Origin: Hymenobacter oligotrophus
GTDB taxonomy: Bacteria; Bacteroidota; Bacteroidia; Cytophagales; Hymenobacteraceae
Length of the DNA stretch: 64,000 nucleotides
Assembly (NCBI RefSeq): GCF_003574965.1
Contig: NZ_CP032317.1
Span: 2,852,001-2,916,000, forward strand
Direction of reading: 5' to 3'
Shown: positions 1-64,000 of the stretch, piece by piece
Numbering within the stretch: position 1 is the first letter of the stretch
How the letters are laid out: the number at the start of each line of letters is the position of its first letter
Made by a program: the position numbers and the translations under genes
The notes under the pieces: generated by a model
The model's input: the letters and a program-made list of their open reading frames with translations, nothing else
Database searches by the model: none
Told to the model about the DNA's origin: nothing

Positions 1-487
1 ACTCGCCGGGCGAGTGGCCGCTCACGAAGGCGTTTTCGGACCCGAACACGCTGAGCGCCGCGGCGCGTACCAGCTCGCGGGTAGGCGGGTACATCTCCAA
101 CGCCCAAGTACCGGCCAGCCCAATCAGGCTCCAGAGCAGGTAGGGCACCAGCAAAGTGCGCACCCGGCGTTTTACCCGTTCGCGGTGCGGCGTGCCGCCG
201 TCGTGAAAAGCAAACAGGAAGCCCGATATGCCAAACAGAATGGGAATGCGGAAACGGAACAGGCCATTCGCCAGGAAGTACTGCAGAAACGTGCCGACCG
301 ATAAGGGCTCATCTACCGGAGTGGCGAGCTGCAGGTAGCGCGGGTGCAGGTTGTAGGCGTGCACATACACCAGCAGCAGCATGGCCACCAACGACCAAAA
401 TCGCAGTTTCTGGCTCAAAAATGCGTCGAGCCCCTTGGGTTCAACGACTTCGTCGGCCGGAGTTGGGAGGTCGGCTACTATTTGCAT
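1..487 (-). CDS. Acyltransferase 3 family membrane protein (3' part outside window)
   Basis: The gene reads leftwards from an ATG at 487 and runs off the window edge, so only about 162 N-terminal residues are visible. A soluble stretch of about 35 residues is followed by hydrophobic segments (WSLVAMLLLVYVHAYN, then LFRFRIPILFGISGFLFAF and LLVPYLLWSLIGLAGTWAL). The order RIPILFGISGFLF, a short basic loop, then VPYLLWS is typical of the multi-pass acyltransferase 3 family (OafA/OpgC type), which acylates sugars or lipids at the inner membrane. The acceptor cannot be read from this fragment. ftsY lies downstream of its start on the same strand, with a terminator between them. Confidence 0.75.
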   Translation of the reverse strand, partial: MQIVADLPTPADEVVEPKGLDAFLSQKLRFWSLVAMLLLVYVHAYNLHPRYLQLATPVDEPLSVGTFLQYFLANGLFRFRIPILFGISGFLFAFHDGGTPHRERVKRRVRTLLVPYLLWSLIGLAGTWALEMYPPTRELVRAAALSVFGSENAFVSGHSPGE

Positions 488-585
488 ATCAACCAGATGC
501 ACCTAGGGGCGCAACGGTTGGTTAGTTAGTTAGAAGCTTACTCAAAATCAGTCGCATAATTGGGTGATGGGACTCCTAAGCAAAA

Positions 586-614
586 GAGCCGCTGCGCGTT
601 ACGCGCAGCGGCTC
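586..614 (-). terminator. Rho-independent terminator of ftsY
   Basis: A perfect 13-bp GC-rich stem (GAGCCGCTGCGCG with its complement) closes a 3-base loop. On the minus strand it is followed by TTTTGC. It lies 24 bases beyond the ftsY stop. Confidence 0.85.
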
Positions 615-637
615 CGAGTGCCCACCTAGGTGAGAAA

Positions 638-1618
638 CTATTTCTTCGAGAACAGTGAATCGACGAACGTGCGGCGGTCGAACAGCTGCAAATCGGTCAT
701 CTTCTCGCCCACGCCAATGTAGCGCACCGGTACGTTCAGCTGATCGGAAATGCCGATAACCACGCCGCCTTTGGCCGTGCCGTCGAGCTTGGTAATAGCC
801 AGGGCCGATACCTCGGTGGCTTTGGTGAACTCCTTGGCTTGCAAAAAGGCGTTTTGGCCCGTGCTCCCATCGAGCACCAGCAATACCTCGTGCGGTGCGT
901 CGGGAATTACCTTCTGCATCACGCGCTTAATCTTGCTCAGCTCGTTCATCAGGTTCACCTTGTTGTGCAGGCGCCCGGCGGTGTCGATGATGACCACATC
1001 GGCCTCCATTTCCACGCCTCGCTTCACGGCGTCGTAGGCCACGGAGGCCGGGTCGGTGTTCATGCCGTGCGAAATAACCGGCACGCCCACGCGCTGCCCC
1101 CAGATGATGAGCTGATCGACGGCCGCGGCCCGGAACGTATCAGCAGCACCTAGGACTACTTTTTTGCCGGCCGAGTGGAAACGGTGCGCGAGCTTGCCAA
1201 TGGTGGTGGTCTTGCCCACGCCATTCACGCCCACCACCATAATCACGAAGGGCTGGCCGTTGGCCTCGCGGTCGGCGCGCTCGAGCACGGCCGTGGAGCC
1301 GGAGTCGTTTTTCTGGAGCAGGTCGGCAATTTCTTCGCGCAAAATGCGGTCGAGCTCCGAAGTGCCCACGTACTTGTCGCGGGCCACGCGCTTCTCGATG
1401 CGGTCAATCACCTTCACGGTGGTGTCAATGCCCACATCGGCGTGCACCAGCACCGATTCCAGGTCGTCGAGCACTTCTTCGTCGACGGTGTTCTTGCCTA
1501 CAACGGCTTTGCTTAGTTGGTCAAAAAAGCTGGTTTTGGTTTTCTCCAGTCCTTTGTCCAGCGATTCGCGCTGCTCTTTGTTTTCCTTGTCCTTCTTAAA
1601 AAAATCGAAAAGGCCCAT
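638..1618 (-). CDS. ftsY: Signal recognition particle receptor FtsY
   Basis: SRP receptor GTPase that docks ribosome–SRP complexes at the inner membrane for co-translational insertion. The protein has 326 aa. A short charged N-terminus (about residues 1–25, no long acidic A domain) is followed by the helical N domain. The G domain shows GVNGVGKTT (130–138), DTFRAAA (160–166), DTAGR (212–216) and TKLDGTAKGG near 278. These are the complete SRP-GTPase motifs, including the insertion-box DTFRAAA. It is the last gene of the rpmG–DUF4295–ftsY cluster, but a hairpin and a low-complexity inverted repeat separate it from DUF4295, so it may have its own promoter. Identity is certain. Confidence 0.98.
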   Translation of the reverse strand: MGLFDFFKKDKENKEQRESLDKGLEKTKTSFFDQLSKAVVGKNTVDEEVLDDLESVLVHADVGIDTTVKVIDRIEKRVARDKYVGTSELDRILREEIADLLQKNDSGSTAVLERADREANGQPFVIMVVGVNGVGKTTTIGKLAHRFHSAGKKVVLGAADTFRAAAVDQLIIWGQRVGVPVISHGMNTDPASVAYDAVKRGVEMEADVVIIDTAGRLHNKVNLMNELSKIKRVMQKVIPDAPHEVLLVLDGSTGQNAFLQAKEFTKATEVSALAITKLDGTAKGGVVIGISDQLNVPVRYIGVGEKMTDLQLFDRRTFVDSLFSKK

Positions 1619-1621
1619 GGG

Positions 1622-1740
1622 TTAGGTCTGAGGGATTAGGTCTTGGTACTTAGCGCAACACGCTAAGCCAATAAGTTTGGCTTTGGCAGCCAAGGGCACG
1701 CAACTAAGACCTAAGCCCTAATCACCAAGCCCTAACAACG
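1622..1740. repeat. Low-complexity imperfect inverted repeat between DUF4295 and ftsY
   Basis: The left arm (about 1622–1655) repeats GGTCTGAGGGATTAGGTCTT-like words. The right arm (about 1704–1738) reads CTAAGACCTAAGCCCTAATC. The arms are imperfectly complementary across a spacer that contains its own small palindrome (TTAGCG…CGCTAA). It has the same architecture as the inverted repeats near 13.8, 53.6 and 61.1 kb. It fills the ftsY upstream region. Confidence 0.6.
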
Positions 1741-1743
1741 CAA

Positions 1744-1768
1744 AAAAGTCCCACGAAAAGGCGGGACT
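1744..1768 (-). terminator. Terminator-like hairpin downstream of DUF4295
   Basis: On the minus strand AAGTCCC, a loop, then GGGACTT is followed directly by more T residues (GGGACTTTTTTG). It lies about 95 bases past the DUF4295 stop. It would end or attenuate transcription before ftsY. Confidence 0.7.
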
Positions 1769-1860
1769 TCTTCACTATTCGACGAGTGCGTAGCGGCTGC
1801 CCCGAGGGGAACCGGATGGGCGTTGGCACAGCCGTTCGACCGTACGCACTCGGTAAATTC

Positions 1861-2022
1861 TTACTTGCTGCCGGAGGCGAGGAACTCCTGCACCTTGTCA
1901 ACGGGTACCATTTCCTCCTTGAAGGTGTAGGCACCGGTTTTGGGCGAGCGGACGGCGCGGATAACCTTGGCCCAATCCTTACCGCCCGAAGTCTTCAGCG
2001 TAGCAACTACTTTCTTTGCCAT
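1861..2022 (-). CDS. DUF4295 family small basic protein
   Basis: A 53-aa protein beginning MAKKVVATLKTSGGKDWAKV and ending FLASGSK. It is lysine-rich with a conserved RSPKTGAYTFKEEMVP core. This matches the small DUF4295 family of Bacteroidota, whose members sit between rpmG and ftsY. The start lies 8 bases after the rpmG stop, so the two are co-transcribed. The function is unknown. The position beside ribosomal proteins and the basic composition suggest a ribosome-associated role, which is inference. Confidence 0.93.
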   Translation of the reverse strand: MAKKVVATLKTSGGKDWAKVIRAVRSPKTGAYTFKEEMVPVDKVQEFLASGSK

Positions 2023-2030
2023 GACTCAGC

Positions 2031-2213
2031 TTACTTGATTTCTTTGTGGACGGTCATTTTCTTCAGCACCGAGTTGTATTTCTTCAACTCAATGCGCTCC
2101 GGCGTATTTTTCCGGTTTTTCGTGGTGATGTAGCGCGAGGTGCCCGGCTGGCCCGAGTTCTTGTGCTCGGTGCACTCCAGGATTACCTGCACCCGGTTTC
2201 CTTTCTTGGCCAT
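2031..2213 (-). CDS. rpmG: 50S ribosomal protein L33
   Basis: A 60-aa large-subunit protein with the family pattern: [17 protein letters not shown] at the start, then the [20 protein letters not shown] core. It lacks the four zinc-binding cysteines of the C+ form (only one Cys, in LECTEH), so it is the zinc-independent C− type. It is followed after 8 bases by DUF4295. A canonical promoter lies 41 bases upstream. Unusually, rpmB is not its direct neighbour: an aminopeptidase P gene lies between them. Confidence 0.97.
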
Positions 2214-2253
2214 CGTGATACAGTCAGGACGTGGGTTTTCGATTTTAGGACTG

Positions 2254-2284
2254 CAAAGATACGAGTTGTTTCGACAATGTCAAA
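2254..2284 (-). promoter_or_regulatory. Bacteroidota-type promoter of rpmG–DUF4295
   Basis: Read on the minus strand: TTTG (2284–2281), exactly 19 bases, then TATCTTTG (2261–2254). This fits the known Bacteroidota primary sigma consensus (-33 TTTG, -7 TAnnTTTG). It is the best promoter visible in the window. Confidence 0.85.
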
Positions 2285-2363
2285 CAACAGAAGTAGAAAC
2301 CGTTGCGGGGGCTATTTATACCCACCCGGAAATCGTGCTTTGCGCCTTGGTTGCTGCAAAAAT

Positions 2364-2403
2364 AAGCGCGCCCAGGCACATATGCTTGCCTAGGCGCGCT
2401 TTT
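2364..2403 (-). terminator. Terminator of the aminopeptidase P gene
   Basis: On the minus strand AAGCGCGCCTAGGCA pairs with TGCCTGGGCGCGCTT around a 9–10 base loop, followed by ATTTTTGC. One arm contains a CCTAGG hexamer. It begins 23 bases after the stop of the M24 peptidase gene. Confidence 0.85.
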
Positions 2404-2425
2404 ATCGACGCTGAAAATGGGCGCG

Positions 2426-4075
2426 TTAGTTCTTCAGATTAGGCAGCTTGAAGTCGTCGAGGGCGCTGGATTTGGCCATCATGGCTTCTATATCGGCTAC
2501 CGTACGCGGTGCTTCCTTCGAGAGGTTGTCGTAGCCCGATGGGGTAATGAGAATGTCGTCCTCGATGCGCACGCCAATGTTCCACCACTTTTTGTCGCAG
2601 GGGCTGCCTTCGGGAATGTAGATGCCCGGCTCCACGGTAATCACGTTGCCGGCCCGCAGCGGGCCGTACGTGCCGCGGTCGTGCACATCGAGCCCTAGGT
2701 AGTGCGAGGTGCCGTGCGGGAAATAGCGGCGCACTTCGGCGTCGGTTTTGATGATGCCCAAGCGCTTGAGGCCTTCGGTGATAACGGCCTGCGCGGCTTT
2801 GTGCGGGGCCTGAAACTCGGCGCCGGGTTTGCACTCTTTAAAGCTAGCTTCCTGGGCTGCCAGCACCAATTCGTAAATCTCGCGCTGCGCCGGCGAAAAC
2901 TTGCCCGAGGGCGGAATGGTGCGCGTTACGTCGGCGGTGTAGCCGTGGTACTCCGCCCCGCAATCCATCAGCAGCAGCTCGTTGCCAATGCGCGGCTTGT
3001 CGTTGGTTTCGTAGTGCAGCACGCAGGCGTTGTTGCCCGCGCCCACAATGCTGGGGTAGCCCTCGAACTCGGCCCCGTACTTTTTGTACACGTACTCGTG
3101 CAGGCCTTGGATTTCCATTTCGCCCATGTCGGGCTTGGTGGCCTTCATCACCTCCTGCTGCCCCACGGCCGAAATGCGCACGGCTTGGCGCAGCAGCTTC
3201 AGCTCCTCCGGCGTCTTTACCTCGCGCATTTGGCTTAGCAGCTCGTCGAGGGTGGTGGCATCGAAGCGCGAAACCGGGCGCGAGGTTACCACTTTCTGGC
3301 GGTCGGCGTCGGATTCGGCCTTGAGGTAGGCTTGCACATAAGCGTCGGTGGCGAGTTGCGGCTGGGCGCTTGCGAGGTTGGTGAGGTAGGGCCGCAGCTC
3401 GGTTGCGTTGGCCGTGCCGTAGCGCTGAATCATTTTGTGCGCTTCGCCTACCGCCGGGTTGAAATCGGCGGGCAAATTGGCTTTTTGCCGGAAGCTGGCT
3501 ACTAAGTCGTGCAGGTCGGCCGGGTTGCGCGGGTCGTTGGCTGCATCGGCCGGCATCGTCAGCATCAGCACCTGCCCAAAGTTGCTCCACGTTATGGGCG
3601 CGGCAGCAAACTCGGTGTTGTCGGCGGTGTACTGCAAGCCCAGTTGCTGCTTGGCGCCATCTTTACCTAGGCGGCGGCCCGTCCACATTTCGCGGCCGGC
3701 GTTGCGCGGCTGCACGTACAGCGCCTCTGTTATGCCCGCTTGGCCCCCTAGGTTTTGCGGTTCTTTAAACAGCACCAGCACGGCATCGGGCTCGGTGTAG
3801 CCCGTGAGGTAGTACAAGTCGGGGTGCTGGTGGTAGATGTAGCTTACGTCGTTGGCGCGGTTGCGCACCGGCGAGGCAAACAGTACCGCCACCGAACCGG
3901 CGGGCATTTGCTGGCGCAACAGCTCGCGCCGCCCCTTGTGAAAATCAGCGCTCAAAAAATCAGTGGGCCGCTCGTTGGTGGCCTGGCGCTGGGCCTGGGC
4001 GGGTTCGAGGCCTAGGGCACCTAGGCAGAGCAGGGCAAAAGCTCCTTGGCGGAGCCACAACGGGGTTCGGAGCAT
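2426..4075 (-). CDS. Exported aminopeptidase P family (M24) metallopeptidase
   Basis: A 549-aa protein. A signal peptide (about residues 1–29, ending EPAQAQ) predicts export to the periplasm. The aminopeptidase P N-terminal domain follows (SVAVLFASPVRNR…DLYYLTGYTEPDAVLVL). The C-terminal pita-bread M24 domain shows the metal ligands: the two Asp in MDCGAEYHGYTADVTRT, His in GTSHYLGLDVHDRG, Glu in VEPGIYIPEG and Glu in VRIEDD. It would remove an N-terminal residue preceding proline. It has its own terminator and sits between rpmB and rpmG, which are normally adjacent in this phylum. This looks like an insertion into the cluster. Confidence 0.93.
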   Translation of the reverse strand: MLRTPLWLRQGAFALLCLGALGLEPAQAQRQATNERPTDFLSADFHKGRRELLRQQMPAGSVAVLFASPVRNRANDVSYIYHQHPDLYYLTGYTEPDAVLVLFKEPQNLGGQAGITEALYVQPRNAGREMWTGRRLGKDGAKQQLGLQYTADNTEFAAAPITWSNFGQVLMLTMPADAANDPRNPADLHDLVASFRQKANLPADFNPAVGEAHKMIQRYGTANATELRPYLTNLASAQPQLATDAYVQAYLKAESDADRQKVVTSRPVSRFDATTLDELLSQMREVKTPEELKLLRQAVRISAVGQQEVMKATKPDMGEMEIQGLHEYVYKKYGAEFEGYPSIVGAGNNACVLHYETNDKPRIGNELLLMDCGAEYHGYTADVTRTIPPSGKFSPAQREIYELVLAAQEASFKECKPGAEFQAPHKAAQAVITEGLKRLGIIKTDAEVRRYFPHGTSHYLGLDVHDRGTYGPLRAGNVITVEPGIYIPEGSPCDKKWWNIGVRIEDDILITPSGYDNLSKEAPRTVADIEAMMAKSSALDDFKLPNLKN

Positions 4076-4145
4076 AGTAAAAGCCGCGGCCGTGAGGTGC
4101 GCAGTTGCGGTGGTGCGAGTTAGTAGGTTAGGCGACTAAAGCAAA

Positions 4146-4210
4146 AGAAGCGAGATTTTGGCTGAAGGTTGCGCGCCACAGGCGGCAACATCGGCCAAAA
4201 TCTCGCTTCT
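4146..4210 (-). terminator. Long hairpin downstream of rpmB
   Basis: A 17-bp perfect stem (4146–4162 with 4194–4210, core GCGAGATTTTGGC) encloses a second small hairpin (GTTGC…GCAAC, about 4169–4190). On the minus strand the outer stem is followed by TTTTGC, so it should terminate rpmB transcription before the peptidase gene. Confidence 0.8.
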
Positions 4211-4257
4211 GAGATATGCAGTAAGCCATGCGCCCGAAAACGGGCACGCGTCGTAGC

Positions 4258-4497
4258 TTAGTAAACTACGTAGCCTTCTTGCTTAGCTTTTTTCAACACG
4301 GCCATGATGCCGTTCTTGTTGATCGTGCGGATGGTAGAAGCGGCTACGCGCAGGGTTACCCATGCATCCTCCTCGGGGATGTAGAAACGCTTCTTCTGCA
4401 GGTTCGGGTAGAACTTGCGCTTCGTCTTGTTGTTGGCGTGCGACACGTTGTTACCAACGCGCGTGCGCTTGCCGGTCAGATCACAAACTCGGGCCAT
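4258..4497 (-). CDS. rpmB: 50S ribosomal protein L28
   Basis: A 79-aa large-subunit protein. [20 protein letters not shown] at the N-terminus, then [19 protein letters not shown] and [16 protein letters not shown], is the full L28 pattern of Bacteroidota. Its stop is followed by a strong hairpin, so it is a monocistronic unit here. The usual downstream partner rpmG lies 2 kb away beyond the M24 peptidase gene. Confidence 0.97.
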
Positions 4498-4630
4498 GGC
4501 TATGTGTTACTTGAGATGACAATGCGGGAAACAGGGGCGCAAATATCGGCAAAACTCCGGATTAGTCAAACTTCTGCCGAAAATTCATGAGGCAGAGCTT
4601 GTTGCCTAGTTGGCTGAAGCGCTACCGCTC

Positions 4631-4798
<168 letters not shown>

Positions 4799-5179
4799 CT
4801 AACCCCGTACGGCCGCAATGCATTCAATCTCAACCAATGCTTCGAGCGGCAAACGCGATACTTCTACCGTGGTGCGGGCCGGGCGGTGCTCTCCAAATAC
4901 CTCGGCGTACACGGCGTTCATGCGCTGAAAGTCGGCGAAGTTCTTCAGGAATACGGTCGTCTTTACGATGTCCTGCAGGCCCAGGCCGTGCGCCGACAGC
5001 ACCGTACCTAGGTTAGCCAGCGCCTGCCGGGTTTGAACCTCAATGGTGGTGCCCTCGAGCTGCATGGTTTGGGGGTTCAGGGGCGTTTGGCCCGAGCAGA
5101 ACACCAGACCGCCCGTTACGATGGCCTGCGAGTAGGGCCCAACAGCTTTGGGCGCATCGGGGTGGTGGATGAATTGCAT
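4799..5179 (-). CDS. ridA: RidA family (YjgF/YER057c/UK114) deaminase
   Basis: A 126-aa protein starting MQFIHHPDAPKAVGPYSQAI. Family landmarks are GPYSQA, FCSGQTPLNPQT, the TTVFLKNFADFQRMN helix, and the active-site Arg in RPARTTVEVSRLP with Glu in IECIAAVRG. RidA trimers hydrolyse reactive enamine/imine intermediates released by PLP enzymes. An upstream in-frame ATG would add 25 residues with no family similarity, so the internal ATG is preferred. The PLP enzyme RocD is encoded divergently next door. Confidence 0.92.
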   Translation of the reverse strand: MQFIHHPDAPKAVGPYSQAIVTGGLVFCSGQTPLNPQTMQLEGTTIEVQTRQALANLGTVLSAHGLGLQDIVKTTVFLKNFADFQRMNAVYAEVFGEHRPARTTVEVSRLPLEALVEIECIAAVRG

Positions 5180-5440
5180 GTGCTGGAAAGCATGAGGTTG
5201 GTTGCCGGGCAAAGGTATTACCCAAAGCCGAGGTACCCGCCGCCTGCCGGGCACCCGGCCCCTTCCCCGCGCTGTTGCGCGGGCTATTCTTCAGCACCGG
5301 CAGCGGGCCTTCGCGGCTGAATTTTAGGTACCCGAACCCCGGCCGCAGTTAGAGGTTAGGTATGCGAAGTTCACGGCACCAAGCCTATTTTGTTATTGTT
5401 CAGACGCTTGCCTGGCCATACCCACGCAGCCTGAAATCCG

Positions 5441-5448
5441 TACTTTTG
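5441..5448 (+). promoter_or_regulatory. Possible -7 element upstream of rocD
   Basis: TACTTTTG matches the Bacteroidota -7 consensus TAnnTTTG, 40 bases before the rocD ATG. No convincing -33 TTTG is seen at the expected spacing, so this is tentative. Confidence 0.4.
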
Positions 5449-5488
5449 GGCATCGCACCCATGTTTAGCTTCCTAAAAATTTCCCACT

Positions 5489-6751
5489 ATGTCCGTTAGC
5501 ACGCCTCCCGCCACCGCCGCTCCCATTCAGCTGAGCAGCCACGATTTGATGCAGCTCGAAGACCGTTACGGCGCGCACAACTACCACCCCCTGCCGGTGG
5601 TGCTGAGCCGCGGCGAAGGCGTGCACCTGTGGGATGTAGAAGGCAAGCACTACTACGATTTTCTGTCGGCGTACTCGGCCGTAAACCAAGGCCATTGCCA
5701 CCCGCGCATCATCAATGCCCTTATCGAGCAGGCGCAAAAGCTTACGCTCACTTCGCGCGCGTTTTTCAACGACCAGTTGGGCCGGGCCGAGAAGTACCTG
5801 TGCGAGCTGTTCAACTACGACAAAGCCCTGCTGATGAACTCGGGTGCCGAAGCCGTGGAAACCGCCCTGAAGCTGGCCCGCCGCTGGGGTTACGAGAAAA
5901 AAGGCATTGCGCCCAACCAGGCGCGCATCATCGTGGCCGAGCACAACTTCCATGGCCGCACCACGGGTATCATTTCCTTCAGCACCGACCCCGACAGCAC
6001 GGGCGGCTTCGGCCCCTACATGCCCGGCTACCAAGTAGTACCCTACGACGACCTGGCCGCCCTAGAGGCCGCGGTGCAGGAACCGCACGTGTGCGCTTTC
6101 ATGGTTGAGCCCATTCAGGGCGAAGCCGGCGTGGTAGTGCCTTCGGATGGCTACCTGGCCCACGCGCACGCCATCTGCAAAAAGCACAACGTGCTGATGA
6201 TTGCCGACGAGATTCAGACGGGCCTAGGTCGCACGGGCGAGCTGCTGGCTTCGTGCTACGAGGGCCTACACGCCGACATCCTGATTCTGGGCAAGGCCCT
6301 GAGCGGCGGCGTGCTGCCGGTATCGGCCGTGCTGGCGCGCAACGAAATCATGCTGGGCATTAAGCCCGGGCAGCACGGCTCTACGTTCGGCGGCAACCCT
6401 TTGGCTTGCACCGTGTTGGTGGCTGCCTTGGATGTGCTGCTCGAAGAAAAACTGACCGAAAACGCCCGGGCTCTGGGCGAGGTATTCCGCGAGCGGATGC
6501 GCCGCGTGCAGGCCAAGCGCCCCGAAGTGGTGGAGCTGGTGCGCGGCAAAGGCTTGCTGAACGCCGTGGTAATTAAGCCGGCTTCCGACGGCCGCACCGC
6601 TTGGGATGTGTGCGTAACGCTCATGGAGCGCGGCGTGCTGGCCAAGCCCACCCACGGCGACATCATCCGGTTTGCGCCGCCGCTGGTTATCACCGAGGAG
6701 CAATTGCACGAAGCCTGCGACATCATCGAGCAAGTAATCATGGAGTTTTAG
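5489..6751 (+). CDS. rocD: Ornithine aminotransferase
   Basis: A 420-aa class-III PLP aminotransferase that converts ornithine and 2-oxoglutarate to glutamate semialdehyde and glutamate. Visible are the N-terminal [20 protein letters not shown] signature, the phosphate-binding [19 protein letters not shown] (118–136), the cofactor Asp in [13 protein letters not shown] (from 239), and the Schiff-base lysine K269 in [16 protein letters not shown]. The [10 protein letters not shown] start is specific to ornithine over acetylornithine transaminases. It is transcribed alone and ends in a strong terminator. It links proline and arginine metabolism with the carAB region at 23–29 kb. Confidence 0.95.
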
Positions 6752-6776
6752 CACTCCGGCAGTACCAGCGCGTACC

Positions 6777-6815
6777 AAGCGGACGACCTTCCCTAGGTCG
6801 TCCGCTTGTGTTTTT
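6777..6815 (+). terminator. Terminator of rocD
   Basis: AAGCGGACGACC pairs perfectly with GGTCGTCCGCTT around a loop containing part of a CCTAGG site, followed by GTGTTTTTG. It begins 26 bases after the stop. Confidence 0.9.
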
Positions 6816-7010
6816 GGGGCCAGCACCTAGGGCGTTGATCGAGGTCGTCTTAAAGCGCTTTCTAGGTTATAGCCCAAGCATTTACAAAGCGTCCGACCAG
6901 CCAATGCGGCAATTCGGAGCGCCGCGGAACGCTTTCGGCCAGTGCCGCGGTTTGGCCACTGCGGCACCGCTTAGGTTTGTGCCGTTGGTAGTGCTTTTTA
7001 TTCCCCGTTT

Positions 7011-7247
7011 ATGTTAGCTCGTTACGCCCTTTTGCTCGGTATGTCGGCCCTTGGCTTGGCCAGTTGCCAAACCAGCCGTTCGGCTTTTGGTTCGCACGCC
7101 TCTCCAGCTGTGGCCATGCTCCCAGCCGATAGCACGCGGGTGGTGCTGATGCACGACTCGCAAAGCCCCGAGCCAACGCGCGTGGTGGTGCCGGCCTCCG
7201 AGGTGGAGGCCCCGGCGGCACCCAGGGCAAAAAGCAACCGCCAATAG
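7011..7247 (+). CDS. Small predicted lipoprotein
   Basis: A 78-aa ORF. MLARYALLLGMSALGLASC is a lipoprotein signal with lipobox LASC, so the mature protein would be membrane-anchored through Cys19. The remaining 60 residues are Ala/Pro/Ser-rich with no recognisable domain. A hairpin terminator follows 31 bases after the stop, which supports a real transcription unit. The function is unknown. Confidence 0.6.
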   Translation: MLARYALLLGMSALGLASCQTSRSAFGSHASPAVAMLPADSTRVVLMHDSQSPEPTRVVVPASEVEAPAAPRAKSNRQ

Positions 7248-7277
7248 GAATACATCATTATGGTTTGGTAAATGACA

Positions 7278-7305
7278 ATTGGCCCGGCAATTATGCCGGG
7301 CCAAT
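7278..7305 (+). terminator. Terminator hairpin
   Basis: ATTGGCCCGGCA and its exact complement enclose a 4-base loop (ATTA), followed by GTTGTTTG. It ends the small lipoprotein unit. Confidence 0.8.
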
Positions 7306-7469
7306 GTTGTTTGCGGGCGGTTGATGCGCCCCGCTTGCCGCCTAACCAACGGGCTGCCTTGGGCCAGGCCACGGTTTGCACCTAGGGCAAGGCCCGACGC
7401 CCTCCAGAGCCGCGGCCTGATTTGCCATCAGGCGCTGGCCATCGAGGTTTTGGCGTATGTTGTTGAGCC

Positions 7470-7997
7470 ATGCCCAAATTCCTTGTCCTTGCTTGCCTGT
7501 TGCCGGCGCTGCTGGGCAGCTGCCGCCCGGGGCGCGAGGCATGTTACTTTGCCTACCGCTCGGCGTCGGTGCCTGCTGCCGTGGCCGTAAAACCCGGTTT
7601 GGTTCACCCAAAGCCCGTGCGCTTGGCTGCGCCCGAAACCAGTGTGGTTACGGCTTTGTCGGCGCCGCCCGCAGCGGCGGAACAGCCCCGGCTGCGTTTG
7701 CAGCCAGCCGCGGTGCGGGCCGGTACCCCTGCCCCGGCCCGGCTAACTCGTACTGTTTTGCCGCCTGTTTTGCCGCGCGTGGCGCGCCGCTCGCATAGCG
7801 CGGCACAGCAGGCACGGCCGCGGCGCGTCGGCAAGGGCACCTGGCTGGAGTTGCTCGGTTGGGTGGTGGCCCTGGGCGGCATTGGGTTAGGCGTATGGCT
7901 AGGAGGCTGGCTTGGGTTGCTGGTGGCGTTGGTGTTGATGGCCGTGGGCATGCTGGTGGGCTTGTTCGGAACCTTCGTCAATGGCAACTTGCCTTAG
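7470..7997 (+). CDS. Predicted lipoprotein with C-terminal membrane segments
   Basis: A 175-aa ORF. MPKFLVLACLLPALLGSC is a lipoprotein signal (lipobox LGSC). The middle (about 35–125) is Ala/Pro/Arg-rich and probably unstructured. The end carries two hydrophobic glycine-rich stretches (LELLGWVVALGGIGLGVWLG and LLVALVLMAVGMLVGLFG) that look like a transmembrane hairpin. A lipid anchor plus a C-terminal membrane hairpin is unusual. No family is recognised. The stop lies 70 bases before hemB. Confidence 0.6.
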   Translation: MPKFLVLACLLPALLGSCRPGREACYFAYRSASVPAAVAVKPGLVHPKPVRLAAPETSVVTALSAPPAAAEQPRLRLQPAAVRAGTPAPARLTRTVLPPVLPRVARRSHSAAQQARPRRVGKGTWLELLGWVVALGGIGLGVWLGGWLGLLVALVLMAVGMLVGLFGTFVNGNLP

Positions 7998-8024
7998 CCT
8001 GGCGTGCGCTCTTGCCCGCAACTT

Positions 8025-8032
8025 TATCTTTG
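8025..8032 (+). promoter_or_regulatory. Possible -7 element upstream of hemB
   Basis: TATCTTTG, an exact TAnnTTTG match, lies 35 bases before the hemB ATG. A correctly spaced -33 element is not obvious. Confidence 0.45.
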
Positions 8033-8067
8033 CGCCGGCTGTTTTGCCCGGCTGATCTACTTTTCCT

Positions 8068-9060
8068 ATGGCTCTTATTCCCACCCACCGCCCCCGGCGG
8101 AACCGCAAGTCCGAAGTCATCCGCAACATGGTGCAGGAAACGACGCTGTCGGTGCACGACTTCATCTTTCCGTTGTTTCTCATCGAGGGCGACAACAAAA
8201 CCGTGGAGGTAACGTCGATGCCGGGCATTCAGCGCTTCACGGCCGACCGCCTGCTCGATGAAATCGGCCAGTGCGTGGACCTAGGCATCAAGGCATTTGC
8301 GCCTTTTCCGAGCATCGATGACCGCCTGAAGGACCGCCTCGCTAAGGAAAGCCACAACCCCGACGGCCTGTACGTGCGCACGGTGGAACGCATCAAGAAG
8401 GCTTTTCCCGATGTGGTGATCATGACCGATGTGGCCATGGACCCCTACTCTTCCGACGGCCACGACGGCATTGTGGACCCCGACTCGGGCGAAATCATGA
8501 ACGACGCCACCCTGGAGGTGCTCGGCCAAATGGCCCTGGCGCAAGCCCGCGCCGGCGCCGACATTATCGGGCCATCCGACATGATGGACGGCCGCGTGGC
8601 CTGGATTCGCGACGTGCTCGACCGCAACGCCTTCTCGCACGTGAGCATTATGAGCTACACGGCCAAGTACGCGTCGGCTTTCTACGGCCCGTTCCGCGAC
8701 GCCCTAGGTTCAGCCCCGAAAAAGGGCGACAAGAAGAGCTACCAGATGAACCCGGCCAACCGCCGCGAAGCCATCCGGGAGTTGCGCCTCGACGAGCAGG
8801 AAGGCGCCGACATGGTGATGATTAAGCCCGCGCTGAGTTACCTCGACGTAATTCGGGAAGTGCGCGACAACACCACCTTGCCCGTAACGGCCTACAACGT
8901 ATCGGGCGAGTACGCCATGGTGAAAGCCGCCGCCCAAAACGGCTGGGTTGACGGCGAGCGGACCATGCTGGAGGTGCTGATGAGCATCAAGCGTGCCGGC
9001 GCCGACGCCATCCTGACGTACTTCGCCAAGGAAGCGGCGCAGGTGCTACGCCGCGGTTAA
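8068..9060 (+). CDS. hemB: Delta-aminolevulinic acid dehydratase (porphobilinogen synthase)
   Basis: A 330-aa TIM-barrel enzyme that condenses two 5-aminolevulinate molecules to porphobilinogen in haem synthesis. The Schiff-base lysines are K200 in MSYTAKYASAFYGPFR and K253 in MVMIKPALSYLD. The metal loop reads DVAMDPYSSDGHDG (121–134), with aspartates where zinc-type enzymes have cysteines, so it is not the Cys3-zinc form. Within that loop the usual THGHDG is SDGHDG. The gene is preceded by a candidate -7 box and followed by a terminator, consistent with a monocistronic unit. Confidence 0.97.
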   Translation: MALIPTHRPRRNRKSEVIRNMVQETTLSVHDFIFPLFLIEGDNKTVEVTSMPGIQRFTADRLLDEIGQCVDLGIKAFAPFPSIDDRLKDRLAKESHNPDGLYVRTVERIKKAFPDVVIMTDVAMDPYSSDGHDGIVDPDSGEIMNDATLEVLGQMALAQARAGADIIGPSDMMDGRVAWIRDVLDRNAFSHVSIMSYTAKYASAFYGPFRDALGSAPKKGDKKSYQMNPANRREAIRELRLDEQEGADMVMIKPALSYLDVIREVRDNTTLPVTAYNVSGEYAMVKAAAQNGWVDGERTMLEVLMSIKRAGADAILTYFAKEAAQVLRRG

Positions 9061-9078
9061 ATTTAGCTTCTTCTGAGG

Positions 9079-9128
9079 TTGGGCAAATTTGGCGTAACAG
9101 CGCTAGGTTTGCCCAATTTCGTTTTCTC
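9079..9128 (+). terminator. Terminator of hemB
   Basis: TTGGGCAAA (9079–9087) pairs with TTTGCCCAA (9108–9116) and is followed by TTTCGTTTTCTC. It begins 18 bases after the hemB stop. Confidence 0.75.
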
Positions 9129-9152
9129 TTACCTTCCGATACCCTCTGATTT

Positions 9153-9662
9153 ATGCCTATCCGCTTATTTATCTTGACAGCAGCCGGATTGTGGCTGCAA
9201 CCCACTAGCGCGCAAGCCCAAACGCAGCGGGCTATGCCCTCGGATACCGTTACGCTGGAAGAAGCAATCGGCGCCTACAACGAGCGGGCCACCCGCCATA
9301 ACAGTATGCTAGCCGCTTACAACGAGGCCCAGCAGCACACCCAGCAGGCCATTGCCCAACTGAACGCGTTTTTTGATTTCTACAACCATCGGTTTCAGCC
9401 CCGCAAAACCGACGCGCAATTGCAGCAAATGCTGCCGCCCGTAGCGACCAACCTGCAACGCGCCCGGGGCATTTTGGCCACGGTAGCGTTTGAGGACGAA
9501 ACGCGCCAAGCCACGGTGCGCGAGCTAATGGCCGTGGTACAGCGCGGCGAAGCGCGCCTGCGCAACAGCCAGGCTTTTTTGGCCCGCTACCTGCGTACTA
9601 CCCCGGTCCAGCGCCCGGTGCTGTTTACTACCCGCGGCGGCCCCTACGAAATGACGCGCTGA
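9153..9662 (+). CDS. Exported coiled-coil protein of unknown function
   Basis: A 169-aa ORF with a signal peptide (residues 1–23, ending TSAQAQ). The mature part is rich in Ala, Gln, Glu and Arg with long predicted helices (EEAIGAYNERATRHNSMLAA, then AYNEAQQHTQQAIAQLNAF), suggesting coiled coils. No catalytic motif or known family is recognised. Probably periplasmic. Confidence 0.65.
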   Translation: MPIRLFILTAAGLWLQPTSAQAQTQRAMPSDTVTLEEAIGAYNERATRHNSMLAAYNEAQQHTQQAIAQLNAFFDFYNHRFQPRKTDAQLQQMLPPVATNLQRARGILATVAFEDETRQATVRELMAVVQRGEARLRNSQAFLARYLRTTPVQRPVLFTTRGGPYEMTR

Positions 9663-9713
9663 GTTGCTACTGCTTGCTGCTTGTTACAAGCCAAACACCT
9701 AGGAACCCATCAA

Positions 9714-11117
9714 TTATTTAGCACCCTCCGAGTAGCCTCGCTGCGCTCCGAACGGCCAGCGGCCCTGCCGTGAGTTGCTGATCAGAAAAACTACCACGCC
9801 CGCAGCAATTACGGCCAGGCCCGAAAGCACAAACGACAGCCCCGTGCTGCCCAGCACCAGCAGCCACACCACCACGGCCACCACCACGGGCAAGGGGTAC
9901 AGCGGCATCCGGAAGGGCAAACCTGCTGTGCCGCGCCGGCGCCGCAGCAGCACCAAACCCACGGCTTGCCCCACAAACTGCACCAAAATGCGCATGGCCA
10001 GGATGGCGCTGATAACCTCCGAAAGCTTGAACAGCAGGCTGAACACAAATCCCGCCCCGCCCAACACCAGCAACGATACGTGCGGAAAGTGCTTGGTGGG
10101 GTGTACGCGCGCAAACACCGGCAAAAACTCGCCATCGGCTGCTGCGGCGTACGGAATGCGCGAGTAGCCCAGCAGCACCGCAAACAACGAAGCAAACGCC
10201 ACCCACAGCACCAGCGCTGTGGCCGCCAGCGCCGCCGTGTGGCCGAAGAGCCGCTCCACAAACGTGCTCACAATAAACTCCGATTGCGCCGCTTCGGCCC
10301 AGGGCAGCACGCGCGCCACGCTGTAGTTGAGCAGCAAGTACAGCACGGCAATGCCCACTATGCTCAGAAAGATGGCCCGCGGAATGATGCGCGCCGGCTG
10401 CCTGATTTCGGCGCCTAGGTGGCACACGTTGTAATAGCCCAGGTAGCTGTAAATGGTTTTGACGCTGGCCTGACCTAGGGCCAGCGCCGGCAACACAAAC
10501 CAGCCCTTGGCGGCATCGGCGGCGGCTACGGGCGTAAGTGGCGGAAAGGGCACTGCCTCGCGGCCCAGCAGCAGGCCGCTGCCAATCAGGCCTAGCATAA
10601 GCACCAATACACCCACCCACAAAGCCACGCCCAGCTTGCCCACCGAGCCAATGCGCCGGTACAGCAGCGCTACCAGCAGCACCACCACCGTGCCGCTCAC
10701 CAATTTGGGCTGCCACCACGCGGGCAAGGGCACCAAGTAGGCAAAGTACTGCGCAAACCCAATGGCGCCCGAGGCCACCACCAAGGGCGCTTGCACCAAG
10801 GTTTGCCACACGTACAAAAACGACATCAAGCGGCCCCAAGTCTGCTCGCCGTAGGCCAGCTTCAGAAAGCGGTATGAGCCTCCCGCCTCGGGGTGCGCCG
10901 CGCCCAGTTCCGACCAAATCAGCCCATCAACCACCGAAAGCACCGCCCCCGCCACCCACGCCCACAGAAAGTAAGGCCCCAGCAATTGCATTACCAGCGG
11001 CAGCACCACAAACGGCCCAATGCCCACCATGTCGATCATGTTGAGGGCGGTGGCTTGCAGCAGGCCCAGTTCGCGGCGTAGCGTATCGGGCGGGTTGGTA
11101 TCGGAGGTTGGGGGCAT
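9714..11117 (-). CDS. APC superfamily amino-acid permease
   Basis: A 467-aa polytopic inner-membrane transporter with about 12 hydrophobic segments. The first helix region LNMIDMVGIGPFVVLPLVMQ contains the glycine-rich unwound substrate site of APC transporters, followed by WSELGAAHPEAGGSYRFLKL, the family signature with P-E-A-GGSY. It is likely a secondary amino-acid transporter; the substrate is not determinable. The start at MPPTSDTNPP is preferred because the longer reading frame would add 25 residues before the soluble N-terminus without family support. A 28-bp perfect hairpin lies upstream. Confidence 0.9.
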   Translation of the reverse strand: MPPTSDTNPPDTLRRELGLLQATALNMIDMVGIGPFVVLPLVMQLLGPYFLWAWVAGAVLSVVDGLIWSELGAAHPEAGGSYRFLKLAYGEQTWGRLMSFLYVWQTLVQAPLVVASGAIGFAQYFAYLVPLPAWWQPKLVSGTVVVLLVALLYRRIGSVGKLGVALWVGVLVLMLGLIGSGLLLGREAVPFPPLTPVAAADAAKGWFVLPALALGQASVKTIYSYLGYYNVCHLGAEIRQPARIIPRAIFLSIVGIAVLYLLLNYSVARVLPWAEAAQSEFIVSTFVERLFGHTAALAATALVLWVAFASLFAVLLGYSRIPYAAAADGEFLPVFARVHPTKHFPHVSLLVLGGAGFVFSLLFKLSEVISAILAMRILVQFVGQAVGLVLLRRRRGTAGLPFRMPLYPLPVVVAVVVWLLVLGSTGLSFVLSGLAVIAAGVVVFLISNSRQGRWPFGAQRGYSEGAK

Positions 11118-11303
11118 GGCGCAGTTGCTCTGTAAGGTAGCGAGCCTGCAGGCGAAATAACTGCTTTTGCGCACCAAGGGACTCAGCGGCACTCAAACAA
11201 ACCCGGTATAGGCACGCAACCGCTAGTTTTCGGCTGAATTGGTGCTTGAAAATGTCACCGGGTCAGCCGGCCAAGCCAGGCGGCAGCCCTAGGTCGGGCA
11301 GCC

Positions 11304-11367
11304 CAACGCAACGGCGGCGGCCGCTACCCGGTATTACTGCCGGGTAGCGGCCGCCGCCGTTGCGTTG
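11304..11367. repeat. 28-bp perfect inverted repeat (intergenic hairpin)
   Basis: Arms 11304–11331 and 11340–11367 are exactly complementary over 28 bases (core GGCGGCGGCCGCTACCCGG) with an 8-base loop (TATTACTG). It lies between the stop of the exported gene ending at 11388 and the start of the permease gene, both on the minus strand. No T-tract follows on either strand, so it is not a standard terminator. It could stabilise a 3' end or act as an attenuator. Confidence 0.8.
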
Positions 11368-11387
11368 AGGGTCAGGTGCTGCTGCCG

Positions 11388-11978
11388 CTAGTTTGTAGCA
11401 ATAGCGCCCTGCCCACTGGTTCGGATGGCCTGCCCACCCGAAGCCGTGGTGTAGCTAAACCCTGGCTGATTCGGAAATACGTTGCGCAGCTGCTGGCCGC
11501 CTACGCCTACCATAAAGCTGCCGTTGCTGGTTGCTGTGCGGTGGTTGCGGCTGCTGGCGCCCAGCGTGCCCAGTCCGCCGGCCGCCACGGCCGACCCTCC
11601 CGAGGCCAGCGTGCGTCCTTGTGCATCCACGCGCACAATGCCGAGCGGCGCGTTGTTATAAATGGCCTGCACTACGTACGAGCCGTCTTGCATTTTGGCG
11701 TAGTTGAGGCGCACGGCGCTGCTCCGGTACTGGCGTACGTAGCCGAGCAGCTCGGCAAAATTGCTCCAAGAGCCGTTGTTGTAGTTACGCGGGTCGCAGT
11801 CGCACACGCCTTGCTCGCCGTTGGGCCGGCTGCTGAGCTGCTGCCAAGCAATGTTGATCCACGGGTCGGTGCAGGGGTTGTTGCGCGCCGCTTCGGCTTG
11901 GGCACTTGAGGGGTTGCCCTGGGCCGCAGCATAGCCAATGGTACTTAAGGCCAACAGAGTGAGGAAAAGGTGTTTCAT
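11388..11978 (-). CDS. Exported protein of unknown function
   Basis: A 196-aa protein from the internal ATG at 11978: MKHLFLTLLALSTIGYAAAQ is a clean signal peptide. The upstream 30 codons are AT-rich non-coding-like sequence. The mature protein has two closely spaced cysteines (VCDCDPRNYNNGSW) plus a third (NNPCTDPW), and a Gly/Ser/Ala-rich second half (GGSAVAAGGLGTLGASSRNH). No family is recognised. Probably periplasmic or secreted. Confidence 0.65.
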   Translation of the reverse strand: MKHLFLTLLALSTIGYAAAQGNPSSAQAEAARNNPCTDPWINIAWQQLSSRPNGEQGVCDCDPRNYNNGSWSNFAELLGYVRQYRSSAVRLNYAKMQDGSYVVQAIYNNAPLGIVRVDAQGRTLASGGSAVAAGGLGTLGASSRNHRTATSNGSFMVGVGGQQLRNVFPNQPGFSYTTASGGQAIRTSGQGAIATN

Positions 11979-12288
11979 GAAAGCGAAATAGGTGGTGAAT
12001 TGAGACGGGCGGTGCAGCATCAGCAACGCAGCTTTAATATATATGATTAATTTAATCATCTTGATCATTACCCAGTTCCACTACGCTTCCTTGGCTACAA
12101 CGCACAGGCGTGTGCCAGCCTAGCTGCGCTTCGGGCCGCGGGCTTGGGGTGCAACCAGCAGTTATATTATGCTGCCGTGCTGCTGCTTGCGCCGCGGCGC
12201 GTACTAGCGCCGCCCCTAGGTGCGTTTAGCTGATGGCCTTGGCATGGGTGCCTCTTACCTTTACCCAGCAAGGCGAAAACCGTAGTCC
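11979..12288. other. Intergenic region with AT-rich palindrome
   Basis: No gene is seen in this 310-base divergent gap. At 12043–12059 there is a 17-base palindrome (ATGATTAA, T, TTAATCAT) in an AT-rich patch. It is about 65–80 bases upstream of the exported protein gene on the minus strand and is a plausible operator for it. One CCTAGG lies near 12214. Confidence 0.5.
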
Positions 12289-13017
12289 ATGAAATACCCT
12301 ATTCTGATTGGGGCACTGGCAGTCCTGCTGCTGAGCTCAACTGCCCCGGCCGTGGCCCAAAAGGTCAAAACCAAAGTAAAAGGCGCCGCTGCGGCCGAGC
12401 TATCGGTGGTGGCGCGGCGGCAGTTGCCGCTGTTTGGCGGCCTCACGCCGCAAGCCGCCCAGCAGCTGGTAGGCGAGCCGTACCTCAAAGGCCTGGAGCA
12501 AAGCTTTCAGTCGCGCACCGAGGCCAGCCAGTTTTTTGCCAACAAAGGCTACGAGTACCTCACCGAAGGCAAGGCCGATACGGCCCGGTACCGCTTTAAC
12601 CTGGCCTGGCTGCTCGATCCACAAAACCCCGACGCTTACCGCGGCCTGGGCTTGCTGGCCGCCAATACCTCGCCCGATCAAGCCATCGGCCTATTCAGCC
12701 AAGGCTTAGCGGTGGCGCCCAACAACGCCCAGCTGCTCACCGACCTAGGCAGCGGCTACCTGCTGCGCTACAACCAAACCAAAAAGGCTAAAGACCTGAA
12801 AACGGCCGAGGAACAGTTGCGCAAGGCCCTGGCCGCCGATGCCAACAGCGCTTACGCCTGGCAACAGCTGGCGTGGGTGCAATTCTACCAAAACGAGTAT
12901 GCCCAGGCCTGGGAGTCGTTGCACAAAGCCAGCACGCTCAATTTCAGCGGCGTCGACTTTGAATTGGTAACCAGCCTGAAGGAAAAAATGCCTGACCCGA
13001 AGGGCCTGTTTAAGTAG
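12289..13017 (+). CDS. Exported TPR-repeat protein
   Basis: A 242-aa protein with a signal peptide (residues 1–24, ending APAVAQ). From about residue 80 it has tandem tetratricopeptide-like helices: ASQFFANKGYEYLTEGKADT, DAYRGLGLLAANTSPDQAIG, AQLLTDLGSGYLLRYNQ and SAYAWQQLAWVQFYQNEYAQ. The canonical W/G/Y/A/P spacing supports at least three repeats. It likely serves as a periplasmic protein-interaction scaffold. It is followed by a GC-rich hairpin. Confidence 0.8.
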   Translation: MKYPILIGALAVLLLSSTAPAVAQKVKTKVKGAAAAELSVVARRQLPLFGGLTPQAAQQLVGEPYLKGLEQSFQSRTEASQFFANKGYEYLTEGKADTARYRFNLAWLLDPQNPDAYRGLGLLAANTSPDQAIGLFSQGLAVAPNNAQLLTDLGSGYLLRYNQTKKAKDLKTAEEQLRKALAADANSAYAWQQLAWVQFYQNEYAQAWESLHKASTLNFSGVDFELVTSLKEKMPDPKGLFK

Positions 13018-13039
13018 GCCGCAACCCTTGGCTCACAAC

Positions 13040-13070
13040 GCAGCCCGCGCCGCCGGCGTAAGCGGGCTGC
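13040..13070 (+). terminator. Hairpin after the TPR gene
   Basis: GCAGCCCGC (13040–13048) pairs with GCGGGCTGC (13062–13070) around a GC-rich loop. Only a weak T run follows (TTACC). It may also lie in the leader of the next gene. Confidence 0.6.
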
Positions 13071-13088
13071 TTACCAATCCTCTCCTAC

Positions 13089-13805
13089 GTGCGCATCACC
13101 AACTTATTGCTCGGAGCAGCTTTGCTGGCGCCGCTGGCCGCCTCGGCCCAAGCCCCGCGCCGCCACTTCGACGCGCAAGGCCGCGCTTTTTTTCGCGGGC
13201 CGCTGCGATTGTCGGCCGGCGGCGGCATTGCCCTGTACAACGGCGACCTGACCGCTAGCCTAGGCGACAACTTTATTGGGCCCGCCGGGCAGCTGGGCCT
13301 GGTGTACACCTGGCGCCCGCACTGGAGCGTGGGCGGCGAAGCCACCGCGTTTCAGATTGGCGCCCGCGACCAACTGCCCGAGCGTAACCTCGCGTTCAGG
13401 GGGCGCAACCTGGCCGTTACGGCCTTTGTGCGCTACGAGCCCCTGCGCGACCCCTCGTGGTACGCGGGTACGCGCAACCGCTTTGCCCGCGTAAAACCGT
13501 TTCTGAAGGCCGGGGTGGGCTACTTGCTCTACAACCCCAAAGCCTACAACGGCACCGAGCGCCCCGCCAACAACACCGAGTTTCTGCCGGCCGAGCGGCC
13601 CGATTACACCGCCACGGCCATTACGGTGCCCGTGGGCGGCGGCCTGTCGTTTTTCCTGACGCGGCGGTTCTGGCTCACGGCCGAGGGCGCGTATGGCCTC
13701 ACCACCACCGACCACCTCGACGACGTAAGCCAGCGCGGCAACCCCGACCGCAACGATGGCTACGGCACCGTTACCTTCAAGCTGGAATACCAATTAGGTG
13801 AGTAG
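13089..13805 (+). CDS. Outer-membrane beta-barrel domain protein
   Basis: A 238-aa protein with a GTG start. A signal peptide (residues 1–20, ending AASAQ) is followed by alternating polar/aromatic strands typical of an eight-stranded barrel: LSAGGGIALYNGDLT, GQLGLVYTWRPHWSVGGEA, VKPFLKAGVGYLLYNPKAYN, ITVPVGGGLSFFLTRRFWLTAEGAYGLTT and a final YGTVTFKLEYQL. It resembles DUF6089/OmpW-like barrels of Bacteroidota. The start is set by the signal peptide because no ATG precedes it in frame. A low-complexity inverted repeat begins directly after the stop. Confidence 0.8.
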   Translation: MRITNLLLGAALLAPLAASAQAPRRHFDAQGRAFFRGPLRLSAGGGIALYNGDLTASLGDNFIGPAGQLGLVYTWRPHWSVGGEATAFQIGARDQLPERNLAFRGRNLAVTAFVRYEPLRDPSWYAGTRNRFARVKPFLKAGVGYLLYNPKAYNGTERPANNTEFLPAERPDYTATAITVPVGGGLSFFLTRRFWLTAEGAYGLTTTDHLDDVSQRGNPDRNDGYGTVTFKLEYQLGE

Positions 13806-13995
13806 GTTTGGTATTGGGTACTGGGTATTGAGACGTGAGTATGAAGTATTGAGTACGTGGTATTCAATACTGAGCAATCAGCATCCAGTGCCATTTCTTA
13901 ACTGCTTCTTTCGACGCTCAACACGCAGTACTTCAGCTCACTACTCACGTCTCAGTACCAAATACCAAATACTAACTGCTAACTACTAACTACCA
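13806..13995. repeat. Low-complexity inverted repeat (TACTGAG/TATTGGG words)
   Basis: The left arm (about 13808–13870) consists of TTGGTATTGGGTACTGGG-like words and GAGACGTGAGTATGAAG. The right arm (about 13935–13995) has CTCACTACTCACGTCTCAG, TACCAAATACCAAATAC and CTAACTACTAACTACC. The arms are largely complementary in reverse order. It starts immediately after the barrel gene stop and ends at the SDR start codon. Confidence 0.7.
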
Positions 13996-13997
13996 AA

Positions 13998-14783
13998 ATG
14001 CCTTTTCCTGCTGATGCGGCCACGCGCTGGTCGTTGCAAGGCCGTGTTTTTCTGGTAACGGGTGCTTCGGCCGGCATTGGTGCGGCCGTGGCGGCCGAGC
14101 TCCTGGGTTTTGGAGCTACAGTGGTGGCGGCCGCGCGGCGGCCCGAGCCGTTGCAGCAGGCCGTAACCGAGTGGCAGCAGCAAGGCCTCGATGCCCACGC
14201 CCTGCCCACCGACGTAAGCACGCCCCTAGGTCGGAAAACCCTGATGGAGCAGGTACAGGCGCAGTTTGACCGGCTCGATGGGCTGGTGAACAACGTGGGC
14301 ACCAACATCCGCAAGCCCACCACGGCGTACTCCGACGAAGAGTACCGCCACGTGATGCAAACCAACCTCGATTCGGCGTTTCACCTGTGCCAACTGGCTT
14401 ACCCCTTGCTGAAGGCTAATCGGCAGGGCAGCGTGGTGAACATATCGTCGGTGGCGGGGCTTACCGCCGTGCGCACCGGCGCCGTGTACGCCATGACGAA
14501 GGCCGCCATGGTGCAGCTTACCCGCTACCTAGCCGCCGAGTGGGCCCCCGATGGCGTTCGGGTGAATTGTGTGGCGCCGTGGTATATAAGCACGCCCTTG
14601 GCCGCCGGGGTGCTCAGCAACGAGAGCTACCTGCAAAACGTGCTCGACCGCACCCCCATGCGCCGCGTGGGCGAGCCGCACGAAGTAGCCGCGGCCGTGG
14701 CTTTCCTGAGCTTGCCGGCCGCTAGCTACATCACCGGCCAAACGCTATCTGTAGATGGCGGCTTTGTGGGTTACGGCTTTTAG
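13998..14783 (+). CDS. Short-chain dehydrogenase/reductase (tropinone reductase-like)
   Basis: A 261-aa classical SDR, an NAD(P)-dependent oxidoreductase. The cofactor motif TGASAGIG is at 21–28. NNVGTN replaces the usual NNAG. The catalytic set is Ser in NISSVAG and YxxxK in [20 protein letters not shown]. The C-terminal [22 protein letters not shown] is standard. The arginine in [10 protein letters not shown] after the second strand favours NADP(H). [11 protein letters not shown] resembles the tropinone reductase branch. The substrate is unknown. Transcribed alone. Confidence 0.92.
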
Positions 14784-14813
14784 CCCGACTGCGTGTAGCG
14801 CGGCAGTAGCGCG

Positions 14814-15078
14814 GTGTAGCGCGGACTTTGTAGTCCGCGTCCCCAGATAGTAATTTCTGTTTCTAGACCTAGGAATACGGCGCGGTGTAGCTCGGACTTG
14901 GCTACGCCTTCCTGCGGTTCAGTCCGCGCTGGCGCGAACGAGCGGTGTTGCGCGGGTTTGCCCTAACGATTTCGTTCTAGCAAACGCGGGCTTAAGCCCG
15001 CGCTACACCGCCGCACGCCCTAGGTCCGGAAACAGAAATTACTATCTGTGGACGCGGACTACAAAGTCCGCGCTACAC
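14814..15078. repeat. Composite palindromic element with 60-bp inverted arms
   Basis: Arm 14814–14873 and the reverse complement of arm 15019–15078 match at 57 of 60 positions by eye. Each arm begins GTGTAGCGCGGACTTTGTAG and has its own internal hairpin (GCGGACT…AGTCCGC), and each ends in a CCTAGG. The interior holds further copies of the motif: GGTGTAGCTCGGACTTGG, and a 3' part with AAACGCGGGCTTAAGCCCGC then GCTACACC. It fills the gap between two convergent genes (stops at 14783 and 15083). It looks like a REP/MITE-type element. No transposase gene is present. Confidence 0.85.
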
Positions 15079-15082
15079 GCTG

Positions 15083-15982
15083 CTACAGTTTCACCGCCGT
15101 GGGTTGGGTTAGGCGCAGCAAGGCTTCGTAGTAGCGCTGGTAGGCAACCTCGCCGGCCGAATCCATGTACAGGAAGGGTTCTATCATTTCCAGCTCCATC
15201 AGCCAGAAGCCACCGGCGGGGGCCTCTACCCCATCCACGCGGGCATAAAGGCAACCCTGCGCAAAGCGACCCACGATATCCTGCGCCACGGCCACCGTAG
15301 CGGCAGGCGGCGTTTCGGCATGAATGGCGCCGCCGTGGAAGTGCTGCACCCGGAAGTCGCCCGACTTGGGGGTTTTGCGCACGCAGTGGCTGAGCTGCCC
15401 GCCAAAAAACACCAACGACCACTCGCCCGTGGTCTGGATTTGGGGCAGGAAGGGCTGGGCCATAAAGTCGGCTTCGTCAACCAAAGCCTGCAGCTGCTCC
15501 AGGGCCGCGTTGGCTTCGTCCAGACCTAGGGCAAAGGTGTCCTTGGCGCCGCCGCTTACGGTGGGCTTCAGCACCAGGCGCTCGGTACCCAGCTCGGCCA
15601 GCAGCGCGGCGGGCTCCACGCGGCTGCCGCGGGGCAGCCAGTGCGTGGGCACAATGGGCACGCCGGCCTGCTCCATGTCGCGCAGGTACAGCTTATCGGC
15701 GTTGTGGCGCACAATACTGGTGGGATTGAGCAGGCGCACGCCGCGGGCATCGAGCTCGTTGAGCCAGTTGTGGAACTCGGTGGGGCGGTCGAAATAATCC
15801 CACGGCGATTTGAGCACGGCCACATCAAAGGCTTCCCAACGCACGCGGGCGTCCGTCCAGGAAACATAGCTGACCTGCAGGCCGCGGGCCCGGAGGTAAT
15901 CGGCAAGCTGCTGGTCTTCGGCAGCTACGTTGGTAGCGGCGTACTGCGCCAGGGCATCGCAAGAAACTAAGGCAATATGCAT
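15083..15982 (-). CDS. ATP-grasp domain protein (RimK/glutathione-synthetase-like)
   Basis: A 299-aa protein. The N-terminal pre-ATP-grasp part (MHIALVSCDALAQYAATNVA…) is followed by KSPWDYFDRPTEFHNWL. ATP-binding elements follow: RLVLKPTVSGGAKDTF (lysine and glycine loop), DFMAQPFLPQIQTTGEWSLVFFGGQLSHCVRKTP, and the metal-binding FWLMELEMIEPFLYMD. These are the landmarks of ATP-grasp ligases that form amide bonds via acyl-phosphates. It belongs to the group annotated as prokaryotic glutathione synthetase-like; the real substrate is unknown. Its stop abuts the composite palindrome. Confidence 0.85.
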   Translation of the reverse strand: MHIALVSCDALAQYAATNVAAEDQQLADYLRARGLQVSYVSWTDARVRWEAFDVAVLKSPWDYFDRPTEFHNWLNELDARGVRLLNPTSIVRHNADKLYLRDMEQAGVPIVPTHWLPRGSRVEPAALLAELGTERLVLKPTVSGGAKDTFALGLDEANAALEQLQALVDEADFMAQPFLPQIQTTGEWSLVFFGGQLSHCVRKTPKSGDFRVQHFHGGAIHAETPPAATVAVAQDIVGRFAQGCLYARVDGVEAPAGGFWLMELEMIEPFLYMDSAGEVAYQRYYEALLRLTQPTAVKL

Positions 15983-16069
15983 AGGTACGAAAGCAAGAAA
16001 ACCGCCCTAGGTGCAGCGGCTCAAAATGGGCCGCAAAGGTACCACCATCGGGGCCCTGGCTCAAATAAA

Positions 16070-16099
16070 AAGCCCGCCGTACCTAGGTACGGCGGGCTT
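16070..16099 (-). terminator. Terminator of the M20 hydrolase gene, centred on CCTAGG
   Basis: A perfect 30-base palindrome whose centre is CCTAGG (16082–16087). On the minus strand the stem is followed by TTTTATTTG. It lies 31 bases after the M20 gene stop and before the ATP-grasp gene. Confidence 0.88.
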
Positions 16100-16130
16100 G
16101 TAACAGGTAAAGCAACGAGGTTTGCGGCAG

Positions 16131-17453
16131 CTACTTCATCTTGCCGCTGAGGTAATCGACGGCTAGGTTGGCGAGGGTGCGCACACCTAGGCCAAAGCCG
16201 CTTTCATCGAGGAAGAAGCCTGGGGTGTGGTGCGGCGCGGTGGTGGCGGGGTCCACGCCCTTGGGCATAGCGCCTAGGTACAGGTACACGCCGGGCACCT
16301 TCTCTTGGTAGCAACCAAAGTCTTCGGCGCCGGTTACGGCTTTCATCTCGCTCACGGCGCTGGTGCCCGCTACGTTGCGCAGCGTGGGCAGGGCTTGTTG
16401 CAGCAGGCGCGGGTCGTTGTAAGTAAGCGGGGCGGCGGGGCGCACCTCCACCTCGGCGGTGGCGCCGGTGGCCTCGGCAATGTTGGTGGCTACGCGGCGC
16501 ACGCTTTGGGCCAGCTGCGCGCGGGTTTGGGCATTGAGGGCGCGCAGGGTGCCTTGCAGCTCCACTTGCTCTGGAATGATGTTGTTGCGCACGCCCCCAT
16601 GAATCATGCCCACGGTAACCACCGCGGCGTCGTCGGTGAGCTGCACCTCGCGGCTCACGATGGTTTGCAGGGCTACCACAATCTGCGAGGCCGTAACCAC
16701 CGGATCGACGGCCAGCCACGGGTAGGCCCCGTGCGCCGACTTGCCTTTCACCCGAATCTGAAACACGTCGGCGCTGGCCATCATGCCGCCGGCGCGGTAC
16801 TTAATCTGGCCGGCTTCGGTTTGCGCGTTGACGTGCAAGCCAAACACGGCGTCTACTTTCGGGTTGTCGAGCACGCCTTCTTTCACCATCAGGGCGGCGC
16901 CGCCCTCCTCGCCCGCGGGCGGCCCTTCTTCGGCGGGCTGGAAGATGAACTTAACGGTGCCGTGCAGGTCTTTTTTCAGCTGACTGAGCACGTTGGCCGT
17001 GCCCAGCAACATGGCCACGTGGCTGTCGTGGCCGCAGGCGTGCATCACGCCTACCTCTTGGCCGTTGTATTGGGTGCGCTCCTTGGAGGCAAACGGCACC
17101 TTGCGTTCTTCGGTAACGGGCAGCGCGTCCATGTCGGCGCGCAACGCCACCACGGGGCCGGGCTTGCCGCCGCGCAGCAGGCCGACCACGCCGGTTTTGC
17201 CCACGCCGGTTTGCACTTCCATGCCTAGGCGCTTCAGCTCGGCGGCCACAATGCCGGCCGTGCGGGTTTCGCGGTTGCCCAGTTCGGGGTGCTCGTGGAT
17301 GTCGCGGCGCCAGGCAATTACCTGCGGCTCTACGCGCGCCGCGAGCGCATCGATGCGCCCGGCTAAAGGGTTTTTCTTTTGGGCTGCGGCCGGGGCCGAG
17401 CTTAACGCCAGCAGCCCAGCAGCGGCGGCCAGCAAAACAGGAAGGCGGAACAT
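16131..17453 (-). CDS. Exported M20 family amidohydrolase (hippurate-hydrolase-like)
   Basis: A 440-aa protein from the ATG that gives a signal peptide MFRLPVLLAAAAGLLALSSA…AAAQ. The dinuclear metal peptidase core is complete: WRRDIHEHPELGNRE, ALRADMDALPVTEE, MHACGHDSHVAMLLG, FQPAEEGPPAGEEGGA and GAEDFGCYQEKVPG. This is the M20D group that hydrolyses N-acyl amino acids (hippurate, acetyl- or indole-acyl amino acids). Here it would act in the periplasm. A further ATG 14 codons upstream adds residues that spoil the signal peptide. It ends in a strong terminator. Confidence 0.92.
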   Translation of the reverse strand: MFRLPVLLAAAAGLLALSSAPAAAQKKNPLAGRIDALAARVEPQVIAWRRDIHEHPELGNRETRTAGIVAAELKRLGMEVQTGVGKTGVVGLLRGGKPGPVVALRADMDALPVTEERKVPFASKERTQYNGQEVGVMHACGHDSHVAMLLGTANVLSQLKKDLHGTVKFIFQPAEEGPPAGEEGGAALMVKEGVLDNPKVDAVFGLHVNAQTEAGQIKYRAGGMMASADVFQIRVKGKSAHGAYPWLAVDPVVTASQIVVALQTIVSREVQLTDDAAVVTVGMIHGGVRNNIIPEQVELQGTLRALNAQTRAQLAQSVRRVATNIAEATGATAEVEVRPAAPLTYNDPRLLQQALPTLRNVAGTSAVSEMKAVTGAEDFGCYQEKVPGVYLYLGAMPKGVDPATTAPHHTPGFFLDESGFGLGVRTLANLAVDYLSGKMK

Positions 17454-17567
17454 TGGCGCCAGGTATGGTATCAGTATGCCGCCAAGGTACAACACGGCAC
17501 GCAGCCAATTGCACGCGCCCTAGGTGCCGCTGCCTGTCTCAGCACGCGGCAACTGGCACCTAGGGCC

Positions 17568-18386
17568 TTACTTTACCAGGTGCAGGAAACGCAGGTACAA
17601 GGGCGTAGGTGCTGCGGCGTGCTTTGGCTGGTACTTGCCCGCTACAATGGGCACGTACATAACGCGGCGGCGCGAAGCGGCACCAACCAAAGGCGAGCGG
17701 GCTACGCGGTGCCACATGCGGCCGTCGTGCACGGTAAGGTCGCCGGCCTGGGTTGCAATGGCTAGCTCGTTGGGGTCGGCCTCGTGGCTGGCGAAGTACT
17801 TTTTGCGAAACAGCAACTCGCGCAAGCGTTGGCGGTGCGTACCCGGCAGCACCCGCAAGCCGCCATTGCTAGCCGGGCAGTCGTCGAGGTGAAGGCCCAC
17901 GTTGAGCATAGGCCCCACGCGCTGGCCCTCGAACACGTCGCGCAGGGCATCGGTGTGCCAACCCATTTGCGCAAACGTGCTGTTGGGTTCGTTCACGTAG
18001 TGATTTACCACGAGGCCGTTCTTCTCGTTTTCGCCGATGCGGGCCCCGGGCGCATCAAGCAGCTCGAACAGGGCCGGCAGGCGTGCATCCTGCAGAAATG
18101 CGTGCAGCGCGGGGCTGTGCTGCGAGGCAAAGGCAAACCGCTGCACCATGCGCGTGCCATCCGCATCGCGGCCGTACTTGATGGGCACCCCGTTGATTTT
18201 GGTTACGCCGCTGGCCAGCCATTGCTGCTGCAACTGCTCCATGGCCTGTAGCAGCACCTGCACCGTTTCCGGGCTTACAAATTGCCGAAAATGAAGAAAG
18301 CCGTATTGCCCAAAAAAGTTTTTTTGCTCGCGGGTGAGCTGCAAATCGGATAAGCAAAAGCGGGGATAATCGGCAGATAGCTGCAT
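17568..18386 (-). CDS. Phytanoyl-CoA dioxygenase (PhyH) family protein
   Basis: A 272-aa protein of the non-haem Fe(II)/2-oxoglutarate oxygenase fold. The iron ligands are visible as HxD in MGWHTDALRDVF and the distal His in LTVHDGRMWHRVARSP. An arginine near the end (SRRRVMYVPI) could bind 2-oxoglutarate. The N-terminus QKNFFGQYGFLHFRQFVSPE is the usual PhyH opening. Substrates of bacterial PhyH proteins vary, and none can be inferred here. No close operon partner. Confidence 0.88.
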   Translation of the reverse strand: MQLSADYPRFCLSDLQLTREQKNFFGQYGFLHFRQFVSPETVQVLLQAMEQLQQQWLASGVTKINGVPIKYGRDADGTRMVQRFAFASQHSPALHAFLQDARLPALFELLDAPGARIGENEKNGLVVNHYVNEPNSTFAQMGWHTDALRDVFEGQRVGPMLNVGLHLDDCPASNGGLRVLPGTHRQRLRELLFRKKYFASHEADPNELAIATQAGDLTVHDGRMWHRVARSPLVGAASRRRVMYVPIVAGKYQPKHAAAPTPLYLRFLHLVK

Positions 18387-18583
18387 AAACCAGTGCCGAA
18401 TACCGCCTCTACTGCATCAGCAAGCCTCAGCCCTGCCAAATTACGCATCTTTAGCGGGCTGCAACATGGCTTTCCGCTAGCTTAAACATTGGTTTGACTA
18501 GCTCGACGCTTGCTTTATCAAAAGTTGTGTATTTTCGGGATGCTGGAACGCTACTTCTCCACCCACCTCCAGCCCTCCACCGC

Positions 18584-19354
18584 ATGAAACGCATCCTTTG
18601 GCTGCCGTTGGCCTTTGCGCTCAGCTATGTCGCAGCGGCCCAGCCTGCTCCTGCCCGCCTGGTGCCCTGCCGCAAAGGCAACCAGTGGGGCTACGCCGAC
18701 CGCCAGGGCCGCATGGTACTGCCCCTGCGTTACGACGAGGCCGGCCCGTTCGTCGACGAGGTGGCTTGGGTGCGCATGGGTGGGCGCTACGGCTACATCG
18801 ATGGCGGCGGCAATGCCATCACGCCCGTGCATTTCGAGCGGGCCTCCAACTTTCAGCAGGGCCGCGCCACGGTGGTGCTCAAGGGCGACACCTTCGACAT
18901 CGATATATCGGGCCACCGGCTTACCGAGCCCCGCGAGCAAGCCGAGGAAGATTACCTAGCGCAAGGCGACCCGCTCCGCCGCAACGGCAAAGTGGGCTTC
19001 CGCTTTTCGATTGGCGACGCCGTGGTGCCCCCCGTGTACGACGAGGTGCAGGACCTCTACCACGACGGCCTGCTGCTGGTGCGCCAAGGCCCCAAGTGGG
19101 GCGTGGTAGACAACCGCGGCCGCCAGCGCCTGCCTCTTAGCTTCGACAACATCCGGGCCAGCGAGCAAAACGGCTATGCCTACCCCATTGTGGAGCAACA
19201 AGGCCGCTTCGGTTACCTAGGGCCCAACGGCAAGCTCATCATCAAGCCCAAGTACGCCGCTGCCGAGCCCTTTGTGGCCGGCGTGGCCCGCGTAATCACC
19301 CCCGAGGGCAAAGTAGGCTACGTGGACGACGAAGGCCGCGAGTATTTCGATTAA
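18584..19354 (+). CDS. Exported WG-repeat protein
   Basis: A 256-aa protein. The start at MKRILWLPLAFALSYVAAAQ gives a signal peptide; the longer frame adds 30 non-homologous residues. The mature part is a series of WG/KWG repeats (WGYADRQGRMVLPLRYDEAG, YGYIDGGGNAITPVHFERAS, KWGVVDNRGRQRLPLSFDNI, FGYLGPNGKLIIKPKYAAAE and VGYVDDEGREYFD), giving five to six repeats with one degenerate. WG repeats form beta-rich structures of uncertain role in envelope proteins. Confidence 0.9.
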   Translation: MKRILWLPLAFALSYVAAAQPAPARLVPCRKGNQWGYADRQGRMVLPLRYDEAGPFVDEVAWVRMGGRYGYIDGGGNAITPVHFERASNFQQGRATVVLKGDTFDIDISGHRLTEPREQAEEDYLAQGDPLRRNGKVGFRFSIGDAVVPPVYDEVQDLYHDGLLLVRQGPKWGVVDNRGRQRLPLSFDNIRASEQNGYAYPIVEQQGRFGYLGPNGKLIIKPKYAAAEPFVAGVARVITPEGKVGYVDDEGREYFD

Positions 19355-19463
19355 GCTAAATCGGGCACAAGCTGCGCCAACTGGCCCTGGCGGTAACTTG
19401 CTGCACCGGCGCCGTATACCACGGCGGCCCCGGCGTTTACCACTCAGCTAAAATCACCTAGGC

Positions 19464-20249
19464 ATGCTTCAGGCCTTGCCCATCACCAACGTTCGGCTGC
19501 AGCCCTGCGCCGTGGCGGCCGATAAGCTCACGCCCGTGCCAGGCGGGCATTTCTGCGCCGACTGCCAGCGCGTGGTGCACGATTTCACCAACGCCACGCA
19601 ACTTGAGCTAGCCGAAGCCCGGGCTGCCTCGCCCGATGGCCGGCTGTGTGGCCGCTTTCGGCAGGCGCAATTGGCTGCGGCACCTAGGCTGCGGCCAAAG
19701 CTTCGGTGGTGTTTGGCGGCTTTGGTGCTGGTGGTTGTGGAAAGCTTATCGGCGCAGCAGGCGTGGGCGCAGGTGCGGCAAAAAGCTCGCACCATTACGC
19801 AAAAAAGCGCTGCTAAGCATTTGCATCACAAGCATACCAAAGAAGAGGAAACGCTCGGAATTGAGTTGTCCGGATTAGGGGATGAAGCTTCGGAGCTACA
19901 CGGCAACGCACCGACTGCTGTGAAGGCGCAACAAGAAGAGCATGTTTACGGCGTGATGCTTGAGCAAATGCCCCAATTTAAAGGCGGCCATGAGGCTTTG
20001 TTTACTTATCTGCGTAGCAACCTTCGCTATCCTTCTACCACTGCATCGAGTCGAGTTTTTGTGAGCTTCCTTGTTACAAAAACCGGCGCCATTAAAGATG
20101 CGCGAGTGGTGAAAGGTACCGATCCGGCGCTTGATGCGGAGGCGCTTAGGGTTGTTGGACAGATGCCAAATTGGGTACCTGCTTACCGCAATGGCCAACC
20201 CATCGAAGCAGGCTTCACGATACCTATCACGTTTGATAACAAGAAGTAA
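19464..20249 (+). CDS. Energy transducer TonB-like protein with N-terminal Cys/His motif
   Basis: A 261-aa protein. The N-terminus has CAVAADKLTPVPGGHFCADC followed by QRVVHDFTNAT, a putative zinc-binding segment also seen in other Bacteroidota membrane proteins. One transmembrane helix (WCLAALVLVVVESLSAQQAW, about 78–97) is followed by a lysine/histidine-rich periplasmic linker. The TonB C-terminal domain includes MPQFKGGHEALFTYLRSNLR, VFVSFLVTKTGAIKDARVVK and FTIPITF. Such proteins may couple to TonB-dependent receptors or act as sensors. From about 19.8 kb the bases become more AT-rich, suggesting a domain of different origin. Confidence 0.85.
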   Translation: MLQALPITNVRLQPCAVAADKLTPVPGGHFCADCQRVVHDFTNATQLELAEARAASPDGRLCGRFRQAQLAAAPRLRPKLRWCLAALVLVVVESLSAQQAWAQVRQKARTITQKSAAKHLHHKHTKEEETLGIELSGLGDEASELHGNAPTAVKAQQEEHVYGVMLEQMPQFKGGHEALFTYLRSNLRYPSTTASSRVFVSFLVTKTGAIKDARVVKGTDPALDAEALRVVGQMPNWVPAYRNGQPIEAGFTIPITFDNKK

Positions 20250-20360
20250 ACACCGAGGAGGCACGCGGAACATTACCAGGCCGACAACCTAGTGACTCGG
20301 CAGTAGTACTGAAGTCATAAAAGCTTATACTTATAGCCAGACCTCACCCTTCCTCCGGCC

Positions 20361-21917
20361 ATGATCTTCACCCCGAGTCCCATGCTGCTGAAGCTGCTGT
20401 ATACCCGCGGCAGCTTGCACAACTTACCCGATAACGGCGGCGTTGCTTTCTCGCTGAAAAACCGCCTCGATACGGTTCGCCTTACGCGCATCGACCAGGT
20501 TCGGGTAAACGGCCATGCCCTAGGTCCGGAGCAGATTACTATTGACCTAGGCAACGGCAACATTCGGCCGGCTACGGAACTTGGCGAAAACGGCGGCTTG
20601 GAGTTTCCCGTGGGGCACAGCATTACGCTGCGCCTGCACACCAACCCGCTGCCCGAGGGCATGCACCCCGTGCAATTGCAGTTCCAGACCGACCCTTTCG
20701 GCGAGCTGCAAGTGGAGGTGGAAGATGCCATTGTGCAGCAAGACCAGCGCGTGCGCATCCCGCGCTTCGAGCCCGACGATTACGCCGAAGCCGCCATCCA
20801 GGCCCGGCAGCGCTTTGCGCAAGACTTCACCGGCCAGGAGTTCGAGCACATCACCAAGTACTCCTTCGATCCGCACGCGCTTAAAGGCAACTGCGAGCAT
20901 TTCGTGGGCGTGGCGCAGGTGCCCATCGGGCTGGCCGGGCCGTTGCGCGTAAACGGCGAGCACGCGCAGGGCGACTTTCTCATTCCGTTGGCCACCACCG
21001 AAGGCACCTTGGTAGCCAGCTACAACCGCGGCATGCAGCTGCTCAACCTGAGCGGCGGCGTAAAGTGCACCGTTATCGGCGACGCCATGCAGCGCGCCCC
21101 CGTGTTTGTGTTCGACGACGCCCGCGGCGCCCGCGATTTCAGCCGCTGGGTGGAGGAGTGCATCGACAAAATCCGGCACGAGGCCGAAGCCACTTCGCGC
21201 GTGGCCAAGCTGCAGTACATCGACACGTACCTGGCCAACAAATTTGCTTACCTGCGCTTCAACTTCAGCACCGGCGATGCAGCGGGCCAAAACATGGTGG
21301 GCCGGGCCACGTTTGCGGCTTGCTCCTGGATACTAGCCAACTACCAGGGCGCGCCCATCCGCAACTTCTACCTCGAGTCGAACTTCGCCACCGATAAAAA
21401 AGCCTCGCAGATTAACGTTATGCGCACCCGCGGCAAACGCGTGGTGGCCGAAGCCCTGATTAAGCGCGACGTGCTGCAGCAGCGCATGCGCGTTACGCCC
21501 GAGCAACTGGCCTACCACGGGCAGGTGGCCAACGTGGGCGCGTTTATGTCGGGCGCCAACAACAACGGCTTGCACTCGGCCAATGGCATCACGGCCATGT
21601 TCATCGCCACGGGCCAGGATGTGGCCAACGTAGCGGAATCGTCGGCGGGCATTATTTACTCGGAGCGCACGCCCGAAGGCGACTTGTACCTGAGCATCAC
21701 CATTCCGTCGCTGATTGTGGCTACCCACGGCGGCGGCACCGGCCTGGCCACCCAAAACGAGTGCCTGCGCATGCTGGGCTGCACCGGCCGCGGCACCGTT
21801 AATAAGTTTGCCGAAATAGTGGCCGGCGTGGTGCTGGCCGGCGAGCTAAGCCTGGCCGCCGCCATCAGCAGCTCCGATTGGGTAAGCTCGCACGAGCAGT
21901 ATGGCCGCAACCGGTAG
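20361..21917 (+). CDS. Hydroxymethylglutaryl-CoA reductase with extra N-terminal domain
   Basis: A 518-aa enzyme that reduces HMG-CoA to mevalonate using NAD(P)H. The catalytic region begins near residue 150: NCEHFVGVAQVPIGLAGPL, then catalytic Glu in TTEGTLVASYNRG, a DAM motif in IGDAMQRAP, the lysine in DKKASQINVMRTRGKR, Asp in ATGQDVANVAES, and the C-terminal His in SSHEQYGR. The first 120 or so residues form a beta-rich domain (LLKLLYTRGSLHNLPDNGG…) that is not part of the catalytic fold. Together with the lycopene cyclase at 62 kb it suggests mevalonate-based carotenoid synthesis, which is inference. Confidence 0.93.
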   Translation: MIFTPSPMLLKLLYTRGSLHNLPDNGGVAFSLKNRLDTVRLTRIDQVRVNGHALGPEQITIDLGNGNIRPATELGENGGLEFPVGHSITLRLHTNPLPEGMHPVQLQFQTDPFGELQVEVEDAIVQQDQRVRIPRFEPDDYAEAAIQARQRFAQDFTGQEFEHITKYSFDPHALKGNCEHFVGVAQVPIGLAGPLRVNGEHAQGDFLIPLATTEGTLVASYNRGMQLLNLSGGVKCTVIGDAMQRAPVFVFDDARGARDFSRWVEECIDKIRHEAEATSRVAKLQYIDTYLANKFAYLRFNFSTGDAAGQNMVGRATFAACSWILANYQGAPIRNFYLESNFATDKKASQINVMRTRGKRVVAEALIKRDVLQQRMRVTPEQLAYHGQVANVGAFMSGANNNGLHSANGITAMFIATGQDVANVAESSAGIIYSERTPEGDLYLSITIPSLIVATHGGGTGLATQNECLRMLGCTGRGTVNKFAEIVAGVVLAGELSLAAAISSSDWVSSHEQYGRNR

Positions 21918-21958
21918 CCGGCGCCATTTTGCTTACTCCTTTCGTTACCTCTGCGCCA

Positions 21959-22417
21959 ATGCATTCGCTGAAATATAGCTGTGCCCTGTTGGGCCTAGGT
22001 GCTCTGCTGCTGACCAGCTCGGCGGCAGCGGCGCAACACAACGCCAACCCCATGCCCAATGCCATGGCGCCCGACCCAGGGCGCCATTCCGAGCTGGGCG
22101 GCCGCAAGCTCTACCGCTACGTCGAGCAAATGCCGGTGTATTTGGATGGCGGCAAAGCCGGGCTGCAGGCGTTTATCGGCAGCCGCGTGCGCGGCGCGGC
22201 CAGCGGCAGCGGAGCCTACCTAACCTTTGTGGTCGACCAAACGGGCAAGCCTCGTTTTCCCGCCCTAGGTCCCGCATCGGCCGATTCGGAAGCGGCCACC
22301 GACCCGGCGCTGGCCAGGGCTTTTCAGTTGATGGGCAGTTTCAGGCCGGGCTACCAAAACGGCAAACCCGTGGATGTTGAGCTGACCATTCCCCTCGCCA
22401 AACCCACCAGCAAGTAG
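21959..22417 (+). CDS. Exported TonB-C-like single-domain protein
   Basis: A 152-aa protein. MHSLKYSCALLGLGALLLTS…AAAQ is the signal peptide. The remainder aligns in pattern with a TonB C-terminal domain (MPVYLDGGKAGLQAFIGSRV, AYLTFVVDQTGKPRFPALGP, AFQLMGSFRPGYQNGKPVDV, ELTIPL) but has no membrane anchor. It may be a periplasmic relative of the gene at 19464. It follows the HMG-CoA reductase stop by 41 bases and could be co-transcribed. Confidence 0.75.
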   Translation: MHSLKYSCALLGLGALLLTSSAAAAQHNANPMPNAMAPDPGRHSELGGRKLYRYVEQMPVYLDGGKAGLQAFIGSRVRGAASGSGAYLTFVVDQTGKPRFPALGPASADSEAATDPALARAFQLMGSFRPGYQNGKPVDVELTIPLAKPTSK

Positions 22418-22550
22418 CTACCGGGTGTTCTGGCTCCTCAAAATTTCTCGCGCCCGCACGACCTAGGCAAACTACGGCATGCTTCATCCAACGTCCGCGC
22501 AGTCGATGGGCCCTACCGCGTAAGGCCGTCACGTCGACCCCTCAGAAGGG

Positions 22551-22580
22551 TCATATCGAGCTTGTCGAGACATCTTGCGT
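22551..22580 (+). repeat. REP-like repeat, variant copy
   Basis: TCATATCGAGCTTGTCGAGA followed by CATCTTGCGT. A divergent member of the GTC-ATG-(T/C)GAGC…GA-CATCTC family found around carAB. Single copy, plus orientation. Confidence 0.6.
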
Positions 22581-22604
22581 GCTTCATTGCCATCAATTCA
22601 GGCC

Positions 22605-22695
22605 GTCATGTCGAGCGTAGCCGAGACATCTCGCCTGCTGATGTCCGATAGAATATTATTATCCGGCGAGATGTCTCGACGGGGCTTGACATGAC
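22605..22695. repeat. Inverted pair of REP-like repeats
   Basis: The plus copy 22605–22634 (GTCATGTCGAGCGTAGCCGA then GACATCTCGC) faces the minus copy 22666–22695 (GCGAGATGTCTCGACGGGGC then TTGACATGAC). They form an approximately 29-bp imperfect stem with an AT-rich spacer (ATAGAATATTATTATCC). This is the CGAGACATCTCGC subfamily. Confidence 0.75.
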
Positions 22696-22851
22696 GGGCT
22701 TATTGCAGCCGAAACAGTATTTCAGCTTCAACCCCAGATGAGTCTTTTCAACGCCTATTCGCTCAACGACGTCACGGCGGTTCGTCCCTAGGTGCGCAGA
22801 TCTGGAATGACAAGGAAGAGCACGACTCTACCTTGTCAGCCGTTGTGCCAT

Positions 22852-22947
22852 AATTTCAATCGGCACAGCCACTACATCGAGCGCGCGGACATCGACCAAT
22901 TTTTGCGGGCGCTGTGCGCAATTATTCCGGCAGAGGTGAAAAGTTAA
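22852..22947 (+). pseudogene. C-terminal fragment of an unidentified protein
   Basis: The frame NFNRHSHYIERADIDQFLRA followed by LCAIIPAEVKS and a stop is open for only 31 codons with no start. The pattern (paired His/Tyr, then a DIDxFLRAL helix ending the protein) resembles the last helix of class-V aminotransferases such as cysteine desulfurase or epimerase-like proteins, but this is weak. The adjacent upstream DNA shows no continuing frame. Probably a gene remnant in the repeat-rich gap before carA. Confidence 0.3.
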
Positions 22948-23538
22948 GCGACTTGTAGCCTAACTTGCGGCCTTAATGAGTGGCACCACGAGGTTCACGA
23001 GCAAAGCTCACCTTTTGATAAGCTGCACGCTGCCGTTTCCTACAACTGCGCAGCCCCTGGCCGGTTCTTTCCCCGAAAGCACGGCCGCCCAATCCCCGTT
23101 TCGGCCGTCGTATTCGCCCGGTTTGCCGTTGTTCGACAGCGGCCACCGACCGGGCCCGGGGCCGATGGAATTGCTTTCTTTCGCCTCCGTTCGGTACCAA
23201 TCCGCATTCGGCTGGAATAGACCCCTGATATCAGGCTCTGTTCCAGCCGAATTTGTTTTCGGCGCGCCCCGAAAGCCCGCTGTAACGCGAAAATCCGTTT
23301 GGCTCCGCCGACCTGCGGTTCGCGACGAGCCGCAGGCGAGTTCCGGAGCGTTTGGGCGGTACCCAATTGGCGCCTGCGGCGCCACGCGGAACAGATTTTC
23401 CGCGCTACTGATGCGCCCGCCGCGACTACTCAACCAAACAAGCCAATCGACCCAACTTTCCGTCTGGCTTCCCCTCTCTTTTGGAGAGGGGGCCGGGGGG
23501 TGAGGTCCTTACCATAAACCCTTTTTTCGCACAACAGA
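22948..23538. other. Gene-poor stretch before carA
   Basis: Open frames exist on both strands here but none has a signal, domain or plausible start. A 12-bp hairpin (ATTCGGCTGGAA, 23206–23217 with 23241–23252) lies in the middle. Near the end a hairpin CCCCTCTC…GAGAGGGG (23469–23491 region) is followed by a G-rich run (GGCCGGGGGGTGAGGT), which looks like an interspersed repeat. The carA leader contains AAACCCTTTTTTCGCAC. Confidence 0.5.
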
Positions 23539-24624
23539 GTGGAAAACGCTAAATCGGTGAAGCTGGTGCTAGAAGACGGCACCGAAATCCAAGGACAATC
23601 GTTCGGGGCGTTTACCTCGGCCGCGGGCGAAGTGGTGTTCAGCACGGCCATGACCGGCTACCCCGAAAACCTCACCGATCCGTCCTTTGCCGGGCAGATA
23701 CTGGTGCTCACCTACCCCATCGTGGGCAACTACGGCGTGCCGGGCGAGGAGCTATACGAGTCGATTTCCCGCATTTTCGAATCGGACAAGATTCACGTGG
23801 CGGGCCTGGTGGTGAACTACTACTCCGAGGAGCACAGCCACTGGCACGCCGCCAAGAGCCTGGGCGAGTGGCTGGCCGAATACAACATTCCCGGCATCTG
23901 CGGCGTGGACACGCGCATGCTCACCAAAAAGCTGCGCGAGAAGGGCGCCATGCTCGGTAAAATCGTGGCCGCAGAGGACGTGCCCCTGCACGACCCCAAC
24001 CAGGACAACCTAGTAGCCCAGGTGAGCCCCGAGGGCGTGCAGCACTACGGCACGGGCAGACACAAAATCGTGCTGGTGGACTGCGGCACCAAGACCAACA
24101 TCATCCGCTGCTTCCTGGAGCGCGACGTGGAGCTGATCCGCGTGCCCTGGGACTACGACTTCACCCAGCTCGACTACGACGGCCTGTTCCTGAGCAACGG
24201 CCCCGGCGACCCGAAAATGTGCACCGCCACCATCGAGCACCTGCAAAAGGCGCTGACGCAGGACAAGCCCATCTTCGGCATCTGCCTAGGCTCCCAACTC
24301 ATGGGCCTGGCGGCCGGCGGCGACACCTTCAAGCTCAAGTACGGCCACCGCAGCCACAACCAGCCCGTCAAGCTCACGGGCACCCAGCGCAGCTACATCA
24401 CCAGCCAGAACCACGGCTTCGCAGTGGACACGGCCACGCTGCCCGCCGACTGGGACATGCTGTTCGAGAACCTTAACGACGGCACCTGCGAAGGCATTAA
24501 GCACAAGACCAAACCCTTCTTCTCCACCCAATTCCACCCCGAAGCCGCCGGCGGCCCCCAGGACACGGAGTTTCTGTTCGACCAGTTCCTGGACGAGGTA
24601 GAGAAGTACAAGGCTGGCAAGTAG
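23539..24624 (+). CDS. carA: Carbamoyl-phosphate synthase small subunit
   Basis: A 361-aa glutaminase subunit that delivers ammonia to CarB. The N-terminal domain starts VKLVLEDGTEIQGQSFG with the typical EVVFSTAMTGYPENLTDPSF. The class-I amidotransferase domain has the nucleophile in FGICLGSQLMGLAAGG and the His/Glu pair in STQFHPEAAGGPQDTE. The frame opens with GTG at 23539; no upstream ATG is in frame. carB lies 1.3 kb downstream instead of directly adjacent, with an AT-rich block and repeats between. A REP-based hairpin follows the stop. Confidence 0.96.
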   Translation: MENAKSVKLVLEDGTEIQGQSFGAFTSAAGEVVFSTAMTGYPENLTDPSFAGQILVLTYPIVGNYGVPGEELYESISRIFESDKIHVAGLVVNYYSEEHSHWHAAKSLGEWLAEYNIPGICGVDTRMLTKKLREKGAMLGKIVAAEDVPLHDPNQDNLVAQVSPEGVQHYGTGRHKIVLVDCGTKTNIIRCFLERDVELIRVPWDYDFTQLDYDGLFLSNGPGDPKMCTATIEHLQKALTQDKPIFGICLGSQLMGLAAGGDTFKLKYGHRSHNQPVKLTGTQRSYITSQNHGFAVDTATLPADWDMLFENLNDGTCEGIKHKTKPFFSTQFHPEAAGGPQDTEFLFDQFLDEVEKYKAGK

Positions 24625-24633
24625 GCGAACGAC

Positions 24634-24750
24634 CAAGCTCAGCACGACGAAAAAGAACGTCATGCTGAGCTTGTCGAAGCATCTCTACTGATAGCAATTC
24701 TTACCGTGAGAACAAAGCAGCAGAGATGCTTAAACAAGCTCAATATGAAA
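24634..24750. repeat. REP-like cluster downstream of carA
   Basis: Three pieces are present: a partial minus copy (CAAGCTCAGCACGACG, 24634–24649), a full plus copy (24656–24688, AACGTCATGCTGAGCTTGTC then GAAGCATCTCTAC), and a degenerate minus copy (24717–24750, CAGAGATGCTTAAACAAGCT then CAATATGAAA). The first two form a 16-bp stem that could end carA transcription. The last two flank a 28-base spacer. Confidence 0.8.
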
Positions 24751-24793
24751 TTTTGGATGAAATACCAGTAATCTGCTACCTTATTTTTTGTAC

Positions 24794-25201
24794 ATGAAAA
24801 TCAGACATCAAACTGTGTTAAAAAAGTTGCTTAGACCATTCGATTATGCGTTTTATAGATTAGCAGAATTATTTTTTAAAAAAGATGGAAGTGAGGCAAT
24901 CAGAGCTATAGGGTTGCTATCATTAATGCAGGGTCTTTATATTGGATTCTTTGTGACTATGCTCAATAGAAAGATTGCTGAATTTGAATTAATAACAAGT
25001 TTAAAATGGGGAAAAATTCTACTTGCTGCCTTAACAATCACCCTGTTTGCTGTAAATTACAAAAGATATGCCAACAACTTTTATACAATGGCTGGTATGT
25101 GGCGAGGCACGGAAAAAATATATCAAAGAAGAGTAAGAAGTATTTATATAATACTTTCTTTTCTATCATCTTTATTAATATATCTATTCGCCCTACTATA
25201 A
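24794..25201 (+). CDS. AT-rich small membrane protein, unknown function
   Basis: A 135-aa ORF in a distinctly AT-rich block between carA and carB. After a basic N-terminus (MKIRHQTVLKKLLRPFDYAF) it has three hydrophobic segments: AIGLLSLMQGLYIGFFVTML, ILLAALTITLFAVNYK and SIYIILSFLSSLLIYLFAL. The charged loop MAGMWRGTEKIYQRRVR lies between the last two. Base and codon use differ sharply from the neighbours, suggesting transfer. No family recognised. A TTG two codons earlier is a less likely start. Confidence 0.7.
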   Translation: MKIRHQTVLKKLLRPFDYAFYRLAELFFKKDGSEAIRAIGLLSLMQGLYIGFFVTMLNRKIAEFELITSLKWGKILLAALTITLFAVNYKRYANNFYTMAGMWRGTEKIYQRRVRSIYIILSFLSSLLIYLFALL

Positions 25202-25244
25202 GATTAATTAACAACATCACGAAGCTTTTAACTACTGTACTCGC

Positions 25245-25524
25245 ATGTACGTCTACATCCTGACCAACCCTACCCAGACCGTGCTCTACATTGGCGTTAC
25301 GAATGACCTTAAACGTCGCCTGTACGAGCATTGCAGCGGTCGAGGCGACGCCGGGAAGTTTACCGGACGATATCAAGTGGACTTGCTAGTGTATTTCAAA
25401 ATATGCCCAGATGCGACGCAAGCCATAGCGCGAGAAAAGCTGGACGCGAGCCAAGAAAGACGCGCTGATTGCCGCGTTTAACCCAACTTGGCAGGCCATT
25501 GATTTGGAAACGTGGGCAGGGTAA
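25245..25524 (+). pseudogene. GIY-YIG endonuclease domain protein, frameshifted copy
   Basis: The first 65 residues (MYVYILTNPTQTVLYIGVTN, then DLKRRLYEH…) match the intact copy at 29416 almost exactly. After AIAREK an 11-base deletion relative to that copy (CAGCTGAAAGG missing) shifts the frame, so the open frame stops at 25481. The original frame is still readable downstream (KKDALIAAFNPTWQAIDLET then WAG and a stop at 25524). It has lost the central QLKGWTRQ part and is probably inactive. Both copies lie among REP-like repeats on either side of carB. Confidence 0.88.
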
Positions 25525-25542
25525 AATTCATCAAGCACAACC

Positions 25543-25821
25543 ATGTCTGAGGTAAGAATCTACAGGTCGCGAAAAGCTTTCGATAGCGAGAAACCTTTTT
25601 TGCTGTTTGATACTGAAAAAGTAAGCGCAATAAAAGTAGCGGAGTATATGGACGAAGCAAGCTCAAACAGCTATTGCTTCAAGCTAACGGTCGATGACAA
25701 AGAGTTTGCTTTCTGCTATGGCAAATCGGACAATAGAGACGAGTATTTAAGCCGTTTACTTCTGGCAATCGAAATGATTCAGGAACATAATATGCCTTTG
25801 GTAGACGTCATTATGTACTAA
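25543..25821 (+). CDS. Small AT-rich protein of unknown function
   Basis: A 92-aa ORF starting MSEVRIYRSRKAFDSEKPFL. It is compact, mixed alpha/beta in appearance, with no signal peptide or membrane segment; the end is EMIQEHNMPLVDVIMY. Base composition is AT-rich like the small membrane gene upstream. No family recognised. It sits between the broken GIY-YIG copy and a REP-like repeat, in the block that separates carA and carB. Confidence 0.6.
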   Translation: MSEVRIYRSRKAFDSEKPFLLFDTEKVSAIKVAEYMDEASSNSYCFKLTVDDKEFAFCYGKSDNRDEYLSRLLLAIEMIQEHNMPLVDVIMY

Positions 25822-25857
25822 AAAAAACCGTAACGCAACCGTTGCCAACGAAGCGGC

Positions 25858-25890
25858 AGAGATGCTTCGACAAGCTCAGCATGACGTTCT
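25858..25890 (-). repeat. REP-like repeat upstream of carB
   Basis: AGAGATGCTTCGACAAGCTC then AGCATGACGTTCT, a full consensus copy in minus orientation. It ends 44 bases before the carB start codon. Confidence 0.85.
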
Positions 25891-25934
25891 GATAACTCCT
25901 TCGCCTACGGTCTTTTTGAACACCACACCCCAGA

Positions 25935-28900
25935 ATGAACAAGCCCAACAAAGTCCTCATCCTCGGTTCCGGCGCCCTCAAAATCGGGGAGGCCGGTGAG
26001 TTCGATTACTCCGGTTCGCAGGCCCTCAAGGCGCTGAAAGAGGAAGGCATCCGCACCATCCTCATCAACCCCAACATTGCCACCGTGCAAACGTCGGACG
26101 ACATTGCCGACGACGTGTACTTCCTGCCCGTGACGCCCTACTTCGTGGAGGAAGTCATCAAGAAGGAGCAGCCCGACGGCATTCTGGTGGCCTTCGGCGG
26201 CCAGACGGCTCTCAACTGCGCCGTGGCCTTGTACCGCGCCGGCGTGTTCGAGAAGTACAACGTGCGCGTGCTCGGCACGCCCGTGCAGAGCATCATCGAC
26301 ACCGAGGACCGCGACATCTTCAAGGAAAAGCTCGACCAGATCGGCGTGCTCACGGCCCGCAGCGAAGCCGTGACCAGCATCGAGGACGCGCTGGCAGCCG
26401 GGGAGCGGATTGGCTTCCCCATCATCGTTCGCGCCGCCTTTGCCCTAGGTGGCCTGGGCAGCGGCTTCGCCAACAACATGGACGAGCTGCGCACCCTGGC
26501 CCAAAAGGCCTTCTCCACGTCGGACCAGATTCTGGTGGAAGAGTCCTTGAAAGGCTGGAAAGAGGTGGAGTACGAAGTGGTGCGCGACCAGTTCGACAAC
26601 TGCATCACCGTCTGCAACATGGAGAACTTCGACCCCATCGGTATCCACACTGGCGAGAGCATCGTGGTGGCCCCGTCGCAGACCTTGAGCAACCGCGAGT
26701 ACCACAAGCTGCGCAGCATCGGCATCAAGACCATCCGCCACCTGGGCATCGTGGGCGAGTGCAACATTCAATACGCCCTCGACCCGTACTCGGAGGAATA
26801 CCGCGTGATTGAGGTGAATGCCCGTTTGTCGCGCTCCTCGGCCCTGGCTTCCAAGGCCACCGGCTACCCGCTGGCTTTCGTGGCCGCCAAGCTGAGCCTG
26901 GGCTACTCGCTGGCCGAGCTGAAAAACAGCGTCACGCAGACCACCTCGGCCTTCTTCGAACCGTCGTTGGACTACCTGGTGGTGAAGCTGCCGCGCTGGG
27001 ACCTAGGGAAGTTTTCGGGCGTGCAGCGCCAGATCGGCTCGGCCATGAAGAGCGTGGGCGAGGTCATGGCCATCGGCAAAACCTTCGAGGAAGCCATTCA
27101 GAAGGGTTTGCGCATGCTGGATACGGGCCGGCGCGGCTTCGTGGCCAACAAGCCCGAGTCGTTGCTCGACAACGCCAGCCTCGATACGCTGCTGAACGAG
27201 CCGAACGAGGAGCGCATCTTCGCCATCAACCAAGCCTTCGAAGCCGGCTACGACGTGGACCGCGTGTACGAGCTGACGCGCATCGACCGGTGGTTTTTGC
27301 AGCGCCTCTACGGCATCTACCAGCTGGGCCAGCAACTCAGCGCGAAGCGCAACAACGGCGGCCTCGACGCCCTCGACACCGACCTGCTGCGCCAGGCCAA
27401 GAAGTCGGGCTTTTCAGACCAGCAGCTGGCCTTCCAGCTCCTTGGCCCGGCCGAGGTGAAAGCCAACGAAATGCTGGTGCGCGCCCGCCGCAAGGCCCTA
27501 GGTGTGCTGCCCGTCATCAAGCAAATCGACACGCTGGCGGCCGAATTCCCGGCCCAGACCAACTACCTCTACCTCACCTACCACGGCACCGAAAACGACC
27601 TGGCGCCCGAAGCCGACAAGTCGGTGGTGGTGCTGGGCTCGGGCGTGTACCGCATCGGCTCGTCGGTGGAGTTTGACTGGTGCGGCGTGAATGCGGCCCA
27701 AACGGTGAACGAGGAGGGCTACAAGTCCATCATCATCAACTACAACCCCGAAACCGTCTCGACCGACTACGACGTGTCGGACCGCCTGTACTTCGAGGAG
27801 CTGTCGTACGAACGGGTGATGGACATCCTGGACTTCGAGCAGCCGCAGGGCGTGATTCTGAGCACCGGCGGGCAGATACCGAACAACATTGCCACTCGCC
27901 TGGAGCAGGCCGGCGCGCCCATCCTGGGCACCGCCGCCGCCCGCATCGACGAGGCCGAAAACCGCCACAAGTTCAGCAGCATCCTGGACGAGCTGGGCAT
28001 TGCCCAACCGCGTTGGAGTGAGCTGACCACCATGGAGGCCATCTACGATTTCGTGAAGCAGGTGGGCTTCCCGGTGCTGATTCGCCCGAGCTACGTGCTG
28101 TCGGGCGCGGCCATGAACGTGGTGTCCAACGTGCAAGAGCTGCAGGAATACCTGAAGCTGGCCGTGGACGTCAGCGCCGAGTACCCGGTGGTGGTGTCGG
28201 AATTCATCCAGGAAGCCAAGGAAATCGAGCTGGACGCGGTGGCCGACAAGGGCGAAATCGTGTCGTACGCCATATCGGAGCACGTGGAGTTTGCCGGCGT
28301 GCACTCCGGCGACGCCACCATGTACTACCCGCCGCAGCGCGTGTACGTAGGCACGGTGCGCAAGCTCAAGGTCATTGCCGAAAAGATTGCCAAGCGCTTC
28401 CAGATCAGCGGGCCGTTCAACATCCAGTTCCTGGAGAAAAACCGCGAAATCCGCGTCATCGAGTGCAACCTGCGTGCCTCGCGCAGCTTCCCGTTCGTGA
28501 GCAAAGTCTCGGGCCACAACCTGATCAAGAAGGCGACGAAGGTGCTGCTGGGCGTGCCCGTGGAGCGCGACGCGAGCGAGCTGGTGTACGACTTGCCCTT
28601 CGTGGGCGTGAAGGCCTCGCAGTTCTCCTTTACCCGCCTGCAAGGCGCCGACCCGGTGCTGCGCGTGGACATGACCTCCACCGGCGAAGTGGGCTGCTTG
28701 GGCGACACGGCCGAAGAAGCGCTGCTCAAGTCGCTGCTGTCGGTGGGCTACCGTATTCCGGAGCGCTCGGTGCTGATTTCCAGCGGTCCGCTTACCTCCA
28801 AAGTGGCCCTACTGGAATCGGCGCAGGTGCTGGTGCAGAAGGGCTACACCCTCTACGCCACGCACGGCACGCACAGCTTCTTCGCCGAAAACGGCGTGCC

Positions 28901-29189
28901 CAGTTCCCTGGTCTACTGGCCCGACGAGCTGCAGGAGCCCAACGCCCTGACCTACCTGCGCGAGCGGAAAATTGACTTGGTCATCAACATCCCCCGGAAT
29001 ATGACCAAAGGCGAGCTGGACAACGACTACAAAGTACGCCGCACGGCAGTCGACTTCAACATCCCGCTCATCACCAACGCCCGCCTGGCCAAAGCCTTCA
29101 TCCACGCCTTCACCACGCTGAAGCTGGAGGATTTGAGCATCAAGAGCTGGAAGGAGTTTAAGGCGGAAGCGGTAAGTGTGGAGGCGTAG
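25935..29189 (+). CDS. carB: Carbamoyl-phosphate synthase large subunit
   Basis: A 1084-aa enzyme that makes carbamoyl phosphate from bicarbonate, two ATP and ammonia. Two homologous ATP-grasp halves are visible: the first from KVLILGSGALKIGEAGEFDYSG with IVRAAFALGGLGSGFANN, and the second from VVVLGSGVYRIGSSVEFDWC with LIRPSYVLSGAAMNVVSN. The C-terminal allosteric MGS-like domain starts near VGYRIPERSVLISSGPL and ends with the TNARLAKAFIHAF region. Length is normal. It is separated from carA by an AT-rich block and followed by REP repeats, a GIY-YIG gene and the argF' remnant. Confidence 0.97.
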   Translation: MNKPNKVLILGSGALKIGEAGEFDYSGSQALKALKEEGIRTILINPNIATVQTSDDIADDVYFLPVTPYFVEEVIKKEQPDGILVAFGGQTALNCAVALYRAGVFEKYNVRVLGTPVQSIIDTEDRDIFKEKLDQIGVLTARSEAVTSIEDALAAGERIGFPIIVRAAFALGGLGSGFANNMDELRTLAQKAFSTSDQILVEESLKGWKEVEYEVVRDQFDNCITVCNMENFDPIGIHTGESIVVAPSQTLSNREYHKLRSIGIKTIRHLGIVGECNIQYALDPYSEEYRVIEVNARLSRSSALASKATGYPLAFVAAKLSLGYSLAELKNSVTQTTSAFFEPSLDYLVVKLPRWDLGKFSGVQRQIGSAMKSVGEVMAIGKTFEEAIQKGLRMLDTGRRGFVANKPESLLDNASLDTLLNEPNEERIFAINQAFEAGYDVDRVYELTRIDRWFLQRLYGIYQLGQQLSAKRNNGGLDALDTDLLRQAKKSGFSDQQLAFQLLGPAEVKANEMLVRARRKALGVLPVIKQIDTLAAEFPAQTNYLYLTYHGTENDLAPEADKSVVVLGSGVYRIGSSVEFDWCGVNAAQTVNEEGYKSIIINYNPETVSTDYDVSDRLYFEELSYERVMDILDFEQPQGVILSTGGQIPNNIATRLEQAGAPILGTAAARIDEAENRHKFSSILDELGIAQPRWSELTTMEAIYDFVKQVGFPVLIRPSYVLSGAAMNVVSNVQELQEYLKLAVDVSAEYPVVVSEFIQEAKEIELDAVADKGEIVSYAISEHVEFAGVHSGDATMYYPPQRVYVGTVRKLKVIAEKIAKRFQISGPFNIQFLEKNREIRVIECNLRASRSFPFVSKVSGHNLIKKATKVLLGVPVERDASELVYDLPFVGVKASQFSFTRLQGADPVLRVDMTSTGEVGCLGDTAEEALLKSLLSVGYRIPERSVLISSGPLTSKVALLESAQVLVQKGYTLYATHGTHSFFAENGVPSSLVYWPDELQEPNALTYLRERKIDLVINIPRNMTKGELDNDYKVRRTAVDFNIPLITNARLAKAFIHAFTTLKLEDLSIKSWKEFKAEAVSVEA

Positions 29190-29211
29190 TTGGCTACTGA
29201 CGTTTAGATTC

Positions 29212-29244
29212 AGAACGTCATGCTGAGCTTGTCGAAGCATCTCT
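29212..29244 (+). repeat. REP-like repeat downstream of carB
   Basis: AGAACGTCATGCTGAGCTTG then TCGAAGCATCTCT, a full consensus copy, 22 bases after the carB stop. Confidence 0.85.
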
Positions 29245-29280
29245 ACCGCTTCGCTGGAGTTATCAGTACTGAATGAAAAC

Positions 29281-29383
29281 AGAGCGTCATGCTGAGCGAA
29301 GCCGAAGCATCTCTACTAATAGTAACTCCTCTCGCGAGGACGACCCCGGTAGAGATGCTTCGGCAGGCTCAGCATGACGTTCT
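29281..29383. repeat. Inverted pair of REP-like repeats upstream of GIY-YIG gene
   Basis: The plus copy 29281–29314 (GCGTCATGCTGAGCGAAGCC then GAAGCATCTCT) faces the minus copy 29351–29383 (AGAGATGCTTCGGCAGGCTC then AGCATGACGTTCT). They pair over about 30 bases, with an inner CTCTCGCGAGG palindrome in the spacer. It ends 32 bases before the intact GIY-YIG start codon. Confidence 0.85.
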
Positions 29384-29415
29384 AATTTTTCTGTTGTTCT
29401 GCGTAACGTAGCCGC

Positions 29416-29706
29416 ATGTACGTCTACATCCTGACCAACCCGACCCAAACCGTGCTCTACATCGGCGTCACCAATGATCTGGCCCGCCGCCTCTACGAGC
29501 ACAGTCAGGGCCGTGGCGACGCGGGCAGGTTCACCGGGCGGTATCAGGCGGATTTACTGGTGTACTTCGAGCAGTGCCCGGATGCTACGCAGGCCATTGC
29601 GCGAGAAAAGCAGCTGAAAGGCTGGACGCGGCAGAAGAAGGACGCGCTGATTGCGGCGTTTAATCCGACGTGGCAGGCTATTGATTTGCAGTCGTGGAGT
29701 ATGTAA
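29416..29706 (+). CDS. GIY-YIG endonuclease single-domain protein
   Basis: A 96-aa protein. The eponymous motif appears as YVYIL (residues 2–6) and YIGVT (15–19). The catalytic arginine is in DLARRLYEH, and the metal-binding glutamate is expected in AIAREKQLKGW. This is the stand-alone UPF0213/COG2827-type GIY-YIG domain, a small DNA nuclease fold without DNA-binding add-ons. All catalytic positions look intact. The gene is immediately preceded by an inverted pair of REP-like repeats, and a paralogue (broken) lies on the other side of carB, suggesting duplication or mobility. Confidence 0.93.
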   Translation: MYVYILTNPTQTVLYIGVTNDLARRLYEHSQGRGDAGRFTGRYQADLLVYFEQCPDATQAIAREKQLKGWTRQKKDALIAAFNPTWQAIDLQSWSM

Positions 29707-29753
29707 TTAAATAGAATGTAATGCAGATTTATACTCTCAAAATTTCGAACTTA

Positions 29754-30262
29754 TGAAGTTTGCATTTGGCTTATTTCTGATCTTATTATCGTCCTATGGC
29801 GTACAGGCACAACGATTTGACTTTGCTGCTAAGGATGCAGTAAAAGTGCCTATTACCTTCTTGGCGCAGGTTAAGCAGTATATCGAGAAGCATGATGGTG
29901 TACCTATAGTGTACCTATAGTGTACCTATAGTGTACCTATAGTGAACGACAAATTCACATATATACCCGTCTTTAACGTCATGAAACGATCTGAAAAACG
30001 ATTTGTAAATGGGATATACTATTTCACTCATAGTTCACATGATTCAGGTCGCCTCTTTATCCACCATAAAGGACAAATTATATTTCTGAGAAATGATAAC
30101 ACGTCTAACATCTTAACAGACTATAGTAGCTATTTAAAGAAATATGCGCCTTCTGAAAATACCCGAATAGCTTATTTATCAGCTATTGCAGCATTTATGA
30201 AGTTCCGCTCAGAAGACCAGCGATTGTTGATCAAAAGTGGCGCATTGGAAACAGTGAATTAA
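29754..30262 (+). pseudogene. Broken exported-protein gene with 11-bp tandem repeat
   Basis: The ATG at 29754 reads only eight codons before a stop. One frame over, FGLFLILLSSYGVQAQ followed by RFDFAAKDAVKVPITF is an obvious export signal and mature start, so a single base appears to be missing near 29760. That frame stops at 29918 inside an 11-base tandem array and is open again from 29921 to 30262 (NDKFTYIPVFNVMKRSEKRF, then a basic soluble domain). With one repeat unit the coding frame would be continuous, giving about 158 residues. The block is AT-rich. No family recognised. Confidence 0.65.
29899..29942 (+). repeat. Tandem array, 4 × 11 bp (TGTACCTATAG)
   Basis: Four perfect copies of TGTACCTATAG. 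The unit is not a multiple of three and carries a TAG that becomes in frame from the second copy, so copy number decides whether the surrounding exported-protein frame is open. Confidence 0.95.
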
Positions 30263-30279
30263 GATTTCAATGAAGCGGT

Positions 30280-30308
30280 AGAGATACTTCGACAAGCTCA
30301 GCATGACG
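30280..30308 (-). repeat. REP-like repeat
   Basis: AGAGATACTTCGACAAGCTC then AGCATGACG, one mismatch from consensus. It lies 49 bases before the argF' remnant and closes the repeat-rich block. Confidence 0.8.
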
Positions 30309-30357
30309 GCCTGACGGTCTTTTCCGTCTGCCCTTCTGAAACACTATAGAACACCAC

Positions 30358-30500
30358 ATGAACAAATTCACCTCGTTCGCCGACGTACCGGATTACAAAG
30401 CCCTGCTGTAACAGGCGCGGGAGATAAAGCAGAACCCCTTCGGCTACCAGCACCTAGGCCGGAACAAGACCGTTGATCCGGTTTTCTTCAACCCCATTCC
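30358..30500 (+). pseudogene. argF': N-terminal remnant of N-acetylornithine carbamoyltransferase
   Basis: The frame starts MNKFTSFADVPDYKALL, has a TAA at 30409, then continues QAREIKQNPFGYQHLGRNKT and VFFNP. The pattern KFT…AD…ALL-QA-EIK…PF-Y-LGRNKT…FFN is the N-terminus of Bacteroidota acetyl/succinylornithine carbamoyltransferases. The following carbamoyl-phosphate loop (SLRTRLS in the family) is lost. It is a stop-codon-bearing, truncated fossil. This enzyme uses the carbamoyl phosphate made by CarAB just upstream, so an arginine gene once stood here. A functional copy is expected elsewhere. Confidence 0.8.
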
Positions 30501-30656
30501 ACCAAGGCGGATTGCAGACCGTGCGTCCGACTTTACCCCACACAGTTACTTCTCGCACAGAGAAGAAAGCCAAGCATTAGCAAAGAGAATTACGTCTTCG
30601 GTTCGGGCCTTGGCCGCCGCGCCCTAGGTGAAATGAATACCCACGCGCGAAAACAA

Positions 30657-30690
30657 GCGGGGCCACCGAACTCACGTTCGGTGGCCCCGC
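30657..30690. terminator. Strong bidirectional-looking hairpin
   Basis: A 15-bp perfect stem (GCGGGGCCACCGAAC with its complement) and a 4-base loop, flanked by AAAACAA on the left and AATTGTT on the right. It lies downstream of the minus-strand lipoprotein gene (stop 30775) and of the argF' remnant. Confidence 0.8.
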
Positions 30691-30774
30691 AATTGTTACT
30701 GATGCCCTAGGTCGTCTGGCTTCCTTCTGTGCGCTGCCGCGCACGGAGCGAGGCAGCGCCTAGGTGCAAATGCT

Positions 30775-31305
30775 CTACAGCGGATCAGCCGTTACCTTGA
30801 ATTTGGAGTCGGCGCGCATGGTGATGTCTTGGGTTACGGCGGCACGCACGCGGGCTTCGGTAGTGAGAGTATACGAAGCGGCTTTGATGTATTTGTCGAG
30901 CTTGGCGCCGCTGGGCTGCAAATCGAGGGTGCGTACGCCGCGCGGAATGGAGCTTAGCGAAGCCAGCGGCACGCGGTCGTTCTGGTCGGTGCTGATGTAA
31001 ATGGTGATGCTTTCGAGGAAATCGAAGTTAGCCGTGTTGGGGTCGGTGATGGTGAGCGTAAGCTTGGTAAGGCTCACGTCCTTCACGAGGTCGGCGCGGG
31101 TGTCTTCGTTGCGAAAACGGTCTTCGGATTTGGTAGTAACCGAAACGGGCGCCACCGGAATAACTGACCCGAAGGGCAGGTTGCTACCCGCTACCCGGAT
31201 GTTCTGCGAGTCTTCGATGGTGAAGGTGAGAATTTTGTCGAGTTTTTTGCAGGCAACGGCCGTGAGCATGGCCACAGCAGCCAGCAAGAAAAGTACTTTA
31301 TTCAT
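30775..31305 (-). CDS. Predicted lipoprotein of unknown function
   Basis: A 176-aa protein. MNKVLFLLAAVAMLTAVAC is a lipoprotein signal with lipobox AVAC followed by KKLDK. The mature part is beta-rich with many Thr/Ser (ILTFTIEDSQNIRVAGS, DVSLTKLTLTITDPNTANFD, ITIYISTDQNDRVPLASL), an immunoglobulin-like impression. No family is confidently named. The internal ATG is chosen for the signal peptide. It is encoded 49 bases after the start of the membrane protein gene upstream on the same strand and may follow it in one transcript. Confidence 0.75.
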   Translation of the reverse strand: MNKVLFLLAAVAMLTAVACKKLDKILTFTIEDSQNIRVAGSNLPFGSVIPVAPVSVTTKSEDRFRNEDTRADLVKDVSLTKLTLTITDPNTANFDFLESITIYISTDQNDRVPLASLSSIPRGVRTLDLQPSGAKLDKYIKAASYTLTTEARVRAAVTQDITMRADSKFKVTADPL

Positions 31306-31353
31306 GTAGTTGGCTTTTGTCGGGTTTACGGAAATCGGCAGCACAAAGATTTG

Positions 31354-32661
31354 CTACCCGGCCCATTCGTGCGAAAGAAAGCGTTGCAACAGCAGTAACA
31401 ACAGGGCGCTGTTGCCAGCTACGCTAAGCACCAGGGCCACTTGCCGCACCCGCCGGTGCGGACTAGCCGTGGCCAGCACACCTATTGCCGCGAGGCCCAG
31501 CAACAAGTAAGCCAACAGCGTGCGCACGTGGCCGTACGAGCGAAACAAAATCAGCCAGCAAACTTCGGCCGCCAGCCACACCCACAGCAGTTGTTTGTAG
31601 CTGAAACGCACCTGACCGAGCACCCAGCTGAGCAGCACCGCAAAAAACGGGGTGGCAAACACATAGCGGCTCAGGCTGGCAACGGTACCGCCTTTGGTAG
31701 ACACCGTAATGGCAGCTACGCCTGCTAAGTAGGCCAGGCTAAACACCACAGCAAACGGCAACGACACCGCTTTGCCGGGCCGCAACAGCAAATAGCCGAG
31801 GTAGCTGGCGCAGGCAATGCCCACCAGCAAAGCCAGCGACTCGTAGCGCGTCATCATGTCGCCGCCCCAGCTGGCCAGGGGCCAGGCCGGCACCTGCAGC
31901 CGGATGTTCCAGCCTTGGCGCTGGGCTTGGGCAAACGCCAACCAAATGCCGGTGTCGCGGTAGTGCATCCACAGGCTGATGAGCATGCCTGCGCCCGAGG
32001 CCAGCGCGCCACCTAGGGCTTGCCGCCACACCAGCTGGTTTTCTTGCCGGCGCAGCAACCAAGCCGCCAGCAACAGCGCCGGCACAAACAAAAACGCTAC
32101 CGAGCGCGTGCAGCTGCACAGCAGCAAGCCTGCCCAGGCCAACGGCGCCTGCTGCTGCCGCCAGCCAATGAGCGCAGCCGTACCGGCCACAAAAAACAGC
32201 GCCTCGCTGTAGGGCACGGCCATAAAAAACATGGAGGGCGCCGACAGCGCCAGCAACTGCTGCGCTAGCGTAAAGCGCCACGCCCGGGCCAAAGCCGCAA
32301 ACGCCAGCACAAACAGCCCTAGGTTAAGCACGCCGATGCCCACGGCAGCCAGTCCCGTGGCGCGCCAAAGCAGCGGAAAGGCCGGAAAGAAAGCCGTCCG
32401 AATCAGGTCGTAGCCGTGGTTGCGGATGAACACGTAGTGCTCGGCATCCCACTCTTGCAGCCCGCGTTCAGTAATGGGCCTTGCCCCTAGATATGGGAGC
32501 ACCACCACCGCCAGCAGCACCATGATAGCCGCGTACAAAGCAGGCACCAGCAGGTATTGCCCAAAGCTGTTCGGCTTGCCCCAGCCGGCAGCGGTCTGCA
32601 CGGGGCTGATAATAGCACCGGACGCTGTGGCAACAGCGTCCGGCACGTGTGATTGCGACAT
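31354..32661 (-). CDS. Polytopic membrane protein, PIG-V/mannosyltransferase-like
   Basis: A 435-aa protein with about 10–12 hydrophobic segments. After the first helix it has WDAEHYVFIRNHGYDLIRTA then FFPAFPLLWR, matching the W-D-xx-Y-xx-I…GY…FFP-x-P-L pattern of GT-C type mannosyltransferases (PIG-V family) that use polyprenyl-phosphate sugars on the outer face of the membrane. The acidic WD motif would be catalytic. Sugar and acceptor are unknown. Its start codon lies 15 bases downstream of the hmgA stop. Confidence 0.75.
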   Translation of the reverse strand: MSQSHVPDAVATASGAIISPVQTAAGWGKPNSFGQYLLVPALYAAIMVLLAVVVLPYLGARPITERGLQEWDAEHYVFIRNHGYDLIRTAFFPAFPLLWRATGLAAVGIGVLNLGLFVLAFAALARAWRFTLAQQLLALSAPSMFFMAVPYSEALFFVAGTAALIGWRQQQAPLAWAGLLLCSCTRSVAFLFVPALLLAAWLLRRQENQLVWRQALGGALASGAGMLISLWMHYRDTGIWLAFAQAQRQGWNIRLQVPAWPLASWGGDMMTRYESLALLVGIACASYLGYLLLRPGKAVSLPFAVVFSLAYLAGVAAITVSTKGGTVASLSRYVFATPFFAVLLSWVLGQVRFSYKQLLWVWLAAEVCWLILFRSYGHVRTLLAYLLLGLAAIGVLATASPHRRVRQVALVLSVAGNSALLLLLLQRFLSHEWAG

Positions 32662-32676
32662 ACTATGTACTCCGGG

Positions 32677-33882
32677 TTAATCCATCATATCGGCCGGCTT
32701 GGGGCCGGCGTGCGGGTAATTGGGGTTCCAGCTCATGGGGTAGCCGGTGTCTTCGTACTGCAGGGCCGTTTCGGTGAGGTACAGCGGGCGGAACGTGTCG
32801 ACCATTACGGCCAGCTCGTGGGTTTCCTTTTTGCCGATGCTGGCCTCCACGGTACCGGGGTGCGGGCCGTGCGGCAAGCCCGAAGGGTGCAAGGTAAACG
32901 AAGCCAGATCGACGCCGCGGCGCGACATGAAGTTGCCGGCTACGTAGTACAGCACTTCGTCGGAGTCGACGTTGCTGTGGTTGTAGGGCGCCGGAATGGC
33001 CTCGGGGTGGTAGTCGAACAAGCGCGGCACGAACGAGCAGATTACGAAGTTGTGCGCCTCGAAATGCTGGTGCACGGGTGGCGGCTGGTGAATGCGGCCC
33101 GTAATCGGCTCGAAATCGTGGATGCTCGTGGCATACGGGAAGAAGTAGCCGTCCCAGCCCACCACGTCGAAGGGCGTGTGGGCGTAAATGAGCTCGTGCA
33201 GGGCGCCGTCGCGCTTTACCAGCACGCGGTACTCGCCGCGGTCGTCGTCTTCCGTCACTAGCTCGTGCGGCGGCCGAATGTCCCGCTCGCAATAGGGCGA
33301 GTGCTCGAGCAGCTGCCCAAAGTGGTTGCGGTAGCGGCGGCAGGTTTCCACGGGGCTAAACGACTCGATGATGAGCAGGCGAACCGGGCCTTCTTCGAAG
33401 TGAAACTGGTGGATGATGGTGCGCGGAATCACCACATAGTCGCCGGGCTCGAACGCCACTTTGCCCAGCTGGCTCCACAGCTCGCCGCGGCCTTCGTGCA
33501 CGAAGATGACCTCGTCGGCCAGCGCGTTTTTGTAGTAGTAGTCCATACGCGCCTGCGAGGGGTTGCAGATGCTCAGGGCCACATCAGCATTTGCCAGCAG
33601 GGTTTGGCGGGCGCCTAGGTAGTCGGTACCGGTGCTGGTTTGAGGCAGCGTGCGCAGGTGCGTAGGCTGCAGCGGCCGGTCTTTCAGCAGCTTGGGGCTG
33701 AAGGGCTGCGGCTCGCCCACACGCTTAATCTGGGTAGGCGGGTTTTTGTGGTACAGCAGCGACGACAAGCCCGAGAAGCCCAGCGTGCCCACCAACTGCT
33801 CGGAGTAGAGCGAGCCATCGGGCTGGCGAAACTGGGTATGGCGCTTGCGCGGAATCTGACCTAGGCGGGTGTAATACGGCAT
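32677..33882 (-). CDS. hmgA: Homogentisate 1,2-dioxygenase
   Basis: A 401-aa iron enzyme that opens the ring of homogentisate to maleylacetoacetate in tyrosine/phenylalanine breakdown. The N-terminus is MPYYTRLGQIPRKRHTQFRQ. A double-cupin body includes DEVIFVHEGRGELWSQLGKV and PGDYVVIPRTIIHQFHF. The C-terminal iron-site region has YNHSNVDSDEVLYYVAGNFM and FTLHPSGLPHGPHPGTVEAS with the expected His and Glu. Start: the family begins at MPYYTRLG; the longer frame has 67 extra non-homologous residues. No other pathway gene is in the window. Confidence 0.95.
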   Translation of the reverse strand: MPYYTRLGQIPRKRHTQFRQPDGSLYSEQLVGTLGFSGLSSLLYHKNPPTQIKRVGEPQPFSPKLLKDRPLQPTHLRTLPQTSTGTDYLGARQTLLANADVALSICNPSQARMDYYYKNALADEVIFVHEGRGELWSQLGKVAFEPGDYVVIPRTIIHQFHFEEGPVRLLIIESFSPVETCRRYRNHFGQLLEHSPYCERDIRPPHELVTEDDDRGEYRVLVKRDGALHELIYAHTPFDVVGWDGYFFPYATSIHDFEPITGRIHQPPPVHQHFEAHNFVICSFVPRLFDYHPEAIPAPYNHSNVDSDEVLYYVAGNFMSRRGVDLASFTLHPSGLPHGPHPGTVEASIGKKETHELAVMVDTFRPLYLTETALQYEDTGYPMSWNPNYPHAGPKPADMMD

Positions 33883-34101
33883 AAGCAGACAAAGAAACGG
33901 GGTGGGAATACGAGCGGAATCGGTAGCCGTGAAGGTACGAAAAAGCCCCGCCGGCCGATGAGCAGCTCCCGGTTTCGGCCCCAGTCCAAGCCTCATTGCC
34001 TGGCTTGCCGGCGCAAGCTGCTGCCCCAACCCTAGGTGTCGCTGCCCAACACAGTGCCCCGGGGCCGCCAAATCGATTGGCACTTAGCAGCCCGCAGCTG
34101 C

Positions 34102-35787
34102 TTACTCGGTTGGTTGCTTTAGGGCCAGCCGGGTGTTGCCGTCGTGCAGGGCGCGCAGGGCCTGCTGCAGCTCCAGGTCTTGGTCGCGCATTACGGCGTA
34201 GTAGGTGTCCTTGCCGTAGGCGCTGCGCGCTATCAGGGCTTTTAGCTGCGCGCGCAGGGCGGCGCTGCTGCGGCGCAGGCTGGCGGCATCGGCACGTACG
34301 CCGTCTTGGGCGCCGCGCGCGGCCAGGGCTTGCAGCTGCACGTCGCTTACTTCAAACGTGCGCGCAAACTGCTGAAACGTCATTTGCTCCAGCTCGGGGC
34401 GGTGCTGTTGGTACAGGTTCAGGGCAAACTCGCGCACCACGTTGGCCGCTTGCAGGCGGGCGTAGTAGCGGTTGTTCACCACGGTGTCGCGCGGCACAAA
34501 TAAATCGGGCATGATGCCGCCGCCGCCGTACACGGTGCGGCCGTGCGAGGTGCGGAAGCGCAGTTCGGGCGCAAAATGCACGCTATCGGCATGAAAGGCC
34601 TCGCCGCGAGCGTAACGCTCCTGCAATTCGCGGTCGTAGGCGGCCACGCCGTTGCGGTAGGGCTTTTGGATGGAACGCCCCGAGGGCGTGTAGTAGCGCG
34701 CAATGGTGAGGCGCAGCTCGGAGCCGTCGTTGAGGCTAATAGGCTGCTGCACCAGGCCTTTGCCAAAGGTGCGGCGGCCCACCAGCAGGGCGCGGTCGTG
34801 GTCTTGCAAGGCGCCGGCCAATACCTCCGAGGCCGAGGCCGAACCTTCGTCAACGAGCACCACCAGCTGGCCCTCTTCAAACTCGCCCAGCACCCGCGAA
34901 AACGTTTGGCTGTCGTACTGGTCGCCTTTGCCGTCGGTGTACACGATTTTGCGCGTGCCGGCAATAAACTCGTCGGCTACTTTGGTGGCGCGGTCGAGGT
35001 AGCCGCCGGGGTTGCCGCGCAAGTCGAGCACCAGCTTCTCCATGCCCTCGCGCCGCAGCCTACCTAGGGCCGCCTTAAACTCATCGTAGGTGCCGGCGGC
35101 AAAGCGGCTGATTTTGATGTAGCCCGTTTGCCCGTCCATCAGGTAAGCCACATCCACCGAGCTGTTGGGGATGCGGTTGCGCGTGAGGGCCATCATCAGG
35201 GGGCGCGTTTGGCCGCGGCGCAGCAGCAGCAGGCGCACGGTGCTGCCGCGCGGCCCGCGCAGGCGGGCAAACACTTGGTCGGTGGTGTAATGCTGGCCCG
35301 ATACGTTTTGGCCGTCTACGGCCAAAATTCGGTCGCCGGGCTGCATGCCCGCTTGCTCGGCCGGGCCGCCGCTCAGCGGGGCCACCACCGTGGCTGTGTC
35401 GCGAAACAGATTGAACTCCACCCCAATGCCGTCGTAATCGCTCTGCAAAAACGCGGCGGCTTGCTGCTGCTCCTTGGCCGGCAGGTAAGTAGAGTGCGGG
35501 TCGAGGCGCTCGAGCAGGCGCTTGATGGCGTAGTCCGACAGCTCCTCGGCGTTGACGGAATCGACGTACTCGCGGTCGACGTAGCTCAGGATTTCCTTGA
35601 ACTTGAGGTAACCGCGCGCCGTGGCGTCGGGGTTTTGCTCCGAAGGCCGAAACGGATTGGCGCCCAGCAGCACCCCGCAAGCCAGCGCCGCGGCCAACAG
35701 CAGCGGCTGCCGCCAGCGCGCCCACGCGCTCCGCACACGCGCCGCCCCAACGGGCCGCGGTGCTTCAGGCTTCGAAGCAGCTTTCAT
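34102..35787 (-). CDS. C-terminal processing peptidase (S41 family) with PDZ domain
   Basis: A 561-aa protease. An N-terminal signal anchor (RWRQPLLLAAALACGVLLGA, about 25–44) places it in the periplasm. A PDZ domain follows (DGIGVEFNLFRDTATVVAPL…GMQPGDRILAVDGQNV). The S41 catalytic core shows LVLDLRGNPGGYLDRA, the serine in DEGSASASEVLAGALQDHDR and the lysine in RTFGKGLVQQPISL, the Ser–Lys dyad of Prc/CtpA proteases. It should process or degrade envelope proteins from their C-termini. A long C-terminal extension (about 150 residues) is typical of Bacteroidota members. Confidence 0.95.
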   Translation of the reverse strand: MKAASKPEAPRPVGAARVRSAWARWRQPLLLAAALACGVLLGANPFRPSEQNPDATARGYLKFKEILSYVDREYVDSVNAEELSDYAIKRLLERLDPHSTYLPAKEQQQAAAFLQSDYDGIGVEFNLFRDTATVVAPLSGGPAEQAGMQPGDRILAVDGQNVSGQHYTTDQVFARLRGPRGSTVRLLLLRRGQTRPLMMALTRNRIPNSSVDVAYLMDGQTGYIKISRFAAGTYDEFKAALGRLRREGMEKLVLDLRGNPGGYLDRATKVADEFIAGTRKIVYTDGKGDQYDSQTFSRVLGEFEEGQLVVLVDEGSASASEVLAGALQDHDRALLVGRRTFGKGLVQQPISLNDGSELRLTIARYYTPSGRSIQKPYRNGVAAYDRELQERYARGEAFHADSVHFAPELRFRTSHGRTVYGGGGIMPDLFVPRDTVVNNRYYARLQAANVVREFALNLYQQHRPELEQMTFQQFARTFEVSDVQLQALAARGAQDGVRADAASLRRSSAALRAQLKALIARSAYGKDTYYAVMRDQDLELQQALRALHDGNTRLALKQPTE

Positions 35788-36148
35788 CTGTCAGAGGGGC
35801 GAGTAAATGTGAGCGATAAGCAGCGGGTAAGCGAACGGATACTACTCAAAAATACAACAGATGCGGCAGCTAACTCATCACTATTTGGAGCACATGGTAA
35901 TTTTCCGTTAAAAACACAGGTTTTTATATTTTTAATTCTAATGGCGGATTTCGCGGCTGTGTGGGCTTAAATACCGCTTATCGGCCACTGAGCCGACCTA
36001 GCCGCATTTTCCCGAAACTGTACTTATCGAACGCACTTTGCCCGCTGCGGTATTCGGCCTAGCTTAGTCAGTGATGGTTTCCGGCCCGTTAGCGGCGTTT
36101 TTTGGCGCTTGGTGGCTTGTGCGTATCCCTGTTAATTGCAATCCTACG
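35788..36148. other. Intergenic region upstream of the S41 protease
   Basis: No gene is seen in 360 bases. 35850–35945 is AT-rich, with a short hairpin (AAAAACACAGGTTTTT). It probably holds the S41 promoter region on the minus strand. The rest is featureless. Confidence 0.4.
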
Positions 36149-36330
36149 GTGAGGCTGACACCCGTTTCCGTATCCTTGGTGTTTCTGGCCTTGAGCGGCT
36201 GCGAAAAGCGCGAAGGCTCCACGCTGGTAGAGGGCTAGGTGGTGGACAAGTACACGGGCCGGGGCGTGCCGCACGCCCTGGTGCAGGTGCTGGCGCAGGG
36301 CGGCAGCGGGCTGGCCGGCGGGAGCCGCTT
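36149..36330 (+). pseudogene. Decayed lipoprotein gene (carboxypeptidase-regulatory-like)
   Basis: From GTG at 36149 the frame reads a lipoprotein signal (VSLVFLALSGC, lipobox LSGC) then EKREGSTLVEG, a TAG at 36236, and in the same frame VVDKYTGRGVPHALVQVLAQ. G-x-VVDKYTGxGVP-A-VQV is the start of a carboxypeptidase-regulatory-like beta-sandwich domain. Soon after GGSGLAGG the similarity ends. The gene is thus interrupted by a stop and truncated. Confidence 0.6.
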
Positions 36331-36514
36331 CACTAGAAAACCGTTGCCTACCCGCCCCTTGTTGACACCACCGACGTTGAAATACAGTTTTAACCGCCGC
36401 CCGCTTGCTCCTGGCCCCTCTGTTGCGCGTTGGTACTTAGGGCTGGGGCGGGCGCAGCGCCTAGGTGCCCACAGCAACTTAGGCGGGCGGCACCCTATTG
36501 CCAGCTAGCTGCCG

Positions 36515-36522
36515 TATCTTTG
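36515..36522 (+). promoter_or_regulatory. Possible -7 element of ruvX–def
   Basis: TATCTTTG, an exact TAnnTTTG match, 54 bases before the ruvX ATG. An ATTG at 36497–36500 is closer than the usual -33 spacing. Confidence 0.45.
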
Positions 36523-36576
36523 CGGGGGCAGCGCCACCTAGGCGCGGCCGGTTTTTCGCTCGTTCCCAAGCACTTT

Positions 36577-36993
36577 ATGGCCCGCCTTCTTGCCATCGAT
36601 TACGGCCACAAGCGCGTGGGCCTGGCCGTAACCGACCCGCTGCAGCTTATTGCCACGCCGCTCGACACGATTCACAGCCAGGACTTGTTCGCCTTCGTGA
36701 AGAAGTACCACCAGCAGGAGCAGCTGGCGGGCATCGTGATTGGCATGCCGCGCACGCTGCTCAACGAAGCCACCGACGCTACCCCGGCCGTGGTGGGCGT
36801 GGTGCGCAAGCTGCGCCGCGAGCTGCCCGAGGTGCCCGTACACGAAGTAGACGAGCGGTTTACCTCGCGCATGGCGCACCAGGCCATGCTGGCCGGCGGC
36901 CTGGGCCAAAAAGCCCGCCGCGACAAAGCCCTGGTCGACCGCGTCAGCGCCACCATTATTCTGCAATCTTTTCTTGACTCTCGCCCCGTATGA
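36577..36993 (+). CDS. ruvX: RuvX/YqgF family Holliday junction resolvase-like nuclease
   Basis: A 138-aa RNase H-fold protein. It starts MARLLAIDYGHKRVGLAVTD, the family motif with the catalytic Asp, then GIVIGMPRTLLNEATDATP, VPVHEVDERFTSRMAHQAM (second acidic site), and ends with DRVSATIILQSFLDS. YqgF proteins are implicated in pre-16S rRNA 5'-end processing and junction resolution. Its stop overlaps the def start (ATGA), showing translational coupling. The longer frame upstream has no similarity. Confidence 0.95.
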   Translation: MARLLAIDYGHKRVGLAVTDPLQLIATPLDTIHSQDLFAFVKKYHQQEQLAGIVIGMPRTLLNEATDATPAVVGVVRKLRRELPEVPVHEVDERFTSRMAHQAMLAGGLGQKARRDKALVDRVSATIILQSFLDSRPV

Positions 36994-37574
36994 TTTACCC
37001 CATCGTGGCCTACGGCGACCCGGTGCTGAAAGCCCGCGCCAAGGACATTCCGGCCGATTTTTCGGCGGAGGAGCTGCAAAAGCTCATCGCCGATATGTAC
37101 GAAACCATGTACTACGCCCACGGCGTGGGCCTGGCGGCGCCGCAAATCGGCAAAAGCGTGCGCCTGTTTGTAATTGACTCGGAACCGATGGTGGACGACG
37201 AGGACGACGACGCGCCCGCCGAAACCGGCGTGAAGCGCGTTTTCATCAACCCCGTCATGGTTAAGGAAAGCGGCGAGGAATGGCCTTTCGAAGAAGGCTG
37301 CCTGAGCATCCCCGGCGTGCGCGAACGGGTGTTCCGCAAGCCCGACATCATCATTCGTTACGAAGACGAAAACCGCCAGGTGCACGAAGAAGGCTTTTCG
37401 GGCATGACGGCGCGCGTCATTCAGCACGAGTACGACCACCTCGAGGGCGTGCTGTTCACCGATAAAATTTCGGCGTTCAAAAAGCAGCTCATCAAAAACA
37501 AGCTCACGCGCATTGCCAAAGGCGAGGCCAAAGCCGATTACCGCATGCGCTTTGCCGGCCAGCGCGGCCGCTAG
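36990..37574 (+). CDS. def: Peptide deformylase
   Basis: A 194-aa metalloenzyme that removes formyl groups from nascent N-termini. Motif 1 GVGLAAPQIG, motif 2 EEGCLSIPG (Cys metal ligand) and motif 3 QHEYDHLEGVLF (HExxH) are all intact. An acidic insert (DSEPMVDDEDDDAPAETGV, about 63–81) lies in the loop between motifs 1 and 2, as in other Bacteroidota enzymes. It overlaps ruvX by four bases and is followed by a terminator. Confidence 0.97.
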   Translation: MIYPIVAYGDPVLKARAKDIPADFSAEELQKLIADMYETMYYAHGVGLAAPQIGKSVRLFVIDSEPMVDDEDDDAPAETGVKRVFINPVMVKESGEEWPFEEGCLSIPGVRERVFRKPDIIIRYEDENRQVHEEGFSGMTARVIQHEYDHLEGVLFTDKISAFKKQLIKNKLTRIAKGEAKADYRMRFAGQRGR

Positions 37575-37597
37575 TTTCCTAGGTCCGATTCGGTTTG

Positions 37598-37625
37598 AAA
37601 CGCCCGGCCATGCCGGGCGTTTTTG
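37598..37625 (+). terminator. Terminator of ruvX–def
   Basis: AAACGCCCGGC, a 3-base loop, GCCGGGCGTTTTT. Classic intrinsic terminator 23 bases after the def stop. Confidence 0.95.
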
Positions 37626-37665
37626 CGTTCTTTGGGGTCGGAATTAGTGCTTTATCTGGCTGCGT

Positions 37666-38649
37666 ATGCTACTTCGGCGCGCTTTGTTATTCTTGCTGAT
37701 TGTGGTGCTGTGGCTGCTGCCACCGCGGCCCGAAACGCACGCTTGGGGCTTTTTCGCGCACCGCAGCATCAACCGGCTGGCCGTGTTTACGCTGCCGCCC
37801 GAAATGATCGGTTTCTACAAAAGCCGCATCGAGTACCTCACGGTGCAGGCCACGCGGCCCGACTCGCGCCGCACCGTGGTAGCCGGCGAAGCCCCCAGGC
37901 ACTTCATCGACCTGGACGTGTACGGCGACTCGGCCGCCTACAAGCTGCCCCGCTCCTACGCCGATGCCGTAGCCCGCTTCGGCGAAGACTCGCTATTGCG
38001 CCACGGCATTGTGCCCTGGCACGTGGTGCGCATGAAGGGCCAACTCACCGAAGCCTTCCGCACTCGCGACGCCGAGCGCATTATCAGCCTCTCGGCCGAC
38101 CTAGGGCACTACCTCGCCGATGCCTGCGTGCCCCTGCACACCACCCGCAACTACAACGGCCAGCTTACCAACCAGCGCGGTATTCACGGGCTGTGGGAGT
38201 CGCGGCTGCCCGAGCTGCTGGCCACCAACTACGACTTTTTCACCGGCCCGGCGCCCTACCTGGAGTACCCCACCGGCACCATTTGGGCCACGGTAGCCCG
38301 CTCCCACGCCGCCGTCGACTCGGTGTTGCGGTTTGAAAGCGAGCTGACGCGCCAGCTGCCCGCCGACCGCAAGTACAGCTACGAAGAGCGCAACGGCCGC
38401 ACCACGCGGGTGTACTCGCAGGAGTTTAGCCGCGCCTACCACCAGCGCCTGAGTGGGCAAGTAGAGCGGCAAATGCGCCTAGCCGTGCGCTTAACGGGTG
38501 CGTTTTGGTACACCTGCTGGGTTGATGCCGGCCAGCCCGACCTAAACCACCTGCCGCGCCTCACCGAGGCCCAAATGCGCCAGCTGGCTCTGCAAGCCCA
38601 GCAAGAACAAGCCGCGCCCGCCGCCGACACCTACGGCCACACCGATTGA
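37666..38649 (+). CDS. Exported zinc-dependent phospholipase C/S1-P1 nuclease-fold protein
   Basis: A 327-aa protein. The signal peptide (MLLRRALLFLLIVVLWLLPP…THA) is cut just before WGFFAHRSIN. An N-terminal Trp followed by a nearby His is the first part of the trinuclear zinc site of phospholipase C and P1-type nucleases. Further ligands are visible in RHFIDLDVYGD, LSADLGHYLADACVPLHTT and IHGLWESRLPELL. It therefore likely hydrolyses phosphate esters in the periplasm; lipid versus nucleic acid substrate is not decidable. Confidence 0.85.
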   Translation: MLLRRALLFLLIVVLWLLPPRPETHAWGFFAHRSINRLAVFTLPPEMIGFYKSRIEYLTVQATRPDSRRTVVAGEAPRHFIDLDVYGDSAAYKLPRSYADAVARFGEDSLLRHGIVPWHVVRMKGQLTEAFRTRDAERIISLSADLGHYLADACVPLHTTRNYNGQLTNQRGIHGLWESRLPELLATNYDFFTGPAPYLEYPTGTIWATVARSHAAVDSVLRFESELTRQLPADRKYSYEERNGRTTRVYSQEFSRAYHQRLSGQVERQMRLAVRLTGAFWYTCWVDAGQPDLNHLPRLTEAQMRQLALQAQQEQAAPAADTYGHTD

Positions 38650-38704
38650 GCCCGGCCCGCGTGCCCTAGGTGCGCCTGCCCCCGGCCACCGGGCAGCTTG
38701 GTTC

Positions 38705-39685
38705 TCACAACGCCTCCGTGACGTGCAGCCGGTCGAGGTCGAGCACCACGTTGCCGTCGGCCTCAATGTCGTAGGCGCGCACGAAGCGGCGGTTCCACTG
38801 CACCTCGTCGAACCGGTACGAATTGCGGGCATGCACCTCCTGCGCAAACGTGTCGTCGTAGCCTTTGATGAGGATAAGCACTTCGGTGAAGCGGGCGGCC
38901 CAATCGGCGGGGCCCAGGCCGTGCAGCGGGCTCTCGGGCGTGATGTCGTGCACGAGCGTCCAGTTCAGCGGAAAAAACTGTACCTCGTTGCGTTCCAGCT
39001 CGAGGGCGCGGTACTGGCGGTTGCCGTCGGGGTCGGTAAACTGCACCATTACACGGGCCCGCAGTTCCACAAGGGTGCTGTGGTAGAGGTTGGCAATCCG
39101 AAACTGCAGGCAGGGCGTGCCATCGGGGCGGCGCGAAATAATGGCTGTTTGGCTGAACAGGATGCGGGCCCGCGGGCGCGAAAACCGCCCGTACAGCAAG
39201 CCCGTGGCCAAAGCAGCAATCAGCAAGCCCACCAAAGCCTCGAAGCTGGCCAGCAGGTTGGCGCCCACGCCCGTGGGAGCCACGGCGCCGTAGCCTACGG
39301 TAGTAAAGGTTTGGGTGCTGAAGAAAAATGCGTGCAGCAGGTCGCCGGCCGCGGTGCCGTCGCGCTCGATACCGCGCAGGTGCTCTACCCCGATAAGCCA
39401 ATAACCCAAAGCAAACAGCCCGTTTACGAGCAGCAGCGCCAGCAGCAGCCACGCCAGAAATGCCCCCCACGACATGCGCACCAGCGTTTGGTACACCTCG
39501 TGGGTGTGCATACGCCCGCGGCGGCGCACGTTAAACGAGCCGTCGTGGTTGATGGCCCGCACCGTGGGGCGGCCAAATTTTACGCCCAGGCCGGGGTCGG
39601 GCGATGCCCCTGACCCGAAGCGGCAGCGCGGCGGTTGGTCGACAACATAATGGCCAAAAGGTAATACCAAACCCGCAGCTACCAC
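38705..39685 (-). CDS. Inward-rectifier potassium channel (KirBac family)
   Basis: A 326-aa protein. A cytoplasmic slide-helix region (NHDGSFNVRRRG) precedes TM1 (WGAFLAWLLLALLLVNGLFA), a pore helix and the selectivity filter TFTTVGYGAVAP, then TM2 (NLLASFEALVGLLIAALATG). The long C-terminal cytoplasmic Ig-like Kir domain (RARILFSQTAIISRRPDGTP…) gates the pore. This TM1–P–TM2–Kir arrangement defines KirBac channels. The start is uncertain: the only in-frame initiators are GTG at 39685 or nearby TTG codons, since no in-frame ATG lies before the slide helix. Confidence 0.93.
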   Translation of the reverse strand: MVAAGLVLPFGHYVVDQPPRCRFGSGASPDPGLGVKFGRPTVRAINHDGSFNVRRRGRMHTHEVYQTLVRMSWGAFLAWLLLALLLVNGLFALGYWLIGVEHLRGIERDGTAAGDLLHAFFFSTQTFTTVGYGAVAPTGVGANLLASFEALVGLLIAALATGLLYGRFSRPRARILFSQTAIISRRPDGTPCLQFRIANLYHSTLVELRARVMVQFTDPDGNRQYRALELERNEVQFFPLNWTLVHDITPESPLHGLGPADWAARFTEVLILIKGYDDTFAQEVHARNSYRFDEVQWNRRFVRAYDIEADGNVVLDLDRLHVTEAL

Positions 39686-39778
39686 CTAGGCACACAGCCG
39701 TCTTATTGCCGACCTTTGCTCGGCGGCTCCGTCCGTAGGTGCTCGGCGCGGCACTTGTCCCCACTTGCTTCCGGTTGC

Positions 39779-40150
39779 ATGAAAAGCCTGCTCACCATTG
39801 CCCTGCTCTGCGTTTCAAACCTGTTCATGACGTTTGCCTGGTACGGGCACTTGTACTTCAAGAAGCTGCCGTGGTTTGCTAAAACCGGCATTGCGGGCGT
39901 GGTGCTGATAAGCTGGGGCCTGGCCTTTTTCGAGTACGTGTTTCAGGTGCCGGCCAACCGCATCGGCTTCGAGGCCAACGGCGGCCCCTACAACCTGTTT
40001 CAGCTGAAGGTAATTCAGGAAGTGGTGTCGCTTACGGTGTTCACCTTGTGCGCCGTGTACGTGTTCAAATCCGATAAGCTGGCCTGGAACCACCTCGTAG
40101 GATTTGCGCTGCTGGTGGCGGCCGTGTATGTTATTTTTAAGAAGTGGTAA
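39779..40150 (+). CDS. DMT family (DUF486) small membrane protein
   Basis: A 123-aa protein with four transmembrane segments: LLTIALLCVSNLFMTFAWYG, GIAGVVLISWGLAFFEYVF, IQEVVSLTVFTLCAVYVF and LVGFALLVAAVYVIF. FMTFAWYGHLYF and EYVFQVPANRIG are the DUF486 signatures. It is related to small multidrug-type transporters of the DMT superfamily; no substrate known. The ATG at 39779 fits the usual start MKSLLTIALL. It is divergent from the KirBac gene. Confidence 0.92.
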   Translation: MKSLLTIALLCVSNLFMTFAWYGHLYFKKLPWFAKTGIAGVVLISWGLAFFEYVFQVPANRIGFEANGGPYNLFQLKVIQEVVSLTVFTLCAVYVFKSDKLAWNHLVGFALLVAAVYVIFKKW

Positions 40151-40189
40151 GCTAATTTGGCAGCCATTTTAGCCGCTAAGTTGGTTTGC

Positions 40190-41359
40190 ATGCGAAAGTG
40201 TTTACTTGTTCTATCCTTGAGTTTGGGCGCCCGGTTGGTTTTGGGCCAAAGCCCGTTGTTTCAGCCCGGCTATATCGTGCGCGCCGACGCACCTGCCGAC
40301 ACGGTGCGCGGCTACGTGGATGTTTACCGCGCTACCACCCGCTTGGGCTACATCCGCTTTCAGGCCACGCCCGAAGCGCCCATTGAGAAGCTGCGCGCCC
40401 GGTACCTGCTGGCCGCCGGCACAGCCGATATGCGCCAAGCATTCCGGAGCAAGCAGTTAAGCAACGACAGCGTACGCCTGCTGGAGGTAATTGCCAGCGG
40501 GCCGCTCTCGCTATACACGGGTTATGTAGCCAACTCGCCGGCCGATTACCTGCTGGGCGAAGCCAACCAACCTTTGCTGCCGCTCACGCGGCCTCAGTTT
40601 CTGCCGGTGCTGCAAGGCGTGGTGGCTAATTGCGCTACCCTAAACCTGCGCGACCGGCGCCGGGCCCGGCTCCAGTACAGTCGCGAGCCACTTGGCAAGG
40701 TAGTAGATGAGTACAACCGTTGCGTCGCGCCGAGGACGTCGCGCTATTACCCCGGCTCCGGGCTCCTGCGCCCACGCTTGAGTATCCAGGCAGGTTTGCA
40801 ACGCAACCTCATGTGGTACGAAGAAAAAGGTCGGCTTTTTGGCAACCAGCGTGCCGAAACCGTTAGTTATATTGTAGGAGCAGGTGCCGTACTGCCTTTG
40901 CACAGCAACCTTCACGGCGTAGTAGAGGCTCAGTACATTCGGCCGGCCGCTGTTATTCAAGTGCGCGAGCGGCCTGGCGCCATGGCCAACTACTACCAGC
41001 GCACCCTCGATCTGAAAGTTCACGCGCTCCAGCTGCCGCTGCTGCTGCGCTTGCAGCCCGGCCGGCCCGAGCGCCGTTTCCACGGGTATGCCGAAGGCGG
41101 TGGCGGAGTATTCTTGGTGCTGAGCCGGCGGGCCCGCATTACAGATACCCCTGAGGTTTCGACTGACCGCCCTTACGCGTACGATTTGCCCATGCGAAAT
41201 AACGGATTTATGATCCGGGCCGGGGCCGGTGTCAACCACCGCAGTAGCTGGGGCACTCTGGGGTTGGGGGCCCATTGGCAAAATAATTACATCGGCAGCA
41301 CCCTTATCAGTGGATATGGCTTGAAGCAAACCAGCGTGGTGCTAACGTACAGCCGATAG
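40190..41359 (+). CDS. Exported outer-membrane-type protein, unknown function
   Basis: A 389-aa protein. MRKCLLVLSLSLGARLVLGQ is the signal peptide. The first half (FQPGYIVRADAPADTVRGYV, FQATPEAPIEKLRARYL…) resembles the small soluble domain that precedes barrels in many Bacteroidota proteins. The second half (RLSIQAGLQRNLMWYEEKGR, YIVGAGAVLPLHSNLHGVVE, LPLLLRLQPGRPERRFHGYA, FMIRAGAGVNHRSSWGTLGL, KQTSVVLTYSR) shows alternating strands with a terminal aromatic/Arg, like a PorT/OmpA-type barrel. It follows the DUF486 gene by 39 bases. Function unknown. Confidence 0.78.
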   Translation: MRKCLLVLSLSLGARLVLGQSPLFQPGYIVRADAPADTVRGYVDVYRATTRLGYIRFQATPEAPIEKLRARYLLAAGTADMRQAFRSKQLSNDSVRLLEVIASGPLSLYTGYVANSPADYLLGEANQPLLPLTRPQFLPVLQGVVANCATLNLRDRRRARLQYSREPLGKVVDEYNRCVAPRTSRYYPGSGLLRPRLSIQAGLQRNLMWYEEKGRLFGNQRAETVSYIVGAGAVLPLHSNLHGVVEAQYIRPAAVIQVRERPGAMANYYQRTLDLKVHALQLPLLLRLQPGRPERRFHGYAEGGGGVFLVLSRRARITDTPEVSTDRPYAYDLPMRNNGFMIRAGAGVNHRSSWGTLGLGAHWQNNYIGSTLISGYGLKQTSVVLTYSR

Positions 41360-41574
41360 CTGGCCGACAAGGCTTCCTGGGTGCCGGCAACCCGCAAGCA
41401 CTCAGGCAGCCGGTGCCGCCCGGCAAGCCCAACTGTTTGGGCCGGGCCGGTCCTCGGCAGCAGCATGATAGTCAGCATCCAAGCTTAGGTTAAACCAGCA
41501 GAGGCACAGGCAACAACCCCGACCGCAGGCGTGCGTAGGTAGGCCGTTGCCCTTTGGTTCTTTTGCTGTTTTAT

Positions 41575-43758
41575 ATGCCTCGTTTTTTACGCCTCGTTGC
41601 AGGCTTTCTTCTTTCTTTATATGTACTGAATGGCACCGCCACAGCCCAGCGCGTGGGCGTGGTGCTATCGGGGGGCGGGGCCAAGGGCCTGGCCCACGTG
41701 GGCGTGCTGAAGGTGCTCGAGCAAAACGGCATCCCCATCGACTACATCGTGGGCACCAGCATGGGCTCGGTGGTGGGGGCGCTGTACTCGGCCGGTTACT
41801 CGCCGCGCGAAATCGAGCAAATCGTTATCCAGCCCGAATTTCAGTACTGGGTGTCGGGCAAGCAGCCCGCCGACCGCACCTTCAACTACATTACCGCCGA
41901 CCCCAACCCCTCGGCGCTGCGCGTGGGGCTGGCCGTCGATTCGTCGTTTCGGACGCGGGTTACGCCCAACCTGATCAACGACGTGAACCTGAACTTTGTG
42001 CTGGCCAAAATGCTGGCGCCGGCCGGGGCTATTTCGGGCTACAACTTCGATAAGCTGTTTGTGCCGTTCCGCTGCCTGGCCGCCGAGGTGTTCACGCGCA
42101 ACCAGGTAATTCAGCGCGAAGGCTCCATTTCCGATGCGGTGCGCAACTCCATGGCCGTGCCGCTGGTGTTTCGGCCCATCCGCAACCCCGACGGCCGCTA
42201 CCTCTTCGACGGCGGCATCTACAACAACTTCCCCACCGACGTGATGCGCTCCGAGTTTAAGCCCGACATCATCATCGGGGTGAACGTGGGCGACGTGGCG
42301 TACAAAAAATATCCCTTCGGCAAGGACGACGAGTTGCTGCTCGGTTCCATCGTGTTCCTAGGTGCCGATGTGGCCGATACCCTGGCCGTAGGCAAAAACG
42401 GCGTGTTCATTCAGCCCGACCTCGAGGGGTTTGGTGCCACCGACTTTGCCCGCGTGCGCGAGCTGATTGACCTAGGCGAAAAGGCGGCCACGGCCAAACT
42501 GCCGCAGGCGCTCCGCCGCGTGCAGCGCCGGCAGGATACCCTGGAGCTGGCGCAGCGCCGGCAGGCGTTTCAGCAACAGGCACCGCAACCGAGCTTTGCC
42601 CGCGTGGCGGTGCAGGGCCTCAACGACCAGCAGGCGGGCTTTGTGCGGCGGTTTTTCCGGCGCGACGGCGGCAGCGCCTACACCATCGACGACATCGAGG
42701 AGGGCTACTACCGTTTGGCTTCCGACGACTTTTTTCGGAACGTGTACCCGCGCATTCGCTACGACCGCACTTCGGAGGGGTACGTGTTTCAGGTGGATGC
42801 GCGCCAAAACAACAACCTCTCGGGCGAGGTGGGCTTTGTGCTCAGCTCGCGCCCCATCGACAACTTTCACCTAGGGCTGGAGTACCGCTACCTGCGCCGC
42901 TTTTTGTACCAGGCCTCGGCCAGCGTAAACATCGGGCGCTTTTACAACGCGGCGCGGGGCTCGTTCCGCATCAATGTGCCGGCGCGCTACTCGTATTACC
43001 TCGAGCCTACCATTATCTACAACCAGTGGAACTACCAGAAAACCGGTGGCCTGCTGGGGCGCGATGTGGTGAGCACCCAAGTGCGGCAGCAGGATTTAAA
43101 AGCGGGCGTGCAGTTGGGCCTGAGCCCCAACTACCGCAGCCGCATTTTGCTGGAAGGCGCATGGTTTACGCGGCAGGACGAATACGCCAACGTAAACGAA
43201 ATATCGAACACCGACCGCCTCGACGAAACCGACTTTACGGGCTACACGGCCGCCGCGCAGTTTGCGCGCAACTCGCTTAACCGCAAGCAATACGCCACCA
43301 GCGGCCGGCGGGCAGTGTTTACGGCGCGCTTGGTGTACGGCCGCGAGCAGCTTACGCCCGGCACCACCTCGCTGATTGAGGAGGAGCGCGAACGGTACCT
43401 ACGCTGGCTGCAGGTGCGCGCTTTCACGGAGCAGTTTTTTCCGTTGAAAAACGAAAAGCAAAGCTGGGGCTACTTTGGCGAAGTGATGATCAGCGGGCAG
43501 CCGCGCTTCTACAACTACCGCTCGTCGGTTACGGCCGCGCCGATTTTTGCGCCCCTGCCCGACTCGCGCACCTTGTTTTTGGAAAACTACCGCTCGGCGC
43601 GCTACGTGGCCGCGGGGTTGCGCTTTAACCAGGGCGTGGTGGGCAAGCTGGAGTGGCGAACCGAAGCCTATGTGCACGTGCGGCACCAGCCGCTGCGCCA
43701 GGGCGAAACCAGGAGGCCGACCGCGACGGCCGTTTTAGCCTGGAGCGCCCGCGCCTAA
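41575..43758 (+). CDS. Patatin-like phospholipase fused to outer-membrane barrel (3' end frameshifted)
   Basis: A 727-aa open frame. A signal peptide (MPRFLRLVAGFLLSLYVLNG…TAQ) is followed by the patatin domain: oxyanion GGGAKGLAHVG, nucleophile GTSMGSVVGALYS and Asp in FDGGIYNNFP. A POTRA-like region and a BamA/Omp85-type barrel come after residue 330. The open frame ends at 43758, but the true C-terminus is seen in other frames (DGRFSLERPRLTASTGLVYQ, then RWGVFGHIGYLLFQSRALE, stop at 43897). Single bases seem missing near 43711 (GAAAC for GAAAAC) and 43800. It is a type-V-like esterase of the PlpD class. Confidence 0.93.
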   Translation: MPRFLRLVAGFLLSLYVLNGTATAQRVGVVLSGGGAKGLAHVGVLKVLEQNGIPIDYIVGTSMGSVVGALYSAGYSPREIEQIVIQPEFQYWVSGKQPADRTFNYITADPNPSALRVGLAVDSSFRTRVTPNLINDVNLNFVLAKMLAPAGAISGYNFDKLFVPFRCLAAEVFTRNQVIQREGSISDAVRNSMAVPLVFRPIRNPDGRYLFDGGIYNNFPTDVMRSEFKPDIIIGVNVGDVAYKKYPFGKDDELLLGSIVFLGADVADTLAVGKNGVFIQPDLEGFGATDFARVRELIDLGEKAATAKLPQALRRVQRRQDTLELAQRRQAFQQQAPQPSFARVAVQGLNDQQAGFVRRFFRRDGGSAYTIDDIEEGYYRLASDDFFRNVYPRIRYDRTSEGYVFQVDARQNNNLSGEVGFVLSSRPIDNFHLGLEYRYLRRFLYQASASVNIGRFYNAARGSFRINVPARYSYYLEPTIIYNQWNYQKTGGLLGRDVVSTQVRQQDLKAGVQLGLSPNYRSRILLEGAWFTRQDEYANVNEISNTDRLDETDFTGYTAAAQFARNSLNRKQYATSGRRAVFTARLVYGREQLTPGTTSLIEEERERYLRWLQVRAFTEQFFPLKNEKQSWGYFGEVMISGQPRFYNYRSSVTAAPIFAPLPDSRTLFLENYRSARYVAAGLRFNQGVVGKLEWRTEAYVHVRHQPLRQGETRRPTATAVLAWSARA

Positions 43759-43934
43759 CGGCCAGCACCGGCTTGGTGTACCAAACGCCTATTGGCCGCT
43801 GGCTGTGCACCTCATTCATTACGACGACCCGGCCAAGCGCTGGGGCGTGTTTGGGCACATTGGTTACTTGCTGTTCCAGAGCCGCGCCTTGGAATAAGGC
43901 TGCAAACGCAACCCAAAGCACCCTTGTGCACCCG

Positions 43935-43984
43935 CCCCGCGGCCCTAGGTTCAGCTCCGACCTAGGGCCGCGGGGCCGGTTTTA
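43935..43984 (+). terminator. Terminator of the patatin gene with CCTAGG in both arms
   Basis: CCCCGCGGCCCTAGGT (43935–43950) and ACCTAGGGCCGCGGGG (43960–43975) pair perfectly over 16 bases, then CCGGTTTTATTG. Confidence 0.88.
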
Positions 43985-44110
43985 TTGCCGCGCCATAGTT
44001 GTTCGAACTTTGAAATACAAATTTAAATCTGGTGAAAATTATGTGATTGCGCGAGGGCATAGCCGCCCGGTACCTTAGCTGGCGAAACCGAACCTCATAC
44101 CACCTTCGCT

Positions 44111-44763
44111 ATGAAAACTTTCCGCTTTGCCCTCGCCGCCCTCCTGCTTGCCGGCACGCTCAGCACCGCATCCGTGGCCCAGTCGCGCGAGATTTACGAG
44201 AACCCCAATTCAAAACCCTGGCGCAAAAGCACAAGCAGCTGGCCATTCTGCCATTTGCCGTGACGATGACGACCAAAAAGCTGCCCAAGGCGTAACGCAG
44301 GAGCAAGTGCACCAGCAGGAGCTGCAAGAGGGCAAAAACGTGCAGAGCGCCCTGCACACCTACTTCCTGAAACACCAAAGCTCCGACAACTTCACGGTAA
44401 CGTTTCAGGACATCAACAAAACCACACGTTGTTGGCCAAGGCCGGCCTCACGCCCGAAAACATGAGCGGCAAACCTCGGAAGAGCTGGCCACGCTGCTCG
44501 GGGTTGACGGCGTAGTGTCGGGCACGTTCGTGACGGACAAGCCGCTTTCCGACGGCGCGGCCGTAGCCATGGCCGTGCTGGTGGGCGTATCGGGCCCCAC
44601 CAACTCGGGCCGCACCAGCATCAGCATCAACGATGGTGCCACGGGCGAGCTGCTCTGGAAGTACGACAAGGCCCTGTCGCGCGGCCTCGGCTCCGATACC
44701 AGCACCATCATCAACGCCATTATGCGCAAGTGCTCTAAGATGTTCCCCTACGCCAAATCATAA
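44111..44763 (+). pseudogene. Exported CsgG/LpoB-like protein, multiple frameshifts
   Basis: Joining frames gives one protein of about 218 residues: signal peptide MKTFRFALAALLLAGTLSTA…VAQ, then FKTLAQKHKQLAILPFAVTM, SALHTYFLKHQSSDNFTVTF, ENMSGKTSEELATLLGVDGV, VSGTFVTDKPLSDGAAVAMA and SISINDGATGELLWKYDKAL. The QLAILPF…GVDGVVSGTF pattern resembles CsgG/LpoB-type envelope proteins. One base is missing near 44207, 44290, 44424 and 44473. Because the neighbours are broken in the same way, sequence error is more likely than decay. Confidence 0.75.
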
Positions 44764-44953
44764 GGCACAAGCACTTAGGGCCCCGTTGCCCACGCGAGCG
44801 AAACGCTCGGGTTGCCAACGCAGCTCGGGCGTTTCGCGTGGGGCGGGCTGCTAAAGCGGGGCACGCCTAGGTGCTTAGCCACCAATTTGCGCAAGGCAAG
44901 CAACGCCGCGCCCAATTTTTCATCCGTTAGGTTGCTGCTATTACCTTGCTGCT

Positions 44954-46763
44954 ATGAAAAACACGCTGCGCTACGGCTTGCTGGCCGGGCTGCTCCTGGC
45001 CGGGCTCTCGGCCCAGGCTCAAAAGAGCTGACGTACACCGTCGACATCGACCCCAAGGTTTCGACCAACGAGTTTCGGGTGCGGCTGCAACTGCCCAAGC
45101 TCAAGAAAGACCAAGCCGTTTACCAGTTTGCCTCCACGGCGCCCGGCACCTACCAGGTAATGGATATGGGCCGCTTCGTGAGCAATTTTCAGGCCTTCGA
45201 CGGCAAGGGCAAGCCCCTAGGTGCCAAGCAGGTTTCGAAAACCAGTGGCAACTGGAGCGCCCCGACAAAACGCGCGAAATCCGCTACACCATTGCCGAAA
45301 CCTGGGACACCCCGGTGAAGAGCACCGCATTTACCGCATGTGCGGCTCGTCGCTGGAGGCCGACCACGCCCTGCTTAACGGGCAAACGGTATTCGGCTAC
45401 CCGCAGGGCATGCAGGGCAACCCGTTGCGCATTAAGCTGAACTACCCCGCCGATTGGAAAGTGGGCACGGCCCTGGTGCCCGATGCGCAGGGCTATTACC
45501 GCACCAAGAGCTACGACCACGCCGTGGATTCGCCGATTTTGCTGGGGCCGCCTTACGCAGGCCAGCACCAAGCTCGGCGACGCGGAAGTGGCGTTGTACA
45601 CGTACTCCAAAACCGACGTGGTGCAGGCCGAGCCGCTGCTGGGCTACATGCAAAAAATGCTGAACGCGGCGCAGGCCTTTTTGGTGGAGCTGCCCGTTAA
45701 GCGTTACGCCTTTCTGTACCACTTCGAGGACGTGGACCAGGGCGCTTGGGAGCACTCCTACAGCTCGGAGTACACCCTGAAAGAGCGGCCCTCACGCCCC
45801 AATCGGCGCAGCCCATTACCGATATGGCCGCGCACGAGTTCTTCCACATCGTAACGCCGCTCAACATCCACTCCGAAATCATCGAGCGGTTCAACTTTGT
45901 GCAGCCCACCGGCTCGCAGCACCTGTGGCTGTACGAGGGCACCACCGAGTGGGCCGCCCACATGATGCAGCTGCGCGGCGGCCTGATTACGCTGGATGAG
46001 TACCTGGCCACGCTGCGCAACAAAGTGGGCTACAGCCAGGAGCGCGCCGACACCACGTACTCGCTCAAGCGCCTAGGTCTGAACTCGTTTTCCGACGAAG
46101 GGCAGCAGCAGTACGGCAACATTTACCAGCGCGGCGCCCTCACGGCTTCCCTGCTCGATTTGCGCCTGCTGGAGCTTTCGGGCGGCAAGCGCGGGCTGCG
46201 CGAGGTGCTGCTGGAGCTGGCAAGCAATACGGCCCGAGCAAGCCCGTGAGCGAGCAAAGCTTCTTCGACGATTTCACGAAGGCGACGCACCCCGAAATCC
46301 GCGACTTTTTTGCGCGCTACGTGAGAATGCCCGAGCCGCTGCCCTTGCAGCAGTACTACGCCAAGGTGGGCATCACCTACACGCCGTACTGCGCTCCGGC
46401 CGCCGCCGGGCGGCCCTGCCCACGCGGCAGCTGGGTTTCCGGGCTGGTCAGGCTGGCATCGAGTTCAGCCGCGTACCGGCTCCGCTGCAGGCCGCCGGCG
46501 TGCAGGTAGGCGACCAGCTGGTGGCCGTGGAGGGCAAGGCCCGTAACCTACGACAACCTCGAACAATGCTCGAGCGGTGGAAGCCCGCCAGCCCGGCGCC
46601 GAGTACGAGCTGACGATTCGCCGCAACGGCACCGACAAAGCAAGTGCGCCCGCGCCTGCTCGACGAAGAAGAAGTGAAGCGCTACTCCTTCGCCGTGAAC
46701 CCGCAAGCCACGCCCCAGCAGCTGGCCCTGCGCGAAGCCTGGCTGAAGAACCTGCCGCGCTAG
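44954..46763 (+). pseudogene. M61 family (glycyl aminopeptidase) peptidase with PDZ domain, frameshifted
   Basis: Reassembled frames read through an M61 enzyme: signal peptide MKNTLRYGLLAGLLLAGLSA, N-terminal beta domain (ELTYTVDIDPKVSTNEFRVR), then the zinc motif HEFFHIVTPLNIHSE and catalytic LWLYEGTTEWAAHMM, followed by a PDZ domain (GVQVGDQLVAVEGK) and a final LREAWLKNLPR. Indels occur near 45022, 45243, 45320, 45550, 45785, 46232, 46400 and several further 3'. All domains are otherwise complete, so the real gene is probably intact and the sequence here is unreliable. Confidence 0.85.
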
Positions 46764-46792
46764 GCCCTAGGTAGTTTTACCGGCCTGGTGCC

Positions 46793-46826
46793 AAAGGCCC
46801 ACTTGCCAGCCGGCGGGTGGGCCTTT
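46793..46826. terminator. Bidirectional terminator between M61 and trehalase genes
   Basis: AAAGGCCCAC (46793–46802) pairs with GTGGGCCTTT (46817–46826). The two flanking genes converge on it. Confidence 0.8.
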
Positions 46827-46849
46827 GCTTTGCCGGGCGCGGCGGGCAC

Positions 46850-48398
46850 CTAGGGCCGTGGCTCGGGCAGCCGGTAGCGGTTCATCAGCGTCAGGAGCAC
46901 GCCGTTGGTCCACCCGAAGCCGTCTTGCGTGGGGTACTCGCCGCCGCCGGCCTCGAGGTTGGTGTTCACCACGTTGTACTTCTCGAGCAGTTTGCCAGTT
47001 TGCCCGAACACGCGCACGTTCAGGGCAACCCAGCGCGTGGCAATGGTGCGCGCCAACTCGCGCTGCCGGTAGTGATCGAGGCCCTCGATGGCCACGTACT
47101 GCAGCGGGGCCCAGCCGTTGGGGGCATCCCACTGCTCGCCGCTGCTGTTGAGCGTGGTGAGCAGGCCGCCGTCTTTCAGAAAGTCGCGCTGCAGGCCGGC
47201 GGCTACGGCGCGGGCTTGCCTGGGCGTGGCTATCCGCACGAACAGCGGGAACACGCCCGCCAAGGTGCGAATAGCGGCGGGTTGCTGCGCCGCCAGGTCG
47301 TAATCGGTAAACCAGTTGGCTTGCGCGTTCCAGCAGTAGCGGAGCAAGGCTTTTTGGCGCTGGGCAGCCTTGCGGTCGTATGCTTTGGCCTCGCCGCCTG
47401 GCCCTGGGCGCGGTAGCTGCGGTCAATGGTTTGCTCGAGCGAGAGCACGCAGTTCAGATCGACAGGCACCAGCTCCGTGGTGCGGATGGAGGCCAAGCCG
47501 CCGGCCGGGCCAAACCGCGCGTGCTGAAATCCCAGCCCGAGGCAGCGGCGGCGCGCATGTGCGGTAAAAAACCGGTTTGGGCTGCGCGCTTTTGGCGGCC
47601 GTGGCCACGTCCTCGGCGTACGACTCCTCGCGCGGGTAGTCGCCGCTGTCGTAGTAGCGGTTGAGCACCTCGCCGCCGGGCAGGCGCGCCACGCGGCGGG
47701 TGGCCTGGCCCGGCAGCAGCGAGTCGGCGCCGGCCATCCAGTAGGCGTACTCCTGCAACAGTTGCGGGTGGTAGCGGCGCAGCACCGTATCACCTTGGGC
47801 TTGGGCCAGCAATTGCACCATCAGGGCAAACAACGGCGGCTGCGAGCGGGTGAGGTAGTACGTGCGGTTGCCGTTGGGCACAAAGCCGTAACGGCCAATC
47901 AGCGAGGCAAAGTTATCCACCATGCTGCGCATCAGCGGCGTGCGGCCGCTTTCGCGCAGGCCCAGCAGGGTAAAGTACGAATCCCAGTAGTACACCTCGC
48001 GGAAGCGTCCGCCCGGCACGATGTACGGCTTGGGCAGCGGCAGCAGCGAGGCGTGGGGCCCTACCGAATCCTGCGGTTGGCGCTGCAGCACCGTCCAGAG
48101 CGTATCGAGGTGGCGCCGAATGCCGCCGCTTACGTTGGCGCGGTAGCCTTCGGCGGCTTGCGCGGGCAGCTCGAAGTAGGCCAGCACAAAGGTCAAAGCC
48201 GGCTGATTTCTCTGCTCGTAGGCTTGCACAATGGCGGCCGGCGGGGCTTTGGGACGCGCATCCAAAGGTTTTGCTGTCCTCGAACAAGCGGCTGGTTTGC
48301 ACGGCCTCAAACAAGCCCGGGTACAGCTGCCGCGGCGAGGCTTGCGCCCAGGCACCTAGGCTCAGCAGCCAGCAAGCAACAACAAGCACGTATTTCAT
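46850..48398 (-). pseudogene. treA: Periplasmic trehalase (GH37), frameshifted
   Basis: It reads leftwards from MKYVLVVACWLLSLGAWAQ (signal peptide) and hydrolyses trehalose to two glucoses. Trehalase signature 1 is seen as PGGRFREVYYWDSYFTLLGL and signature 2 as QWDAPNGWAPLQYVAIEGL, both intact. The catalytic acid region (GWDFSTRWF in family form) is visible only across frames near 47525, and EAGGGEYPTQDGFGWTNGV near the end carries the base. Frame breaks fall near 48270, 47540–47570, 47510 and 47380. The full protein would be about 515 residues, normal for the family. Confidence 0.88.
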
Positions 48399-48463
48399 AG
48401 CGGCAACACAGGCATTGGTGTAGGCAGTACGTAGGGCTTGGCGCCTAGGTGCTGCGGCCGCGG

Positions 48464-48886
48464 CTACATCATGGGGTGGTTGGGTACCCGCTGGCTTTGC
48501 CGCTGCAGCCATACGTAAGCCGTAGCTACGTCGTCGAAGGTGCCAACCACTGGTTTCTTTATTTGAAGCAGCATGCTTTCGGTGAGCCGGCGGGCCTCAA
48601 ACTCGCGCGGCATTACCCACGCCACGTGCTCCAGCCCGGCGCGCATCATTTCCTCGAGCCACCACGCTCCCCAAAGCGTGGGTTGCACGGTGGTGCGCGT
48701 AATGCCGGAGTTGTCGTTTAGGATCTTGGCGCACGGTTGCTGGCGCAGGGCTTGCAGCATGAGCATGCACCCGGCTTGCGAAGTCTCCTGGTTGTGCTCG
48801 CCGCGCCAATCGGCGTACAGCCACGCGTTGGCGGCATCGTAGCTGATGCTAATCAGATCGGTGCGGACGATGAGTTGCAGCTCCAT
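48464..48886 (-). CDS. STAS/SEC14-like small protein
   Basis: A 140-aa protein beginning MELQLIVRTDLISISYDAAN. The fold pattern is beta-rich at first (AWLYADWRGEH), then a helix (SQAGCMLMLQALRQQPCAKI), a strand and a surface helix (LWGAWWLEEMMRAGLEHVAW, VMP). It resembles STAS/SpoIIAA-like or SEC14-like domains and is a paralogue in pattern of the protein encoded at 56754–57203. The ATG at 48886 is chosen because the upstream 99 codons overlap the pta leader and lack similarity. Function unknown. Confidence 0.65.
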   Translation of the reverse strand: MELQLIVRTDLISISYDAANAWLYADWRGEHNQETSQAGCMLMLQALRQQPCAKILNDNSGITRTTVQPTLWGAWWLEEMMRAGLEHVAWVMPREFEARRLTESMLLQIKKPVVGTFDDVATAYVWLQRQSQRVPNHPMM

Positions 48887-49094
48887 GCGGTACGGCAGGG
48901 CTTGGAGGTGGTAAGCGGCTATCGGCTTGCAGAAAGATAGCGGTTTCGTGTTACTCTGGAGCCGCAACGGGCTAGCTTGCCGCGGGACAGGTATACCCGC
49001 GCGGCTCCCGTGCGTAAGCACTTTCTGTGGCGGCGCCGGCTGGGTTGCGCGGGCCCCATTGCCAGCGTCCGATTCTATTTTCCGATTCTCCTGC

Positions 49095-51184
<2,090 letters not shown>

Positions 51185-51295
51185 CGGGCTGCGCCCCCTT
51201 TGGCGCTCCGGCAACCGCTCATTTGCCCGTAACTTGCCGCCCGCCAAAGGCCCAATGCGCGGCGTTTGGCAATCGAAACAGCCACACAAGTACTT

Positions 51296-52226
51296 ATGCC
51301 CTCAGGATTTTTTGCTTTGCTGGATGACATTTCGGCTTTGGTAAAAGCAAGTGCCGCCAGTTTAGACGACGTACCCACCCAGGTAGCCAAAACCACCGGC
51401 AAAGTGTCGGGCATTGTAATCGACGACACGGCCCGTAACGCCCAAGTACGTGGTGGGCCTCGACCCCTCGCGCGAGCTTTCCATCATTTACCGGATTGCC
51501 AAAAAATCGTTAATCAACAAATTGCTGATTCTGAGTCCGGCGGCCTTGGTGCTGGGCTATTTTGCCCCGTGGGCCATTACCCCGATACTCATGCTGGGTG
51601 GCGCTTTTTTGTGCTTCGAGGGGTACGAGAAGGTGCATTCCATGTTCAGCAAGCACCACGAGGTGCACCCCGAAAGCGAAGAAGTAAAGGCCATTAGCCC
51701 CGAAGAGCTGGAGCAAGAGCGGGTTACCGGCGCGGTGCGCACCGACATTATTCTGTCGGCCGAGATTATGGCCATTGCCTACAGCCAGGTAACCGATCAG
51801 CCGATTGTAAACCAAGTGGTGGTGATGCTGGCCGTGGCCGTGTTCATTACGGTGGCCGTGTACGGTTTTGTGGGCCTGATTGTGAAAGCCGACGATTTTG
51901 GCGTGCACTTGGCGCAGGACAAGTACCACCCCGCCGCCCAAACATTCGGCCGCGGTATCGTAAAGTTCATGCCGCATTTTCTGAAGATTTTGAGCTACGT
52001 GGGCACGGCCGCCATGCTGTGGGTAGGCGCTGAAATCATCGCGCACGGCATTCCTTACACCGCGCATTTGCTGCACGATTTGGAACACGCCCTGGCCGAC
52101 GTGCCGGCCGTGGCTTGGTTTGCCAAAGCCCTGGCCTGCGGCATCGGCGGACTTATCCTGGGCTTTTTTATCGAAAAAATTGTGGTGCTGGTGAAGAAAG
52201 CACTGCCGGCCAAAACCGAAAAATGA
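51296..52226 (+). pseudogene. DUF808 (YedI-like) membrane protein, one frameshift
   Basis: MPSGFFALLDDISALVKASA then LDDVPTQVAKTTGKVSGIVI is the DUF808 N-terminus; the frame then shifts by one extra C near 51430 and continues as YVVGLDPSRELSIIYRIAKK to the end at 52226 (LALPAKTEK region). Several hydrophobic segments follow (LLILSPAALVLGYFAPWAI, VVMLAVAVFITVAVYGFVGL, LACGIGGLILGFFIEKIVVL). It is an inner-membrane protein of unknown function, lying between pta and ackA. Restoring the base gives about 309 residues. Probably a real gene with a sequence error. Confidence 0.85.
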
Positions 52227-52363
52227 TTTAACCTAGGCGGCCGGGCTGTGCGCTTTGCTACCAATAGCCAAGTATTGCGTAACTCTTCACCCCAACCAAC
52301 CACCGGCACCGCCTTGGCCTTCGCGCTCGACGAGGGGCCCAACCCGGCGGCACGGCTTCGCCT

Positions 52364-53572
52364 ATGAACATTTTCGTCATCAACTCCGGCAGCAGCTCGC
52401 TTAAGTACCAGCTGTTTCGACTGCCGGCCGAGCAGCCCCTGTGCAGCGGCCTGGTCGAGCGCATTGGCTTGGCCGAGCCGCGCATCACGCACAAAGTGTT
52501 TGCCGGCGGCGAGGAGCAGGTTATCCGGCAGAGCCCCACGCAGTTGCCCGACCACCGCGCCGGACTGCAAGCCGTGCTGCAACTGCTCACCGACGCTACC
52601 CTAGGTGTAATTGCCAACCCGGCCGACATAGAGGTGGTGGGGCACCGCGTGGTGCACGGCGGCGAAACATTTGCCGCCACCACGGTCATCAACCCGGCAG
52701 TAAAAGCCGAAATCAAGCGGCTGTTTTCGTTGGCGCCGCTGCACAATCCGGCCAACTACCTGGGCATTGAGGTGGCCGAGCAAGTCTTTCCGCAAGCCAA
52801 GCAAGTGGCCGTTTTCGATACGGCGTTTCACCAAACCTTGCCCGAGCAGGCCTACCGCTACGCCCTGCCCGAGGCGCTGTACCGCCAGCACGGCATTCGG
52901 GTGTACGGTTTTCATGGCACCAGCCACAAGTACGTGGCCGCGCAAGCCGCCGCTTACCTGGGCAACCCCGACGCGAGGCTTGTCACCATTCATTTGGGCA
53001 ACGGCTGCAGCATGGCGGCCGTGCGCGGCGGCCGCTCGCTCGATACCACCATGGGCTTTGGGCCGCTGGCCGGGCTGGTGATGGGCACCCGTTCCGGCGA
53101 CCTGGACCCCTCCATTCTCTTCCACCTCATCGAGCACCTAGGCTACTCGCCGCCCGAGGCCAGCAACCTGCTCAACAAGCAAAGCGGCATGCTCGGCCTT
53201 ACCGGCTACAGCGACATGCGCGACATTGGCCGGGCCCTCGACGAAGGCGACGAACGCGCCCGCCTGGCCTACGAGCTGTACGCCTACCGCATCAAGAAAT
53301 ACATTGGCGCCTACGCCGCCGTGCTGGGCGGCCTCGATGCGCTGGTGTTCACGGCTGGCGTGGGCGAAAACGACCCGCTGACGCGCCGCCTCGCCTGCCA
53401 GGGCGTGGAGTTCCTAGGTGTCCGCCTCGACGAAGAGCAGAACCAGCTGCGCAACGGGCAGCTGCGCGAAATCAACGCGGCCGATGCGGCGGTGAAAGTG
53501 CTGGTAGTGCCCACCAACGAGGAGCTGGAAATTGCCCAACAGTGTTATCAGCTGTTAGCTGACAGCTATTAG
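52364..53572 (+). CDS. ackA: Acetate kinase
   Basis: A 402-aa enzyme that makes acetate and ATP from acetyl phosphate, working with Pta upstream. MNIFVINSGSSSLKYQLF is signature 1; HRVVHGGETF, VAVFDTAFHQTLPEQAYRYA, HLGNGCSMAAVRGGRSLDTT, RSGDLDP and FTAGVGEND are all present. Length and motifs are normal. The last residues (CYQLLADSY) are encoded inside the low-complexity repeat that follows, so the C-terminus appears to have been extended by the repeat. Confidence 0.97.
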   Translation: MNIFVINSGSSSLKYQLFRLPAEQPLCSGLVERIGLAEPRITHKVFAGGEEQVIRQSPTQLPDHRAGLQAVLQLLTDATLGVIANPADIEVVGHRVVHGGETFAATTVINPAVKAEIKRLFSLAPLHNPANYLGIEVAEQVFPQAKQVAVFDTAFHQTLPEQAYRYALPEALYRQHGIRVYGFHGTSHKYVAAQAAAYLGNPDARLVTIHLGNGCSMAAVRGGRSLDTTMGFGPLAGLVMGTRSGDLDPSILFHLIEHLGYSPPEASNLLNKQSGMLGLTGYSDMRDIGRALDEGDERARLAYELYAYRIKKYIGAYAAVLGGLDALVFTAGVGENDPLTRRLACQGVEFLGVRLDEEQNQLRNGQLREINAADAAVKVLVVPTNEELEIAQQCYQLLADSY

Positions 53573-53757
53573 CTTCTGGCTGTTAGCTGTCGGTTTTTAG
53601 CTATTAGTTTTTAGCTGTTGGCTTCCGGCGGAAGCCCTAGGTCGTAGGCAGCACCAAGCCCAACAGCCGGAGCTGCCAGCCGCGGCCTGCACAAAACCAC
53701 CCCAATAACTGATAACTGATAACTAACAACTGACCACTGACAGCTAACAACTAATAC
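53548..53757. repeat. Low-complexity inverted repeat (TAGCTGTTAG/TAACTGATAAC words)
   Basis: The left arm (53548–53625) repeats GCTGTTAGCTGACAGCTATT-like words and overlaps the ackA stop. The right arm (about 53703–53757) repeats AACTGATAACTGATAACTAA-like words and touches the M48 gene stop. The arms are complementary in word content. It resembles short tandemly repeated repetitive sequences known from cyanobacteria. Confidence 0.75.
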
Positions 53758-55229
53758 CCTACCACCTTGATTTGCGAGCCGGCGTTGAGTTGCTCGTTTA
53801 GCTCCATGCCGTTGAGGATGGCCATTTCCTCGTGGCGCTTTTCGGGCACTTGCAGCGTGCGCAGGGCTTGTTGCAGGGTGCTGCGCAGTTGCAGGGTTTT
53901 CACGCGCACGCGCTCGGGCTGGCGGTTGATTTTGTCGGGGTCGGAGAGCTGGCGGAAGCCTTGCGCGGCGCTGCTGAACAACGGGTAATACGTGTTGAAA
54001 TCCTGCGGGCTGCTGGCGCCCAGCATCAGGTAGTTTTTATCGGTGTAGCGAATGAGGTAGAGCAGCGTGCGGGCCGAGGGTTGCGCCTGCTGCTGTTGCG
54101 GCGCGGCTTGCCCTTGCTGCTGCTGCGGCACTTGGTCGGCTACCACGGCCAAGGCGGGCAGGCCGTTCACGGTGGTGTTTTTCGACTCGGCTACTTGCAG
54201 TTGGTACTGCTGCACCAGTTGCTGCGCGGCGGCCTCGAGGGTTTGGCCCGGCACCAACGTAAACAGCAGCAGGGCTTTGCCGCCTTGGGGCGCCATTTGC
54301 ACTTGCTGCGGGGTGTTTTGCACCTGCCAGCCCTGCGGCACCGGAAACTGAAACCGTAGCTCGGGGTGGTAAAACACGCTGTTCTCCACAAAGCCTTGCT
54401 TGGGGTCGTCGCCGTACACAATGCCGTCAATCAGGCGCAGGTACGACTCGCGGTTTACCTTGGGGTTGCTGAGGCCGGCTTTTTGCATCCACTCGGTGGC
54501 CAGCTGATTTACCGTCACGAACCGGTCGCCGGGGTTGGGGTGCGTCGAGAGGAAATCGGGCAGGGCCTCGCCGCCGCTTTTGGCTTGCTCGCGCTGCAGC
54601 GTCTGGAAGAAACCGGCCATCTGGTGGGCGTCGTAGCCGATCTTGGTGGAGTACTCCACGCCCAGCTGGTCGGCCTCGCGCTCGTCGTCGCGGCCGAATT
54701 TCAGAAACAACAAGCCCAAACCCTGCTGCGCCTGCTCGGCATACTGGCCAAAGCGCGGCGAGGCAATCATGGCACCTAGGAGGCCTACTTGCGCCAGGGT
54801 AGCCTTGGTTTGCTGCTGCGCCGAGTGCCGCGCCGTTACGTGGCCGATTTCGTGGCCGAGCACGCCGGCAAACTGCGCTTCGTTGTTGAAATGCGCCATG
54901 ATGCCGCGCGTGAGGTACACGTAGCCGCCCGGTATGGCAAAGGCGTTGAGCACCGGCGAATCAACGACCTTAAACTCGTAGGGCAAATTGGGCCGATGCG
55001 ATACGGCCGCCATTTGCTTGCCGCGCTCCTGCACAAAGCGTTGCAGCTCGGCGTTTTCGTAAAGGCCATATTGGGCCACAATCTGCGGATCGGCTTCCTT
55101 GCCTAAGGCTACCTCCTGCCCCTCCGACACCAAGCTTACCTCGCGCTTGCCGCTGACGGGGTTGGTGGAACAGCCGTTGAGCAGCAGCAACAAACCGGCA
55201 CCTAGGCCGGTGGCATAACGCGTTTTCAT
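53751..55229 (-). CDS. M48 family metallopeptidase lipoprotein (BepA-like)
   Basis: A 492-aa protein. MKTRYATGLGAGLLLLLNGC is a lipoprotein signal (lipobox LNGC). The M48 catalytic domain has FAIPGGYVYLTRGIM, the zinc motif GVLGHEIGHVTARHSA and the third ligand in READQLGVEYS. The C-terminal half (RFQFPVPQGWQVQNTPQQVQ, then repeats of LLYLIRYTDKNYLMLG) is an additional alpha/beta domain, with Gln-rich segments around residue 375. It likely controls outer-membrane protein quality in the periplasm. Confidence 0.95.
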   Translation of the reverse strand: MKTRYATGLGAGLLLLLNGCSTNPVSGKREVSLVSEGQEVALGKEADPQIVAQYGLYENAELQRFVQERGKQMAAVSHRPNLPYEFKVVDSPVLNAFAIPGGYVYLTRGIMAHFNNEAQFAGVLGHEIGHVTARHSAQQQTKATLAQVGLLGAMIASPRFGQYAEQAQQGLGLLFLKFGRDDEREADQLGVEYSTKIGYDAHQMAGFFQTLQREQAKSGGEALPDFLSTHPNPGDRFVTVNQLATEWMQKAGLSNPKVNRESYLRLIDGIVYGDDPKQGFVENSVFYHPELRFQFPVPQGWQVQNTPQQVQMAPQGGKALLLFTLVPGQTLEAAAQQLVQQYQLQVAESKNTTVNGLPALAVVADQVPQQQQGQAAPQQQQAQPSARTLLYLIRYTDKNYLMLGASSPQDFNTYYPLFSSAAQGFRQLSDPDKINRQPERVRVKTLQLRSTLQQALRTLQVPEKRHEEMAILNGMELNEQLNAGSQIKVVGY

Positions 55230-55607
55230 GGGGGCAAGGTAGGAGGCGAAAGGAACAGGAATACCCGCGCTCGGTGCGGCCAGTGGGCACCTAGGGCCCT
55301 GCGCTGCCGGCGAGGTTATTGCCCTTGCAACGCGGCATCGGCCGATAGGTTGCGCCTGGCGTCCAAGCCCCGGTAAGTGGCCCGCTGGGCTCCCAAGCTC
55401 GACATTAGGCCAAGAAACCGTACTATTGTTTTTTACACCTGGGTTGCTACGGCGTACGTAGTGCCCTTGGTTCGCTGCTCCTTCTTACCCTATGCGGGGT
55501 TAGCCCCTGCGCAGGCCACCTACTTGCATCCAGCGCACGTCTGGGCCTTGCTACCGGCGCGGCCCGCCCGTTTATCCTTATCCTCACCCCCCGACGACGA
55601 CACTGCC
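55230..55607. other. Intergenic region between the M48 gene and next gene
   Basis: No gene is seen. It contains one CCTAGG (55288) and the T-rich ATTGTTTTTTACACC near 55425, which may be part of a promoter for the exported protein at 55608. Divergent transcription starts from here. Confidence 0.4.
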
Positions 55608-56018
55608 ATGGATCAACGTGTTACCCTGCTGCTCGGCTTTGGGCTGCTGCTTGCGCCGCTGTTTGGCCAGGCCCAAACCACCGCTAAGCCTGCTAGTACC
55701 CAAGCCCTGCTGCCCTGCGACACCCTGCTGGGCCGCGTTACTAACCTCTACGACGCGCCGCTTACCGGCGCCACCGTAATGCTGAAGGGCACCACCAACG
55801 CCTTCAGCACCAACTCCGAGGGCCGGTTTATACTTACGTCCAAAACAGCCATTGCGCGTGGGGCGTTGCTGCAAATCAGCGCTGCTGGCTACACCAGCGT
55901 GGAGCAGCCCCTCGTTAGCTGCGCCCCCTTGGATGTATCGTTGGAGCTGCTGCCCGGCACGCGGCTGCGCGCGGATGGGCGCATCAAGAAAACCACCAAA
56001 ACCGGCAAAATCCGGTAA
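55608..56018 (+). CDS. Exported carboxypeptidase-regulatory-like single-domain protein (copy 1)
   Basis: A 136-aa protein. MDQRVTLLLGFGLLLAPLFG then QAQ is the signal peptide. The mature protein is one carboxypeptidase-regulatory-like beta sandwich: LLGRVTNLYDAPLTGATVML, NAFSTNSEGRFILTSKTAIA, LLQISAAGYTSVEQPLV, with cysteines just before (LPCDTLLG) and after (VSCAPLDVSLEL) the domain. A basic tail (RIKKTTKTGKIR) ends it. The 78 codons upstream of this ATG in the same frame are unlike a signal. It is paralogous to the next gene. Confidence 0.8.
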   Translation: MDQRVTLLLGFGLLLAPLFGQAQTTAKPASTQALLPCDTLLGRVTNLYDAPLTGATVMLKGTTNAFSTNSEGRFILTSKTAIARGALLQISAAGYTSVEQPLVSCAPLDVSLELLPGTRLRADGRIKKTTKTGKIR

Positions 56019-56164
56019 GGGCCGGCGTAGGTAGCAAGCAGCGTTAGTCGCGGGCCAAACCGCATTAAGCCTAAGGCAGGGCCCAACGGGGCAGGGCAAG
56101 CTCAACTATTTTCGGAGGGGTACGTAGTAGGCGCATCTGTATGCTTACTAACTCCGCATCACCG

Positions 56165-56626
56165 ATGAGCCGATTGTTACCCCTTGCCTGCTTTGCTGCC
56201 CTGCTGACGTTGCCGCTTGCCGCCACCGCCCAACAAACCGCGGCGGGTCCGCAAGCCTCGGCTAAAACCCTTGTTGCCAAAGATGCGCCCACCGCTGACG
56301 GTGGAAGCAACACCCTAGAGTGTGGCAAGGTGCAAGGGCAGGTACTCAACACCTACGGTCAGCCGCTGATTGGTGCTACCGTAACGCTGGCCGGCAGCAA
56401 ACGCCCGTACATTACCGATGGCGAAGGCCGCTACCAAATAGCCGAACCCGTGTACCGCGGCCAACAACTGCGCATTGAGGCGGCCGGTTACATCAGCCGC
56501 TACTACGAGCTGCACACCTGCGAAGCCCCCGTGGTGGGCCTGGAGCTAGCCGAAGGCACCAAAGTGAAACGCAGCGGCAAGCGCGCCGGCCAAATTGTTC
56601 GCTCGGGCCAAGCTTACCGCCAGTAA
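56165..56626 (+). CDS. Exported carboxypeptidase-regulatory-like single-domain protein (copy 2)
   Basis: A 153-aa protein. MSRLLPLACFAALLTLPLAA then TAQ is the signal peptide; an ATG 8 codons earlier is possible. The domain reads VQGQVLNTYGQPLIGATVTL, RPYITDGEGRYQIAEPVYRG and LRIEAAGYISRYYELHTCEA, with the same flanking cysteines (LECGKVQG and HTCEAP) and the same ending (GLELAEGTKVKRSGK) as the preceding gene. The two are tandem paralogues. Stand-alone copies of this domain, usually found at the N-terminus of TonB-dependent receptors, may be small envelope binding proteins. Confidence 0.8.
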   Translation: MSRLLPLACFAALLTLPLAATAQQTAAGPQASAKTLVAKDAPTADGGSNTLECGKVQGQVLNTYGQPLIGATVTLAGSKRPYITDGEGRYQIAEPVYRGQQLRIEAAGYISRYYELHTCEAPVVGLELAEGTKVKRSGKRAGQIVRSGQAYRQ

Positions 56627-56753
56627 CTCGTTTTTCCTCTACGCTGCCTATTGCCACTGCGGCGTACTTACCGAACTACCGGTGGGTGCGCCGCGGCTTT
56701 TTTTAGGCGCCTGCCTAGGTGCCCGGCCCCAGCAACGTGCTGCCGACCTAGGG

Positions 56754-57203
56754 TTAGCCTTGCACCAACGCGGCACCGGCCAGTTGCAGCGCCCGGCAGT
56801 GGGCCAGCCATTGCATCGCGCCTTGCTCTTCAATAAAGCGCCTAATCTGGTAGGGCCGCCCGTCGAAATAGCTAAGCGAAGGCAAATCGGCGTCGGTTTC
56901 CAGGTCTTGCAAATGAGTGGGCGTAAATAAATACCCTAGGTAGGTTTGCCCGCCCAGCCGCGGCTCCAACTGCGGAAAAAACACCTCCATCATCCAACGC
57001 GAGTCGTTGCTGTGCGCGTGTGTGCGGCGGCGGCCATCAACCAGCCAAAAGCGACACTGCAGCTCGGCAGCGGCCTCCAGCATGGCTAGGTAGCCCGTTT
57101 GCAACTCCTCCGTGGTAAGCGGCTGTAGCCAACGACCCACCAGCACCCCCAACTCGGGCCGGTATACGAGTTGCAGGAAGTGTGGGGAAGGCAGGGTGCG
57201 CAT
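56754..57203 (-). CDS. STAS/SEC14-like small protein
   Basis: A 149-aa protein beginning MRTLPSPHFLQLVYRPELGV. Strand–helix alternation (LVGRWLQPLTTEELQTGYLA, MLEAAAELQCRFWLVDGRRR, RWMMEVFFPQLEPRLGGQTY, LGYLFTPTHLQDLE) and the buried VDGRR turn resemble STAS-fold proteins and the protein encoded at 48464–48886. A longer frame upstream adds 39 residues without similarity. No function known. It is followed on the left by no clear terminator. Confidence 0.65.
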   Translation of the reverse strand: MRTLPSPHFLQLVYRPELGVLVGRWLQPLTTEELQTGYLAMLEAAAELQCRFWLVDGRRRTHAHSNDSRWMMEVFFPQLEPRLGGQTYLGYLFTPTHLQDLETDADLPSLSYFDGRPYQIRRFIEEQGAMQWLAHCRALQLAGAALVQG

Positions 57204-57320
57204 AGCGGAGTTTAACAGAAAGGCATCGAAGGTACGCCTTCCGGACCGGCTACGCGGATTGCAGGCTATAGGTTTACCCCTCGCCACAGCAGCCTCCTTT
57301 GCGCCACTGCTGATATGCAA

Positions 57321-57352
57321 CCGCCCCGGCCAATACGAATCGGCCGGGGCGG
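57321..57352 (-). terminator. Hairpin downstream of ettA
   Basis: CCGCCCCGGCC and GGCCGGGGCGG form an 11-bp stem. It lies 23 bases beyond the ettA stop. The T-tract is weak, so termination is probable rather than certain. Confidence 0.65.
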
Positions 57353-57374
57353 TTTGGCTTACCTAGAGCAGGTA

Positions 57375-59042
57375 CTAGTTGAGGCTACGGTACCGCACGC
57401 GCTTCGGCTCTACATCACCTAGGCGCTTCTTCTTGGCTTCCTCGTAGTCGGAGAAGTTGCCCTCGAACCACACCACTTCCGAGTTGCCTTCAAAGGCCAG
57501 GATGTGCGTGGCCAAACGGTCGAGGAACCACCGGTCGTGGCTGATGATAACGGCGCAACCGGCGAAGTTCTCCAGCGCGTCTTCCAGGGCGCGAATGGCA
57601 TTCACGTCGAGGTCGTTGGTCGGTTCGTCGAGCAGGATGAGGTTGGCGCCTTGCTTAAGCGTCGTGGCTAGGTGCACGCGGTTCCGCTCGCCGCCCGATA
57701 GGTTGCCTACTTTCTTCTCCTGGTCGCCGCCGCGGAAGTTGAAGTTGCTCACGTAAGCGCGCGAGTTCACCTGGCGGCCGGCCAGCAGCATGGTTTCGGT
57801 ACCGCCCGAAATCGTCTCGAATACCGATTTGTTTGGTTCGAGGTTTTCGTGCTGCTGATCTACGTAGGCCACTTTCACCGTAGGGCCTACCTCGAAGGTA
57901 CCCGCGTCGGGCTTCACCTGGTCGGTGATGAGGCGGAACAGCGTGGTTTTGCCGGCGCCGTTCGGGCCGATGATGCCCACAATGCCGCCCTGCGGCAGCG
58001 AGAACGACAGGTTCTCGAACAGCAGCTTGTCGCCGAAAGCTTTGCTGATGCCTTGTGCCTCGATAACCTGCGCACCTAGGCGGGGCCCGTCGGGGATAAA
58101 CAGTTCCAGCTTCTGCTCCTTCTCGCGCGAGTCCTCGGAGGCCATTTTGTCGTAGCTAGCGAGGCGGGCCTTGCTCTTGGCCTGGCGGGCCTTGGGAGCC
58201 ATGCGTACCCACTCCAGCTCGCGCTGCAGCGTTTTCTGGCGCTTGCTCTCGGTTTTCTCTTCCTGGGCCAGGCGCGAAGCCTTTTGCTCGAGCCACGACG
58301 AGTAGTTGCCCTTCCAAGGAATACCTTCGCCGCGGTCCAGCTCCAGGATCCAGCCGGCTACGTTGTCGAGGAAGTACCGGTCGTGGGTTACGGCAATTAC
58401 GGTACCCTTGTACTGCTGCAGGTGCTGCTCCAGCCACAACACTGATTCGGCATCGAGGTGGTTGGTCGGTTCGTCGAGCAGCAGCACGTCGGGCTCTTGC
58501 AGCAGCAGACGGCACAAAGCTACACGGCGTTTCTCACCACCCGAAAGGTTGCCGACAACGGCGTCTTCGGGCGGAGTGCGCAGGGCATCCATGGCGCGCT
58601 CCAGCTTGTTGTCGAGGTTCCAGGCGTCGAGCTGGTCGAGGCGCTCCTGCACTTTGCCCTGGCGCTCCAGCAGCTTGTCGAAGTCGGGGTCTTCGCCGCC
58701 AAAGGCCTCGTTGATCTCCTCAAATTCCTTGAGCAGGGCCACCGTTTCGGCCACGCCTTCTTCGATTACCTCGCGCACGGTTTTGCTGGCATCGAGCTGG
58801 GGCTCCTGCTCGAGGTAGCCCACCGAGTAGCCCGGCGACCACACCACCTCGCCCTGGTATTGCTTGTCAACCCCGGCAATAATTTTCAGCAGCGACGACT
58901 TACCCGAGCCGTTGAGGCCGAGCACGCCGATTTTGGCGCCGTAGAAAAACGAGAGGTAGATGTTTTTGAGAACCTGTTTTTGGGGCGGGAACACCTTGTT
59001 CACGCCAGCCATCGAGAAAATAATGGTGGGCTGGTCGCTCAT
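57375..59042 (-). CDS. ettA: Energy-dependent translational throttle protein EttA (ABC-F)
   Basis: A 555-aa ABC-F ATPase that binds the ribosomal E site and gates translation according to energy state. Two ATPase domains: Walker A GLNGSGKSS and GPNGAGKTT, ABC signatures NLSGGEKRRV and NLSGGERNRVH, Walker B VLLLDEPTNHLD and LILLDEPTNDLD. The linker includes the EttA-type arm region (AQEEKTESKRQKTLQRELEW). The start at MSDQPTIIFSMAGV is the family start; the longer frame adds 23 unrelated residues. No membrane domains, as expected. Ends in a hairpin. Confidence 0.96.
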   Translation of the reverse strand: MSDQPTIIFSMAGVNKVFPPQKQVLKNIYLSFFYGAKIGVLGLNGSGKSSLLKIIAGVDKQYQGEVVWSPGYSVGYLEQEPQLDASKTVREVIEEGVAETVALLKEFEEINEAFGGEDPDFDKLLERQGKVQERLDQLDAWNLDNKLERAMDALRTPPEDAVVGNLSGGEKRRVALCRLLLQEPDVLLLDEPTNHLDAESVLWLEQHLQQYKGTVIAVTHDRYFLDNVAGWILELDRGEGIPWKGNYSSWLEQKASRLAQEEKTESKRQKTLQRELEWVRMAPKARQAKSKARLASYDKMASEDSREKEQKLELFIPDGPRLGAQVIEAQGISKAFGDKLLFENLSFSLPQGGIVGIIGPNGAGKTTLFRLITDQVKPDAGTFEVGPTVKVAYVDQQHENLEPNKSVFETISGGTETMLLAGRQVNSRAYVSNFNFRGGDQEKKVGNLSGGERNRVHLATTLKQGANLILLDEPTNDLDVNAIRALEDALENFAGCAVIISHDRWFLDRLATHILAFEGNSEVVWFEGNFSDYEEAKKKRLGDVEPKRVRYRSLN

Positions 59043-59454
59043 GCGGTAGGTTGATGATGAGTACGATGTAAAAGAAAACTTCCGCTTCCAATAAAAGAGG
59101 CGATGCCGCAACGTAGCCGCGGCGGCGGTAGAGCCGTTGCCAACCTAAGTCAACCGCATCAGCAGGCCGATGCGTGCCTTCTTTCTAATAAGCAGGGCTG
59201 TTTGCAAAGCTAAGCCGCGCTCGGCACAGAAACACACCGCGTAAGGCTTGCATTGTAAGCGTTCTTAGGTGCAACTTCCGGCTGCGTACGCTGGCTTGGC
59301 ATTAGGCGCCGAGGTTGGCAGCGCTGTCCACTTTACTCTGCCCAACGTACCTCGTCTTTTATCGTACCGCCAAGTAGCTACGAATCCCGTAAACTTGTGC
59401 GTTTATCGCTTCCCGCCACCCACCACTCCGCTCCTGTTTAGGACGTTTATCCTT
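59043..59454. other. Divergent intergenic region, ettA/DUF349
   Basis: No gene is supported in 412 bases. A minus-strand TAGCTTTG (59205–59212) fits the -7 consensus for ettA, with an imperfectly spaced TTT upstream. On the plus strand TAAACTTG near 59391 is a weak -7 candidate for the DUF349 gene. Confidence 0.45.
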
Positions 59455-60759
59455 ATGGAACAGCAAGAGCAGCTGCTCAATCAGGCTCGCCAGTTTGGCT
59501 ACATCGAGGGCGACCAGGTATGGCTCCGCCCGTTCATGGACCTGCCCGCCCGGCAGGTTGGCCAGGTAAAAGACACCGAAGACGCAGCCCTGCTGTACTT
59601 CGCCCAACGTTTCGAGGGCTTCCGCGGCAAAGTAGACGACCTGCTTGGCCGCATCGAAGAATCCGAGAACAAGGGCTCCTTCCTGATGAAGGCGTTGCAC
59701 CTCAAAGAGCAAATTGCCTCGTACGACGCCCTAGGTGACTTTACCGAGTTGCACCGCCGCCTCACCGAGGCCGAGGAGCACATCCGGACGCTGGTGGCCC
59801 GCAACCGCGAAAAGAACCTGGCCACCAAGGTGAAGCTCATTGAAGAGGCCGAATCGTTGCGCGACACCATCGACTGGCAGGCCGGCGGCGAAAAGCTGAA
59901 GGAGCTGCGCCAGGCCTGGATCAAGACGGGCCCGGTAAGCAAGGAGCTAACCGACGAGATGGAAACGCGCTTTCAGGCCGCCATCGAAGACTTCTACGTG
60001 CGCAAAAAGGCGTTCCAGGCCGATAAAAAGGCCATGACGAACCGCGCGTTCGAGAAGTACAAGTCGCTCATCCATAAATCGGAAGCGCTGCAGAATTCCG
60101 ACGACTGGGAAGGCACTACCGCTCAGCTAAAGCAGCTGCAGCAAGAGTGGAAAGAGGTGGGCGGCTCGCTGCCGCGCAAAACTGCCAACGACCTCTGGAC
60201 GCGCTTCCGCGCTGCGCACAACCGCTTTTTCGACCGCCTGAAGGAGCACATCAGCTCGAAGCGCTCGGAGGCCAAGGACCAGTACATGGACGACAACCTC
60301 GGCCGCAAGCGCGCCCTGGTAGCCGAGGCCGAAGCCCTGCTGAACCAGCCTATGCACGAGGCCGTGGCCCGCGCCAAGGAGCTGCAAGCCGCCTGGAAAA
60401 AGGTGGGACCCGTGCGCGGCCCCGAGTCGGACCAGGTGTGGGAGCAGTTTTTGGCTGCCTGCGACAAAGTGTTCGAACTCAGCTCGCTCGAGCACTACAT
60501 CCGGAAGCGCCAACCGCAGGAAGGCCCCAAACCCAGCGGACAGGAACAATATTCGCAGCGCGTTGCAGCGTTGCGCGAGTTCATTAAGTACGACCGCCAA
60601 GAGCAGGACGTGCTGCAGGAAAACCTAGGCAAGCTGAACGACTCGCCGGGCAATGACGCATTCCGCACGATGCTACAAAGCAAAATCAGGGCGTTCGAGC
60701 GCAAAATCCGCACGAAAAACGAACTGATCGAGCTGCTTCGTCAGCGTTACGCCGAATAA
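59455..60759 (+). CDS. DUF349 domain coiled-coil protein
   Basis: A 434-aa, highly charged, almost wholly helical protein. It contains about four DUF349 repeats of roughly 75 residues marked by W…G motifs (LKELRQAWIKTGPVSKELTD, LKQLQQEWKEVGGSLPRKTA, AKELQAAWKKVGPVRGPESD), each followed by a basic amphipathic helix. A coiled coil ends the protein (KIRAFERKIRTKNELIELLR). DUF349 proteins are cytoplasmic and of unknown function. The ATG at 59455 (MEQQEQLLNQARQFGYIEGD) is chosen over a longer non-homologous frame. Confidence 0.9.
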   Translation: MEQQEQLLNQARQFGYIEGDQVWLRPFMDLPARQVGQVKDTEDAALLYFAQRFEGFRGKVDDLLGRIEESENKGSFLMKALHLKEQIASYDALGDFTELHRRLTEAEEHIRTLVARNREKNLATKVKLIEEAESLRDTIDWQAGGEKLKELRQAWIKTGPVSKELTDEMETRFQAAIEDFYVRKKAFQADKKAMTNRAFEKYKSLIHKSEALQNSDDWEGTTAQLKQLQQEWKEVGGSLPRKTANDLWTRFRAAHNRFFDRLKEHISSKRSEAKDQYMDDNLGRKRALVAEAEALLNQPMHEAVARAKELQAAWKKVGPVRGPESDQVWEQFLAACDKVFELSSLEHYIRKRQPQEGPKPSGQEQYSQRVAALREFIKYDRQEQDVLQENLGKLNDSPGNDAFRTMLQSKIRAFERKIRTKNELIELLRQRYAE

Positions 60760-60893
60760 CCTAACATTTCCCCACGTTTTACGTTGTCCAATCGCCTGTC
60801 GACCTGACGCCTTGGCGTACTATATATCGGCGGCCGGATTTTTGCTAGCGGCGTACCGCTACTTTACCAAACCCATTTTACGCACAGCCTACT

Positions 60894-61115
60894 ATGTACT
60901 GGACCCTGGAACTCGCCTCGTATCTGGAAGATGCTCCCTGGCCCGCCACCAAGGACGAGCTCATCGATTACTCGATTCGTTCGGGCGCCCCGATGGAGGT
61001 AGTGGAAAACCTGCAGGCCCTCGAAGACGACGGCCAACCTTACGAGAGCATCGAAGAAGTATGGCCGGACTACCCGACCAAGGAAGACTTCATGTTCAAC
61101 GAGGACGAGTACTAG
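60894..61115 (+). CDS. DUF2795 family small acidic protein
   Basis: A 73-aa acidic protein: MYWTLELASYLEDAPWPATK, then ELIDYSIRSGAPMEVVENLQ and YESIEEVWPDYPTKEDFMF. L-x-YLEDAPWPA…ELI-Y-RxGAP…V..NLQ is the DUF2795 pattern, common in Bacteroidota, function unknown. A low-complexity inverted repeat starts at its stop codon. Confidence 0.92.
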   Translation: MYWTLELASYLEDAPWPATKDELIDYSIRSGAPMEVVENLQALEDDGQPYESIEEVWPDYPTKEDFMFNEDEY

Positions 61116-61225
61116 TTGGTACTGAGTATTGGGTATTGAGTAGTCAGACACTCCAATGGTCAGCGTAATGCGCTGGCAGGTTTCTTACTACTCATGTCTC
61201 ACTACTCACTACTTACTCAAAATCT
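61115..61225. repeat. Low-complexity inverted repeat overlapping the ABC ATPase start
   Basis: The left arm (61115–61150) GTTGGTACTGAGTATTGGGT then ATTGAGTAGTCAGAC. The right arm (about 61183–61215) TTACTACTCATGTCTCACTA then CTCACTACTTACTC. The arms are partly complementary. The start codon and first codons of the next gene (MSHYSLLT) lie in the right arm. Confidence 0.7.
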
Positions 61226-61946
61226 GGTTGCGGGGTACGAACGACGCGTTCTGCTCCGCAACCTTTTTTTATCGGTGCCCGAAGGGGCTTTTGTGGCTGT
61301 TGTAGGCCACAACGGTGCTGGCAAAACCACGCTGTTTCGGGTGCTTACGGGGCAGATGGCTTACACCGGCCAAGTGCAGCTGCACGGCCGCGACTTGCGG
61401 CACATTCGGCGCCCGGCCGCCGAGGGTGCGCTGGCTCATTTGCCACAACGCAACGCCATCAGCTTTCCGATAGAAGTTCGCGAGTTGGTGGTGATGGGCC
61501 GATTTCGGCAGCGCCGCGGCATGCTTGCCGGCTACACCACGCAGGACTACGCCCTAGCCGACGAAGCCTTGGAGCAAGTGGGCGCCACGCATTTGGCGCA
61601 CCAAAATTTTACGCTGCTTTCGGGCGGCGAGCAACAACTCGTGTGGCTGGCGCAGTTGCTGCTGCAAGATGCCCGGCTGTGGCTGCTCGACGAGCCCACG
61701 CAGCAGCTCGATGTGTATTACCGCCGGCGCGTGTTCAGCCTGCTGCAGCAATGGGTGCAAGAGCGCCACAAAACCATTCTGTGCATCACTCACGACCTCG
61801 ACCAATTGCCCAACCTGCCGGGCTACCTGCTCAACCTGTCGGCACCCGAGCCGCAGCTTGAGCCCCTTAACGAGGCCACCGTTGCCGCCGCCCGCGCGTG
61901 GCTGGAAAACGAGGCTAGCCTGCCCACGGCGCACAGCCGCACCTAG
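61194..61946 (+). CDS. ABC transporter ATP-binding protein (FecE/ZnuC-like)
   Basis: A 250-aa ATPase: Walker A VVGHNGAGKTT, Q-loop in AHLPQRNAISFP, signature LLSGGEQQLVWLAQ, Walker B ARLWLLDEPTQQLD, and switch His in CITHDLDQ. The family resembles metal/iron-siderophore importer ATPases. No permease or binding-protein gene adjoins it, so its partners lie elsewhere. The N-terminal residues come from the preceding repeat; the true family region begins near LTQNLVAGYERR. Its TAG stop (61944–61946) overlaps the stop of the convergent cyclase gene. Confidence 0.9.
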   Translation: MSHYSLLTQNLVAGYERRVLLRNLFLSVPEGAFVAVVGHNGAGKTTLFRVLTGQMAYTGQVQLHGRDLRHIRRPAAEGALAHLPQRNAISFPIEVRELVVMGRFRQRRGMLAGYTTQDYALADEALEQVGATHLAHQNFTLLSGGEQQLVWLAQLLLQDARLWLLDEPTQQLDVYYRRRVFSLLQQWVQERHKTILCITHDLDQLPNLPGYLLNLSAPEPQLEPLNEATVAAARAWLENEASLPTAHSRT

Positions 61947-63139
61947 GCCCGTACCGGCTGCCCAACGGCTTGCTGCTCGCGCACGCCCGGTTTGCCCCGC
62001 AGTACGTTGGCAATCGACTGCATAAAGGGCCAGGGCGTTACCGAGTTCATTACCTGAAAATTTTCGATCCAGTTGGTGCGCTCGTCCAGAAAATCGAGGA
62101 TGCGCTCCACGGGGTTGTGGGCAAACAACTCACTGAAAATTTCGCTGGTTCGCTCGCCTTCGCGCTGCATAATATCGAGCAGCAACGTGTCGAATAAGCG
62201 GAATTGCCACGCGTCGCCGGTAAGGTTGGCAGGCAGCGCATCGTGGTTGGCCAGTGCTTCGGTTAGGCGCGCGGCATGCTGCTGCATGCGCAAAAAAGCG
62301 TAGCCGGTGCTGGCTTTTACGCGGCCGCCGCGGGTACCTAAGTGCACCACGTGGGCGCCGCTGCGCGGCTCAAAGGGGTGGTCGGTCATCGGAATGGCCC
62401 CGGCCTCGGTTTCGGCTACGCGATAGGGCCGGCCGCCTAGGTGGCTGCTGAGGTATTGGCGCAGGGGCTGCTCGTACTCGGCCTGCGGCAACAGCGTGCC
62501 CGAAAACAAGGTGTACTCTACCAAGGCCCGCCTAGGTGAAAACGGCAATACGTACACAAAACGGCACTCGTGGTGTTGGGGCACCCGGAAGTCCATGAAC
62601 ACCGGCGTACTGGTGTCGAACGCGTCGTAATCGGTTTCAACTTCCCAGCCTACAAAGTGCTGCCAGAGGTAGCGCTTGTCGGCGCGCAGCTCGGGCTTGG
62701 GCGGGCGGCTATCGAAACCCAACCGGGCACTAAAGCTGCCAGCGGAAGTATGAGCCACCACGCCAGTGGGCGTATTCTCGAGCTGCTCTACGCTGGCTTG
62801 CACCAGCGTAAACTGCCCGGGGCGGGTACCTAGGGCTTGTTGCACAAAGCGGTAGAAGTCCAGCCCGCGCAAGGTGCAATAGCGGTGCCGCCGCAAGGGC
62901 AATACCACATCAATTTGCGGGCTCCGAAACGCGAGTTGCCGCCACTCGGCTGCCAGCACGGCGTCGTAGGGCGTGGGCCGGTCCGTCCAGAACGACCAAG
63001 TGCGGTCGTTTTGGTTTTTCGCTTCGGGCTCGAGCAGCAGCACGCGCTTGTGGCGCAAACGGGTCTCCTGGCTGATGTAGTAGGCCAAGCTTAGCCCGGC
63101 CGCGCCGCCGCCGGCAAGTAGGTAGTCGAAATCAGCCAT
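61943..63139 (-). CDS. crtY: Lycopene beta-cyclase family protein
   Basis: A 398-aa flavoprotein that closes beta-ionone rings on lycopene. The N-terminal dinucleotide fold is DYLLAGGGAAGLSLAYYIS; further marks are EPEAKNQNDRTWSFW, DFRVPQHHECRFVYVLPFSP, LVEYTLFSGTLL, AIPMTDHPFEPRSGAHVVHL and GTRGGRVKASTGYAFLRMQ, all characteristic of CrtY. The ATG at 63139 starts the FAD domain directly; the longer frame adds 20 unrelated residues. It agrees with pigmented Cytophagales carotenoid synthesis and with the HMG-CoA reductase at 20.4 kb. Convergent with the ABC gene, with stops overlapping by 2 bases. Confidence 0.92.
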   Translation of the reverse strand: MADFDYLLAGGGAAGLSLAYYISQETRLRHKRVLLLEPEAKNQNDRTWSFWTDRPTPYDAVLAAEWRQLAFRSPQIDVVLPLRRHRYCTLRGLDFYRFVQQALGTRPGQFTLVQASVEQLENTPTGVVAHTSAGSFSARLGFDSRPPKPELRADKRYLWQHFVGWEVETDYDAFDTSTPVFMDFRVPQHHECRFVYVLPFSPRRALVEYTLFSGTLLPQAEYEQPLRQYLSSHLGGRPYRVAETEAGAIPMTDHPFEPRSGAHVVHLGTRGGRVKASTGYAFLRMQQHAARLTEALANHDALPANLTGDAWQFRLFDTLLLDIMQREGERTSEIFSELFAHNPVERILDFLDERTNWIENFQVMNSVTPWPFMQSIANVLRGKPGVREQQAVGQPVRA

Positions 63140-63267
63140 AGGGGTTGTCACAGGCACAAAAGAACAGCGCGGGCTAAATTGTTTGGGCAAGCTACGCACA
63201 GCGGCCTAGGTGTCCTCGGGCTCATACGCAGCTTGGGCACCTAGGGCAACTGCCTTGGCAAACAAAA

Positions 63268-63293
63268 GCGGCCCCGGTGAGTACCAGGGCCGC
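63268..63293 (-). terminator. Terminator of the LOG-family gene
   Basis: GCGGCCCCGGT and ACCAGGGCCGC pair around a short loop with one bulge. On the minus strand it is followed by TTTTGTTTG, 29 bases after the stop. Confidence 0.8.
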
Positions 63294-63321
63294 CCAAACA
63301 GAGCAGTAGCTGCGCCGAGCC

Positions 63322-64000
<679 letters not shown>

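Follow-up and report, generated by a model that had tools for sequence, protein, structure and literature searches.

CGTC-type REP palindromes bracket stand-alone GIY-YIG nuclease genes and may be the ends of small mobile units

The window analysed here is a 64,000-nucleotide stretch of the Hymenobacter oligotrophus genome (NZ_CP032317.1, positions 2,852,001 to 2,916,000). Within 7.8 kb of it lie short palindromic repeats (REPs), two GIY-YIG gene copies and several small open reading frames, as listed below in window coordinates.

22550..22574, +, REP of the GTC subtype with one mismatch (palindrome detector)
22605..22630, +, REP of the GTC subtype, left partner in a bare pair (narrow pattern and palindrome detectors)
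22670..22695, -, REP of the GTC subtype, right half of the bare pair begun at 22605 (narrow pattern and palindrome detectors)
24659..24683, +, REP of the GCT subtype, left boundary of the carA-carB unit (genome pattern and detectors; end retained in relatives)
24718..24748, -, degenerate REP, 84% complementary to 24660-24690 (pair I11)
24788..25201, +, 137-aa ORF within the carA-carB REP unit, without a Pfam match at E 0.01
25245..25478, +, GIY-YIG gene copy disrupted by a frameshift (PF01541 match; two pieces in different frames)
25543..25821, +, 92-aa ORF with a single homologue in 60 family genomes
25861..25885, -, REP of the GCT subtype, right boundary of the carA-carB unit (genome pattern and detectors)
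29217..29241, +, REP of the GCT subtype, left boundary of the carB-downstream unit (genome pattern and detectors)
29286..29311, +, REP of the GCT subtype, left half of an inner pair (narrow pattern and detector)
29354..29378, -, REP of the GCT subtype, right partner in the inner pair, lying about 37 nt 5' of the GIY-YIG start (detector)
29416..29706, +, intact stand-alone GIY-YIG nuclease gene, 96 aa (PF01541, E 2.7e-17; motif residues conserved)
29942..30262, +, 106-aa ORF after the GIY-YIG gene and before the right REP, without a Pfam match at E 0.01
30283..30307, -, REP of the GCT subtype carrying one change, right boundary of the carB-downstream unit (detector)

An earlier note, made from the letters of the window alone, had described about ten clustered repeats in two subfamilies, with none elsewhere in the window. 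This description holds: nine REP copies and the degenerate one lie at 22550-30307, no REP was found in the remainder of the 64 kb in two whole-window scans with the palindrome detector, and both of the subfamilies named there are present (GTCATGCTGAGC..CGAAGCATCTC and GTCATGTCGAGC..CGAGACATCTC). Two narrow REP patterns gave one and two matches in the window and none in 100 shuffles each. Both GIY-YIG genes that had been pointed out match PF01541, the copy at 25245 being frameshifted and that at 29416-29706 intact, and the intact gene indeed begins 32 nt after the longer repeat of an inverted pair, or about 37 nt after the (-) REP core. When folded, the bare GTC pair (22601-22699) forms a single hairpin of -31.8 kcal/mol (z -7.2) and the inner GCT pair (29283-29383) reaches -38.2 kcal/mol (z -9.4); a lone window REP of the GCT subtype folds no better than shuffles (-2.5 kcal/mol, z 0.1). 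An Rfam search of 22000-31000, run in E-value mode only, gave matches such as AaHKsRNA41 on REP pairs, all under their gathering scores, which we treat as chance likeness to long hairpins.

Judged by their letters, the window repeats are CGTC-type REP palindromes. Such repeats are recognised by an unpaired CGTC (or TGTC/CCTC) tag, a stem that opens and closes with AT and runs uninterrupted for 8-9 bp around a loop of 4-5, a CCA tail, and inverted dimers. The tag is present, C preceding GTCAT in 31 of the 40 copies listed from the same genome, and so is the AT stem (GTCAT..ATC in the window REPs); since the latter is part of our detector its presence is partly circular, and it is also visible by eye in several loci. 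Dimers are common, as the earlier note had remarked: in the stretches of the genome that were read, 52 of 88 copies belong to (+)/(-) pairs separated by no more than 110 nt; there are 26 such pairs, most often 38 nt apart (10 of the 26). The uninterrupted stem is lacking, the GCT stem of the window consisting of AT plus 3 bp and then a mismatch, and the tail is CTC or CTT rather than CCA. Genome-wide there are 47 strict REP matches, six of them in the 7.8-kb interval, where about 0.09 would be expected if they were evenly spaced. The matches are spread over the whole genome. Neither condition that the earlier note had named as refuting a link with GIY-YIG genes is fulfilled: the GIY-YIG genes of relatives are REP-enriched, and the Y1 loci examined do not follow the repeat.

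The intact window protein scores 63.3 bits against PF01541 (cut-off 22.6). Among 16 aligned sequences Y4, Y15, G17, E64 and N83 are invariant and R25 is nearly so; the conserved Tyr, the Tyr and Gly of YIG, and the Arg, Glu and Asn presumably have catalytic roles. We take the protein to be one of the stand-alone GIY-YIG nucleases of COG2827 / UPF0213 (YhbQ, YazA type), and the only two PDB sequences that it matched, 1ZG2 and 1YWL, are both UPF0213 proteins. By score and by residues the protein belongs to the GIY-YIG superfamily; nuclease activity is inferred. GIY-YIG genes are present in 51 of 60 family genomes if all matches are counted and in 46 at a threshold of at least 60 bits, and three GIY-YIG genes in the genome of the window have three REP subtypes.

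REPs are concentrated at these genes. In 178 loci we found 184 GIY-YIG matches, of which 14 were partial and were excluded, leaving 170; the contig set and the family genome set used here possibly overlap in species. Of these full-length genes, 131 of 170 have a REP no further than about 200 bp away, compared with 10 of 170 for a null detector. The first detector was blind to some REP forms, which affects the initial detection and the distance profile; 51 genes were initially scored REP-negative, 24 of these loci were inspected by eye, and the detector was then broadened, with the null reported. REP density is 5.9/kb within 100 bp of the gene against 0.05-0.10/kb beyond 500 bp (80 loci), a fall of about 60-110-fold. 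In an unbiased test, for which four further genes with short flanks were set aside, a flanking inverted repeat was found at 92 of 166 GIY-YIG genes as opposed to 17 of 694 control ORFs from the same loci. Per-phylum counts show that REP-bracketed stand-alone GIY-YIG genes occur in many phyla, examples being a gene of N. gonorrhoeae flanked by CGTCATTCCCGC..GCGGGAATCC repeats and one of Azospirillum lipoferum flanked by CGTCATCCCCGC..GCGGGGATCC pairs. The association has its exceptions: only 10 of 20 Bacillota genes have a REP, and by script 24 of the 170 genes lack both a REP and a flanking inverted repeat. None of seven GIY-like proteins without the Tyr of YIG had a REP nearby.

The subtype of the REP follows the protein. 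For 54 of 73 genes the nearest protein from another genome had the same REP subtype (mean of 300 within-genus permutations 16.6, maximum 29), and 35 of 73 agreed when the nearest protein was sought in another genus (mean 8.8, maximum 18), so that the lineage of the protein predicts the REP subtype across genera too. Genome-wide co-occurrence is weaker evidence and varies with how genes are counted. With all GIY-YIG matches in the 60 family genomes rho was 0.30, the difference between genomes with and without the gene had p 0.055, and permutation within genera gave p 0.35. At a threshold of at least 60 bits, which drops fragments and degenerate homologues and which was chosen post hoc and not repeated within genera, rho rose to 0.47 (p 0.0001), and genomes with the gene (n=46) had a median of 45.5 REP matches versus 2.5 in those without (n=14; p 0.002). 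Three genomes (G016, G033 and G056) have 44, 71 and 49 REP matches without any GIY-YIG match. Co-occurrence was given up as the main argument, being weak overall and absent within genera; our case rests on position and specificity because the single REP pattern used for co-occurrence covers only part of the subtypes and because REPs persist without the gene.

Paired REPs may enclose a GIY-YIG gene or small genes unrelated to it, or stand with nothing between them. At a site in genus g1, G004 has REP-GIY-REP, G015 has a bare pair with ends alike over about 50 nt, and G010 and G025 have no REP; G030, whose two flanks lie apart, was left out. Bare pairs and the gene-carrying unit have terminal sequence in common. 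Among five carA-carB units the left end is common (91-97% identity) and the interiors are alike in none of the ten pairs, and at a third REP site the interiors likewise differ. The only homologue of the 92-aa ORF of the carA-carB unit in the 60 family genomes adjoins a GIY-YIG gene at another site, in G025. Turnover between REP ends is accordingly observed, and on account of it integron-like exchange, which would involve a site-specific tyrosine integrase, was considered as a possibility. One unit is also seen at different sites in two species: an immunity-like passenger cassette occurs in one copy each in G035 and G025, and between the C of CGTCAT and a point 5 nt beyond ATGAC the two copies are 84.9% identical, with nothing alike outside. 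Among GIY-YIG units themselves no instance of two different sites with clean ends was found, the passenger unit being the clean one. On the right, DNA similarity between GIY-YIG loci stops within 3 nt of a REP outer end in 46 of 113 cases (1.8% at random), and on the left in 38 of 300 (2.1% at random). REPs thus bracket the gene, do so specifically and in subtypes matched to protein lineage, and the units end at the CGTC tags. Of the marks of a transposon, terminal inverted repeats and non-autonomous derivatives are present, and the same unit at different sites was seen for the one passenger cassette, without an equally clean instance for a GIY-YIG unit. Target-site duplications were looked for at the g1 site, at a site in genus g6, in Sphingobium plasmids and at the moved cassette (one pair only), and none could be made out, the junctions being multi-layered or unalike.

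Because REPs bracket the nuclease genes and end relocated cassettes, the nuclease is the prime suspect for spreading them. Our favoured reading, which we think probable, is that these repeats form the ends of small mobile units, to which the nuclease of about 95 aa is the dedicated enzyme. The full unit would consist of a CGTC-REP(+), about 40-85 nt, the GIY-YIG gene, about 10-50 nt and a REP(-), which in the tidiest cases comes to some 0.4 kb; the bare pairs, about 90 nt long, would be its non-autonomous, MITE-like derivatives, and the same ends would also carry passenger genes. That the protein cleaves and moves anything is an inference, as neither event was seen. A REP pair may be extruded as a long hairpin or cruciform and cut by the nuclease at the CGTC tags, whereupon repair would copy or insert the bracketed unit at a new site or exchange units at the old one. 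As the passenger cassettes have no nuclease gene, the nuclease is assumed to act in trans on such units.

Y1 (RAYT-type) transposases elsewhere in the genome could instead spread the repeats, as they do GTAG REPs. The earlier note had found no RAYT in the window and had allowed that such a gene might track the repeats better. The genome does contain four Y1 genes of this type outside the window, and a Y1 match occurs in 51 of 60 family genomes; but none of the 34 Y1 loci examined in the same family (30 among the matches listed and the four of this genome) has a CGTC-type REP within about 200 bp, and 22 of them have inverted repeats of their own. The parts of PMC3733652 available to us also report no association. 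We consider Y1 spreading extremely improbable and, on the contrast between the examined loci and the bracketed GIY-YIG genes, set it aside. Alternatively, REPs and GIY-YIG genes might merely gather in roomy intergenic hot spots, the REPs serving as terminators or mRNA hairpins. Assorted small genes do occur at REP-bearing sites, the g6 site holds an unrelated insert with its own inverted repeats in 7 of 16 genomes (the one tested encodes a 23S-rRNA intervening-sequence protein, PF05635), and 86 of 703 control ORFs have a REP on one or the other side. However, REPs on both sides were found at only 7 of 703 control ORFs versus 78 of 166 GIY-YIG genes, and subtype matching holds across genera; with the distance profile, the control ORFs led us to set this very improbable reading aside. 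The REP-nuclease partnership that the note had proposed is supported in its positional part, by the distance profile, the flanking-inverted-repeat test, the per-phylum counts, subtype matching and the Y1 control; that the protein recognises or spreads the repeats is still an inference.

A possible reading, to which we give about one chance in three, is homing in place of transposition: the nuclease would cut chromosomes where a REP already stands, and a different REP-bracketed unit would serve as template for repair, its REP ends acting as homology arms. New sites would arise rarely and by other means, the main effect being cassette swapping. The wholly different carA-carB interiors between fixed REP ends, the differing third site, one cassette at two REP sites and the absence of a visible target-site duplication all fit, but such homing alone would leave unexplained both the REP pairs at sites that are REP-free in relatives and the wide dispersal of REPs. 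It is unlikely that a host nuclease simply trims replication-blocking REP hairpins, its gene being kept beside its substrate while something else spreads the repeats. E. coli yhbQ, annotated as a DNA damage response nuclease, has no adjoining REP, and one of the three COG2827 genes in Caulobacter has an SOS box, according to the parts of PMC1839093 available to us. Yet a host gene would not need to be bracketed by its own substrate, and several paralogues per genome with different REP subtypes, together with the patchy presence of the gene, look mobile. Whether mobile units served by a dedicated nuclease amount to a new class of element of about 0.4 kb, with CGTC-REP ends and the nuclease as sole mobility enzyme, found in some ten phyla, giving rise to bare pairs and moving immunity-like or orphan cassettes, is to us an even question; it would perhaps be among the smallest autonomous mobile elements.

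We know of no case in which the GIY-YIG fold alone drives prokaryotic transposition. If our reading is true, it would add a nuclease fold to those of prokaryotic transposition and hint at how small orphan and immunity-type genes relocate between bacterial species. CGTC-tagged REPs, including Neisseria dRS3 (the neisserial CGTC-1 repeats) and Rickettsia RPE-4/RPE-6, have already been described (Di Nocera et al. 2013, PMC3733652), apparently without a dedicated transposase as far as the accessible parts of that paper go; what we read as previously unrecognised is the GIY-YIG-driven class. A repeat-bracketed, lineage-matched candidate can now be named, and the question of the CGTC REP enzyme therefore becomes one for the bench.

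As far as that paper was accessible, its repeats and those of the window share the CGTC tag, the AT...AT stem and inverted dimers, whereas in the window subtypes the uninterrupted stem is shorter and CTC stands in place of the CCA tail. Like REP/RAYT systems, the present one has short palindromes, often in inverted pairs, that bracket the gene of a DNA-cutting protein, and many gene-less copies. In contrast, its tag is CGTC instead of GTAG, its enzyme is a GIY-YIG nuclease unrelated to the Y1 HUH type, its ends also carry passenger genes, and the defining Y1 gene bracketed by the repeat was found at none of the 34 loci. The single GIY-YIG domain is shared with the COG2827 / UPF0213 nucleases, of which E. 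coli yhbQ is not REP-bracketed. As in MITEs and autonomous transposons, bare end-pairs have termini in common with a gene-carrying unit, but here there is no known transposase family and no target-site duplication was seen. Free-standing GIY-YIG homing endonucleases are likewise small GIY-YIG proteins that may spread via DNA cutting; unlike theirs, the gene in the window is bracketed by repeats dispersed through the genome.

Short CGTC-tagged palindromic repeats (REPs) are concentrated in one part of the window, where 22550-30307 holds nine clear copies and one degenerate copy, and two scans of the whole window with REP detectors found none elsewhere in it, bearing out the confinement described in the earlier note. 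The two stand-alone GIY-YIG nuclease genes (PF01541) that the note placed in this interval are also there, one intact at 29416-29706 and the copy at 25245 frameshifted. In the 4.19-Mb host genome a strict pattern found 47 REP copies versus 0 for the reversed control; 6 of the 47 fall within the interval, so that the cluster is real but the repeats also occur elsewhere in the genome. With a looser detector, applied to the window and to the host-genome stretches fetched around strict copies, 88 copies were found. Inverted pairing is indeed frequent, as 52 of these form 26 (+)/(-) pairs separated by no more than 110 nt, most commonly by 38 nt (10/26 pairs), and with the CGTC tags facing outward. 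Folded as DNA, one window pair reaches -31.8 kcal/mol (z -7.2) and another -38.2 kcal/mol (z -9.4), and a single REP -2.5 kcal/mol (z 0.1); the strong palindrome is the REP pair rather than the single REP.

Several other features were observed in the same DNA. The REP pairs at 24610-24819 and 29160-29398 match Rfam AaHKsRNA41, only below threshold, and this sRNA may itself contain REP-like pairs. At host contig positions C1:3421116-3421684 (locus L333) a REP pair is embedded in a larger repeat, some 270 bp long, which recurs in the genus without the inter-REP ORF present here, e.g. at G025:C6:206871-207142. An 11-bp tandem repeat, GTGTACCTATA (family D5), lies at 29895-29949 directly ahead of a 106-aa ORF. 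The gene start at 30358-30411, which we take to be ornithine-carbamoyltransferase-like, ends after 17 codons; since relatives align there, the stretch has the look of a decayed gene. In the 64-kb window there are 98 copies of the palindrome CCTAGG, versus about 21 expected from base composition, and 21 copies each of AGGCCT and CTCGAG.

The association of REPs with GIY-YIG genes extends far beyond this genome. The intact window protein is matched in 51 of 60 family genomes, some matches being fragments or degenerate homologues, and among the matches listed first, 27 of 30 loci have at least one REP within 1.5 kb either side, usually a (+) REP upstream and a (-) REP downstream of the gene. We further used an alignment of seven family GIY-YIG proteins to scan 84,980 species genomes, obtaining at least 585 pattern matches and 572 confirmed relatives from many phyla, of which the best 80 were kept. 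Around these best 80 of 572, REPs crowd near the genes, as the partnership proposed in the earlier note would have it: a first, narrow detector counted 5.9 REPs per kb in the nearest 100 bp, 4.0 at 100-200 bp, 0.79 at 200-500 bp and 0.05-0.10 beyond (non-complementary control, 0-0.13 per kb), and placed a REP within 250 bp of 61 of the 80. After 24 REP-negative loci were inspected by eye and most proved to be surrounded by REP variants, chiefly short-loop, the detector was widened; it then found a REP within about 200 bp of 131/170 GIY-YIG genes (null detector, 10/170) and REPs on both sides of 90/170 (null, 2), the two-sided cases spanning nine phylum-level groups. When flanking inverted repeats are counted as well as REPs, 146/170 have at least one of the two.

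GIY-YIG genes with REPs on one or both sides (widened detector; all rows but the first from the genome_contigs set, a second genome sample)
Family set: 69/79
Bacteroidota: 16/18
Pseudomonadota: 12/13
Chloroflexota: 5/5
Bacillota: 10/20, the other half without a recognisable REP
Spirochaetota, Actinomycetota and Uhriibacteriota: 2/2 each

Where a group is represented by only one or two loci, its count means little on its own. By eye, a Planktothrix plasmid GIY-YIG gene has REPs on both sides, and those of N. gonorrhoeae and Azospirillum lipoferum are bracketed by typical CGTC repeats. The A. lipoferum gene (AZO_p3, locus L295) is located within the suf operon, in the sufB/sufC gap.

With no motif assumed, the upstream and downstream 250-bp flanks share an inverted repeat in 92/166 GIY-YIG genes (GTCAT on the upstream strand in 66 of the 92), in 17/694 control ORFs from these loci and in 4.6% of 2000 mismatched flank pairs. 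The detector before widening found REPs on at least one side of 115/166 genes and on both sides of 78/166, against 12/166 and 2/166 for its null version and 86/703 and 7/703 for control ORFs. GIY-like proteins of genus g3 without the Tyr of YIG (L237-L243), perhaps a domesticated branch, are a natural negative control, and 0/7 are REP-bracketed; E. coli yhbQ has no adjoining REP. Nor, at the loci examined, does a RAYT-type transposase track the repeats better, which would have refuted the partnership: 0/34 Y1-transposase loci of the same family carry a CGTC-type REP (null detector, 2), and 22/34 carry flanking inverted repeats of their own. Some results count against the partnership. Across all GIY-YIG hits, gene and REP counts correlate only weakly (rho 0.30; p 0.35 within genera), and the correlation is clearer only under a stricter way of counting hits that was adopted afterwards (rho 0.47). 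Three genomes lack any GIY-YIG hit yet hold 44-71 REP matches, and half of the Bacillota loci are without a recognisable REP.

The REP subtype differs among the three full-length GIY-YIG genes of the host genome:
Window 29416: GIY-YIG gene with REP subtype GCTGA
C1:12150: GIY-YIG gene with REP subtype TGCGA
C1:1578055: GIY-YIG gene with REP subtype CCTGA
For the 73 of 79 family genes with an assignable subtype, it equals that of the nearest protein in another genome in 54/73 (within-genus permutation mean 16.6, maximum 29 of 300 permutations) and that of the nearest protein in another genus in 35/73 (mean 8.8, maximum 18). This matching is partly whole loci being inherited together; the match across genera is a prediction of an enzyme-substrate pair.

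Comparing empty and occupied sites, as the earlier note suggested, we found the same sites to hold a GIY-YIG unit, a bare REP pair, another insert or no REP. At one genus site, genome G004 has REP-GIY-REP and G015 a bare pair whose 50-nt ends are roughly those of the G004 unit (G030 was not read); G020 has a pair of another subtype, the host genome a diverged pair, and G010, G025 and G035 no REP. At a site in 16 genomes of genus g6 (L248-L271), only 68-73 nt are present in four and 153 nt in a fifth, a GIY-YIG unit in 4/16 and a different insert in 7/16. The single such insert tested (L248:1098-1466) encodes a 23S-rRNA intervening-sequence protein (PF05635, 136.7 bits); with its own inverted repeats of the AGACATAAGACACAGGACATAAGACTC type on the flanks, it is another type of small gene bracketed by repeats. 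The carA-carB gap has a REP pair in a shared position in five of eight genus genomes, the left REP only in two and none in one; left ends are 91-97% identical and right ends 85-100%, over shorter stretches, and 0/10 pairs of unit interiors are similar at E 1e-3. Contents of the interval from carB to the next gene also vary between species. At a third site REPs bracket differing ORFs in the host genome, G025, G035 and G015 (right REP decayed), a bare pair is present in G010, and G020, G030 and G004 have no REP. The G025 cassette at this site is the G035 carA-carB cassette (84.9% identity over about 535 nt), with similarity that starts at the C of CGTCAT and stops 5 nt past ATGAC, and none outside. 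Its product scores above the Pfam cut-off for Imm50 in both genomes; it is single-copy in each, with no match in the other six genomes. Among GIY-YIG loci, similarity ends at most 3 nt from the REP outer end in 46/113 informative right ends (random 1.8%) and 38/300 left ends (random 2.1%), although the pairs are not independent.

Beyond the observed bracketing, its specificity, the unit ends, the bare derivatives, the cargo turnover and the relocation of one passenger cassette, the mechanism is inferred. The GIY-YIG protein would recognise paired REPs, probably in the form of an extruded hairpin or cruciform, and may cut at the CGTC tag, with subsequent repair inserting or swapping REP units. 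That passenger cassettes lack a nuclease gene counts against this. Whether units move by REP-to-REP homing, toward which the wholesale exchange of interiors between fixed ends leans, or by transposition, toward which sites having no REPs in relatives lean, remains open; no target-site duplication was read at the sites examined, a further point against.

As for known GIY-YIG proteins, the available text on Caulobacter notes its COG2827 genes as UvrC-like with unknown role (PMC1839093), and Slx1 is grouped with YhbQ and YazA in the accessible part of PMC7017083. A term search of the available text of a 2025 REP survey returned no GIY- word (PMC12306157). No GIY-YIG-REP link appeared in the titles and abstract openings listed; priority is not certain, because subscription journals and preprints were outside the scope and some papers on both topics were unopened. 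CGTC REPs were defined by Di Nocera et al. 2013 (PMC3733652), with those of Bacteroidetes, Neisseria dRS3 and Rickettsia RPE-4/6 among them and, according to the portion available, no associated transposase genes. As far as that portion describes them, the window repeats share the tag, the AT ends and the dimer form but differ in stem length and tail; we therefore call them CGTC-type and place them outside the four families of that paper.
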